DNA of 64,000 bases. It comes from Apostichopus japonicus. Its lineage: Eukaryota; Echinodermata; Holothuroidea; Aspidochirotida; Stichopodidae. The notes under the pieces are model-generated. The model had not been told where the DNA came from and searched no databases. It worked only from the letters and a program-made list of their open reading frames with translations. Shown one piece after another: positions 1 through 64,000 of the stretch. Position 1 is the first letter of the stretch. Every line of letters starts with the position of its first letter. Location: the NCBI RefSeq assembly GCF_037975245.1, contig NC_092567.1, forward strand, positions 24,916,876-24,980,875, read 5' to 3'. Made by a program: the position numbers and the translations under genes.

Positions 1-372
1 TTTTTTTCATCATGTTCATTTGATATGTCTGTCAGCGACAAGATGGCGTCCATACCGTTTGATTTTTTTTTTAAAAGAGGTGCTATAGATAACTTGCTCA
101 TGTAGACCATTGCTTTAAAACAGCTTCGGGGAGAAATGCTTGTGATCTTCCAAATTGTGAATATAAAGAGGACAGAAACATGTTTGTTTATCGCAGGCTA
201 TGAAATGTACCGACATCCGGTGGCGGGAGGGGGGGGGGGATTATGGGGAGACGGGTCCATCCACTCATTGATTTCCACGTGGGCGGGGTGCTGCCGAAAT
301 TTTTACACCTGAGAACATTGATCTGACTCCAACCTTTCCCCTCCTCTTTCCCTCTAATCTCTTAAATGAAAG

Positions 373-2124
373 CTACTCTCTACAACTGTTGGCAGATATG
401 GTTTCCAATCCCGCCATAGTTACCCCATTGCAGCACCCACCTCTGTCTGTAAGACAAGGTCTCCTGTATGACTGTATGCCGTGTACCCATTCGATTCCAA
501 AGTCTTCCTGTTCCCTGATTTGTATAATGCCACTAAAGATAGGTGAAACAACCATCTCGAACTTAAGGAGGATTCACGCAGGCAGTCAATCCCCCACTAC
601 CCCCCCCCACACCCCTCCCCCTAACAACATACGTACACACACTCATCGTAGCATCACCAGTGTCTGCAAGGAAAGTAGGGCAATGTGTCTTTGTGCGTAT
701 ACAGAAGTCGAACCGTGACAAAAAAAAGGGGGGGGGGGGGGAAAGAAGAAAAAGGGCATCTTCAACTACAAGGATTATAAACATTATAATTTAATAGTTA
801 TATGATAATATCTTTACATGAGCATATAATTGGTAACAGATTCTAGCTTGTCCCAGGAGAATCGAAAAAGAAAATCGTCTTTCGAGATGAAGATCAAATC
901 CGATGGACTGTTGATGGAGAAGAACATCTCGGGGTAAATACCTCTCAGTCATTGCTACTTATTGCCGTCACAACAAGCCATTTTATAAACTTAAAAACTA
1001 CAAAAGTAGTACGCATGCGCAGATATATCGATTCTTTATCCATCCACCCAATTTTTCTCAGGAAAAGTGCCGAAAAACAGCAACAGAAAGACATTTAAGA
1101 TTTTCGAAAATTTGTCAACATGATTTAACTTTGGTGGTTTTGAATGTTAAAGTGCACAATTGGATGTACATGTGGTGCAAAGATTGGATAATTTGATGAA
1201 CTTTAAGACACCTTAGGCCTTAAAAGAGTAGTGTAGGAAACTTGTTCCTGCGAAGTAAAGAGGCTTGTTTACAAGTGACGAAAACTTTGGGCTCTCGTTA
1301 CTAACAAATCAAACTGGTCATGACATGGAAACTTGGCGGTGACATGAATCGTCAACGTTTCAGCTATCTGGGGCGGGTCGTGAAGATTTTAGAAAGGAAG
1401 GGCGTCCCTCGGGTCGCATGTAGGGGGGCCTGAGTGAACTCACGTAGAAAGACAATTGAAATTTTATACGTCAAATGAGGAATATTTCGACTATAAATTT
1501 GGTCTAAACGGAAGACTTTGGTTATATGTAACCCCAGAATACGCGCCTGTAAAGTATCCAGTGGTTGGTATATTTTATAAACTAGTTACAACATCTACAA
1601 AGGCCACATTACCGTCACGGTGCGTCAGTCTATTGCGTGTCTGTATGGAGTACGGTATGTATACTACAGTAAAAGTATACCAAGTTAGTTATGTTTTTTG
1701 GCCCTCACTACGTACGTCTTTGACTTTTGTGAGAGATCTTGCCATAAGATCTCCTCATAGAGAATCAATAACGAGTCAAAATATTCTTCAAATGCCTAAT
1801 CAAATAATCTACTTTCCGTTCCGGTAGTTCTTCAATTCGTTCGGGAAAGCAACACCATCGGGTTTTTCATGGGAAGCCAAAAAATCGTCTCTGTGGGAAA
1901 CAATTTAGTCCCTGGAAGTAACAGGAAATACTATACGGATAGACTACAATCTTAGTCATGACAACATTCTTCCAAATTCTTTTAGTTGCGAAAGGTTACC
2001 AAAAGTTTGATCAAAACTTTCATTTCTTAGAAAGTCTAATAAATCATTTACAATCTTTTCAGATAGTTTGGGACTCAAAGACGTTATCCAAACTTTAAAG
2101 GATGATCCCATGCAGAAAATTTAA
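373..2124 (+). CDS. Tentative 3' portion of an unrecognised spliced gene
   Basis: I do not recognise this gene. Four stretches with acceptor and donor signals join in one frame: 373-542, 857-933, 1603-1654 and 2063-2124, ending in TAA. Phases agree at every junction (1, 0, 1). The first exon contains VSNPAIVTPLQHPPLSVRQG, the second KKKIVFRDEDQIRWTVDGEE and the last LKDVIQTLKDDPMQ, which read like real protein rather than repeat translation. Donors are G|GTGAAA, G|GTAAAT and G|GTATGT; acceptors follow pyrimidine stretches of varying quality, and that of the third exon is weak. The 5' part would lie left of the window. KKIVF resembles a PP1-docking RVxF motif, but that is speculation. Exons three and four are short and could be chance; exons one and two are better supported. 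Confidence 0.35.
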
Positions 2125-2186
2125 CTTCTGATACATAGGCGTACGAGGCGGGGGGGGGCAGGGGGGGCAGACTGCCCCCCAAATTT

Positions 2187-2244
2187 CCAGAGGACAAGAA
2201 ATTCGGACAAAAGTCCTGAAAAATTCGGGCAGCCTAAGAGGCGG

Positions 2245-2311
<67 letters not shown>

Positions 2312-2375
2312 TTTTTTTCTCCTCTTAGGCTGCCCGAATTTTTCAGGACTTTTGCCCGAATTTCTTGTCCTCTGG
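2187..2375. repeat. Fold-back repeat around a (TA)n microsatellite
   Basis: Two arms of about 58 bases (2187-2244 and 2318-2375) are inverted copies with a single clear mismatch. They flank a (TA)n run at about 2248-2309. Transcribed or single-stranded, this would form a long hairpin. The outer flanks are rich in G and C homopolymers. It has no coding content; open frames across it are translations of the repeat. Confidence 0.85.
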
Positions 2376-2574
2376 ATATATATATATAAATATGCAGTAG
2401 CTTGCCCGAATCTTTTTCAAATTTTTGCCCGACAATTCCATGATTTTCTTTATTTAGCATCATGATGACCGAATATTTCCGAGTAACACCACCGTAAGCG
2501 CAGTTCATCTGGGCTACCATGCTTTTTGAAATCAATTTTTTTTTTTAAACTAGTCAATTGTATACCTGGACCAT

Positions 2575-3219
2575 GGGCGGCGGAACCGGGGGCACAGGGG
2601 GCACGTGCCCCCCACTTTTCCTCAGGTTAAAATTGTGCCTTTTTTCTACATAAAAATTGAGGTGCCTCAAGTTAGCAAGAGGCCAGGGAACCAGAATGAA
2701 CACTCGGGAAGGGCCGTTTCCGGCCATCTGAGGGCTTTGTAAATCCAAAAATATTCTAGTACGCTCCACGCCAACCGATGGTGGCGCTCCGCTCAGATAG
2801 TCGTGCATACAACTTTGCAAATCCTGGCTAAGCCCGTGACTTTTAATGAATTTCTGTGGGTCAAACTCAAAGCTATTTCGAATGGAAAAGATTTGTTTAG
2901 ATATTAACAAAAAAAACTCTAATTCGGAAGATTCCTACATTAGCAACTAGCATGATTTCACCTCATTTTGTCTCAAAAGAAAACTTGTTCATTGTTTCCC
3001 AATTTGTGCATTGGATATTGCAGTGCTAGTATGCATATTTTCCTTTGGGGGGGGGGGGGGCGTTGATGGAGTGATGTGTTTACACAAATAAGATAATACA
3101 ATAAGAGTTATAAGGGGTACTAAATATAAGGCTGCATCAGTCCAATCGAATATCTGCAAAGTGCCCTTTGATGTCGGTGCCCCCCCCCCCCCCCAAGATT
3201 AAAAGTGCTTCCGCCGCCC
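2575..3219. mobile_element. Possible small inverted-repeat transposon with hAT-related fragment inside
   Basis: The left end GGGCGGCGGAA (2575-2585) is mirrored by TTCCGCCGCCC at 3209-3219, with imperfect similarity continuing outward. No convincing target-site duplication is visible. Between about 2685 and 2835 lies a reverse-oriented segment (with GGTGGCGCTCCGCT) related to the interspersed element also seen near 3610-3780, 30734-31069 and 63188-63568. No transposase is encoded. Confidence 0.35.
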
Positions 3220-3609
3220 TTGACCTGGACATCCCCAACATGAGTGTATATAAGAAACGTATTCTTGTTCATGGACGGTGGGGGGGGGGGATGCCTACAA
3301 GCCTAGAAGTACAGGTTTATCATATTCTTTGTTATATTTTATACTTTTTTGTGAGACAAATTGCAGTCTCACCCGACACAGCGACATTATCCCGCCTACG
3401 TGTCGTTGAACAATGTATGTTTTTCTGGAGGTAGCTGAGTACTGTGTTAAAATAATAAATAAGGTAACTAAATAGGAGCTTAAAAAATATACTGTCCCAT
3501 TTTTCCCCTTCAAAGTGATGTTACCATTTTTTCTTCTTCTAATTTACCAAATTTTTGGGGAAGTGTAAATTTCTAAAACGTGAGATTATAAAATAAAGAA
3601 TGTTTAGAT

Positions 3610-3790
3610 GCAACTTGCAAGGCCTCAGAAGTGCCGTTTCCGGCAATCTGAGAGGCATTGTGTGCCAAAAATTTTCGTGTACGCTACGCGCCAACCGATG
3701 GTGGCGCTCCGCTTAGATAGTGTCACGGGAACTTTCGGGCACAAAAAGTTCTGCCCCCCCAAACTGAAATGGTCCCGTACGCCTTTGTTC
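3610..3790 (-). mobile_element. Diverged fragment of the hAT-type interspersed element
   Basis: The stretch containing GTGCCGTTTCCGGCAATCTG and GGTGGCGCTCCGCTTAGATA is the reverse complement of the body of the elements at 30734-31069 and 63188-63568, with many substitutions. The terminal CAGTGGC is not visible here, so this is an old or truncated copy. Confidence 0.6.
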
Positions 3791-6180
3791 TGATATATCA
3801 GAAGCGAATCCAGGGGGAGGGCGGGTTGGTGCTATACACACTCCTTCCTTTTCAACCTCACACGAAAAGTTAAAAGGTGTTTAGTAGCACAACCTAGCGT
3901 GTAGTTTTAATTACCTAACTTACAGTCTAAATGTGCCTCAGAATACACCATTCCACGTGAACAATGTTACCTTTTTGTTCTGCGGGAAGACCCCAAGTGC
4001 CTCTATTTGAGAGTCGGTTTCAATGACCTAAGAGCCATCCTCCCTCCACCCCTCCCCTTTATATAATGCATCCATCCCTGTATGTTGTAGACAATAAAAC
4101 AACACTGGATAAGTCTGGATTTTTTTTCTGAAAAATGGCGAATTTAAATATCCATAGCTCATTAGTAACAGTGGCTGGTCTTCTTAGTCTAACACACTGC
4201 ACTGACCATTCGATTAGCTCCTCTGATGAAACACAAAACTGAATAGGACAACCGCGTTATTTTTTTTTAAGGCTACAAATGCTACACAGTGTAGGGGCGG
4301 GGGGGGGGGGGTCTGCGTCTTCGGCCTCTGTACGAGATCGTGTGATACGGTTTTCTCATGTAAATCAAAACTATGACACTCCAAAGCTAAAGCAGAGTTG
4401 TGCCTTCTGTTCAGATAATTCTAAATCAGTCTTTCCAAAACTACTGCATAGGTTTCCAGGGAAAACAAACAAGTTTTTCCGCCCCCCCCCCAAAAAAAAA
4501 AAAGAGAAAAAAGGAGAACAAAAGGCCAAAGAAATAATGTAAAACAATGAATAAGTTTTTTAAGCTTTGATTATTCCAAACCCTGACTAAAGACCACTGA
4601 AAATTCTACATAAAATAGCACAGAGAGTTTTGCTTTACTCCATTCATTAATTTCATTTCAGATAATAAATGCAAATTTGTTATTACACTTTTAACATTTC
4701 CTTAGGTAAACCAAACCCATTAAACGAAAAAGTCAGCAAAGGAAATAGATGGCGCTAAACCAATATGAAGAAGACAAGTTTACATACGTAACTGACGTAA
4801 ATGGATACACATGCCGGCTATATATAAACATAACATGATTATGTGATTAGAATAAATGATAATATTTTTTTTATCATAAAAAACTCCATATGAAGGTTGA
4901 AATATCGAAAGAAAAAGATAGTCCAGATGGAGAAATACTATTGACGATGATCTTTCGAAAGACTAACATATTCGAAGTATTCTGGTGATAATTGTGACCA
5001 ACTCCATGTTCTGCATTTCGAGACATTGATTGGTCAAACTGTCATAGTCTCTACCTTACGTGAGCTTAAAGCAAACATAATGTGTGATGTCATAGCGGCA
5101 AGCTGATACAAAAATGTATCGTTTTCCTTTAGTTTTTACCTTTTTTATATTGACCTTGTATTTGGATAAGGCTTCCAATATTGCTTTATTGAATATGAAG
5201 TTATCAATACCCTGATTTCTGTACTGTCTTCATATGTTAATGCATCCACATTTTTGACAAAGAAAATGTACAGAAGATGTACATATTACAGAAAAAAAAA
5301 CATGAAAATAAATTTGTCAGTGTGTGTGTATCTATGGCAACACACCTGTTTGCTTCAAGTTCACTACTGTACCAATACATTTAAACTTCAAATGCTGTTA
5401 TCTTGAAAACGTTATTAATAGAAATTATTTGCAAATCTCACCATGATGCTTAGAACATGTTCCCTCTTTCTTCATCTGCCAAATACACAATTTTCTATGC
5501 ATTATCGTTTTGATACAAGTTTTACATCTTGCATATTACTCTGTTAAATTGTCCAACTATCCTTTTACTAAGAAACCTCCATTTATATTTATAACAATAT
5601 AGCAAAATTTAGCATGAAATTGAAAACAAAAATAGGCAAGCTTAGTTTAAACCACACATCAGCTGTAAGCAATATTTTGAAACACATATTCATATATCCT
5701 TCTTTCTTCTCAGCTAAAGTTGGTTAATGGTATTGATAAAACATAAATAATGATGGATAATTAAAATTATAATTAAACAAGCCCTGAAGTCAATTAAGAT
5801 GAGAGATTTTATCGCCAGAAATGAAGAACGTAGAGAAAACAATTACAGAGTCCTCATTGTTAGAAAAAATGAAACATTGGATAAAATTATCAAATTAAAA
5901 TAATTTAAGCTTCATGGCACATTAGTTCCTTGATAAAAACAGTTAAAATTGTTATAAGAACAGCTGAGTAGGTTGGTAACTTGGAAACATAATGTTGTCA
6001 TTATTTCTTTTGTTGTCATGGTTACAGAAAGAGAGCTAAAATTTTGTAACATATTTTACTCTTTGGAGAAAATTCCTTGGGCTTCTTGAGTAATTACAGT
6101 TATAGCAGGTTTGCAGCATCGCGTTTCGACAGCTATTAAATGCTAACGTAACTTAAATTAATTCATTTTCTGGTTGTTTT
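3791..6180. other. AT-rich intergenic DNA, nothing recognised
   Basis: About 2.4 kb without a supportable exon on either strand. It contains a G run at about 4300-4311, a C/A run at about 4483-4502 and otherwise ordinary AT-rich sequence. The 87-residue open frame starting at 4279 is low-complexity and is not considered coding. Confidence 0.5.
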
Positions 6181-6345
6181 TTAGAAATACATATACTATA
6201 TGTAGATACATATATATATATAGATATATATATATATATGGTTGTTTTTTAGAAATACATATACTATATATAGATACATATATATATATATATATCTATA
6301 TATATATATATATCTATATATATATATATATAGTATGATATCAGA
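6170..6345. repeat. AT microsatellite with a ~67-bp duplication
   Basis: The sequence GGTTGTTTTTTAGAAATACA occurs at about 6172 and again at about 6240, each followed by long TATA runs. This is a local duplication seeded on dinucleotide repeats. Confidence 0.85.
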
Positions 6346-6429
6346 ATAAACAATACACAATTGCACATATGGTTCTGAGGCATAAATACCCCAGAATATC
6401 TTTACTCTTGTGAGTTTTTATTCTTCTGC

Positions 6430-6740
6430 TTTCCAACACATTATATCCACATTATATCAAGATATCATATCCACCTAGCTACACATATATCAACATATCA
6501 TGTCCGCCTAGCTACACATATATCCGCCTAGCTACACATATATCAACATATATCCGCCTAGCTACACATATTTCAACACATCATATCTGCTTAGCTACAC
6601 ATATATCACATATCATATCCACCTAGCTACACATATATCAACATATCATATCCACCTAGCTACACATATATCAACATATCATATCGGCCTAGCTACACAT
6701 ATATCAACATATCATATCCGCCTAGCTCCACATATATTTC
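6430..6740. repeat. Minisatellite, ~31-34 bp units
   Basis: About nine imperfect copies of a unit containing CCTAGCTACACATATATCAA, with small insertions and deletions between copies. It lies directly downstream of the stop codon of the minus-strand TBC gene (6783-6781), so it probably falls in that gene's 3' untranslated region or just past it. Confidence 0.85.
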
Positions 6741-6780
6741 TATATATGTTTCTGTGTATCCAGCGAGTGCAGATAGCTTC

Positions 6781-9700
6781 CTATGCCTCTTCAAGATCCT
6801 TCGCGAGTGATATCTTCACCTGTTGAAGTTCCTCTGGGCTACAGTTGTGGGGACTGATGACCAGGTGACCTTTGACCTAATGGATTGAACAGAACATTGT
6901 CACCATTATCAATTCTAATGCATTTGAGTTGATTTTGATCAATCATTTCATGCCGTTTGATACTAAAATCCAATTAAAATAAAAACTGAATCATGTTAAT
7001 TAGCTTGACAAATCAACTTCATTTCAAGTAATGAAATAAAAGTCAATTTTATATTCTTGGAGATTTGTAAGTTGTGTTCAAATATGATTAATTCATTATA
7101 TTAAAATATTGTGGGGATTAAAGTTTAAGCATTTTTGAAATTGTATATTGAGTTGAGTTATAACTTTCAAACATTTTTCATGACTATGTCATAAGCACAA
7201 TTAATTAGATCTAACTTCAACCTGGGCCACAGAGCTGTATTCTCAACCCCCACCTTATTGCTCGTCAAGTTAACTAAAACAAGCACATCTAACATGCCAA
7301 TACCGTCAGCAAACAAGAACTTTTCTGGATTTACACATTTTACAGAGCAATTTACAAATCTGAAACAGTAACAAGCAATCCACTTTTGTTTAGGAAGCAT
7401 TTCATTCTGGTAGAGTGAGACTGTTAGTTGATTATCAGTGCATGCAGGTTATTCAGAGCAAAAAAAAAAAATAGAAGGAAAGATAGAAATAATGTTACCT
7501 GCGATTTTCTTAAAGGAGTTGGGGTGTGAAACGTCTTGAAAGAGTGCTGGGCTCTTGCTGACCTTTATAAAATAAGATTTAAAAGCATACAGGGAATTAG
7601 GAAGAAATCAAACTAAAGACCATTCCTATAGGGAAAATTCCAGTTGATAGAACGAGACTGCTAATTAATGCAATTGCTGTAAACGTTGGTGCAACTCTGG
7701 GTCAAAACCATGATGCGTTGCCAAATTTTATGACAAACTTATGAGTTTTGAAAGTTTTATCATATTTTTGGGGAATATATTTTGCAACAGCAGTGTGAGA
7801 TGTATACAATGTCAACTTGTCAACTGTGCTGAAAATGTCTGTTATATATTATATACTTTGCATATATTATGAATATATAAACATATTATACATATATAGG
7901 ACAAGCAGCTTCAAATTTCCCTCAACACCACCCACCCACCCACCCCCTGACTCCATCAACAACACACTCCCCTTTTTTTTCTGATCATGTAAGTTTATAT
8001 GTTACCTCTTTAACATCTTCTGCAGGGATTTTGTGTGACAAGGACTAAGGTCCTTAGTTCTCAATTTGCTGGCTCCGACTGGGGTCCTTCGATTTCGGTG
8101 CGGGGTTCGGAATAAATTTGGGGACTGAGAGGTTTCCTGACGGCTTGAGTCGCTTTGACGAGTCTGTCGACGATCACTGGACACAAAAACAGGGTTATTG
8201 AAGCTACGACAGAGATAAAGAATACTACGATGAAGTTATATAAGTTTGGTGGAAATGAAGCCCAGGATATATAACTTTTGTGGCAGCTATGCCTAGAATA
8301 CAGGGGGGAAACATCCCCCATTTTTAAAAAGACAAAACTTATAAAGTGCTCCTTTACATAACACAGAAATGCCACTTTTTGGAAAAAAGAAATTTATTCG
8401 ATTTCCTTAATTCCATTAAGTAGATTTATAAAGTTCTCTTTTATTATTTAAGAAGTCCTTTCATTGCAAAATATACAAATACAACACAATTACACAGATG
8501 ATCCATTTTGAGGTAACTTCATGGTTTCCCCTACCCCCTCCCCCAAGTCAAAAATCACATTTCAAACTGCCCTCACTGAGGGAGGGCTCGCCAGTGGCCA
8601 AAGTAGGTTACATTCAATCAACCAAATATTGCGTTAAGGACAAGATATCCAGATGGTCCTTTTCTACTAACAGCAGCTTGAAATAGTTTTCTCTTCAAGA
8701 TAAAGTTTTACATTTTTTCTAACATTGGAATATATTTCTTTTAATAATTTATGCGGAGACTCCATTGTCCCGTAACAAATACCTTGTGACTTGTGTCATC
8801 TCACTGGAAGATGGCGCTTTCTCTGACCCTGTGGGTCGTTGAGTAGTTAATCTGCTCCCCTTTCTTCTCTTCCTGTAGACTGGATTCTCAAAAGAATTAT
8901 CTTTATCCATCCTCCTCCTTCCGGGTTGTACGTCTCTCGTGACGATCGTAACCCTCGGGCTGTTTCTCAATGTGACCTTTCTTTCTGAGGGATTCCTCTG
9001 TCCAACTGAGCCAGCGCCTCTTGTGGACCTTGAGGCCCATGAGGACTGGTACCTGACCCTGGAGAGATTTAGAGAGGTCACCTCAGGTAGAGGAGGGGCC
9101 ACAATATTAGAGGCATCCTGAAGGATACGCTGACCCAGGGGGTTGAGCACGTTTCGCACCTTCTGCAAAAATGACTGTGGTTGGTCTTCTTCTGAAACTT
9201 TACGAAAAGAAGGAGAACAATTTAAAGATTGACAGACTTGTACTAATGCCAGAGCCATCCCACATGACTTTACAACAGTTTACTGCTGGTATTTTGCCCA
9301 AGGACCAAACTAAACATTCGTTAGGACTGACCGTGAACTGTCAGGCGCTGCTGCCTGCCAGTTGGGAAATTGCTACATGTTGAGTTTCCCCAAAGGAAGC
9401 CGACCTACTTTCTTTGACTTGTAATTGCCTAAACCTTGGTCAGTGATACTTTCAAGAAGCACATGCTAACTGCAGGAAGATCCACGACTTTCTGTGTGAC
9501 AACTGTCAAATTGAGTGTGGTCAAGTTCAGTCAGAGAGTGTGCAGTTGGTTTCAAAAAATGATGAAAAAAGTTTGGTGGAAAGTTTAAGAAGTAAATGAA
9601 AATATGTAACTTTGAAATAAAAGGACTAGCAGACTCTAGGAATTCTGAAAAGTTGAGTTTTTCAATAAAGTTAACCTTTAGATGTGAAGTCAACTGAGGT

Positions 9701-12700
9701 ATAACATGGTATGTAACCAATCAAATTGGTCAATTTTAAGAATCAAAAGCACCTTAATTGATAAAAATTTCACAAAAAAATGATTTACCTGTTTTCTGTC
9801 GCTTGACTTTCTCGTTTTCTATACTACGTCTGCTTCTCTTGAAACCTTCAAAAAACAAATGCAGATTGTAACTTTCTTCTGAGAAATCAAAGTCAATAAC
9901 CTGACACTGTTTCATCAAATTTATTCTATTCATATCGAAGGTAAACAGGCCCATGGTAGGGGTGCACTCTAATGGTTTTATAAATTTAGCGATGCAATAA
10001 TCAAACCAAGCAAACTCACCAGGTTTTTCTGCCTCTTCTTCCACGATAGCTTGAAGAGACTCAATCTCCCACTTATCAACGGTCATCTTCCACACGACAG
10101 GCATGAACGTTGTTAGCTCCACACTGCGAGCGAATAAGAAAAAAACAATGAAAAAAAATGTAGTATCTTATTAAAGAAGCATAAATTTGCATAGGAAAGG
10201 AATTATGCTTCTAACTGATGGTTATGCAAGACTTTTCAAGCAGCTTTGTGCCTTCTGTTTTTTTATTTTCAGGCAATTTTATCAAATTAATATAGAATAT
10301 TATTCAGAATTACAACTGCTTTTGATCAAAATAAGACAACTTCCTTCCTAGACTGTTTCAAATGAAGACAATTAAGTATTAATTAGTAATTTTCAATCAG
10401 TTCTATTATTGATGCGTTTCAATCTGGGTATTACTAACATGCAAATAGCAAATGATTTCCTTTTATAACATGATGATTTTTCTTCTTTTAAGAAATTAAC
10501 ATTTGCTGAACTACCAGTAAAGCACTCAAGCAAATCAACTGCATTGCTATGAGGTTATAAAATGTAATGATGCCTAATAAAAGTTGATAGAAGTTAATTT
10601 TGGTTAAGCATTTTCCAAATGGTTTATAGAAGCATCAGAAGCTCATTTGAAAGTCTATGATCATGGATGAATATCGGCGCACATCAAACAAGTTTTTTCG
10701 ATGACTGTTCTCGGCATTACAATGCAGGCATGTTGACAACAGAACCAAAACACAACTGAATTTCCCAAAATATCAAATCATCGGAAGCGTCTACTGAATG
10801 ACACTGCACAGCAGCAAATTTAGGTCCAGAGAATCTGGTTCCTGGTGGATTGTGAAATTAGGAAGCTATAGGAATTAGGGTGACCACTCTAAATGATTCG
10901 CGTACCCTGACGTCATATTTTATATGAAATTACATAAATAACCAATTTTCTTACAGTTGTGCGGGAGGATGGAGTAACTTTGGGAGGACCTGACCCATCT
11001 CATCACAGCTGAGGCAGCGAAGTCTGTCTAGATGGAGGATGCCCAGAGCGACCCGGAAAATGGTAGAAATACCTGTCAATTAAAGAAGTCAAAAAGAGAA
11101 TAAAACAAAACACTTTGTGTTGTACAGGACTAGTTAGCAGACTTCATATTTTATCAAATCACTCAGCTGGGACAAACTTTTCTGTACAGTAGTTTTCATG
11201 TCCCGGTTATATACTGACAGTATGAGAAAGGTTAGGAATCTGTTCATACTGTCAGTACGAGTGCTTTAAAGCATGTTACAAGATAACAGTATAGAGTGGT
11301 GTAAGCATTAGAATCAGAGAAAGGTTAGGAACTGTTCATACTGTCAGTACGAGTGCTTTCAAGCATGATGATGGAGGACAGTATGGAGTGGTACAGTATT
11401 AGCAATCGGTAATTGTCTCAACTGGTATATCAATTATTATGGGAATGAAATAACGTTAAGATGACCTCACCATCTAAGAGGAGCAGGTCCCAAATGGCTA
11501 GAACTGTTTCCCAGCAAGGCATGGATGTGAAGAGGCACATGAACCAAGGAGTGACAAACATGAGTGGATTCACATCCAAAGAAATCTGTCAAATTTGATG
11601 GAAGGAAAAGAAATCAAATGCAATGAAAACAATGTTAAACTTTAATTAAAATATCAAAAGGGGCAGCAAACCCCACCTCCTCCAGACAGTGACAACAATA
11701 TGAAAAATGCTTGATATTGTACATAAAGATATATACATATTTATATAATGAATGTGTAGCAAGTAGTATGTAAGTAGTAATAAATATATATACATATATA
11801 TATATATAAATTAAATATATTTATTGCGTAGGCTCAATTGTACCCAACACGCTAACCAAAATAAGATTAAAAAGTTTGTTGATACTTACAAAATGTTTTC
11901 CCAACTTTGGATATCTCTGCAGAAGCAACTTCTGAAAAATAGCAGAGTGGTTCTGAATTCTACGAGAGAGAGAGAGAAAAATAGAAATGGTTTTTAAGAG
12001 AGTTTCGCAGACTCAGGCAGAGCTAGTATATTCAGGATTGTCAGAGAATATTGATTTATAACACAGGAGTATTACATTATACTAATGTGAACAGTTTTCA
12101 CCTTGCTAGTGGCATTGCAACATGGCAAACTAACCACAATGGCAGCTCCTTGGCTGGATTTAAAGGCAAAGCAGTTCAACCATCTTGTTAGCTTTCAGAG
12201 AGATTTCTGTGAATAGCAACTATATATAAACCTTCTCTGTATGGGAGGTACGGTACCACAGTTGAAAGGTCATATCAGGGTGTTGCCATGTGAACACCAT
12301 GAACAATGTAAGCATTTTGTGCTCAATGATGCCATTTTAGACTTACTCAATTCTTCTATCCTGTGTTTGATTCAGTTTCAGTGTATTTCTCATTGTATCC
12401 TCATAGAGGTGTCAGAGACTGGTAGCAGTATAAATTTATACAATATACCAAAACAAAATGATGGCATCGTTATAATTAAGAAGACAAAAGAAAAGGAGAA
12501 AGGGAATAGAAGTCAAATTTTCATTCATGAATTAAATGAAGTTAAATGTGAAGAAAGGCATCATCACAGCTACCACTATCACACATTATTAATTAGGTTA
12601 ATTAATTAATTAATAAATTAATTAGTTAGGTAGATTAATTAGAAAAGGTTTCCTTTATATTAGAGCAAAATCTACTTACATTACCAAGGACCATTCTAGA

Positions 12701-15700
12701 TTTCAAGTGGAAGATGTTCTAGTTTTAGAGCTTGGTCTAGTTCTACAGTAAGATTTCATGTTGTTTTCTCTTTATTCAGTTCACTATTCAAATATTACAG
12801 TGAAATTTAATTTTGAAATTCAAAACTTTAGAATATTACCGCTGAAGAGATGAATCAAAGTATCCTGAGAGATATTTAGGTTTCTCAAAGAGCGCCACCA
12901 TTGCCCAAAAGCTTTCTTCTTCAGATGCCATTTGCATCAGTAACATTCCAGCTATGTACGACATGCCTGCAATGAGCAAGAACGAAAAAAATAACACATA
13001 TGAACATCATAAATAGTAGAAATGAACCTAGACAATAATTGTCCGTCATTAAGCATATGTTAAACAGAAAACAGGTTTGATAATTAATATTAAACAATAA
13101 CAAATAAATAATACTATAATGGTAATATATGTGGATTCTAAAAAAAAATTTTTTTAAAGAGGTATATACAGGTTTAGTTAGGAGAAGATCCAAACTAGGG
13201 ACTTTTGGAATAACTTAACTACAGCAAAAGATGTGATGTGTACTAGGTATAATGGTCAAAAGGTTTCAAACACTTCACAATTTTCATGATATTTGTACAA
13301 AGACTGGTGTTTTTCCTTTCCACACTCATACAAGTTTTCAGTGGCCTTACGGTGTACTTAACTTTTCATTTAACTTGCGTCTAACATATCCTTTCCTACA
13401 GTACATCTCCAATGAGTATTGCTAGTATGGATGGTGTATAAAAACATCACCAATTGATGACAAATCCTCCACTCTACCCCTCCCACACCCGTTTTCTCTC
13501 TTCATAGAATCACTCATATATGTACCCATCTTATTTATAAATTAATTGCTTCTCACTGAGAACTGATTTGATGAATGGTTGACAGAAATGTCACACACAT
13601 TGGCCACAAACCCACCAGTCTCCTCCCTCCCTCCCTCCCGCCCTCCCTCCCATCCCTTCCATGGAGTCCCAAGGATATATCAACCCTTGTAACCATTTAT
13701 CTGATCATCATAATGTACAGTATGTAGACTACAGTACAGAATGCCAGATTGTTTCGCACATACCTTGACAATAACCGACCTCAGAGTTGTAGATGGAGTA
13801 AGCAGATAGAAGCCGGAAGAGCGAAGCATGTCCTTCCTTGGCTGATGTGTCACGTCCCATGAAGAGTCTATGAGTTGGAAATGTTCTGTCTGAGAAACAG
13901 AATGGAAAGATGAAGAAACAAAAATGATATATCAAAGACAAGGGTAAGTTATAACTTGTGACAGCTAACATTTTTGTACTGCAAAAAAATTCCTTACCCA
14001 CATTATTAATCAATGTGTAATGGAAAGCTACAATGGATACTTTTAGCAAGACCTTCCACTCAGCCCCCCTTGCTCCCCCCCCCCCCCTAATCATTTGCTT
14101 TAAGTTATCGGGGACCATTTTCATCAGAAGTAAAACATACAGAAAATAATTAATGCTGATTACATCACAAATGAATTCTGCATCTTGTACTTTCAACCAT
14201 TTCCAGAATAACATTTCCCTCCCAGGGAATAACTTATTTGGTATTACGTCACACCTACAGTACAAAGGAACTATAGTAAATTAAAACCGCTATATGAACA
14301 GTGCTAAATTATTCTTATAATCTGTCTTGAGTCTGCACTTTCCTAGTTCAGACAATGTTATTATAACTTACCAACATCAACAATTATCTGCCTAAGTGTC
14401 TTCAAAGCAATCAGATGGCCCATCTTTGCTGGTTTGTGAATTGTACCTTCCACATTTTCATTGCCGTTGCCAGCTTCCCAAAGTTCATGGTTGTGTATAT
14501 TCAACGAGTATTCGCTAACCCCGAGCTCCACCAGTTGCAGTCTAATGGCTCGAATGCATTCCTGATGGCCAAATAAAAAATATTGAAGATCAAGATATTA
14601 AGCAAGTCTCTAGATAGATATAACATTTGAGGGATATTTATGTGGTTGAAGCTGATTGCTTAAACAAAACTACTGGGAATTTTCTGGGTCCTTAACAAAA
14701 AGTAAAAAAAAAAAGAACTCCTAATTGGCACAAGAAGAAACTGACCATTTTATAAAGGCAACCACCTAGACTTATTTCAAAGGGTATCAAATTTGTCAAA
14801 GTTCACTTTATCTTAATTTCAAGCTTTCTGTTTAGTTTATTGTCATATACCTGGTAACTAAAGGATGATGTGCTTCTCAACTGTTCGCATCCTAGAAGTG
14901 CTCGCCACACATCCCGCCTCATCTCTGGTGGCACACCTCTCTTTAACAAGCATCTCAGTCTACCAGGATGCTTCATGTGAGACTCAGGCCAACCTCTCAA
15001 AAACTTCTCCCAAAGAAGCTTCTGGTGGTTGATGGTTGAAGGCGATGTTACTATGTCATTTCTGGAAATGAAAGTCACCATTAAGAAAGTGATATCTACT
15101 GTTCCATGGTAACTGATAACAGTATAATTACAGAGTTTCTTGCCTTTTTTATTCAGTCTAAGTGATTTATTACGCATACTTAAGTTTCTTACCGGTCACA
15201 ATAATTTAGAGGGTCCGAACCTTGGACAAGAAAGCACTTTCAAAAGTTTAACAATTTTGAGCACACCTTAACCTGCAGTAAGAGAATGGTGACCTTAAGA
15301 CTTGTGTGTTTGTGATCAGTTCCAACTTGCTGCACACTAGATATACAGTATGTCACTCCTTACTAAGGAAAGGAAAACATAGGCAATGGAATTGTGATTC
15401 ACAAAATAAGGAAAATAAGTACTCCCTGTAATGGCAACCTAATGACACTTCGTCCCTATGAGTTCAACATACTGTACTGTACACTACAGGAATTTTGGTG
15501 CAAAGAAAATGCATCTTTGGTTAATTTGAACAAAGTGGCTATTTTTACGACCAGGAGTAACAATAATTTCTGGTTACACATGCGCAGTTGCTTTAACATG
15601 GCTATTTTTACGACCAGGAGTAACAATAATTTCCGGTTAGGGTCACCCTTCTGCATGCGCAGTTGCTTTATTTACTTTACTGCGTATGCGTAACCGGAAA

Positions 15701-17321
15701 TTCGCCGATGTCGTAAGAATAGTTTATAAATAATTGTTACTCCTGGTCGTAAGAATAGTCACGGCCTAATTTGAACATTAGAATTTTACCTATTGTACCA
15801 GACTGTCTTACAGCAGGAGATGCAAGCACCTCCCTGAGGCTCCCTGCCAATTTTTTTTTTATGATAGCGCCTAATGGCTGGAAACACAGCCAAAATGATC
15901 CTGGGACCTAACATGGCAATAAAAAGTACACTGTATGGTTGGCGTTTATGTCCTCTAGCAGGATTTTTGCCGACTTCACCCATTCAGATTCATATACTGT
16001 ATGTCTATTATTAAAAATGAATAGCTTACGCTAGATACAATATTAAAAGCTACAGAATATGATGCATGTGCTTCCCAAACCAATTCCACACAATTCTTAA
16101 AAATGTTGTAATTAATTTGTATTTAGCCTAGGCAGAGATTATAATTTATTAGATTTACCACAAGTTCTTGTGACACTGCTTGTAATGTAAGGCTCTTTTA
16201 AGTTAACCATACATTAGACCTTATGTCATATCAAAAGTAAAAATATCTCTAGTGTTTTCCCCTACTAGGTAGTACTAGTACTAGACTGTTATAAGTTAGG
16301 TAAAGTTCTGTTGGCCTACTTTAGCCTTAGGCTTTCCCTGAATACTTAACATACTGTAGGCCTAGCTGTTTCTATGGACAACCAAACGGGTGTTACTAAA
16401 ACGAATGACAATTGCGTTACACATAACGAATGACAATATGTTGTACACACTAAAAAAGTGCGTTGACTAAAACGAATGACAGTAATGACAGCACAGACAT
16501 TTGCTCAACCGGATATCACAGTTCAGACTTCGTGGGTATCTAGATCTAGTAAAGTACGGACAAGATAAAAACGCACCTTATACTAAGCGAAATTGTAAGT
16601 CTGATTTTACAAAGTAAATTTAACGTCATTTTTCCGATATTAATTGTTAGAAACTAACCATAATCTTGAAACGGCTTCAGTTATCTTTCTATATAAATCT
16701 ACAGAGGTAAAAAGCACAGCACCCAAGCGCATTCTCACCCAAAAACTTTCCCTGTGGTTTCTATCCGTAAATTACACCAAAACCCTGCAACCACGTTATA
16801 TGCGATTTTCCTCAAATCGTTTTTGCGCAGAAAACCAATAACCGCATTTACTCCACTCCGTTAACCATTCTATCTCCACTCAACACTGTCATTCGTTGTC
16901 ATTCGTTGTCATTCGCTGTCATTCGCAAATGATAATTAACCCTGTACAAAGTCAATTGTCATTCGTTTTAGTTTGTCCCCAACCAAACATAGTAGACCAA
17001 TATGTGATCAAATACTAGCACGACAAAGTGATCACAATTTCGGAACTAGGCCTATATGTTACAATTATGGAAATGTGATCATGGCGTGGGAATATTTTTC
17101 TCACAATATACAAAAGATTCTGCCAATAGGTGGGCCTAATGATACATGCACTTTACACTATACGTTGTTTTTTAATATTAGGCTAGGCAAAGGCCAGTGC
17201 TAACGCTATTTGGTTTCAACTGAGCATACTTTCTGCACATGCTGCATCTTTCATCCTCGTCTGCACCTGGGATTACAGCAAACCCGTGTTTATCGAAAAC
17301 ATTCCCCTTGTAGTTATCCAT
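6781..17321 (-). CDS. TBC-domain Rab GTPase-activating protein, 14 exons, 666 aa
   Basis: Coding exons on the minus strand: 17321-17230, 15061-14851, 14561-14372, 13889-13764, 12966-12840, 11959-11890, 11585-11471, 11072-10955, 10123-10020, 9845-9789, 9242-8783, 8176-8006, 7562-7499 and 6876-6781 (stop TAG). They total 2,001 nt with consistent phases. The TBC domain starts near residue 72 (RGVPPEMRRDVWRALLG) and runs to about 320. The arginine finger is R166 in IIVDVDRTFP and the glutamine finger Q206 in SEVGYCQGMS, so Rab GTP hydrolysis activity is expected. The N-terminal DKHGF segment and single TBC domain resemble USP6NL/TBC1D10-type proteins; the exact orthologue is unclear. The C-terminal third (from about residue 405) is basic, Ser/Arg-rich and probably disordered. 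The acceptor at 9242 lacks a good pyrimidine tract, and the first donor (AAA|GTATGC) is weak. The product probably acts at endosomal or Golgi membranes. Confidence 0.88.
11222..11405. repeat. Interspersed repeat, two tandem copies (~93 bp)
   Basis: GAAAGGTTAGGAA followed by GTTCATACTGTCAGTACGAG appears near 11224 and again near 11317, each ending around ACAGTATRGAGTGGTRTA. The same family recurs at about 50080-50460, partly inverted. It sits in a TBC gene intron and has no coding content. Confidence 0.7.
15533..15766. mobile_element. Mutator-like MITE in TBC intron 1
   Basis: An element of about 234 bp. Left terminus GTGGCTATTTTTACGACCAG and right terminus (reverse complement) GTGACTATTCTTACGACCAG are inverted repeats extending over about 35 bases. 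The 11-base TAATTTGAACA lies immediately on both sides (15522-15532 and 15767-15777), a long target duplication typical of Mutator-like elements (9-11 bp). The left arm is duplicated internally (about 15536-15575 and 15597-15636). There is no transposase, so it is non-autonomous. Confidence 0.8.
16388..16980. mobile_element. Non-autonomous DNA transposon with CGAATGACA repeats
   Basis: About 593 bp flanked by the perfect 8-base duplication AACCAAAC (16380-16387 and 16981-16988). The ends start with GGG and share the perfect 20-base inverted core ACTAAAACGAATGACAATTG. The motif CGAATGACA recurs about three times in direct orientation near the left end and about five times inverted near the right end, a typical subterminal-repeat layout. 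It lies about 350 bp inside TBC intron 1 from the first coding exon. hAT and P superfamilies both make 8-bp duplications; the superfamily is not decided. Confidence 0.75.
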
Positions 17322-18230
17322 TTAACGTTTCCTTCTGATAATTTAGTGAAATCTTTGACTAGTCTTCGAAGAGTTATCTCGTGCCAAAAGTGTAGACATA
17401 ACGATGTTCAAGTGCAAGTTTGACTTTTTGAATCTGCCGGTAGACTTCAGTGTTTTGAAAGTATGAGCCTGTCAGACGCTAGCTGCCATTAATATGGAAC
17501 GCCAAACTCAGCACAGGTGGTGTTGCTTATGGAACGCCAAAAGGACCACAGGTGGCGTTGCCACCCTAAGCAGGAGGTGCTACTACCCTTAACAGCTACT
17601 TCTCTAACAGGTGGTGCTACTGCTCTAAACATGAGGTCCTTCTACTCTACTACCCAAATACCATGGCCTAACCTTCATGGTCACCCACTATAATACTGGT
17701 TAGGCTTGAGGTAGACAATATGTGTGATATCTCATGAGGGGAATATATGCTGTACATTGAAAAGAAGGGGTGGAGGTGGCTTTCTTTGTTAGGGTGGGTG
17801 CTTTGATGCATAATTAGAGGGTTTCCCAAAAGGTTTTGGGATAAAAATTTTAAAAAATAAACACAAATTATATTCTAATTTTTACATTTATTATGCATTG
17901 TAAGTTAGAAAAGAAATCTGGTCAGATTTGAATTCTGTTACATCCCTTGTTGTGCAATGTTACAATAAACATTCTCATATATATCATATGTAGAAAAGCA
18001 AGTGCATGGTTGCGCTTCTCTCATCATCAGTTGCAATTTTGAGGTCCCAAACTACACTTCTACAGTCATAAAATACAATTCTGTGATAATCAAATACAGT
18101 TCTATAGTCATACACTGCTGTGGTTATTCAATACAGTTTAACAGTTACAAATGTAACACTTTTCTTGAAGAACTTGACCAGATGAAGGTTTACAGATAAG
18201 GTTACTTTTCTTGGACTGCAACCTGGACAA
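17322..18230. promoter_or_regulatory. Intergenic region upstream of the TBC gene
   Basis: This separates the TBC start codon from the CSTPP1 3' end; both genes are on the minus strand, so it should hold the TBC promoter. At about 17495-17640 there are loose copies of a motif containing ACAGGTGGYGYTGC. No TATA box or other decisive promoter element is visible, and the transcription start cannot be placed. Confidence 0.35.
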
Positions 18231-18980
18231 CTATGATCCCTACTTTCTATCAGTCTGGTGCCTCTGTATCAGCTTTTATCTCTACTTACTATCAGTCTGG
18301 TGCCTCGTTATAGCTTTGATCCCTACTTTGGATCAGTCTGGTGCCTCTGTATCAGCTATGATCCCTACTTTCAATCAGTCTGGTGCCTCTGTATAACCTA
18401 TGATCCCTAGTTTCTATCAGTCTGGTACCTCTGTATCAGCTTTGATCCCTACTTTCAATCAGTCTGGTGCCTCTGTATCAGCTATGATCCCTAATTTGGA
18501 TCAGTCTGGTGCCTCTGTATCAGCTTTCATCCCTACTTTCAATCAGTCTGGTGCCTCTGTATCAGCTTTGATCCCTACTTTGGATCAGTCTGGTGCCGGA
18601 TCCCTAGTTTGGATCAGTTTGATGCCTCTGTATAACCTATGATCCCTAGTTTCTATCAGTCTGGTACCTCTGTATCGGCTTTGATCCCTAATTTGGATCA
18701 GTCTGGTGCCTCTGTATCAGCTTTTATCCTTACTTACTATCAGTCTGGTGCCTCTTTATCAGCTATGATCCCTACTTTCAATGAGTCTGGTGCCTCTGTA
18801 TCGGCTATGACCCCTAGTTACTATCAGTCTGGTGCCTCTTTATCAGCTTTGATCCCTACTTTCTATCAGTCTGGTGCCTCTGTATCAGCTATGATCCCTA
18901 CTTTCTATCAGTCTGGTGCCTCTTTATAATCTATGATCCCTACTTTCTATCAGTCTGGTGCCTCTTTATCAGCTTTGATC
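18231..18980. repeat. Minisatellite, 42-bp unit, ~18 copies
   Basis: The unit contains TCAGTCTGGTGCCTCTGTAT and GCTWTGATCCCTACTTTS. Most copies are exact multiples of 42, so plus-strand frames stay open for long stretches. One unit near 18595 is shortened. In the minus orientation each unit carries TGATAG-type stops. The right edge overlaps the last coding bases and stop of CSTPP1. Confidence 0.95.
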
Positions 18981-21900
18981 AGAGCCCTTTTTGAAGAATG
19001 CGATGACTTTCTGTTGGAGCAAAAAGAAAGACTTAGCAGTAAGTTTTATCTCACTATGCTACTGAAAACATGTACATTTCAGCATTCATATTTCTGAATT
19101 TGGGAAATGTTTTTCAAGCAACTGCTTATTTATGCCAATCACATAACACAGGTTGATAACAAAGTACTGTTGACTTGTTGTATTAGTGTTGCAAAACGTG
19201 GCTTCACGTAGCTGTTAGCATTTGCCAACCTAGAACAATTTTACTGAACTTGCCAAGTTTAGGAAATATGTTTAAAATTAAACACATTTGTAAACATTAT
19301 AGACACATTTGCTTCCACAGGCTAAATAAACAGTCTAGGGATTGGAGGAAAGCTCATCCTTGATCATGAATATGCATTCCAGAATGATTCAAATGAACAC
19401 AAGTACATACAAAAAACATTTGTTTCGTAATGATGATTATGTTATTGCTTACAACAATAAAAACCTGACATGTGATATTTTCCTTAATATAATAAAACTA
19501 AAACTTCCAAAAGTGTTACATTACCAAATCCTTTTATCGACTTTTACACCAAGAGCTTTACCTTATTGGTTCTATTGGGTCATGATAAACTTCTGTTCTC
19601 GGTGGTAGTACGCCGATACTGCTGTTCAGCGATTCACTTCTTGCTAAAGCTACCACAAACCCATAGAAAGTGCTTCTTGAGGCTTTACTCTGAATGTCAA
19701 GCAGGACAGATGCAGGGGGGTATCTAGAAGTAACGCAGAAAGCAAAATGTATACATTTTGAAAGACACAATTCTTGTCGTAGACATGAACTGCCACTGCA
19801 ATTCGTGTTGACAGTATATCACATAACCATACATTCCAATATAGATATATGTTTAAAGCAGATAGCAAAACTTAATTGTGGATCTCAGACCGAGGATCCC
19901 ATTGTTTTTCCATTGTTCAAATCCACGTACCCTAACCTTAAAGGCATTGAAGACTTGCCCCAAACCGCGTGCGGCCATCTGAAAAAGTCAACTTTCCGTT
20001 GCTTGCAAGCGACGTTTTGTTTGTGTCGCTACAAAATGCAGACAGTACAGTAATGAAACATGATACCTTGTTATCTTTAGCTGGACCTGAGATGTCCATC
20101 GATGTATTTTTTGTACACTGTACTGTGGGTATTGACCGCAGCTGTATGTACTGACTGTACACTAGTGTCTAATAACCGATGGTAGCAAGCTGTGTTGATG
20201 TGTATATTTTGCGATCGATGGTGGTGTCTAACACTTCTGTTACACCTCATTCGAAACTAGGTCAGATTACCGGCATTAGAGGTTTCTTTTTGTGCTAGTC
20301 TTCACACCCTTTAATAATATACCACTGAACAAAAGAATTCTTGCAAGGACATGGTTATTCTTCAGAAATCACATTCGAGGCCTTGGAATTCTTTTGTTCA
20401 AGTCCTCAGGCAGAATACAAAACAAACGTAAACATACACGCATATGCATATACACACACCCATCCGGCTGCAGGACTACAAAGGTTACGATTATCATCAA
20501 AAACTCCAAAAGTCGAAAAGGGGACACAAACCCACCTATCAAATTTAGCTAATATTACAGAGACTTTGTAAAAACAAACTCGCCTGTCCCCCTCCCCCCT
20601 GCACACCCCAATCAGGTTTCAACCTTTTTTTAAACAAAAACCACCAACCTGTATCCTATATCCTGCATATCATGCATCACAGCATCAACAAAGTGTTTAC
20701 TTTCTAGGCCCTCTAGGGGCATGGCGATGCCCTCTAGGGGCATGGTGGTGCCCTCCAGGGCTGCTGCTGCAGTGGTAGCAGACTGATTCGTCGAGGCACT
20801 TGGAATGTAAACTGTCCCTCTAGGACTCCTCACTGTCGTTAATAATTTGTCATAGATGTCAGAACAGCGGTCCAGAAATTCTAGGAATGAAGAAAAGATG
20901 ATTAAAAACAATCATGAATTCATCAGGAGGCACTAAGATGATATAGTGATGGGGGGGGGGGGAGGGGTAGAATGATTTCAATGCTTTATTGTACATACAG
21001 ACCTTCTTACTCCATTTCTTTCTGTGCCTATCCAAACATATATTTATTTGGCTTTATTTGGATTAAAGCACTGTTAAGGTCGATATGTTCTCAACTTCTC
21101 AAGTCTTTTCATGATTTTAATTTGTTCATGACAGGTGCGGATCCAAGGAGACAGGGGATGTGGGAGGGTGTACCCCTCTGTTTCAAATAGACCTGTATGT
21201 CATAGATTGGAAGTACATCAAGAGTGAGTCAGCAATAAACACCATGTTGTCTATGGTCGTTAAGAGCAACTATTTCACTGTACATCCCCCTCAAATGAAT
21301 AGAAAATAGCAGTGTGTGCGTTAATGCAATAGAAATGGTAAGACTATGGAAGATTTGATATCAAGTAAAATGCACTGGTTGGATTTGTGGACACTTAGGA
21401 ATAAAAACTTAAGGTAAGTTACTAAAGTTAACATTAAAAAAAGGTCTGTCTAATAGACGAAACATCTTTCAAAACAACGGTTATCTTGCTTTTTGCTATA
21501 AATATATTGACTTACTGGCTTGGGTATTTAAGAATGATGATATTTAACCTGCCTGCATTCAATTTATGAACTTCAATCTACCTAAACCTTCACTAAATGG
21601 TAACATTTAAGCACTATGACCCCTCCCCCCCACCCCTCCACCGCCAATTGACACAAATCAAGAACAAGATTGACTGCCTCCACTTCCTCCAAATCTATCA
21701 TTCTGAAGGCTGAAAAGATCTACAATTATTGTGTTAAACTCAAAGGGTATAGATATATATTTTTGGTTTACCCTCGTAGTAAAGTTGCAGCTGAAAGGCA
21801 TAAAGAAAATCAGCAAACGATGTGAGGGAATCCATGGCATCTTCCAAAAAGATGATACAAGCTGTCTTCTGCACAAGGTCCAGGGGAAAGTTAGGACAGA

Positions 21901-23774
21901 TTAAACACAACAGGGAATGGTATTCTCTGACATTCAGAAGATCTATGAAGTTAAAGAAAATTGGTCATTTCAATGTGAGAAAACAGCCAGTTCATTTCAT
22001 TTAACTTACATTTTATTACTCCTTACTCATGGAGCCTCTTACATACCAATACTTAGACATTATTTACACTTACCTACAGTATTTCCTTACTTTTACTTAC
22101 ATTTATATTCTCCTACCTTCCAGATTTAACTTTACTATAGTAGTTGATCTGGTTTTTACCAGTACTCTCCCATTTTTTTTCAGCCAAGAGATCATTAACA
22201 ATGGACTTATTAGATATATACACCACATCTTGCCACTAGACACCAAAACAAATTACATTACCTCCACTTTTTCCAATTTGTCGAAAGCATATCCAGAAAG
22301 ACCGAATGAAAGAGGCACGATTATGGGGAGTTGCACGGACAAACTGGTATTCCCTATAGAGTGTGTGGTTACCTTTTCTCAGTGTGCTAAAACTTTGCAG
22401 GAGAAAAAGTGTAACAGTTACGATATATGTAAATTAATGGTTAGTTAATGATCAGAAATTAACACTCTTCAAATTGCATTGACATTGTCACTGTACATAG
22501 TTTTAGGATATCCAAACTTTCATTGAACCAGCTTTCATTTAACTGTGCAGGTAAAGTTGCATAATTATCATGACAAGTCAAATGGGGTGGGGGATGGTGG
22601 GGGGGGGGGTGTTTGAACCCTAGCCCATTAAAAAAATGAGGTGAGAACTGCCCCTAGAGTATTATCTTGAGTTCTCACACATGATAGCAATATAAATAAA
22701 TTATCTATTATATCAAAGTCCAAGAGGATTTTCCTGGGTTTGGATATATGTGACATCATGGAATAAATTGGATAAATTAAGCACTTACTATTCCTGAAAG
22801 AACTGAGCAGGATCAATTTTTGGATAGTCTTCTTTAAAATCAAGGAGTTGTTGTATAGCATCTTCAAGGTAGAGTAAAATATGATGCTTTGCTGCGATAA
22901 AAGAAAGAATGTATGTAAGAGTAGGATCCAGGCATCACTTTCCAGGAGAAGAAATAAGCTGCCAGCTTATATGTTCATGTCAACAGTTGTTAAATATTAC
23001 TTAGTGTCCATGATAGTGCATTATTGTATGTATTTGTGTATGAACCAGGAAAAATCAGGTCTTAGTACAGTATGTCTACAATCCTCAAGGTTTAAGGTGA
23101 ATTTTTTAAGTGGCCTTCACATGAGGTATCAGTAATGCATAAAATATACTAAATCGGTTGACACAAATAACTAGTGTTGTTGACTCGACTCAATGACTTC
23201 AAATGAACAAAGGCAATCTTCCGGCCCTAACTTTAAGGTAGGCTGAGTGAAATGGGGTACTAATTTAGAATCCGTACCATTTCGACTACCTGACAGGCGC
23301 TCTCCCACATTCATGTAATCACTCCCTATCTCCACCTCCCGTTCTTCTATCTCCTAACCCTATTTCTTGCCCCTAGCCCTACTTCCTAACACATAACGCT
23401 ATTCCCTGCCCCTAGCTAGCCCTAATTCCTTACCCCTAACCCATTCATATGGTACGGATTCTAAAGTTAGGCCTGAAATCGTTTAGCCAAAGGCCTAGGC
23501 CTGTCGTTGGTAAGTTAGTGTACATGATGCAAAACTACTGTATGCTATGACTAATCTGTAACAATAGGTTGCTAACCTAGGCTAATTAAGTTTGACATTG
23601 GCCCTAACTGTTAGACGTAACGGTCTACTTCATCATTTCATGCTACAGTACAGTAAGTTAGTATGTGGATGAGATTAGCCTACCCAAATAATCCTCTGGT
23701 GTTAAAGAAAACTTGTCCTCCGTTGTGTTATTGGGAGCAGTCCTACCGTTCTTTGTCTGTTCGTATTCGGACAT
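18950..23774 (-). CDS. CSTPP1: Centriolar satellite-associated tubulin polyglutamylase complex regulator 1, 7 exons, 316 aa
   Basis: Coding exons on the minus strand: 23774-23684, 22891-22789, 22392-22262, 21942-21772, 20880-20649, 19723-19562 and 19010-18950 (stop TGA); total 951 nt, phases consistent. The protein follows vertebrate C11orf49/CSTPP1 along its length: HHILLYLEDAIQQLL, then RATPHNRASFIRSFW, REYHSLLCLICPNFPLDL, EDAMDSLTSFADFLYAFQLQ and RSTFYGFVVALARSE. In vertebrates the protein binds centriolar satellites and regulates the tubulin polyglutamylase complex at cilia and the cytoskeleton; the same role is inferred here. Exon 5 has a 24-bp coding duplication (MPLEG twice). The last 19 residues read into a 42-bp minisatellite, so the C-terminus is lineage-specific. 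The human protein is 331 aa. It lies in tandem with the TBC gene on the same strand. Confidence 0.93.
19938..20314 (+). mobile_element. TTAA-flanked MITE, copy 1 (CSTPP1 intron)
   Basis: A 377-bp element with TTAA at each end. The termini TTAAAGGCATTGAAGAC and (reverse complement of the right end) TTAAAGGGTGTGAAGAC are inverted repeats. A second copy lies inverted at 42427-42792 and is similar throughout. TTAA ends are the target preference of piggyBac-type elements, but the tips are not the classic CCY form, so the superfamily is uncertain. Confidence 0.8.
23262..23469. mobile_element. Small inverted-repeat element in CSTPP1 intron 1
   Basis: AATTTAGAATCCGTACCAT (about 23262-23280) is mirrored by ATGGTACGGATTCTAAAGTT (23449-23468). 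The interior holds CCCTA-rich, telomere-like stretches such as TTACCCCTAACCC. The element is about 208 bp with no coding capacity and no clear target duplication. Confidence 0.65.
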
Positions 23775-26700
23775 CGTGAAAAGTAACTTTGCCTATTATA
23801 TACTGTACTCCTGACCCTAAACTTGGTAACCTGCCACCAGTCTTAAAACCTGATTGTTACAAGCAACGGTGTCCTGTTTTCTAAATATACAATATTACGC
23901 ATAACGTAGGCCTGTGAGGTAGTAAGGTTAGCGTCGTGTGTTGCTACACAAATCAATTAGCTGTAAGGCAAATCTGACATATGAGTTCTAGTTGTTCTGT
24001 GGTTCCACCTAACAGAGATAATGGCGCCATTCCAAAATAAGCATCCACTTCTGGTTACACTTTCGAGTGCTGTTCAACTTCTTACTGACAGTGGCGTCCC
24101 CAAGGGTGGGGGGGGGCCTGGGGAAACGTGCCCTCCCACAATACCCCAATGCGTTTTGTAGTGTTAAAAATTACTGAAACAAAAACGTTCTTTACAAAGG
24201 ACGAAACGTATTATGTTCATCAGTTAAACTTCATTCAACCGACCATCACAATAACCAGTTAATTGTTTTCTCACTAACAAGGAGGCCCCTGCGTGAACCG
24301 CTAGTGCTTGAACTTTACTACTACCCTGCATGAATTTAAATTTTCAACACTCTTCTCCAAGTTGTAAACTTTCCCAGAACCCTCTTGAGATGGAGGGGCT
24401 GAAGTATGGTTCCGCACCAACTTTTCAAGCGGGAAACATTTTTTTTCTTCTCTCATAATGGATAATCACCTGATAGCATGCACCAAATTGCATCTTCGGA
24501 CCCTTAAGTTATTTAAAAACAGTACTCAGAGCAAAGGGTTAATTTCCATTTTTGTATAACTTTTTGATCCGCCTCAATTCCTCAATTAAAAACATGAATA
24601 TCGGACAGACTAAGCCCGAAATTTCTTGAACATAAAGTTACGTCAAAAAACAAAATTGATTTTTAGTCATTTTCTGCTTGTCAAAATTTAGGAAAAGGGT
24701 ATACAACCACACGGTATTTAGAGTATGATGAGACGAATTTCAAATAGGACAGAATTAGGTGTATTGGGTCGGAGTCAAAGGTCAATTGAGGCCTAAATTG
24801 TGTGGAAAAAAAAAATGTGCCACGGACTCTTCCTAAATCGACAGTCCGATCAAGGGGTTTAAACTTGGTGGGTATAGGTGCCTGATCATGTAAACTTGTG
24901 CATGCGTGATAGAACTTAAGTCAAAAGTCAATATACAAAATTGTTTCTTTTGGCCATGTTGTGCTTGTCATCATGTACCGTTATCTATGTCCAACATGGT
25001 GACGGAGGGACACTGAGCAATCTGGTGAAAAAGGTGCAGTATATAGAAGAGCAGCATGAGGAAACCAGTTATCTTTTTTCAAGTGAATGAAACTGCTGAA
25101 TATGATGCTGATGATGACAATAAGTCATTAATTCACACGGTATTTAGAGAATGATGGGGTAACTTTAAAATAGTACTTGTGTGAGTGGTTGTTAAGGGTC
25201 AAGGTCAACTGAGGTCAAATGTCAATTTGGCCTAACTTGTGAGAAAAAAAATGTGCCGCAAACTCCTGCTACACCGTAAGAATGGTCAAGTTCAAATGTA
25301 ACTGTCTGAACAAACGGCGTACTCTTTAGCAAAGTTAGGATGTTAAGAATAAAGTCATGAAGAGATGAGATATGCAGCTCCATGGATTGCCCTCTTATTG
25401 GTTGTTAACAGACCTTCATGTAACTCCATATCGTTTTATAAATATACGTTTTTAAAATACGTTTTTAAACAAATCAAACATCACGTAAGGAAAACAGCCG
25501 CATCTGAACGTGTGCCCCAAACGTACACCAATTCACACCATCGATGTTAGTTCATCATCTACATGTTTTTTGTTGTTGTTAATCTATGTTGATATCGTGA
25601 ACGTAACACTTTCTACTATCGACATTTTTTTTGCGACCCTTTTGGCGTGCCATATGTAAGTACTCCGTATACGTCCGTTCTTCAGTGTATTGACTTCTAT
25701 AATCTATACTAAATTTGGCCTAACACCATATCCAAATGTCTCGCGACTCTAATGAAGTTTCAGGTACTAGTACAGTTTTTATTGGAAGTGATCTAATAAA
25801 AGGCCAAGGCGTAATGTAAAGAGAATAGATTCGGTTGAGCCTTCCAATTTTTCATCTATTCTAGGTTTTTTTTCGCACAAGTTAGGCCGTACATTTTACA
25901 CATGTACCTAATTCGCTAATGTAAACAGCAAACTCAAAACTCCCGTTCAAACTCAACAGCAGCATCTTACACAGTGTAGGATGCGAAACTAAGATAAACG
26001 ACATGAAGAAAGAAGCACGAAATTTGCAGCAATGACATAATACTCCGCAACTCACACACAGGATAGTTGACATCGTGTAAAAGTAGTGGGACTAGAAATT
26101 TCTTACATGTCGCAAATAGTGTCAGTTTGGATGGCAAATAGATCGATTTCTGGATAGGCGTACTTATAAATCAATATTAAAGTTTATATTACTTCTGTGT
26201 AGTTCTCCTTTTTGTATTGAATAAATTCGAAAAAGTCGTACAGAATGCTGAGTTACAGTAATAGTTGAATCTACTTGAAGTTTTGTAGATAGTTGAATTT
26301 GGAGATGGGAAGTTGGAATTATAAGTCAAGATTACTGTTGAAAGAAAATATGCAGCCTGTAATTGGGATCTATAGTTGTTGGAATTCATGAGAAAGAATG
26401 CTGGTGAATCATAATCACTGTATGAACATTGTAGCTGTTAATTAAGGGTCATGCATTGGTTGGGACAGATATAGAAGGGGGGGGGGTAGTTCCAAAATAA
26501 AAAAGTAAGCTTTCAGTACGTGGTTGGGTACAAATTCAATTTGTTGCCTTGTGGGATTAAGATATACAATCCAGAATGGTTTGATTTGCAAAACTCACTC
26601 CATCCTCAACCTTCGTTGTTATCACACTTACTGTAAAACCCTGGGTAAAATAGGATAAATACCGAACTGTTTTTTTTTTATGCAGAAGAATTGAATGGGT

Positions 26701-26859
26701 GGTATCTGGGTATAGGTGTGTCAGGGTGAGGGTAATTACATAGGAAGAGAATTGGAAACAAGAGAAAAATTTTTTTAAAGAAAAACTTTAAAAGCCATTC
26801 AGGGAAAATTACGCTCATGATATCAGTATTTTGACTTGTAAGTCTCTTGTCAATTTCAG
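23775..26859. other. Intergenic region between divergent CSTPP1 and SAAL1
   Basis: CSTPP1 (minus) and SAAL1 (plus) are divergent, so both promoters should lie here. A palindromic AATGGCGCCATT occurs at about 24020 (YY1/E2F-like, inference). CAGTGGCGTCCCCAAGGG at about 24091 looks like the left tip of a hAT element without a visible partner. From about 24560 to 25330 there is old repeat sequence rich in AGGTCA-like words; ACACGGTATTTAGAG occurs near 24709 and 25136. No confident exon was seen. Confidence 0.4.
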
Positions 26860-29800
26860 ATAGGAACCCGTCTCCACCGTCCGAAGAGTTTGCCAATGGA
26901 AACGGAGAGTTATTAAGAGGTGACAGTATCGGTGACACGGTATTCAGTAAACATTGGGTCTTCACTTCCCTTATGACGCTGCTAAAGGTAAGATCAAGTG
27001 TTGCAAAATCAATTATACTAGTGTCACAGCTCGGTGTGTGAACAAGAAATAAGGACATGAACAAGTAGTTGAATTAAATGGTATATTAGATCTTCAACTG
27101 GCTAGATATCTACGGAGTACAGTGAGTGTGTCAGGGGATAGTAAGCTTGAGAGAACCGTGCTTACCATGGCTCCTACAGGTTGAATCACACTGAATACAA
27201 TTGGTGAAAGTTACATATATACTGTACTCTTTTACAATGGATGATAGAGGATGGGACAGGAAGTTACTCTGTCCACATATTTACTGTACCTTACTTCTTC
27301 AACAGAGGTTAAGCTACTGAGAAAATGACCACACATAGAGTATTAATTCTCATGTACTTTTCCTAAAAGGTGCATTGTTTTATGAATGCTTGAACTGTAA
27401 CTTTGAGACTGCTTCATTAACTTTCAAAGCTGTTTCTTTTTGTAATTTCAAAAGTGTTTCCTCTTTATAATTTCAAAGGCTGTTGAGAATGAAGATGAAG
27501 GTAAAACTGATGGAGAAAAAGAGGCTGCAAATCTCAGTGGAATTGAAATTGATAGTGACCTGGAGAATGACCTCTGTAAGCTGTGGGATATGACTGCAAA
27601 TGAGGTAGAAGATAAATTTATATTATTTTTTATAATAGTAATTATTATTATTATTATTATTATTATTATTTATTATTATTATTATTATTACTATTTATAT
27701 TATTATTATTATTATTACTATTATTATATATTATGATTTTAATCATTATTATTATTATTATTATTATAACTTTTAAGGACTGTTTAGAACTCAGTTGGCA
27801 GATAACAGTAACCCTGTGGTCACCTGTCAGAATATTGCTCTAGTCTCTATTTGTGTACAATTAATTCCGCAGTGTTTGTTAATTGTTTATTATTCTTTAT
27901 TTTCATCAGGATGTGTCACTCTTTCTGCAAGAATGGAAATCACCAGATATGCTCCTTTCTGTGATAGCAAAAACTAATGCACCAAGAGTCACTGTAAGTT
28001 TAATAGTCTGAGGAATGAGTAGCTGTAACTAATGCACCAAGAGTCACTGTAAGTTTAATAGTCTGAGGAATGAGTAGCTGTAACTAATGCACCAAGAGTC
28101 ACTGTAAGTTTAATTGTCTGAGGAATGAGTAGCAATAACTAATGCACCAAGAGTTACAGTAAGTTTAATGGTCTGAGGAATGAGTAACAAATTTACTGCT
28201 AGGTGACTCAATACATGTGTAAAACTGCACTAGCTTTACAAAGATGCATAACACAACCTTGTTTTTATTCCTTTTGAATTATGAATTCCTTTGATTAATT
28301 ATCTAACTCAGATCTCAACTTTCTTTGCTTCTTTCACCAGGAAATATGTATGGGTATATTAGGTAACATGGTTTGCACAGGATCAATCAGCAAATCTTTG
28401 TCAGAGAACGACAACCTCGTAACTCTGACCCTCTCCATGCTGAGTGGAAGGGATCCTCCCACGTTGGTGGAGACGTGTCGATTCTTGAACACCGCCCTCT
28501 CTCACCCAGGGAGCGCTAATCGGTGGCTCACCTTCATCAAAGAGGATGAAGAGGTCTTCCAAAACCTCGCTTTTATTCTGCAAAGCTCCACAAATAGTAA
28601 GTGTATAAAGGAAGAGGGTTCCTCTCACCTTATCCCCTCATACCCACACCCAACTGCAAATCAACTTCTTCACCAATCAAAATAAGGGGGAATCCATAAA
28701 GAGAAACAGATAAAGGTATAATCATAAAGAATCCCTAAAGAATTTTCAGTGACTAGCTAGGAGGTGAAGGGAGGTGGGAGATAATGCGGGGCGGGGGGAG
28801 GGGAGAGGGACTAAGAAATATAAAAACTATATAAATACCATCCTTATGTGCATGAATATGCATGTTGACTTCCCTCATTCTTAAGCATACATATACAGCT
28901 GAAATAATTCTACAAAACATGGTCCCATCCCCCCCCCCCCCCCAAACCTTCACCAACTTTCTCTACTAATTGATATGGTTCTGGGTTATAATGATATAAT
29001 GATACCTGATTAGAAAACTGAATTTCCCTTAATTTCAGAAGAAGACATTTCTTTGTTTTGTTTTACTCCCCCTGTTCTTATCAACAGTTGACCTTTTACA
29101 TAACACTGTGGACCTTATAGACTTAATTTTGGATTCCAGTGATGAGATCACAGAGAAGTGGAGCAGTCCATCGTTAATTGATGGCTTGGTAGAAGCATTT
29201 AAACAAGCAAGGTAAAGAATAAACATCAATCATTCCTAATTCAGTTTGACCTTCATGCAATTTTCTTTTTTTATTTCAGTGACTTTGTGTTTATTTTGAA
29301 GTTGAGGGGGGGGGGCGAGGGGGTGAGGCTGGGTGTAGGGCTGAGTTAGAAGATTACTGTCAACATTTTTTAATGAGAGGAATGCAGTTTGTTCTTCTTA
29401 GTTTTAACTGGAATCTCTTAACCATCGCTAAATGGTTTTTGTTTGGTGGAAGAGGGAAGGAAATCGTGGAGCAGTGAAATATTCATAAAAGTTAAATTTG
29501 AACATTTCAACTTTTTGGAATGGGATTCAACTCAGGCTAGAAATTGAGTGCAACAACCATACACAAATAAAACCAATGTTTTGTGTTGGAAATGGAGGGG
29601 AGGGGGCATTGGGGTTGGGAGGGACTGGAGAGGGAAAGGTGAGAGTAGACAAAATATTCATAGAAGTCAAACCTAAACTTATTTGAATGGGATACAACTC
29701 AGACTAGAGATTGAATGCAACAACCATACCCATGTAAAACCAATGTCTTGTGTTGGAAAGGGAGGGAGGGGGCAGTTGAGGTTATTACAATATATCTCAG

Positions 29801-32800
29801 AATAACATCGCAACTGATGGAGACACCCTTCTAGAGTTTTTCACAAAATAACACTATTTAAACAGGTAATTAATGAATATGATTTGGCTTTTATTGTGAT
29901 TTAGTTTTACAAGATTTGATCTGCAACCATTTCATTAGTATTAATGACCGGTTGAAACCCAATTACGAAACTTCTAACTTTCTCCTCATTATTGTAGATT
30001 GTACATTGTGGATTTCACTTCATCCTTGAGTAAATTTTTTTAAGTTATAGCTCTGTGTCTTATTTCATCTCAGGTCTGAGAGGAAGAGTACTTTGTCTGT
30101 TATCTTACATACCATTCAGTTAATATCAGTCACTTCTCTTGGCATCGACTGTTTAGGTGAGTAATGTGTTTAAGTTATAGCTCTATGTCTTATTTCATAT
30201 CTGGTCTGAGTGGAAGAGTACTTTATCTGTTATCTTACATACTATTCAGTTCATATATATATATATTTATACATATAAATGAGGATTGATAGAACTTTTT
30301 TGGTAAATCGCAGATAAGACCAATAGTTTTAACCAAATATTTCTCCTAGTTAGATTAAAGAAGATACAGTTATGTGCTAATTGCCAATAGGTTTGACCAA
30401 ATATTTCTCTTAGGTGAGATTGAATGAGATGCCAACTCAAATAATTTACTACCAATATCATATTCATGTTTGATAAACCAGACTCAAGTTGTGCGACTCT
30501 TAGCAGTCCAATACTGCAATATCCTCCTTTCACACAATTTGTTGTCTGTATCTTACAGTTAAAATGAATGAAACGATCATGCCGATTCTTGCCCAGTATA
30601 TATCTGATATCTGCGAAGAAGAGGTGATTGCCATAAAAGATCAAAAGAGGGCGCTAGCATCTTCCATCATTGTTGTCAACAGTCTCTTGAGAGATGAAGA
30701 CAAAGTTAGCAAGATTCTTTTCATTGGTAAGGCCGCTTTCGACACTATCTAAGCGGAGCACCGCCACTGGCTGGCGCGGAGCGTACAAATATTTTTTGAG
30801 TAAAGATACTCCCTAGATCGCCGGAAATGACCCTTTCCAGGCCTTGCTAATTTGCAGATAAACGAAGAATAAATAGGTGTCATCGCCATTTTGTCAGAAA
30901 ATTACACGAACAAAATGTGACAAATGTCAATAGGTAGATGAGAGCGCAATAAAAAAGTCAATAATTGCGAATAAGTAAAAGTGGTAAAAAGCTGAAAAGG
31001 GCGCCAGCAGTCCATTTGAGTCCATCAGGGGGGGCATCCCCCCCTGACTGTATGGACGCTCTGCCACTGGGTAAGGCTATTTGGTAGCAGCACTCAGTGA
31101 AGTGTTTAGCAGATGTATAGTATTGTATTTTTTTTGGCATATGTTGTCCAGTTACAGAGTTCTTGACAATTCATAATCATGGACGTTAAATATAAATCTA
31201 AGAGACTGACTTCGGTCAGCTTGCGGCTTTGATAAGCCGATGATGGCTTCTCCGCAAGTTCCTGCTTGCAGGAGGATCTAAAATACATACATAGATAAAA
31301 CACATCAAATAATAATTAAACAGTTACTTGATCATTGTAACAGAACCGAAACAGTGTAAAACAAGAAGAAGAAGAAGAAGGAAACAACTTAAAAGGAACA
31401 AGCTTGACAACTCCATTACAAAAGTTGACTTTAAATACTAGAAAATAAACATGTCATTAACAAAATGGACACTAAGGAAGAGCAGGGAAGCTGTGCCTCC
31501 TGCGACGAAAGCACCCAAGAAAGATTCTGTTCCCTTCTGTAACATAACCGAGGGAAACAATAGTATGCAGGTACAACCGTTTCCCCACCCCACCCACCCC
31601 CCACCATCCTCCCTATACATAAATAGTAGGTGATTATTTAAATTTATTACCCTATCATCGAAAATTGATAACTTAATCACTACCATCAACCAATCCAAAT
31701 TAATAAGTCTCATTTGCTAAGTACTTGGTTCAAATGAAAATTTCAAATGCAGATGCTTCTTTTCCACTACTCTCAAGTGCTTTTGTTTGGTAACATTTTA
31801 AAGATGGCCAGGGGTTCAAGACAGCTGCTTTTAGTATTTTCTTTTTCTCTGTTGCAGATTCTACCTCCAAGAAACTCCTGAAAAATCTCCTCAAACTTTT
31901 CCAAGTCGCTCAGAGAGATTACAAACGAGAACTTTCACAGAACTCTGGAGCGATTTTGGATAATGATGTGGATGGAAACTCTAATAATGCTTCAAAGGAA
32001 AATGAAACTAATCCTGTAGCGGTGATAACTGGAGATTGTGAAAGTTCCCATAATGCATCAGAAGGGACAGCGGTCGACTCTACTACACAGCTTCTACTGT
32101 CATCGTTGACGTCATTTGCTCGATTGCTTCTTGATCTATCTGTACAGGTGAACATGAATGTTAGACTAAGCAACATGATCATGTATATGTGCATTGTTTT
32201 CAAACATAAAGAGCTCCACCTAATTATAATCAGTTCTTTCAGGTGTATTACTATCCACAATGTGGCCTGCGTACAAATTAAAGGGGAGGGGGGACAGGGG
32301 GGAGAGGATGTGCATGGACAGAATTTACAAATCAAAGTGTTGTTGAATGAAATGGGGTAAGGATGGTTGTTGGGGAAGTTGGTGACAATGCTTGTTGACT
32401 GCAGTTTGGCACAGCATTGTGGACATTTTCAGGACAATGTCTGACAGGAATAATCTTAAAACTACAAAGCAGAATCAAAAAGTCTCTGCTTTGTAATATA
32501 AGATTATTCCTGTCAATATGAATAATTGAAAGTCCCAAGTTTTTTGTTGCAGGGGCATGATGGTAGGGTATGAAATGGGGGGGGGGGGAGGAATACAACA
32601 TTGAGTGGAAGAACCCTATTGTTTTCTGGGAGGTCAAACGTCATTGGGGGTCATCAGAGGTCAAATTGTGGAAACATGGAAATACCATATCTCATGAAGG
32701 AAAGCTTGGAATAATTTCATATTTAGTATGTAGTTGTGACACATTGAGTTCAAGACCCTTATTACTTTTGGTGGAGATGAAAGGTCATTTGGCATTACCA

Positions 32801-33532
32801 GGGGTCAAATTGTGGAAATCTTGTTATCCTTGCCATGTGCATGAATCATATTGAGAAGAAGTTTATTGTTTAATGTGGAGGTTAAAGGTCATCTGAGGTC
32901 ACCAGATGTCAAACACTGAAATCCTTGTAAACACTATATCTCAAGTTAGGAAGCATGGGGATTTAACTTGAGATATAGTGTTTACAAGTGGCATGCGGAT
33001 GCGTTATATTGAATAGAAAAACTGAATTGCTTTCGGTAGAGGTCAAAGGTCATCTGGGTCACCAGCAGTCAAACTCTGGAAACCATTTAAACATGATAGC
33101 ATATCTCATGGTAGAAATCAGGACATTTATATTATAATAGCTGTTTCTGGTGAATAAGCACCAGTATATTGCAAAGAAGTAATCGAAACTTCAATGCAGT
33201 TTTGATGTCTGGTTTTTCTGTTTCCTTTGTTTGTTTGCTTTTGTTTGGATCACAATGTCAGGCCCTCTAACGTTTGCATAGGCCTTTTGCAGTAGATTAG
33301 CAGCTTATTAACTTTGTTGTTCTGTGTCTCCCTGTATAAAATGAATTGAGGATCATGCTTGGATCACAAAGTCAGGCAGTCTTTTGCAGTAGATGAGCAG
33401 TCTGTTAACTTTGTTGTTCTGTTTCTCCCTGTATAGAATGAGGATGTCCAGGAAGCTCTTCAGGATAAATTTGAAGAAGGTAAAGATATCACCTGTCTGG
33501 AGCTACTGAGGGAGCTGTTGGATTCGACGTGA
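26860..33532 (+). CDS. SAAL1: SAAL1-like protein (serum amyloid A-like 1), 5' exon not fixed
   Basis: Plus-strand coding exons: 26860-26987, 27479-27604, 27910-27993, 28341-28596, 29088-29211, 30074-30156, 30559-30726, 31858-32147 and 33437-33532 (stop TGA), all phase-consistent. Residues DRNPSPPSEEF at the first resolved exon match the human SAAL1 N-terminus, followed by DTVFSKHWVF, LCKLWDMTANEDVSLFLQEW and EICMGILGNM. It is a helical, armadillo-like protein; human SAAL1 is linked to proliferation in synovial and tumour cells, with no enzymatic role known. The codon for D2 is split, so a preceding exon ending ATGG is required. The only candidate close by is 26695-26698 with donor GTGGTA, weak. 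With it the protein would be about 452 aa (human 474). I number that putative ATGG exon as exon 1, so the exons listed here are exons 2-10. Acceptors and donors are otherwise strong. Confidence 0.92.
27622..27771. repeat. (TTA)n microsatellite in SAAL1 intron
   Basis: About 150 bases of TTA/TAA repeats with interruptions, immediately after the third exon's donor (27605). Confidence 0.95.
27972..28191 (+). repeat. 55-bp tandem repeat including SAAL1 exon 4 end and splice donor
   Basis: Four copies with an exact 55-base period start at 27972, 28027, 28082 and 28137. Each contains CTAATGCACCAAGAGT and a donor-like CT|GTAAGTTTAA (the last copy reads ACA|GTAAGTTTAA). The first copy overlaps the last 22 bases of the real exon 27910-27993; the others are intronic. 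Use of a later donor would read into an in-frame TGA within the first repeat. Confidence 0.95.
30171..30257 (+). pseudogene. Decayed partial duplicate of SAAL1 exon 7
   Basis: Sequence from TTTAAGTTATAGCTCTRTGT through CTTACATAC repeats that at about 30042-30115, i.e. the intron end and first part of the exon at 30074-30156. In the duplicate the acceptor CATCTCAG has become CATATCTG, destroying AG, and the copy stops before the exon's 3' half and donor. It is therefore an exon fossil. Confidence 0.85.
30734..31069 (+). mobile_element. hAT-type MITE inserted at SAAL1 exon 8 splice donor
   Basis: The body is near-identical to the element at 63188-63568 (GCTTTCGACACTATCTAAGC onward) and ends in ...CTGCCACTG. 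The 8-base GGTAAGGC flanks it on both sides (30726-30733 and 31070-31077). That sequence is the splice donor of exon 30559-30726. The left terminal ~50 bases, including CAGTGGC, are absent compared with the other copy. Confidence 0.85.
32445..32513. repeat. Hairpin in SAAL1 intron
   Basis: CAGGAATAATCTTA...CAAAGCAGA is followed by its inverted copy TCTGCTTTG...TAAGATTATTCCTG; arms of about 28 bases with a few mismatches around a short loop. Confidence 0.75.
32625..33100. repeat. AGGTCA-word tandem repeat in SAAL1 intron, with a perfect hairpin
   Basis: About four diverged ~120-bp units, each with GAGGTCAAA(C/G)GTCAT and CAGAGGTCAAA-like words followed by TATCTCATG. Inside, 32924-32948 (CTTGTAAACACTATATCTCA and five more bases) is perfectly inverted at 32964-32988 with a 15-base loop. 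It looks like a relative of the repeats at 34645-37735. Confidence 0.7.
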
Positions 33533-33668
33533 TGAAATCCTACTACAGAATCATTCCTTCATTTCATTGGTTGAAATCCTTCCCGTCATATATGGAGCTG
33601 AACTTTATAATAGATAATTGACCTAGTAATAAGTCAAGGATTTTAAGTGAGATATTCAGCTGCATTTC

Positions 33669-34020
33669 TGTTGTGTAATGGAGTCATTACTTGAGTGTTG
33701 TGTAATGGAGTCATTACTTGAGTGTTGTGTAATGGAGTCATTACTTGAGTGTTGTGTAATGGAGTCATTACTTGAGTGTTGTGTAATGGAGTCATTACTT
33801 GAGTGTTGTGTAATGGAGTCATTACTTGAGTGTTGTGTAATGGAGTCATTACTTGAGTGTTGTGTAATGGAGTCATAACTTGAGTGTTGTGTAATGGAGT
33901 CATTACTTGAGTGTTGTGTAATGGAGTCATTACTTGAGTGTTGTGTAATGGAGTCATTACTTGAGTGTTGTGTAATGAAGTCATTACTTGAGTGTTGTGT
34001 AATGGAGTCATTACTTGAGT
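33669..34020. repeat. 27-bp minisatellite, 13 copies, SAAL1 3' flank
   Basis: Unit: TGTTGTGTAATGGAGTCATT plus ACTTGAG. The copies are nearly identical. It starts 137 bases after the SAAL1 stop codon, so it may be transcribed in the 3' UTR. Because 27 is divisible by three, frames are open on both strands; this is not evidence of coding. Confidence 0.95.
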
Positions 34021-34644
34021 AACTCAGACTTGTTCTTCTAGTTATTGAATTATTCTCTGTTATTCTGTTTGGTTCTTCTACTCTTCTGGCTATGCGGTAT
34101 TTACCGTGTTATTGATTTAGTCCCAGGCATCAAAGTGGGCCGCGTGTGAGCCTGCAGGCAGGCCAGCCATATGTGGTTTTGTAGGATCGGACGATAAGTT
34201 TTCAGTGGTATGTGAAAAAGTGGAGGTGCAGGTGGAGGTTGATGTGGTTTTGTCTCCTGTAGTGGTCTGTTCGAGTCTGTATACCAAAGTTTAGCTGTAA
34301 AGTTTTCTATCTGTAGGGTGGGTCACGTTAAAACACATTCTGAAAACAGAGTTAAATGACATGCCAATATGATATTAGCACAGGACCAGGCAATATGTGA
34401 TGTTAAATTGAGGAATGACATCAGATAAGATTATAAAATAAAGTTGGAATAAAACCATATTATTTGATGTATGCATATATTATTTTATAGTGGGTCATGA
34501 ATTATTTTACGAGAGCTACGTAGAATAAAGTGACAGCTTGAATAAACCCAAAAGTTTCGGCATAAAAGCAAGTCAATCCACTGTAATAACAACTATCAAA
34601 CCAGATAAGTTTTTTTATTTATATTAATATTTTTATCTCTATTT

Positions 34645-37600
34645 TTTGGTTCCTTGCTTTTTGCAAAGCAAGGAACCTATGCGTTCAACTTGGCGTGTGT
34701 GTGTGTGTGCGTGTGTGTATGTGTGTGTGTGTGTATGTGACGCTTGGCTTGTGTACACGATATCTCAATAAGGAAATGATGTATCATGATGAAACTTGTT
34801 GGGTGGATAGCCCATAGTAAGAGGAAGATCCCTATTGTTTTTGGTGCCCGCAAAGGTCACCAAAGGTCAGTTAGATGCCAAAAACCAATATATTAAAAAC
34901 AGCAATAACTCCCATTGACAGGGTCTGACATGGTTGATATTTTGGGAGTAGTTGTGAATGGGGTAAGGCATCGTTTCCAAACATAACGGTAATGTGATCG
35001 AAGGTCAACAAAGGTCAATTAATGATAAAAAACTAGTATTTTTGCGATAACTTGAGAACGAAATGTCCGTTAGGGTTGGGAGTTGCTTCAATGTAATCCA
35101 ATTGTCGACCCGCACCTGGGTGACCCTTGACCTCAATTTGACCTTTGGTGACCTTTACGTGTTTTGGGGGATTTTTACAGTTTTGATGCTATTTTCAGAT
35201 GTCAAAGGTACCTTCTGAACATAAATGTCAATAGGTTGACCCCGTGTGACCTTTATGTGCGAAGTTATATGGGGTCAAAGTTTTTCGGTCGGAGTTAGGA
35301 TGGTTGTACAGACTTGTCGTTTTGTTTTTTGGAATCAGGAGATTAAACTACATCTGAAACCAAGGTCAAAAGGTCAAAGGTCACATTAGAAAAAATGTGC
35401 TTATTTTGGGAGGAAACGAGCAAAAAAGAAAATGTTTGGTTTTGATGCTAGATTTGGATACCAAAGGTACCTTCCGATCAAAAATGTCAATGGGTTGACA
35501 CCCGTGTGACCTTCGTGTGCGAAGTTATACGAGGTCAAAGTTAATTTTCAGACATTTAATGCAATAACTCCCAGTTCCAGGGTGTGACGTGGTTGATATT
35601 TTTGGACAAGTTGCAAATGGTATAGGGGAATATTTTCAAACTTAACGGTCATGTGATCCGAGGTCACCAAAGGTCAATTAATGTTAAAAAACTAGTATTT
35701 TGGGAGGAGAAAATGGGCAAAGAAAAAAATGTTTGAATTTGTATAGTTTGATGCTCTATTTAGGTCTCACCGATCAAAAATGTCAATAAGTTGACCCAAG
35801 GTGACCTTTGTATGTTAAGTTATATGAGGTCAAAGTTAATTTTCAGACATTTAGTGTAATAACTCCCAGTGCCAAGGTATTACACGTTGATATTTTGGGA
35901 CAAGTTGCAAATGGTATAGGGGAATATTTTCAAACTTAACGGTCATGTGATCCGAGGTCACTAAAGGTCAATTAATGATAAAAAACTAGTATTTTTGCGA
36001 TAACTTGAGAACAAATTGTCCGTTAGGGTTGGGTGTTGCTTCAATGTAATCCAATTGTCAACCCGCATCTGGGTGACCCTTGACCTCAATTTGACCTCTG
36101 GTGACCTTTTTGTGTTTTGTGGATTTTTACAGTTTCGATGCTATTTTCAGATGTTAAAGGTACCTTCTGATCATAAATGTCAATGGGTTGACCCCCGTGT
36201 GACCTTTGTGTGCGAAGTTATACGAGGTCAAAGTTAATTTTCAGACATTTAATGCAATAACTCCCAGTTCCAAGGTGTGACACAGTTGATATTTTTGGAG
36301 TAGTTGCAAATGGTATAGGGTAATATTTTCAAACTTAACGGTCATGTGATCCAAGGTCACCAAAGGTCAATTAATGTTAAAAAACTAGTATTTTTGCGAT
36401 AACTTGAGAACGAATTGTCAGTTAGGGTTGGGAGTTGCTTCTACGTAATCCAATTGTCCACCCACATCTGGGTGACCCTTGACCTCAATTTGACCTCTGG
36501 TGACCTTTTTGTGTTTTGTGGATTTTTACAGTTTCGATGCTATTTTCAGGTGTTAAAGGTACCTTCTGATCATAAATGTCAATGGGTTGACCCCCGTGTG
36601 ACCTTTGTGTGCGAAGTTATACAAGGTCAAAGTTAATTTTCAGACATTTAATGCAATGACTCCCAGTTCCAAGGTGTGACACGGTTGATACTTTTGGAGT
36701 AGTTGCAAATGGTATAGGGTAATATTTTCAAACTTAACGGTCATGTGATCCAAGGTCACCAAAGGTCAATTAATGATAAAAAACTAGTATTTTTGCGATA
36801 ACTTGAGAACGAATTGTCCGTTAGGGTTGGGAGTTGCTTCTACGTAATCCAATTGTCCACCCACATCTGGGTGAACCTTGACCTCAATTTGACCTCTGGT
36901 GAACTTTTCGTGTTTTGGGGATTTTTACAGTTTCGATGCTATTTTCAGATGTTAAAGGTACCTTCTGATCATAAATGTCAATAGGTTGACCCCTGGATGA
37001 GCTTTGTGTGTGAAGTTATAGGAGGTCAAAGTTAATGTTCAGACATTTCATGCAATAACTCCCAGTGCCAAGGTGTGACAAGGTTGATTTTTTTGGACAA
37101 GTTGCGAATGGTATAGGGGAATATTTTCAAACTTAGCGGTCATGTGATCCAAGGTCACCAAAGGTCAGCTAATGTTAAAAAACTAGTATTTTAGGGGGAG
37201 AAAATGGGCAAAGAAAACATGTTTGAATTTTTACAGTTTTGATGCTCCGTTTAGGTCTCACCGATCAAAAATGTCAATTGGTTGACCTACGGGTGACCTT
37301 TGTGTGTGAAGTTATGTATACAAGTTCAAAGTTAATTTTCAGACATTTAATGCAATTAAATCCCAATGCCAAGGTGTGACACGGTTGATAATTTGGGACA
37401 AGTTGTGAATGGGGTGTTGGAACATTTTCAAACTTAAAGGTCATGTCATCTGTGGTCACCAATGTTATCATATCTGTTGACCCGCTTGTAGGTGACCTTA
37501 TACTTCTTACATTTTCGACGCCATATTTAGATCTCAAAAGTGCCTTTTGATCAAAAATCCGATCACATTTTGTGATCACAAAAGTGTTGGCTATAGTGTT

Positions 37601-37735
37601 GGTTACTTTATGCGTACATGTAGGACCACAATTACTTGGACTATTTGAGCCCAATCTTGCTTGATAATATTATGTGTATTGTCATATACCCCAAGCAAGG
37701 AACCACAGTGCCCTTGGGCTCTTGTTTGTTAGTGA
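34645..37735. repeat. Composite repeat with 399-bp tandem units and AGGTCA direct repeats
   Basis: The left end carries a short palindrome TCCTTGCTTTTTGCAAAGCA; GCAAGGAACC recurs at the right end near 37693-37702. Inside, TTTGCGATAACTTGAGAAC recurs near 35042, 35996, 36392 and 36791, and equivalent positions from 35955 to 37152 are exactly 399 bases apart. AGGTCA-N4-AGGTCA occurs at 34854, 35002, 35661, 35955, 36354, 36753 and 37152. Many single TGACCT/AGGTCA words lie between. No transposase or other convincing protein is encoded; 73-residue frames at 36016 and 36415 are the same repeat unit. A (GT)n run is at about 34695-34738. Confidence 0.85.
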
Positions 37736-39418
37736 CGCGGTTTATTTTATGACGGCTACATTCAATGACATGAATAATGACCAAAGGTCACATAATGGTT
37801 AAATATGTATATGGTTGCATGGAAATACCAAAATTATGAGAGAGAAATAATATATAGGCTGACTTGACTTATTTATTTGATAAATGTGGACAATTTCTTT
37901 ACACTTTAAAAGGATAGGCTCAATAATATATTAAGAATCCATATGTGATATTAACACTGAAACTAATGCTGTACAGGGTCCAGCAACAAATTTTTGAAAT
38001 ATAACAAATCTAGCTGGAAATTGAGCATTGAAGAAAACATGTAAGATGAAGTGTTTTATTTATAGTCACCAACTTGATCACAAAAGAGATATAAATTACT
38101 TTGATTGATACTGTAATTAGCTGATTAACAGATGAAACAGCAACATTGAGAAATTTCTAATTGCTTAAAAGAAATATGGAAAGCAGAATAATAGGAAGCA
38201 CAACATGGCTTGATTTAACTTATGCTTACTTGAACGGAATATTCCTGACTTCAGCAACAAGCATACTAGAGGTAAAGGAAGGTTTTGTTATGTTTGCTTG
38301 TATATTTTCTTGTATTACCAATATTTTATACCTTAATGGTAAGTTTCTATTATACTGATAGTGAATTGGTTTTGATTTTGATTCTCCCATCCCTCCCCTC
38401 CCCACCCTAACTCCCCTCCCTAACTCCTCACCAGCCAGCAGAAGATGGCATTGGTCTAATAACTGCTATAATCCACAATGTTCTAAAATTAATCCAAAAA
38501 TAACAGATAATGTTTGAGCTTCATTCATACCAATACTCACTTTCAAATAACAGCAGTGAAAAAAATTCCTTTTTGGGATTCATAATTTTGTTTTCAGGAA
38601 TAAAACATGATGCATTAGCAGGCAGACAGTTTCATCTGGTATGTGTTCGAATACTGTTATGCTAATCATATAAATATGACGGGCGATGGGATGATTCCAC
38701 TGGCCACGACATTGACTCCTGGAGGGTCACTATAGAGGTTATGGATAAATTAAATTGTATGCACAGTTGATAATGATAGTTTCATTACATGGACAATGTT
38801 GTACATGATAAATAATGACTAGTATAACTACATTGATACCATGGCCACAGGGCTCATTGTAAACAGTGACCATTTGTCATAGATGGCAATTATCCAGGGT
38901 TTGTAGATCCAGGGGAGGCACACAGGTTTGTAAAAAGTCCTGAAAATTAACCCCTTTCAATATATTAGAATAGTCTCTATTCGTTAGTGAAAAGTAAGCT
39001 AGCGTATTTGGCACAGTACAACTGCCTTTAAGTAGTCGAGTAATATATATTCAAATTAATTAATAACTATTACAAAGGAATAATAATGTGGGTCAGAAAA
39101 AAAATGCATTAAGGATGCACTTTTTTTTTTTAATTTTGAGGTAATTTTGTGACTGGCCGTCAAAATCAAAGTCGAACTCGAACTCTGTGTTTTCTCCAAT
39201 ATTGAATCCTCTTTCGCCACTGATAAAAGTATCCCTCATGAGAATAACTTGATTAAAGTTGAGTTAATTCTTTATTGGTCAGTCCAAGTTTTGCAGTACA
39301 CTCATAGGTATGTTTTGTAAAGCTCACAACCTCCTTGCTTTCATTTCCTTGTGACCCGCAAGGATGGCCTTTGACCTCGATCGACAGCAGCATTTATTGA
39401 TAGGTAAGCACAAACTTT
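37736..39418. other. Intergenic DNA between SAAL1 and CARS1 3' end
   Basis: AT-rich sequence without a supportable exon. Homopolymer C stretches occur near 38390-38430. This should include the 3' UTR and poly(A) site of CARS1 (minus strand), but no unambiguous signal was chosen. Confidence 0.4.
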
Positions 39419-42400
39419 CTACTGGCCGCCATTTTGATACTCGGAATACAATTTCTCTTGAGCTTGGTAGAGCTTCGTCAACTTCTTGATTTGTTTCCCA
39501 CTGATGGGTTCTCCCTTTGCATCATGGGTAGGCATGCCCTGTCAATTGAAAATGCAAAATATACAATTTAAGGCCTGTTTATGCATTATGAGTGTTCATT
39601 TCATTTATTTCGTCTATACATAAGAACAATAGAACACAGGGGAATAGTATAAACAGGACACTAGAAAAACAATAGTAGTTTATCGAGCTAGCGACCAAAA
39701 AATAACAAATAACAATAAAAGAAGGTAAAAAATTAAGAGTAGAGAAAAATAAACATGAGATATTCAATACTCAGTCAGCGTACTTTTCAATTAGGTGGGC
39801 TTTTAGTTTGCGCTTAAACGTTACATAAGATTTAACATGTTTTAATATCATTCAGAAGCACTTTCCAGGTTTTATAGCAGTAGTTATTCAAGAGTAATTT
39901 ACCGTGTTTCGAGTGATGTCTGCCAACTGAAAAATGGGTATTATTCCTCGTACTCTATGGGCATACAGCCATCTCCATTATAGCTATTAATCTGCTGCAG
40001 GTTTTAGTTACATATATTTTGCAGAGATGAGATTGTGGTGGTTCTAGATACTCTTTAAGTTCAGGATTTTTTTTAAAAGATTTTTGATATGACTTCTTTT
40101 CTTCTTCCCAAACATATTTTTTAACTAATGCGGAAGTGTGATAGATCTGCACCGTACAAATCTCTAAAACGAATTCGCATTATCAAGTTTATTGAATGCA
40201 CATAATGAAATCAGTTTTTTTTTGGGGGGGGGGCAGGGACATGCTGTGCAATGTAAAAATACTGTGTTTCCATCAATCAGCAGTTATTTTTTTTCAGCAG
40301 TTATTATTAGTTTGTTTTTTTCAACGCCTAAGCAACCTGCAAGGGCTTGTGGATTACAACTTACACATCGGGTGGCTTCTAATTCAACATTTTAAACTCA
40401 AATTTGGAATCTTCTCAATTTAGAAAGTCATTTCCGATGGGAAAACTGTAGATTGCTCTTGGATGAAAAAACCCATGTTACTATGACCTGGCCGGGTTTC
40501 GAACCCATCATTGATTCAAACACCACCACCTATATCCACTCGGCCACAGCTTTTGGCCATAGCTTTGCCACAGATAGCTACACACATTGTCACGTATGTC
40601 AAATCAATAGGTTTCCACTGTGAAACTGCATTCAAATACACATATTTTTCCATGTGTGTTCATATGCATTTTCCTTTTTGTTTTTACCTGCGATCACATA
40701 TAATAACAGATATTAAGGTTTGGCACAGAAATAAATACCTTGTCATCAAACTTTGAATATTTGTCAACATCCTTCTTAAACATCTCTGATGGTGGAATCC
40801 TTCTCTGGGCCTCTTTAGCAGCCTGCCTCTCCTCTTCCTTTCGCCTAGCAGCTTCTTTTTTCAATCTTTTCTCCTCCGCTTGCTGTTTAGAAGGGAAAAA
40901 AAAAACGGAAAAGAAAGTTTTGGAAAACACTTGATATGCAGATGTACATCTCTCAAATATGTTGATCATATTGTTAATAGCACAAACAGGGACAATTCTA
41001 CTTTAAGTTGAACTTTGTTTATGCATTACTGACGGTGAAAACTAATCATTAGGGCTAAAACCAAAACATAAAATTTTACAATCTTGAACTTGTCAACATG
41101 TAAAAAACACAGCTACTTTACACCCAATGAGCTGCTGATAGGTTTCCAAAGTGTTATAAAAACAGCAAATCATTGCACCTCTGAATTGGTTATAAAAGAC
41201 TGGTCACCAACTATTCGATACTATTATTATAGTTTATCTTTAGTTCGCATCAGCTGTGCTACTTTATTTCAAAATCATCTGTATCATATGTTGATATTGT
41301 TAGGCACTGTGTGAAATAGAAAAGCTGCAGCTAGCTGCAAAATCCTCTGCAGAAAGACAGAGTCATTATTAACAGAAGAGATTATCCCAGCAGACCAGCA
41401 GTGCCTACTGTGTGAAACTGCAGAACTTATTATTCAAAATCAACATACCACACCTGAAACAGTGTCTTACACTGTTTCCAGAGTGGTTAAGAGAACGAAA
41501 CATATCTGGCATCTACCATGCTCAGTACAAGGCTCAGATAATCATAATAATAAATAACAATCATATAGTGCCTAATACAAAAGTTTCTAAATCAAAATAA
41601 AATAAACTGTTAGCAAACTGCTTATCCACTAGAAAGCCTGTGTAATAGAATTTAGCCTCTGAAGAAGATCCTGCTAGGATCGAAACGTCAGGCCAACTTA
41701 CTTTTACACATAAAAGTTTCTAAGCGCTTAACAAAGGAAAATAGAAACAAATCGAACAAACACTAAGAAGAAAAAGAAACATTTTAAGCTGTCTTTTGAA
41801 ACTTTCAAGTGTGGGGGAGTCACACACACAGATCGGGAGTTCATTCCAAAGGGCAGGTGCAGCAACAGAAAACCTAGATTGCCCTCTGGTTATTCATGAG
41901 ATGTATCTCTTCTTATTCTTTAGGCCTGTTGTTGTATTTGTTTCCTTGTATAACTGACATCCTTATCTGATCCTCCCATTATTTATTTACTTTGATGGTA
42001 TTTTCCCCTTCTAGATCTTTTTGTCTCCCCTGTATTGAAATTAAGAATATGTACAGGTGAAAGAACAGATGATGGAATGGTTTACTGTTAACTCACCTTT
42101 AAAGCCATTTCCCTCTCTTTCATTAGTGTTTCCCTGTCCACCAGCTTCACCACTGACTTCTCTCCTTCCCTATCTTCTAGCCTCACTCCTAACTCCGGAA
42201 GAACATTGTCTCGAAGATCGTCACATAGTTGTAGGATTTCCGTCACTAAAATCGGGGAGATGAACAAAATAGAGGAATAAAAAACTAAAGGCGAGAAAAA
42301 AAAATAAAAACTTCTGGGTGTCTGGAAAAGTGTTAAATCAGAGACAGAATGGATAACCAACACAGATATGTGAAGTTTTTAGAGAATAGTTTAGTTTCAA

Positions 42401-45400
42401 ACATTTTACAGGTGTGGCACTCATGTTTAAAGGGTGTGAAGACTCGCGCAAGAAGAAACGTCTAATGCCCGTCATCTGACCTAGTTTCAAATGAGGTGTA
42501 ACAGAAGTTTTAGACACCACCATCGATCCCAGAAAATACACACACAGCTTGCGTATACCGTCGGTAATTAGACACTAGTGTACAGTCGACATACAGCTGC
42601 GGTCAATACCCACAGCACAGTGTACAAACGATAGCGATGGACATCTCAGGTCCAGCTAAAGATAACAAGGTATCACGTTTCATTATTGTCTGCATTTTGT
42701 AGCGACAAGAGAAAAACTTCACTTGCAAGCAATGGAAAGTTAACTTTTCCAGTGCGCGGCACGCAGTTTGGGGCGAGTCTTCAATGGCTTTAATACTAGA
42801 AGGGAACGTGTTCGTGTATGTAATAAGCACTTCCGCCAAACATTGCAAGGTACGTACCCTTCTGATTCTTTGCTGTCTGTCGAACTGTTTCTCGAAAGGA
42901 GGCCATGGTTTTGAGGTAAGGCATGACAGCTTCTTCTACCTGTCAAAGTAAGAAGAACCATAACAAAGAAGCTAGTAATAATTCAATCAGATTACATAAC
43001 CAAATTCCAAATCAAATCAGATTCACGAAAAGAACACTAATCCAGTTTTCCATTTCGTACAAATGAAGAGATTGATTTGCATGTAATTATAGCCTAACCA
43101 GTTGGTGCAACAACTACTATGAACCTTTTTGCATAGTTTTGGATGTTTAATGTTCCATCAGTCCATCATATGATCAGCCATAATCTCTGGTAATATAAAC
43201 CAAAGTCTACATGTTAAAGTTAGGGTTTTAATATCACTGTCAGACTGACTTTTTTATATGACATTGCTACTGACAACCATGAGTTATCATGCCATAAAAA
43301 TACTAGAGGGTGCACAGTGCTAGTGGGTTACCGCTTTGGATCGTAAGTTAGTTGCTAAGTTAGGTACATTTAACAGAGACAGGACACATACGTAGAATGT
43401 AAAATACTTACATTTGACTGGCCTTGCCCAGCCACTGGAAAGCCGATTGGTAGATCCCCTTCAATTGTACCAAAAATCTAAAGAGGAAAATATAGTAGTT
43501 AATGAATTACTTGTGACCTAGATCCCTTAAGGAAACAACTATTTTCTGATTTCTGTGAATGTGAATGGTTGATTGATTACACATTTATAAGGCACTAATG
43601 GGCTTTCACTCATCAGGCATAAGCAAATTTAAGGTATTCATATGCCAACTGAAGTATGCCATAATTGACATTATTCAACTGCAACATTAATTTCTCTTTT
43701 CTTTATTATTTTGTTATATTTATTGGTTCTGTCTGCTTCTGTGACAGCAAATCACAACTGACATATCTGTAACAATCTTTGAAGAATTGATTTACAAACT
43801 AAAATATCCTTCCTTTTCATTCCTTCTCTTTTCTTCACAATCTTGATTATTTCTGCAGGATTCATCTTAACAATTAGACTGACCAGAAAAATATACAAAA
43901 AAAGGGAAAAGAGGGAAAAAAAACTGTGATATTGCTGTGTTCACAGTGACTGACGTTCACCGTGACTGGCATTCACAGTGACCGACGTTCACTGGGACAG
44001 ACGTTCACTGGGACAGACGTTCACTGTGACTGATGTTCACTGTGACAGACGTTCACACTGACTGACATTCAACGTGACTGACACTCACCGTGACTGACAT
44101 GTTCACCGTGACTGACGTGTTCACTGTGACTGACACTCACACTGACTGATGTTCACACAGTGACTGACGCTCACTGTGACTGACTTTTACTGTGACTGAT
44201 AAGAGAACTCACCCGTAGCAAATTAGTCACATAAGATGCATAATTTTCCAATATATTTCTTTCAAATGGCTGTTTTGAAGCTCTCTTTGCTTGTATATAG
44301 ATATTGCACTGTCCAATGGCAGTCCGTACAGCATCCAAAGCGGCTTTTGTATCTACAGAGTCACACAGGCCCTGGTGTACCTTACTCTTACACTCTGTGA
44401 ATCTAGTACATAAAAACAAAAAAATAGTGATCAGTAATAATGGAAACACTATTATAATTTTTATTTCAATCAAATCCAAAAGGTCATGTATACAAAATCC
44501 TTTCATTAGCTTTCTTTTTTCTCTACTGGAACATTTGAAACAAAATATATTCATGCCACGAGATCACTAGACAGCAAAGATATGGTATCGTAATTCCAGA
44601 TCCTCAATGTTTGCAATGAGGACATTTCATGATAAAACGATAGAGATGGAGGCAGACCGGAATTGGCCAGTCAGGAGGGTCATGGCAGTGCTAAAAGGGT
44701 AATCCCATCACCGATGATATGTAGAGTTAGAATGCAAAGTGTTTTGAGGAGACAGGTAAGCTGTACTTAAAACAACAAATATCAACAAATAACACAACTC
44801 ACAAAAAAGTACATAACTTACAGAGCTTGGGGAGAGCTTCAGGGGGAAACACAGCAAATAAACATCAAACTATCTATTTAAATTCAAACATATGACTTAC
44901 TGTTGGTCCAGCTCTATTTCCAAGGGGCCCCATTTTTGAAAAGCTTCGCTCCCTTTTGATGGTAGATCTCTTAAAATATCTTTGATATTCAAAAAGAATT
45001 CCTGCAAATGAAAGAGGTTGAAATAGATTTAGTTGGGACAATAAACTCTGGTCAATAATTCAGTGTATCTTTGATACAAACTCCTGACATTTGGTATAAG
45101 AAATTCATCATATTGGGCTTAAAGAACAAGGAGGGCGTTGTGGTCAAGTGGTTAAGGCAGTGGACTTGTGATCTAAGGATTACAGGTTCGAGCCCTGGCC
45201 AGATCATTGCGTTGTGTCCTTGGGCAAGGCGCTTTATCTCCATTGCCTCTCTTCACCCAGGTGTATAAATGGGGACCTGCGAGGTAACTTGTAATTATAG
45301 TTGCGTGCGCCGGTTTGTGGCTGCACCCTATGGGAAGTCCCCCGGGGGACACGTGGCTGTGGTGCACTGTGGTGCCCCAGGAGAGATTGATTGAATTGTG

Positions 45401-48400
45401 CACACTTTGGTGTGTGGGTGTGACAAGTTACCAATGACCAGGGGTAATAATCAGCGCCTTGAGCACCCTGTAGGGTGGATATGTGCGCACTATAAATCTC
45501 TGTTATTATTATTATTATAAAGAACATTCCAGACATTTGTTTTCTTTATCTTAGGCATGCACCTTGATATTAATAACATGTCTTCTAAGAAATTCCATTG
45601 AGACAAACACCGTGTACAGTACATCAAAATTTTGTCCTGGGCCTACTGTAGCTGCCACCCATAAATTTAGAAAATCACCAAATATATTCTCTGTGGTGTT
45701 TGATGATTAAATGGAAAATTGACTGAAACTAAGTAAACAAGAGCAGACACATGTATCATAACTTGGTAAACAACTCATGGCATGAAAGGGAGGACGTTTA
45801 CTGTGAGATTCCATTTGGAATATTCATTGCCAGTTAATTGTATTTTTATCCATTATTTGGCTTGTGACCAGATGTAAACAGTTGATGACCCATAGCTTGG
45901 TAAACATGTGACTCTAAAGATCACCTATATTTTGGCATCATGCCAAACTTTGCTTCAACAGTCTTTTATCAGTACCTTGATAGAGACAGTAGCTCTTCAA
46001 GTTGACGGTAAAAGTACATCCAAAACTAAATCCCAAATGAGTTAAAATGCTGCCAGTATAACAGAGAAAGTCTAAACATTTTCATCATTGGTAATATATT
46101 GTAATCTTTCTAGTAAGTTTGAGTTGAATATTGGTAACCTTCTTTCCTTTCCTTCTATGATCAGACTTACATTCACCATCTTCTCATATTGGAGAGCACA
46201 TTCCATAGTGCTAGCCGAATAATCCATTGTATCTTTCCACGAGTGCAACAGGAACATGAATCTTATTTGGCGTGAGGTGTACTTCTTGAGGGCATCCTGA
46301 ATGGTGATGAAATTTTTCAACGATTTAGACATCTTGCATCCTTCTATGGTCAGGTGACCCGAATGAAGGAAGTATCGAACCCAGTGGTTGTTTCCGTAGT
46401 AAGCCTGCGGGGTAAGAAGACGAAATAACTACGATGATCTTGAATCTGTTTGCCGTATCAAAAACAAGTCCATGATCCCAAAGACCTAACTGGAGGACTT
46501 CTCAGGAGGGGTGTCATTCTTATGCAAAGTTGTAAGCTTTAACTCCCACAAAGAAGTAATTTCATGCTTGGGCTGAACTGTTGTATTTCTGCTACCATGA
46601 TACACACTGTTGTATTGATGTCTGACGATCATTGAGTATATTTGTAGCTTTGGCTCCCACAAAGAAGTGATTTCATGCTTGGGCTGTTCAAGGTGATCAG
46701 AAAACAGTTGTATTTCTGCTACCATTGGTGCACACTGTTCAAGTTGTACTAAGGTCTGATGATCATTGAGTATATTTGTAAGGACAATTAGTTTGACATA
46801 GAGAGTAATGCACGGTATTATTTGGATCACACTGGAATATTCCCCACGTGAGCATAATATCAATTCCGGGAATTAAAAAGTACCAACAACAAGGAGCCAT
46901 TAGATGTGTTGTCCAATAACATTAAGTTTATGTGGCTTGTTTCAATATCTGAAAGAAACCAATCTCATTAACACAATTGTGCAAGTGTATGGAGCGGCCA
47001 CTTTTGTTTTCACAGCCTACTTTGTATGATACTATAATGAAACTATCAACTAGTATAATCCTATATATTATACTACATACACTATATAGTATAATGATGC
47101 TATAACAATACTATAATACTATATACTAGTATAATACTATATATAATACTACATATACTATATAATATAATACTATATACTATAATGATACTATATACTA
47201 GTATAATACTATATACTATATATCATAATACATATACTATATAATATAATACTATATACTATAATGATACTATAATACTATATACTATATATTATGCTAC
47301 ATAAACTATATAATATAATACTATATACTATAATGATACTATAACACTATATACTAGTATAATACTATATATTATACTACATATAATATATAATATAACA
47401 CTATATACTATAATGATACTATAATAATAACTCCTCTTCTCTCCAAACAGCTGACACTCATGACCCCTTTAAAGAGCATAACTAGAAGTATATATGGTTT
47501 TCTTTTTTTTTTGTGGCAGATGTAGGACACTTTATAACTTCATAGAGCTAGTAGGCGAGTCTGCTCCGCTGTGAATAAAGATATTCTGACTTAGTGACCA
47601 AAATGAGAAATGTTGTTTCAAATTTATTTCTGTTAATGAGATACTAACACAAGTGAATCAATACAGAGGACACAGGAAAACAGGGCACAGGAAATACAGG
47701 ATATTACAGGACACAGGAAATACAAGATATTACATGGCACAGGAAATACAAGATATTACATGACACAGGAAATACATGATATTACAGGACACAGGCAATA
47801 CAAGATATTAAATAACTATCTTGTTGTATAAATTTCCCATTTACTCAATCAATATAGAAAACATGGAGGGCTTACCTCAGATTGGGCTAGCTCATTGTCA
47901 TGATGGGGAAACTTTAAATCAACACCCCCTGTATGGATATCCATGGAATCACCCAACAAGCAGCTGGCCATAACCGAACACTCAATATGCCAACCTGGTC
48001 TGCCCTGTTTGTTAGAGAGAAAAGGATTCAAATTTTGAGACAAAGAAGTCAAAATTTAAATAAAAAAAATCAATTTTCCAAATGGTTTGAACAGGGTTGA
48101 AAGAATTTTTGGCAACACTATGTGAACAGATGTGCTGATTATTCATATGTTGTCACTCACTTTCTGAGGAGTCAATCAAAGTTCACTATAAGAAATGTTC
48201 TCTTCAAGGTCTATAAATCTTTCTATAAGTCTTTCATCTGCAAAGAAATTCCATAGTTAACCCAATAGTAATAATGATAATTATTGTTTCAACCCTAATT
48301 CCTATATCCAAAGATGGCTAGGCCAGGTAAAGTATCCTTAAATGTGTTGATCTAGATTCTATAAAGCAACAGAATTTCTCAACTTTTTAAGCATCTTTTA

Positions 48401-51400
48401 TGGCAATAATCCATGCCTCTGGTAGACATGGCTTTGATAAATTGATATTCATTTTCACCTTGTTCAGCGGTGGGAATACACAGGAGTATACAGCAGATGA
48501 AATCTTTGTGAAAACATGCTTTTCCCAGAGGGTTGTGCATGAATTGAAAGATTTGATTGAGTCAGTTGTGCTATTTGAAACTTTCAATGGGTTTGAGAAT
48601 CCATATATATTTATTTTATGCATTGCAACAGGAATATTATTAGCATCCTGTGCTAAACTTTCCTTCATATGGTCCCAGATGATGACTGTTTATTCCTCCT
48701 GATCCTTTCTTCAACTAAGCAAACCAACCTAATACAAAATAGCTCACAAAATATTATCTCTTGAAATGTTTATCAATGTGCAATTATCTGTCCCCTCACC
48801 TTCCCCCAAGGTGAGTCCCAAGTCGGTTCTCCCGGTTTTGCGGCCTTCCAAAGGGCAAAGTCATTGGCAGATTTCTTTTCGCTAAGTTGATCCTGGGATA
48901 TACTGAGGTCTCCTTCGCCTTCTTTCAGAGCAGCCTCATCACCGAACGCTTCAGGAACAAGTTTGGCATAACTGTGCTTTTCTTCCGAGTCAAACTTTGA
49001 GGTCATGAAATAAACAGAACCATTCGCTTCATATCTGTATTTTGGAAGAAAACAGAATTCCAAATGTATATCTATTAAAAGTTAAGAAATTGTTTGACGA
49101 TTGGTAAACCAAAAACTATTGAACATCAAATACTTACGCAAAGCCATTGTCGATGATCTTCTGAATAAATTCCACAACCTCGGGAACATATTCGCTGACT
49201 CTGGTCAAAACATCTGCTGGCATTACCTGCAACAACAACAGCAAAAAAAAGGACTCAGATAACAAGCATTTTTTTTATTACTGCAGAATATGTTGCCTTG
49301 AAAGATTATTTACAATTAAGTTGATTAATTATTAGAAGGTTCATAATCATAGAAACTTACATTAAGAGAGGCCATGTCTTTGTGATATTCTTCCTCAAAA
49401 TGTTTTGTAAGAGCTGAATAAATGGCTTTATCGGTGACCTCACTTCCTCTTTTCAAGTCTAGCCAATCAGCCATTGGATCTTTGCCATCTTTGATTACGG
49501 TCTGCAAAAATAAAAAAAATCACAAAGAATATTAAGCAATTTGTGGAGAGTAGAGAAATTATGGGCAAGTTGTAAGTTCAAACCAGTGACCATAGATATA
49601 TAAGTCCTATCTGCTATGCTTTCAGTGATCCCTATATAGCCACTTCATTGGTGGAGATCTGGCCAATCAGAAGCCACCGTACCTTGCATGTACCAGGAAT
49701 CACACATCCTAGGTTCATTTGTGATATATAATCATGGTAGTATGAAAACATTGAAAAAGCAACAAAAGTATTAGTGTGGTATTATGTGAAATGAAGATGT
49801 TTGTGCACAATACTATTTCAAGGCAGACCAGGGCTGAATAAATCAAGTATTCTATTTATAATACTAATCATTTTAATTCAAACTTTCTCAAGTTTTTAGG
49901 CTTATGTATTAATTTTATGAACACAGGTTGTTAGAATATTTTTCAAAATGCTTACTGGTTGTCTCTGGAACAACAACTGGACGTCCTTTCTTTGTTTTTC
50001 AAATAGCAAAAATGGTTTTCCAGTTTGAAGAATAATGTGTAATGAAAGCTGTGGCTGAATGCACATATGACTATTCTTGGTTCTATTCGATAAAGGTCAG
50101 GAACTGTTCGGACTGTCAGTTCAAGTGCTAAAAAGCATGATAGAGAGCACAGTATAGAGTGGTATTAGCATTACGATACTGTCAAAACTAACTAGACATG
50201 CTTATAAAATGTTGCATATTCATGATATCTTCCTGCTATCATTGGCTCAGCCAGTTGGGACAATTCCCTAATGCTAATACCTCTCTAAACGTACTCCAAT
50301 ATCATGCTCTCAAAGCACTGGTATTGACGGTATAAATAGTTCCTAACCTTGATCTGATAGAAACATGATATTCATATTGCTCGTACTGACAATACGAGTG
50401 CTCTGAAGCGGGATATGACACTACAGTATAGAATAACTTGTCCAAACTGGGTGATTGGATTAGTATATGTTACCGACAGTTTAGTTTGGTTTACATATTA
50501 ATTTTATTTTTTACCATAGCAATGTGGCAATTGCTGTTGCATATTCATGATATCTGTAGTTTATTAAACCAAAACTAAACTAAACATTAAGTAAATAATC
50601 TGGTTGTCCTTTAGAGAACCTCACATTATAGCCTTGGTTGTCTGACAAAAAAATTATGAAACTTGAAAAGTGCAAAGAATTTTTTTGATAAAACAGAATT
50701 CAAGACAATGACCTAAGGGTTACAAATCCTGTGTTCCATAAACTGAGCTATCCATCCTTTAAGTGGTGGTGATTCTTTAATTGATGGTGATCATTTAATT
50801 AATGCTGATCCCTACATTGCCATTACTTTGCTGATGGCTCCAGAAATCATAATACCTTCAAAGTAATGCATTCCATACTGTGTAACCATAGTCTACTTAA
50901 TATGTATGAAAAACTGCTTGGTGTAATGTGGATTTTCTGTGTTTAAAAGTATTTCATTCTAACCTCCATTACAGCTCTGATCTTGTCTCCTCCTTTACTA
51001 TCTTTCACAGCTAGCTTCAAGTTTTCTAGACAAGCTTGAGCCTTTGACAGAAACTTCTTGTACATTTCCAACTTTTCAGGACTGGTTTCAGCTGCCATCT
51101 TTGCATCAAAGAGCTACAGTATTAGACAAAATTTAAGAAAAAGAGAACAAGGTTGGAAAACAATATAAAATTAACAATGAAAAAAGGACCATCAGTTAGT
51201 ATTTAAAAAATCTACCAGGAATTGAGACCAATATTTAAATCGAAGGTATCCTGGCTTCACTGCCAGAGTTAATTTACATTAAGTAGTGGGGAAAGTTTTA
51301 TGTACACCTTCACATTTATTTTGCACTTTTCTTGCTCTGTGCAATTCAATTTTCAAGAATCAGATTGAAGATTATTATAAAATATATATTTATATATTGA

Positions 51401-54400
51401 ATACACAATATAACACATATTATAGTATAAATATATATTATATTACTTACATATATATTACATAAGTATATATATATATAAATATATACCCCTAACCTTA
51501 ACCATTAGCATGCACACTCACACACATCAACATGACCACACAGACTCCTTTTTGCCTTCTGCCGGAAATTAGACACTGGTTTCAATGAAACATTCCAAAT
51601 TACATGAAATAAATATGAGTTGCACTTTTGTATAGGAAAAAGTAATAACAAAACTTCTTCATGAGCATATATCTCTCAAAGATCTCTTTAATACTTATCA
51701 ACAGTTAAGTATCTCCATTCAGCTGTTTGTGGTTTTATATCTTACATATATCCCAAATATACTCTCAAATATCTCTCAAATATACTCTCAAATATCTCTC
51801 AAATATACTTTCAAATATCTCTTTAATACTTATTTACAGTTAAGTCTCTACATTCAGCTGTTTTTTGGTTTTATATCTCAATAGCATCCCCTATATACAA
51901 CAGCTCAGACAGCTTTCGTACTGATTGCATCAAGAAAAAAATTTTGGCGACAATTTCTGTGAAAGCAGATTCCCAAGGGATTAGTTACGATAAGCTGTAG
52001 GAGACTAACAAGTTAACGAATCCATTATAATAACAGATGTTCCTCATGGTACACCAGAATAATAAGAAATGATTTTAAACTTATTCCCACAAATGTAAAG
52101 CTTGATTCAGCTTCAGCTTGGCCAAAAGCCTGATTAAGACGATGAAGGGATGAAGAAAAGAAGTAGAAGATGAGCAAAAGATTTGAGAGAAGATAATTGA
52201 AGAAATAGCTCCGAGATATCTGTATAAAATGATAGCTGAAAATGATTTATAACTACAAACCTTTAGGGCTTCGTTCATGCTGGATATTACTTCATTGGGA
52301 CACTTCATTTCCTGGGAATATTTCTCGAGAAGATAATTGGTTCGGGCTCGTTTGATGATTTTGTCGTCGATGTCTGTCACGTTCATGACGTACAAGACAT
52401 CGTAGTTGAAATAATGAGTAAGAACCCGCCGTAGAATGTCGAAGGAGATGTATGATCTAGTGTGGGAAGAGAAATTGTTGACTCATTAATGCTAAGGAGA
52501 AGCAAATGTGGTAAAATGTTTCTTGGGGTGATGTCAAAATCTGTCTTTAAATGGTCTTACTTAATAATTCAAAGAAGGGCTCTGTATTTGAGAGGTTAAT
52601 ATATTGCTTAGATGATTAAAAACAAAAGTTTAGTATGGTTGAGATATCATATTTCTCAACCATACTATGTTTGTATATGTATGTATTTGTTTACATGTAT
52701 GCACTAGATAATTATAAAAAGGAATTTGATACTATTTACAGTTATCAAAGCGTTAGCCATGAATCTGTTAACAAAATACTGATCTGCTGCAAAATGCCTA
52801 ATAATTTTGATCCTAATAGAATCTTCTCCAGAGACAAACTGAAAGCAAAAATGGACTAAGCTATGGCACATTTAATGACAGAGACAGTGTACAATTAGAC
52901 AAAACAAAGGGCAGTGAGATAAAAGGGCTGAGGAGATAAAAGTCTGTTCAGACTTTAAAGATTGTATCAAACAGTATCTGGGGACTGAAGTCAAGACACA
53001 TCATCACTCAAACTACTGTTTATTGTTTTAAAGCAAATTTTCTCTTCAATTGATTTTTTCTTTTAATTTTTTTTATAATTCATTTATTTTTTTATCCCTA
53101 ATTGTGTACAATGGGAAAGGAAGCCTCCTTTAAAGTCTTAAAAAGACATAACAAGGTAGGAGACTCCCTGGTAGAAAAGAAAAGAAATATGTACAAATAT
53201 ATATAATACAGTATATAGGTAAAGATTAAATATACAGTAATTATAATATCCTGATGATGCTGAGATGGATACGTGAATAGATTATATAATACTAGTATGA
53301 ATTAATGAATTGATGATATATCCTGTTAACGAAGAACAAAACATTAGTATGCTTGACTCAATACTAATCAAGCATCTACTGCCATCCTAATTTCATGTTT
53401 CCCTCCCTCCCTTGTATGTGATTTTGTTTAATTAATTAATATCTCTTCAATCTCTGTGAATAATTGGTTAGGAAAGGGAAAGATAAGTTCACAGCTTCTA
53501 TGATAGTAGTTTTAGCCAGGAGGGTTAACTGGGGGGATGACTTTTTATTCAGTAGTGTACAGAGTAAACTTAGAAGATTCTTTATCCTCCTAGTTGTTTT
53601 ATTCACCTTACAGTCTATAAAAACAACAATGAGCATGCTGCAAGATTGTAGCCTAACACACTCACACAGTGTTGACTGAACTTGTTGAAAGTATGGGGAA
53701 ATATACAGGGTGATGCTCATCTGAAACATGGTGGGTTGGTCTAAAAACACATGAGTGGGTCTAAAACTCATGAGTGGGTCTAAAAAACACATGAGTGGGT
53801 CTAAAAACACATGAGTGGGTCTAAAAACACATGAGTGGGTCTAAAACTCATTGCCAGCTTTTCTTCAGATGAGTACGATAGGTGAAACTTTTTATAAACT
53901 CGTTTTAAAAGAGAAATGTTTATTCTAATTACTTTAACTTGTTTATATTAAACTTAAAAGTCAACCGAACAGCCTAGAAGGTCAAACAAAGGTCAACAAA
54001 GCATTTTTTTTATAGCTACCCACATCTATAGCATTCCTCTAAACTAAGACATTTAATTGTCTAATTTTACACTACTCCATGTCCTGACAATAATTTGGGG
54101 TCAACCCTCCCCATCCCCCCTCACATAAAAGTACTTCTGAATGCTTAGTAATATTAGCACACTGAAATTGCAGTCAACACTGTCGACCTATCTGTACTCA
54201 ACCTGAGCAGCTTTGAATTTACACAAAAATAAGACACTTATTTCACCCTATAGCCCCTCCTAAATCAAGGACTACAGAAAAATCAGTGCCATGGCTTAGT
54301 GGATAAAGGCAGTGGAATAAGAAGTATTGAACCTAGTTTCACTGAAGTAGTAGGTTAGAGCCCAAGCCTGCATTTAGTAAGGTGGACTTTTCATAGATCT

Positions 54401-57400
54401 CTTAGTGGGTAAAGGCAGTGGCATTAGAAGCACTGAACCCAGTTTCACTGAGGTAGTAAGTTAGAGCCCAAGCCTGCAATAGTAAAGTGGGCTTTTCATC
54501 CACAGTTTTTCCTCCTGAAATATTCTTCCACAAAAAACAATCTAAAATGAGGTAATGGTGTAAATTGGATGAAATCAACGTGAAGCATGTAAGCTTGGTA
54601 GCCATTGGGCTTTTCCCACATGCACATGTTGTAAAATAACAGCATTCCAAACCAATATTACTATAGGCACATTTCTTTGATATTTCTTGATAGCTTCTCA
54701 AGCCAAGGACACACCATCATAAAGTATTGTGATTAGAAATTGATGAGTATGATATCACCCCCAAGTCTAAGGCTTAACTAATAGAAAGATTTATAAAAAG
54801 CATAAATTTTACTTTCCCTGAGGACAAACAAGGGAGAAAGATCTATAAAGAGTACAAGTGCATGAGTTTTTACTTTCTCTGAGTACAAACAATGGAGAGA
54901 TATTCTATTTAAGTACAATTACAGACTCATGTACTTCAGCTCTGACATTAAGTTCCCTACCTTGCATGGCCCATATGAGAAGAATCATACACTGTGGGAC
55001 CACAGCTATACCACTTGACTTGTTTTCCGTTTTGAGGTATGAAGACTTCTTTGCTCCTTGTCAGACTGTTGTAAAGTCTGAGCTTAGGTTCATCGCATCC
55101 ATCTGGAGCAGTCCAGGGAGGTTGACTTCTCTTTGTATCTGTTAAAATTGTGTGAAATATCGGGATAAAATTTCAATGAGAAAAATGGCAGAGGATATGA
55201 AAATGTTATGTTATATGTACCAGACATGTCACTCCAGTCATAGTGAAAAAATTATGGGTCAAATTTAAAATGTATACTTCCTATCAATGTACGTGTGATG
55301 TAGCATAATATTAAGTTATGCTGTGAACTCTCCAAGTGAAGTAAGCTGTGCAGTACTGTATACTGGTCAATGTAACTCCTGTGTGATTAAGATTTTGTGC
55401 TATTTCATAATAAGATCTGTACAGTTATTTTATTGTACTATTTGACACATTCATTTCAATACAAATATAAATGCATATTACCAAAGAGCTGAAGCCTTCC
55501 AAACATACAAATCAACATTCCATATAAAATGAATAATCCACAACAACGACAACTGAAAAAATGAGCCAATGAACACACCAAGCCACCAAGCAATTTGCAA
55601 GCCAACTTGCAGAGTAATGTCTTGTATAGATGTCTTGTATTGGACTAGAATGTTATGTTGAAACCTCAAGATTGAGACTTTCCTCTCATTTCTTCCAGTG
55701 ATTCATACAATCCTTGCTTTAAGACATTAATGTTTTGTAAAGATTGCAAAACATCTCTTTTGACAACTATCAACAAATTATAAATAGGCCTACAGACCTT
55801 GGCTAGCCCTAAACCTAGTTTAGGCCTACATACCTAGCCTAGTCTAGACCTGTTGTGTGTTCAAAACTTTAGGTATATTTGATGGTGAAAGAATGTTTGG
55901 TAAACCAAACAATATTTTAAGTCTACAGAAAATCGTTTCTTGACTGTCTCTTAGACAGTCAGTACATGACAAACTTAGAGATGGTTGTGGCTGTTTATGC
56001 TTTGGTCATTATAATGAGCACTGTGTGTTTGCTTATATTCACCTGATCACAGTCTGAGCTGAAGCTGAGAGACTCTGAATCAAGTCGTACAGTTCTAGTA
56101 TTTGTGTCTATTCATCCCATCTAACAGTCAAACCACGCTACCTGTAAGTGTTAATTTGTTATATTTTGTGTAGTGCTTTTTTTCAATGACCTCAAGAAGT
56201 TGTATATTTTGTTCTAGGCTATATACTTCTAAGCACTTGGAGGGGATATGGCCCTGAGGTCCTTGAAGACGATATGGGAACGTTTGCTCCCCTCCCTTCT
56301 CCTTTGACTCAGTACTCCAAAAAGTAAAATTTAACTTAAAGCAGGAAATATCATTAAAGCCTCTTTTCAGGTTGAAGGAAGCTACAGCCACCTATCTCAA
56401 TCTTTCCCTTGAAAGTTTGTCTATGTAATACAGGTATCCAGTCAAAACGTCCCTTTACCTAAACGTCCCGGCTTTTTTAAGACCAAAACGTCCCCGCTTT
56501 TTACCAAAACGTCCCCGCAGTCAAAACGTCCCCGTGAGTCAAAACGTCCCCGCTTTTATAATCAGTTGGAATGCAAGTGTGGATGTTTTTAGTTCAAATC
56601 AAATCAAAGAGTAAGGATAAGTATAGTTTAGGTTGAAAACACAGTTTTTAGGAGTGGGAATTGATTGTTATGAGGGCGGAAACATTTTTGAGTATCATTT
56701 TTGAGTAAAACATGTAACGTTACCACACTACAGGTAATCGAACGATATATTCTATACTTCAAAATGTCAAATATCAACAGGGGCACGAACCCGTGACAAA
56801 ATTTTACTTCGTAAAAATAAACGATAAGTGATTTCACTCAATTAAAAATATATTGAATAGTATACGCATCCAAATTCTTTTTGAATTCCTCTTGTATAAT
56901 ATTTTTTGTTTTCCTTAATTCGTTAATTCACTGAAAAACATATAGCGTATACCTTTTTCATACCAAATATAATTAAACGATATAGTCCTTCATGATTTAT
57001 TTAGCGCCTGTAATGCAACCTGCTTGCCGATAACTTAGCCAAATTATAACTTAAAATTAATAAATATTCACAACTGTGAATGAATGTGATAGACGAGGAC
57101 ATTTTGACTTACGGGGCGATTTGACCAAAACGGGTACGTTTTGGTATGGGGACGTTTTGGTAACGGGACGTTTTGACTGGTAAGCGCACCACAATACTCT
57201 TATTATTGTTTATTTCCTGCAATGTCGGAGGTATTTTGAGCTAAAATTTTCTTTGTACAGCATGACAATCCATTTAGTGTAATAATGCTCCTTTTTTGAG
57301 AAGTACCCCTTTTAAAATTCTTCCAATTTAAGCCAATTGCTACGTTAGCCTAAGTTAGGCAAAGGTGTAACGTTAGTTTACAAACATTACTACCGATGGG

Positions 57401-57496
57401 CTAGGCCTAGCCCACAGCTGTTATTTATGTTTGTGTATTGTTAGCAAAAGTATGGTCTTTATTTTACATGTGAGGTTTCTACTTACTATCACTCAT
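39419..57496 (-). CDS. CARS1: Cysteinyl-tRNA synthetase, cytoplasmic type, 16 exons, 737 aa
   Basis: Exons on the minus strand: 57496-57487, 55138-54961, 52456-52261, 51113-50964, 49501-49361, 49226-49138, 49034-48800, 48004-47876, 46404-46171, 45001-44901, 44402-44213, 43477-43412, 42939-42858, 42245-42097, 40882-40739 and 39538-39419 (stop TAG); total 2,214 nt, phases consistent. It charges tRNA-Cys with cysteine in the cytosol. The class I HIGH motif is HMGH (58-61) and the KMSKS loop is intact (400-404). Expected zinc ligands are C49 (WYSCGPT), C342 (GWHIECS), H367 and E371 ([12 protein letters not shown]). The C-terminus has a charged helical [16 protein letters not shown] region and PPSEMF...KYSKFD, as in animal CARS1 (human 748 aa). 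The first coding exon is only 10 nt (MSD plus one base). Head-to-head with the nuclease gene at 58751. Confidence 0.96.
40465..40560 (-). repeat. tRNA-like SINE head (degenerate)
   Basis: Read on the minus strand: GCTGTGGCCGAGTGGATATA (A-box-like) followed by GGGTTCGAAACCCGGCC (B-box-like). It looks like a Ser/Leu-type tRNA head but lacks a proper cloverleaf and 3' structure. It lies in a CARS1 intron. A SINE or tRNA pseudogene is more likely than a functional tRNA. Confidence 0.5.
41583..41725 (+). mobile_element. Penelope-like terminal fragment with hammerhead-like core
   Basis: CTGAAGA (41659-41665) is followed by stem GATCCT-GCT-AGGATC (67-81) and GAAACGTC. This is the arrangement of a hammerhead ribozyme core (CUGANGA, stem II, GAAA), except for one extra A before the stem. 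Such motifs are known in Penelope-like retroelement repeats. The region around it (CTGTTAGCAAACTGCTTATCC) recurs, inverted, at about 62560-62900. Confidence 0.55.
42427..42792 (-). mobile_element. TTAA-flanked MITE, copy 2 (CARS1 intron)
   Basis: The reverse-oriented partner of the element at 19938-20314, 366 bp, with TTAA at both ends and the same inverted termini (TTAAAGGGTGTGAAGAC at the left). It lies between CARS1 exons 42939-42858 and 42245-42097, only 66 bases from the donor at 42858. Confidence 0.8.
43935..44205. repeat. Minisatellite, 16-18 bp units
   Basis: About 15 variant copies of GTTCACTGTGACTGAC. It ends only about eight bases from the donor of CARS1 exon 44402-44213, so array growth could affect that splice site. 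Confidence 0.95.
45129..45520 (+). repeat. tRNA-derived SINE, near full length
   Basis: The head has an A-box (TGGTCAAGTGGTTAAGGC) and a perfect B-box (GGTTCGAGCCC, 45185-45195). A long body follows, ending GTAGGGTGGATATGTGCGCAC and a (TTA)n tail near 45502-45519. It lies in a CARS1 intron, antisense to the gene. Related, more degraded copies lie at 61257-61560 and 61765-62085. Confidence 0.85.
47035..47440. repeat. ACTATATACTATAATGATACTATA-type minisatellite
   Basis: Dense imperfect repeats of ACTATATACT and TATAATGATACTATAA in a CARS1 intron; AT content is extreme. Confidence 0.9.
47643..47815. repeat. Minisatellite, ~25-bp units
   Basis: About six copies of a unit like ACACAGGAAATACAAGATAT plus TACAGG, ending about 60 bases before the donor of CARS1 exon 48004-47876. 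Confidence 0.9.
50080..50460. repeat. Interspersed repeat, direct and inverted copies
   Basis: A direct copy (GGTCAGGAACTGTTCGGACT, then CAGTATAGAGTGGTATTAGC) and an inverted copy (GCTAATACCTCTCTAAACGT through GGTATAAATAGTTCCTAACC) of the family seen at 11222-11405, followed by a third partial copy near 50385-50430. Confidence 0.65.
53737..53850. repeat. Minisatellite, ~20-25 bp units
   Basis: Five to six copies of GTCTAAAAACACATGAGTGG, two of them shortened, in a CARS1 intron. Confidence 0.9.
54291..54480 (+). repeat. Tandem pair of tRNA-like SINE heads
   Basis: Two ~108-base copies each with GTGGATAAAGGCAGTGG-like A-box and AGGTTAGAGCCCAAGCC or close variant as B-box. Neither forms a convincing tRNA, so this is a duplicated SINE head. 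Confidence 0.6.
56438..57180. mobile_element. MITE with ACGTCCCC subterminal repeats in CARS1 intron 1
   Basis: CCAGTCAAAACGTCCC at the left is mirrored by GGGACGTTTTGACTGG at the right, with the inverted similarity continuing to about 38 bases. The word AAAACGTCCC(C/G) is repeated five to six times inside the left end and three inverted times inside the right. About 743 bp, AT-rich centre, no transposase. The target duplication is at most a TA and is not certain. Confidence 0.8.
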
Positions 57497-58750
57497 GTCG
57501 CCCGTAATCGTAGACAGAGTTTCAAAAGCACACGGTGACTGGGAATGGAAACCTTGGTAAAAGGTTGACCTTCCTATTTCTTCTTAAATTAACCTACTGT
57601 ACTTCGATTTTCCGTTCCCAGGTACTAAAGAACGTAGCAAAGACTAGATACACGACACCAAATGTTATGCCGAAGCTAGCGCGCTTCTATTTCTGCAATT
57701 GGGCTTAATGGCCCATTTATTTTGATATGGACTAGTGTGTAAAAATCGTACACTGCAGAAATAATGCAGCACAGTGACAAAATGATGAACGTAGCTGATA
57801 GCTAACTTCAACGCGGGCATAAATGAGGCGATCGCACACGGTGCATTACCACAACAGAAATGACGAAATACCGGAAGCGAGTTTCACAGCAATCATGGGT
57901 GCAATAATCAGAAACGAAACCCATACTCTTCGATACTCACAGTTCACGTAACACAGGCTTTTTCGCATTGCTCATTTAATTTCCAACAAGTTTCACAATT
58001 ATTCCAAGTTTGGTAATTTATGACGTATACATTTTCTACTTTTTTCGTAAATTAAGTAAATAATCCCATTTTTTTTGTTACTGATATATTGTGTCAAGGC
58101 CTAGCTATATACAGTGGGCTATCTGTAGACTAGGCTAAGCCACGGAACTGGTTGGGGTAGGCTACGTCTAGTGTCATGAATTATTATATTAAGTTAATTT
58201 TTCCCACTTTGTCCTTTTAAGTCACCATAAAGATAACATTTGCGTTAATGGCACTGCTATTGACAGAAAAGGAAAAATTCCTGTAGAAACTGTAGAGCAA
58301 GGCTTTTCAATTTCAGTGGTCTTTGAAATTAAACCAAGAACCATTTCAGATTGTGGAAGGATCACTCACAGTTTGACAAAAACTACATGAACCTTTGTCA
58401 AGGAAAATACAACTTTCCCATTGATTTGAAAGTATCTGCTCCATGCAACATGCTGTGATGACTGTAAATTATGTATGACTACAGAACATACTATGACTAG
58501 CAGCTGCAACTACAAGAGGAAATAATTACAAACTGATTTCCAACCATTTTTAACCATGTTCCTCATTTTGTTTACGTAGATGGCACATAGGGAGAAAAGG
58601 CTAGTGACAAGAGGTCATTTTGGGTATATTGGTCCTGGCACTCTGAAATTTTGTTTTTGTCACAAAAGTTGTTAATAACTTACTTCATTTACCCTCTTTT
58701 TTTTGCACAGAAATTGTTTGATCTAAGAAACATTGTGAATGATATCAACA
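57497..58750. promoter_or_regulatory. Divergent promoter region between CARS1 and the nuclease gene
   Basis: CARS1 runs left and the nuclease gene runs right from here. CCGGAAG at 57871-57877 in ACCGGAAGC context is a consensus ETS/GABPA site, common in TATA-less bidirectional promoters. GC is locally higher around 57650-57900. An acceptor (TTTTTTTTGCACAG, ending 58710) shows that the nuclease mRNA has at least one upstream non-coding exon; its position is not determined. Confidence 0.45.
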
Positions 58751-61700
58751 ATGGCTGCCTGCTTGCAGAGGGACTGGCAAAGCAGGGATTGTAATTCTGT
58801 CAACACCAGTCAAGAAATCTCAGTCGTGTCCTACAACATCCTTGCTGAGTGTAATTTTGATGATCTCACATATCCTTTCTGCCCGTCTGGGCATCGAGGT
58901 ACATATGAAAGGCATCCGAAACTCATGATGGAATTGAAACATCATAAGGAGGCAGATATTATATGTTTGCAAGAGGTAAAATCCTCCAGTGAGGCATTAC
59001 TTGATGTGTGATTGTAAATTGTGGAAAATTTATTACACAGAATTGTGTGAAATACATTAACATTTAATTGACCATTCAAACAATTATTTCATTTGAAGAG
59101 CTAATAGTCTGCATGTTAAACTAGGTACTCCATCCAATTTTGTTGATGAGCCTATATGATTAATAAAAGGGTGAAGGGTCACTGATGGAAGTTTACTTTA
59201 GCTGTCCCTAACATGTCAAGTTAAAGTTTGTGGCAAAAGTCATAATGTTGGGCTAACTTTTTTTTCTTTTCTGATGAATTGGATATTATTTTAAGTAATA
59301 TTTAAACATCTTAGGGAGATGATTGTCTACATTAGATGTGAACCAAGACTCCTGAAGTCAAGCTACTTTCAGGGCATAATTCAATCCATTGTGTAAAATA
59401 TATGTAAAATATGTAAAATATTTAGACCCTACAAATTAAATGACAAAAAGGAGAAAATATTTGAGAGACTAGTTACATTATTTTTGCCAAATTGAGAAAT
59501 AAATTTAGTTGTTTGTGAAACATCATTGTTTTTGGCACTTTTCTTAAGTAAAAGAGAAACTTTACTTTAACAAGAATAGCAGGTGAGTTTCAGAAAAGCT
59601 TGTGATATAAAAATTATCTTTGATATTTTCTTTCATTGCTTTAATATATATATATTCTTTACTAGATCTGTTAAAATGTTTTATTTTTCTCTTATAGGTT
59701 GAAACTAACTACTTTCATGATGTTTTGAAACCTGCATTGAAAAGTTTTGGTTTTGATGGACATTACTTCTCTAAATATAATGAGAAGGAGGAAGGAACAG
59801 CTACGTTTATCAAACTTTCATCCATGGAGCTTATTCATCATCAGAATTTTATCTTCAAAGATCTGCTAGAACAGGTAAACAGAATGTGAAGTAATATTAC
59901 ACACTTTCAGAAAAAAGATTGGGCCGGAGAGGTATTAGTGATTCTTCAAAACCATATTTCCATATCGTTGTGACCGGTAACTTGTAAATATATTTATATG
60001 TCGGATTGAACCGGTAAACAGAATGTGACATTAATATTTCACCCCATCGGAAAAATGAAAGGGAGACAAATGTATTGTAGTTTTCTGCCAAATAAAGGAA
60101 CTCTAATCTATCCTGAAACAGTTTGAAACAACCGTGACCATGTGGCTCGATATATTTATAGGACATCAGCACTAGTGCCAAATGATGTAGCTTACTAACA
60201 TTGTGGAAAACTCCCCAATAGTAAATACTTCAAACTGTTTTTGTTATGACTGAGGTATAACATACAGGCTTTGTCATGACTGGGGTACAACGTACAGGTT
60301 TTGTTGTACCTAATGCAGCATGTCAAATATTTCGATTAATAAATAAATAGAAAAAACTCAGTAGGGTCATTTCTTAATGGAATCCCTCAGACATATATCT
60401 TAATTAAATCATAAACATTGGGTTAATAACAACATAAATTAATTGTATGCTAGATCATTTACTTATTAGAAATACCTGAAAGGTAAACTTAATACTTCCT
60501 CTGGGTTTGTTGCCTCATCTGGTTGAACTCTGATTGTCAAAAAGTCTTAATTGTTCAAACCCATGCTCCATTCCCCACCCCTCCCCCCCCCCATTCCCAG
60601 TCCCTTCTTATCTTTATATTTCATGTTTAACCAAATTAAGGCGAAAACAAGTAATTCTGTTCATTATTAACTCTAGAATTAGTTTTTATCAGTATTATTT
60701 GTTTCTGTATTACTACTTTAAAGATAATTTTTTCTTTTGCTGCGGGTGATATATAGGCTGCAAGAAGAGATGTGGATATCTGGAGGCAAGAGGCGGTGAT
60801 AGATAGGTGCAACCAGTCATCAGTTGGGATGATTTCAACATTGAAGCACATACCCACCGGCAGAGAGATATGTGTCATGAATATTCATCTACTCTGGAAG
60901 ACAAAGGAATACCTTGATATTAACACATTACAGGTTTTTACATGGTTTAATATGGTTTAATTATTCCAGCCCAGCCCAACCCCACCATCACACCCCACCC
61001 CCTCCCCCATCTTCAAAGTGTTTTTCTCTGGTCCAGAAATAGGGTACAAATTAAACCTTTCAAATTCTAGAGTTCTGGAGTAAAGTAGAGTAAAAATTGT
61101 GACACTGAAATTATGGAGTAAAGATTGGCAGAATTACAGATTACAGATATGGCCAGTGAAATTACAGCTAAAATAACATTTGATATTTTTTTGTCAAAAT
61201 TAAAGGCTTGCAGTCTTGTACAAGACCAAACGCTTCCCACACAACTTTACAACAGTTACCCCCCCCCCCCCCGGTCATTGGTAACTTTTCACACCCACAC
61301 ACCAAAGTGTGCACAAATCATCCTGGTGCACTGCAGTGCGCCACACTGTGTCCACTGGGGGACTTCCCATAGAGTGCAGCTACAAACTAGCACATGGAAC
61401 TATATTTACAACTTCCCTCGCATGTCCCCATATATACACCGGGTTGAAGAGAGGCAATGGATATAAAGTGCCTTGCCCAAGGACACAATGTATTGTTATG
61501 GCCAGGACTGGAACCTAAACTACTTAGGTGGCCTTGACGATAATGTGCTCTTTTCTTTTTTTTTAATTTTATAGGCTGCTGCTGCTGTTCGTAAGCTGAC
61601 AGAGGCAGCAGGTGGCAAGAGAGGAATAATTCTATGTGGGGACTTTAACCACACCCCTCAGCAACCTGGCTATGATGTCATAGCCAATGGAAGTGTTAGT

Positions 61701-63129
61701 CATAGCAGCATACTGCAGTTACAGGAATACCCAGTTGCTAAGGTAAACTGCAAGAGCTTTATAATAAAAATAATGATAATATTCGATTTTTATATAGTGC
61801 TTTATACCAGCAATAGGTCTCAAAGCACTCTACAGACGTTATATTACCCCTGGTCAATGATAACCTGTCCTAGAGACAATCCCTCCAGGTGGCTGGAGTT
61901 ATATACTGCACCCAATGACATCTTCCTTTACAGGTACCTATTTAACCCCTGGGTGGAGAGAGGCAGTTGAGATAAAGCATCTTGCCCAAGGACACAACGT
62001 AATAAACTAGGCAGGAATCAAACCAGCGATCCTTGGATCACAAGTCTGACGCCTTAGCCAATTGGCCACCACGTTCTCTGAGAGCTTCATCAAGTTCCTT
62101 CACTTCTCTCTTACCTGTCTGCAGTCTACTTATGCACTTTCATTATTTTCTAGACCTCCTTTCTGATAACTAACTGTTTTTCAGTTTTAAAACAATAAAA
62201 TTAACATTCCTTGCTATACAATACAAATCTTTGCTCGTTGAAAATCAGTTTGTGATTCTTTCATAGTTAGATTCCATTAGACCTTGGTCTTTACCTTAAT
62301 GTATTGATAAATCATGAACAGGAACCTGTCTGAGAAATTATTATGGACAGCAATGAAATTAGTTGTTAGAGTGGAATACAGGCCTGTCGCATGAAGAATG
62401 CCACGTACTGAGCTACTAAACTCTTAGTTATTGATGAATCCTTTATATTTAACTATGTTGTTGCCAGGGGTGACAGTGTTTAAAAACTGATGGCATCCCA
62501 GTTTCATTCAAGATAGGTTAGAGGTGTCAAGAAAAATTGGCCATTTTGTATATAATATAAAATCAAAATCAACAAAATACTAGAAAAGTTAAACACATTT
62601 GGTAAGAGAATGTGTAAATGTAAGTTGGCCTGACATTCCGATGCTAGCAGGATCTTCTTCAAAGGCTAAATGACAAGTAACAGTAACAGAAGGGACAAAA
62701 ACACGCACAGAATACAGACAGGTTAATGAGCTTATTAACCAGTCTGTATTCTGTGCGTGTTTTTGTCCCTTCTGTTACTGTTACTTGTCATTTGGCTTTT
62801 GATCGAACTTACTTTTACACATTCTCTTACACAGGCTCTCTAGTGGATAAGCAGTTTGCTAACAGTTTTATTTTATTTTGATTATTACATTTGGTAAGAG
62901 CAAGAAAACAGGCATTGTTGGTAGGACTGAAACGTCATTGCGATTGATAAACTGATGTATCATGCAAAAACTTTTACAACCATCTTGACCATTCTGTTCA
63001 ACTTTCTTCTTCCTATTTGATATATATTTCTTTCTTTCTATTTTATTTAAGAGTTGCTTGATAAGCTTTGCTCTAAGCTGGTTTCAACATTCTCAAGAAG
63101 ATTTACTGAGTGCTTACCTAGACGTCTTG
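58751..63129 (+). CDS. CCR4/Nocturnin/Angel-type EEP nuclease, 5 exons, runs off right edge
   Basis: Coding exons: 58751-58975, 59698-59874, 60757-60933, 61575-61742 and 63052-63129, all phase 0, giving 275 residues so far. The start ATG at 58751 is preferred over 58739 because of its context CAACAATGGCT. Endonuclease/exonuclease/phosphatase motifs appear in order: VSYNILAE (Asn for Mg), IICLQEVE (catalytic Glu), MNIHLLWK and ILCGDFNHTP (Asp/Asn). The final Asp-His motif is expected beyond the window. The family removes poly(A) tails or cleaves nucleotide phosphodiester bonds. Angel-like is my best guess, but Nocturnin, PDE12 or CNOT6 relationships cannot be excluded. The donor after exon 3 (CAG|GTTTTT) is weak. 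Confidence 0.85.
61257..61560 (-). repeat. Degraded tRNA-SINE copy
   Basis: Reverse complement of the body of the SINE at 45129: CATTGGTAAC, CACCAAAGTGTGCACA, GGGGACTTCCCATA and CCTTGCCCAAGGACACAA all match in order, with many substitutions. It ends at the acceptor of nuclease exon 61575. Confidence 0.75.
61765..62085 (-). repeat. tRNA-derived SINE, minus orientation
   Basis: From an AT-rich tail (AATAATGATAATATTCG) through TATAGTGCTTTATA, CTTGCCCAAGGACACAAC and a tRNA-like head (GGAATCAAACCAGCGATCC with TTGGCCACCA). It is related to but distinct from the copy at 45129. Confidence 0.75.
62560..62900 (-). mobile_element. Penelope-like terminal fragment, minus orientation, with palindrome
   Basis: Read on the minus strand it carries CTTTGAAGAAGATCCTGCTA followed by GCATCGGAATGTCAGGCCAA, a diverged copy of the hammerhead-like region at 41659-41689. 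It is interrupted or continued by a near-perfect palindrome at 62661-62800. The flank GATAAGCAGTTTGCTAACAG matches the inverse of 41608-41628. Confidence 0.6.
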
Positions 63130-63187
63130 GTGAGTCCACTATCAAATAAACAACCCTTGACATACAGCAAGAAAGGTAGCTGAGAGG

Positions 63188-63568
63188 CAGTGGCAGAGCT
63201 AGGGGTATTGGTCAGGAGGGGCGAGAATGGTCTGTAGGGGTGCTTTCGACACTATCTAAGCGGAGCGCCACCACAGGTTGGCGCGTAGCGTACAGAAATT
63301 TTTTGAGTCAAGATACTCCCTAGATAGCCGGAAATTACCCTTTCCGGGCCTGGCTAATTTGCAGATAAACGAAGAATAAATAGGTGTCATCGCCAAATGA
63401 CACCAAAAAACTGTGACAAATGTCAATAGGTAGATGAGAGCGCAATAAAAAAGTCAATAATCGCGAATAAGTAAATAGTGGTAAAGAGCTGAAAAGGGCG
63501 CCAGCAGTCCACTTGAGTCCGTCAGGGGGGCATCCGCCCCCCCTGACTGTATGGACGCTCCGCCACTG
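63188..63568 (+). mobile_element. hAT-type MITE with intact ends
   Basis: A 381-bp element with terminal inverted repeats CAGTGGCAGAGC and (reverse complement of the right end) CAGTGGCGGAGC. It is flanked by the perfect 8-base duplication CTGAGAGG (63180-63187 and 63569-63576). Both are hallmarks of hAT elements. No transposase. It lies in the intron after the last visible nuclease exon and is the best-preserved copy in the window. Confidence 0.9.
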
Positions 63569-63576
63569 CTGAGAGG

Positions 63577-64000
63577 GACTTCAACCATGTGGCCTGAGTC
63601 AATTAGGGGAAATATTGGATAAAGTTGTATTCTTATTTTCATAATATTCTTAAGGTAAAAATGAAGACTGCCATAGGGGAGCCCAATGATATAATTGTCC
63701 CCTGGGCCTGATGTGGCTTATGATGCCACTGCAGATACAGAGAAAGATTTGTTTTACTGGTATAAACAGGCATGAGCTTTTTCCGCGAATTCGCGGAATA
63801 TCCGTGATTTCTTTCTACCTCGGGGACAAAAACTATTATCCTAACACACTGAAGCATACGCAAACTGGAGCCTATACCGCATTTTTTGCAAAGTTCCGTG
63901 ATTTTTTTTTTTACCCCAGGCTCATCCCTATATAAAGCAAGATGTTGAAAAATGCATATTAGATTTAAATTATAATGAACAGATCATAATGTTAGCTCAC
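63577..64000. other. Right edge, intronic, nothing recognised
   Basis: This should be intron of the nuclease gene. No exon with convincing splice signals is seen before the window ends. Confidence 0.4.

Follow-up and report, generated by a model that had tools for sequence, protein, structure and literature searches.

As read from the sequence, a short hAT-type MITE is inserted at an exon-intron border of an Apostichopus japonicus gene, putatively SAAL1, where it is bounded by two copies of the 8-bp target-site duplication GGTAAGGC and now belongs to the intron. The analysis covered a window of 64,000 nucleotides, to which all positions given here refer. An insertion that spans a splice donor is an ordinary outcome for a short and common element, and the only individual feature of this locus is the loss of the element's left end. 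Taken jointly, the insertion of the MITE, the duplication of GGTAAGGC and a left-end loss specific to this locus are highly probable. The features of the locus are as follows.

30559-30726, plus strand: exon (exon 8 of SAAL1 in the initial annotation), ending in phase 1 as ATT G/GTAAGG, with an open frame and AG/GT borders
30726-30733, plus strand: left copy of the target-site duplication GGTAAGGC, which holds the splice donor (GT at 30727-30728)
30734-31069, plus strand: hAT-type MITE, left-truncated, beginning at consensus base 53 of 392
30750-30752, plus strand: in-frame stop TAA that a transcript spliced from the downstream donor would contain
31025-31047, plus strand: perfect 10-bp stem with a 3-nt loop, close to the right end of the MITE
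31054-31069, plus strand: right terminal inverted repeat of the MITE (minus-strand reading CAGTGGCAGAGCGTCC)
31070-31077, plus strand: right copy of the target-site duplication GGTAAGGC, a second potential donor (GT at 31071-31072)
31858-32147, plus strand: next exon, with the acceptor AG at 31856-31857

The sequence shows that a non-autonomous hAT-type MITE of a multi-copy family, with a full length of about 392 bp, entered the exon-intron border, and that an 8-bp staggered cut doubled GGTAAGGC. The host donor thereby remained at its exon and the element became the first part of the intron, the length of which rose from 787 to 1131 nt through the insertion. The two copies of the duplication are identical at 8/8 bases, and the right one directly adjoins a hAT-type end (...GACGCTCTGCCACTG, last base 31069). 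With GGTAAGGC at both borders and a hAT-type right end, the proposal of the initial annotation, that a hAT element is bounded by an 8-bp duplication lying over the donor of the exon, is borne out. Repeats of 8-mers spaced by 344+-3 begin at only 12 of the 63192 window positions, so that even with the element set aside the GGTAAGGC pair is unlikely to have arisen by chance. A reading of the two 8-mers as a chance match, with no insertion at this place, could appeal to the fact that GGTAAGGC is present four times in the whole window; nevertheless, the right copy adjoins a family terminus, the family makes duplications of 8 bp, and matches with such a spacing are rare, which leaves this reading a negligible probability.

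The family was searched using the query 30720-31080 against the species' own genome (671.6 Mb, 35 contigs). Among 2902 first-look candidates, the best 40 were scored; one of these was the studied locus, and the other 39 were read with their flanks. In these 39 copies, a typical member starts with CAGTGGCGGAGCTAGGGG, ends with GACGCTCCGCCACTG and is about 390 bp long, the ends being of the CAGTGGC type and the duplications 8 bp long. The 8-mers at the two ends of the copies were exactly the same in 17/39 (one of them consisting of G only), differed by at most two mismatches in another 17/39 and by more in 5/39, again among the best 40 of 2902; one copy that the script placed among these last five (L020) has, by eye, TTCCCACG at both sides. 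A consensus of 392 bp was built from 33 sequences, namely the copy at 63188 together with 32 of the 39 that were read, seven of the eight with one flank in common having been dropped. Over 329 aligned bases, the copy at 30734-31069 (336 bp) has 13 differences from this consensus (4.0%; range over all rows, 1.2-4.6%).

The family is a multi-copy hAT-type MITE. Like the MITEs of the hAT group (Ac/Ds, hobo, Tam3), it has 8-bp duplications and CAGTGG...CCACTG ends, and it is short and multi-copy. At the studied locus the 8-bp duplication, the short multi-copy element and the hAT-type right end are all present; the hAT-type terminal repeat at the left, in contrast, is present in the family and absent from this copy, which thus differs from the group in having no left terminus. 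Another, full-length copy lies near the end of the window.

63180-63187, plus strand: left duplication CTGAGAGG
63188-63568, plus strand: full-length MITE copy (303 of 324 aligned bases identical)
63569-63576, plus strand: right duplication CTGAGAGG

Including this copy, three other window elements combine an exact 8-bp duplication with hAT-type ends (the copy at 63188 and two more); Markov controls for duplication-flanked elements gave none in each of eight sequences, and under a second setting one was found in one of eight. A hAT-type element at 2134-3787 (duplication TTCTGATA) hosts a nested hAT-type element at 2572-3222 (duplication ACCTGGAC), and these two contain minus-strand blocks (3724-3602 and 2801-2706, respectively) that are about 75% identical to the left inner region of the studied MITE. 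In public viral contigs, two patterns of the MITE gave no matches; the single match in public genome contigs, of about 23 bases within a bacterial contig, was judged to be due to chance.

In the initial annotation, the duplication was credited with rebuilding a splice donor that the insertion ought to have destroyed. This part could not be upheld. When an 8-bp duplication was slid over 26 offsets around the donor, one whole 9-base donor (-3 to +6) survived at 26/26 of them, in agreement with the rule that a duplication of t bases leaves any site of up to t+1 bases whole on one side. Retention of the donor is therefore automatic, and nothing was destroyed or rebuilt. For any duplication start from -2 rightward, the exon side retains the entire donor and the element becomes intron. 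More generally, a 9-base donor can be shifted or doubled by a transposon with an 8-bp duplication but never destroyed, and tolerated insertions at donors thus require no repair story.

A preferred targeting of splice donors by the family was also considered and found to be unsupported: GTAAG or GTGAG is confined to this locus within the set of 19 exact duplications to which it belongs, and the base leanings are mild (8 of the 19 have G at position 1, 9 have T at position 2 and 10 have A at position 4). Across the genome, GTRAG occurs within three bases after 69 right ends that carry the consensus terminus exactly; of the 30 that were read, 22 have one amplified flank in common, which is GATGTTGGAGAACTGGCTGAAA or a near variant of it. 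It seems that one MITE insertion, with the duplication AGTAAGGG or AGTAAGTG, was amplified within a larger repeat (flanks of L091-L119; also L060 and L070). Assuming random insertion and 170,000 introns, a number that is our own assumption, about 0.2% of insertions would have the GT of a donor inside the duplication, i.e. about five per some 2900 copies before selection; a single donor-spanning case is hence unsurprising.

As for the donor that is used, the host gene most likely still splices through the exon-side one, to judge from the coding join: when G30726 is joined to the AT at 31858, the frame is open through the next exon. The downstream donor, 344 nt away, would add 344 nt, which is not a multiple of 3, and lead to the TAA at 30750-30752, cutting the protein short; this agrees with the initial annotation, in which it was said to add element sequence with an early in-frame stop. 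The strength of the sequences gives no ground for an exon-side preference. By predicted U1 pairing, the downstream donor is a little stronger (-9.7 vs -8.5 kcal/mol); mean local accessibility is equal with 60-nt flanks (0.34 downstream and 0.35 on the exon side) and slightly favours the downstream donor with flanks of 100 and 200 nt (0.34 vs 0.29 and 0.28). A masking of the downstream donor by RNA structure was rejected: although pairing is predicted for its first bases, its mean accessibility is not clearly lower. Use of both donors, in which the downstream one would yield either a regulated isoform with a premature stop or a short cassette exon derived from the element, is consistent with the downstream donor being as strong and accessible as the exon-side one. 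When the 24 AGs in the element that leave at least 30 nt were considered as acceptors, three gave in-frame cassettes (63, 60 and 42 nt) that are open through the next exon; their pyrimidine fractions, however, are only 0.25, 0.30 and 0.60, and with such poor tracts in all three the cassette exon was rejected as a candidate. Dual use as a whole is considered unlikely.

The missing left end is the feature that sets the studied copy apart. This copy lacks consensus bases 1-52, with the duplication lying flush on base 53, as the initial annotation had recognized in describing the left terminus as lost right up to the duplication. As bases 1 and 53 of the consensus are both C, the breakpoint is uncertain by one base either way, and the exact identity at the flush junction amounts to at most one base (C). 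All of the 39 other copies read (best 40 of 2902) have left-end sequence beyond this breakpoint, although the family query itself contained no left end, so that truncated copies were not penalised and left-extended copies were not favoured. The exact junction CCGCTTTCGACACTATCTAAGCGGAG occurs at seven places in the genome, and the left terminus is found in all six others. The broader pattern HCGCTTTCGACACTATCTAAGCGGAG (H = not G) occurs at 73 places, of which 34 distinct ones were read and 39 were left unread: 30 of the 34 have the left terminus, one is the studied locus, one is a fragment in which neither end was recognised, and two, with near-identical flanks, have kept only CAGTGG ahead of the inner sequence. 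The 52-bp flush loss thus appears to be private to this locus; similarly truncated copies may occur among the unread candidates of the 2902 or at the pattern sites that were not read (39 of 73). The earlier remark that the loss needs explaining is answered in part: the loss is unshared by the 39 other copies read (best 40 of 2902), and its mechanism is inferred.

Since the duplication shows that both ends took part in the insertion, the left end must have been lost during or after it. The leading candidate is a faulty repair of a transposase-made break, because a flush loss next to an intact duplication is the trace that would be expected of such a break. It may have followed either of two routes: a cut at the left end alone, after which the ends were trimmed and rejoined, or an excision in which gap repair used the right side as its template and stopped prematurely. 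One-ended cutting with rejoining and one-sided gap repair are both models for losses of this kind. In a study of Ds, the element is described as being cut at the nucleotide that flanks the insertion, and one of 17 excision footprints is described as involving a 41-bp deletion (PMC1978519). For this step alone, we put the chances of faulty repair at about even, given that just one such junction was found and that no other left-end deletion seen in the family is flush. In L036 about 21 bp are lost between G runs, and in L060 and L070, whose flanks are near-identical, most of the left end is gone and CAGTGG is kept.

These non-flush deletions indicate that the G-rich end is deletion-prone regardless of how the studied copy was truncated, and together with the single occurrence of the flush junction they make an ordinary deletion a close rival. 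In this case, replication slippage or end joining would have removed the left end independently of the transposase, as the deletions in L036, L060 and L070 would lead one to expect of such a stretch. The duplication also bears a weak similarity to the element, GTAAGG being comparable to GTAGGG at element bases 46-51, with five of eight bases in common. On the other hand, the exact identity at the junction is at most one base, for which reason a deletion driven by microhomology was rejected, and a random break would be flush with the duplication only by chance. An ordinary deletion is accordingly given a little less than an even chance. It is very improbable that the element arrived already truncated, as a member of a subfamily beginning at CGCTTTCGAC. 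Nothing more than the flush junction itself speaks for this, whereas 39/39 other copies read (best 40 of 2902) reach further left, the query did not disfavour truncated copies, and the six other CCGCTTT places have the left terminus.

With faulty break repair taken again as the leading candidate, a combined scenario can be drawn in which an aborted excision cut the left terminus at the duplication and locked the MITE in place between two near-equal donors, one of which gives a transcript with a premature stop, by which the output of the gene could be tuned; we regard it as quite improbable. Transposition is not expected of a hAT element with one end, and the studied copy, with one terminus left, should be immobile. 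A flush end loss of this type is a small trace of how hAT copies may become fixed in place.

The locus is simpler than the known cases in which transposons make introns, as here an existing intron was made longer. Introners are introns derived from DNA transposons in which the target duplication provides a copy of a splice site (PMC9860276); for Aureococcus introners, the same paper states that 8 bp from the duplication are added to the transcript. The studied locus is like introners in having a splice-site copy from the target duplication and unlike them in that they make new introns, whereas here an existing one was only lengthened. When the insert is removed, ATTG/GTAAGGCTATT is left, that is, a donor with an intron behind it, and the acceptor at 31857 lies outside the element, both of which argue against a new intron of the introner type. 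In maize, a Ds element in coding sequence reportedly altered splicing and gave rise to a de novo intron. This case (Giroux et al. 1994) is cited in PMC3260210. It resembles the studied locus in that a hAT element within a gene is tied to the choice of splice sites, and differs from it in that the host donor is unchanged here. The [D1,2] stwintrons are nested introns which are described as being without signs of target duplication in the set of PMC12403724. They too have additional sequence at the splice donor; in the studied locus, however, the sequence ahead of the second GT is CCACTGG, and with no AG directly ahead of the second donor there is no nested intron and no stwintron layout. Within titles and the openings of abstracts, a coverage that most subscription papers fall outside, no hAT duplication spanning a splice donor was found.

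The translation of the host gene had no Pfam match above the curated cut-off (two stretches; best E 0.0056), and its first stretch had no match in the PDB. For the exon side (30400-30733) the genome yields just one match, and positions 31078-31138 are covered by the locus alone among the best 40 of 1165 intron-side matches; in these same results, one exon-side match and the best 40 of 1165 on the intron side, no empty site (ATTGGTAAGGCTATT), paralogue or alternative haplotype was found. Further into the intron, a SINE-sized repeat of about 158 bp (31140-31297) has 39 other matches among the best 40 of 1165. Rfam gave one match on 31000-31500, far under the gathering score (19.8 vs 45 bits), and the sole match of the whole-window scan was a tRNA at 62003-62075 on the minus strand (33.1 bits vs a gathering score of 29). 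A tandem array with a 399-bp unit occupies 35772-37192 (3.6 copies, 93% matches). Another exon end of the host gene (ACT/GTAAGT at 27993/27994) lies inside a 55-bp unit that is repeated four times in tandem at 27972-28191, units 1 and 2 being identical, which results in four complete donors in succession. The first donor alone keeps the frame open into the next exon; the others reach a TGA after five extra codons. This four-donor tandem is arguably a stranger instance of a duplicated donor than the pair at 30726 and 31070.
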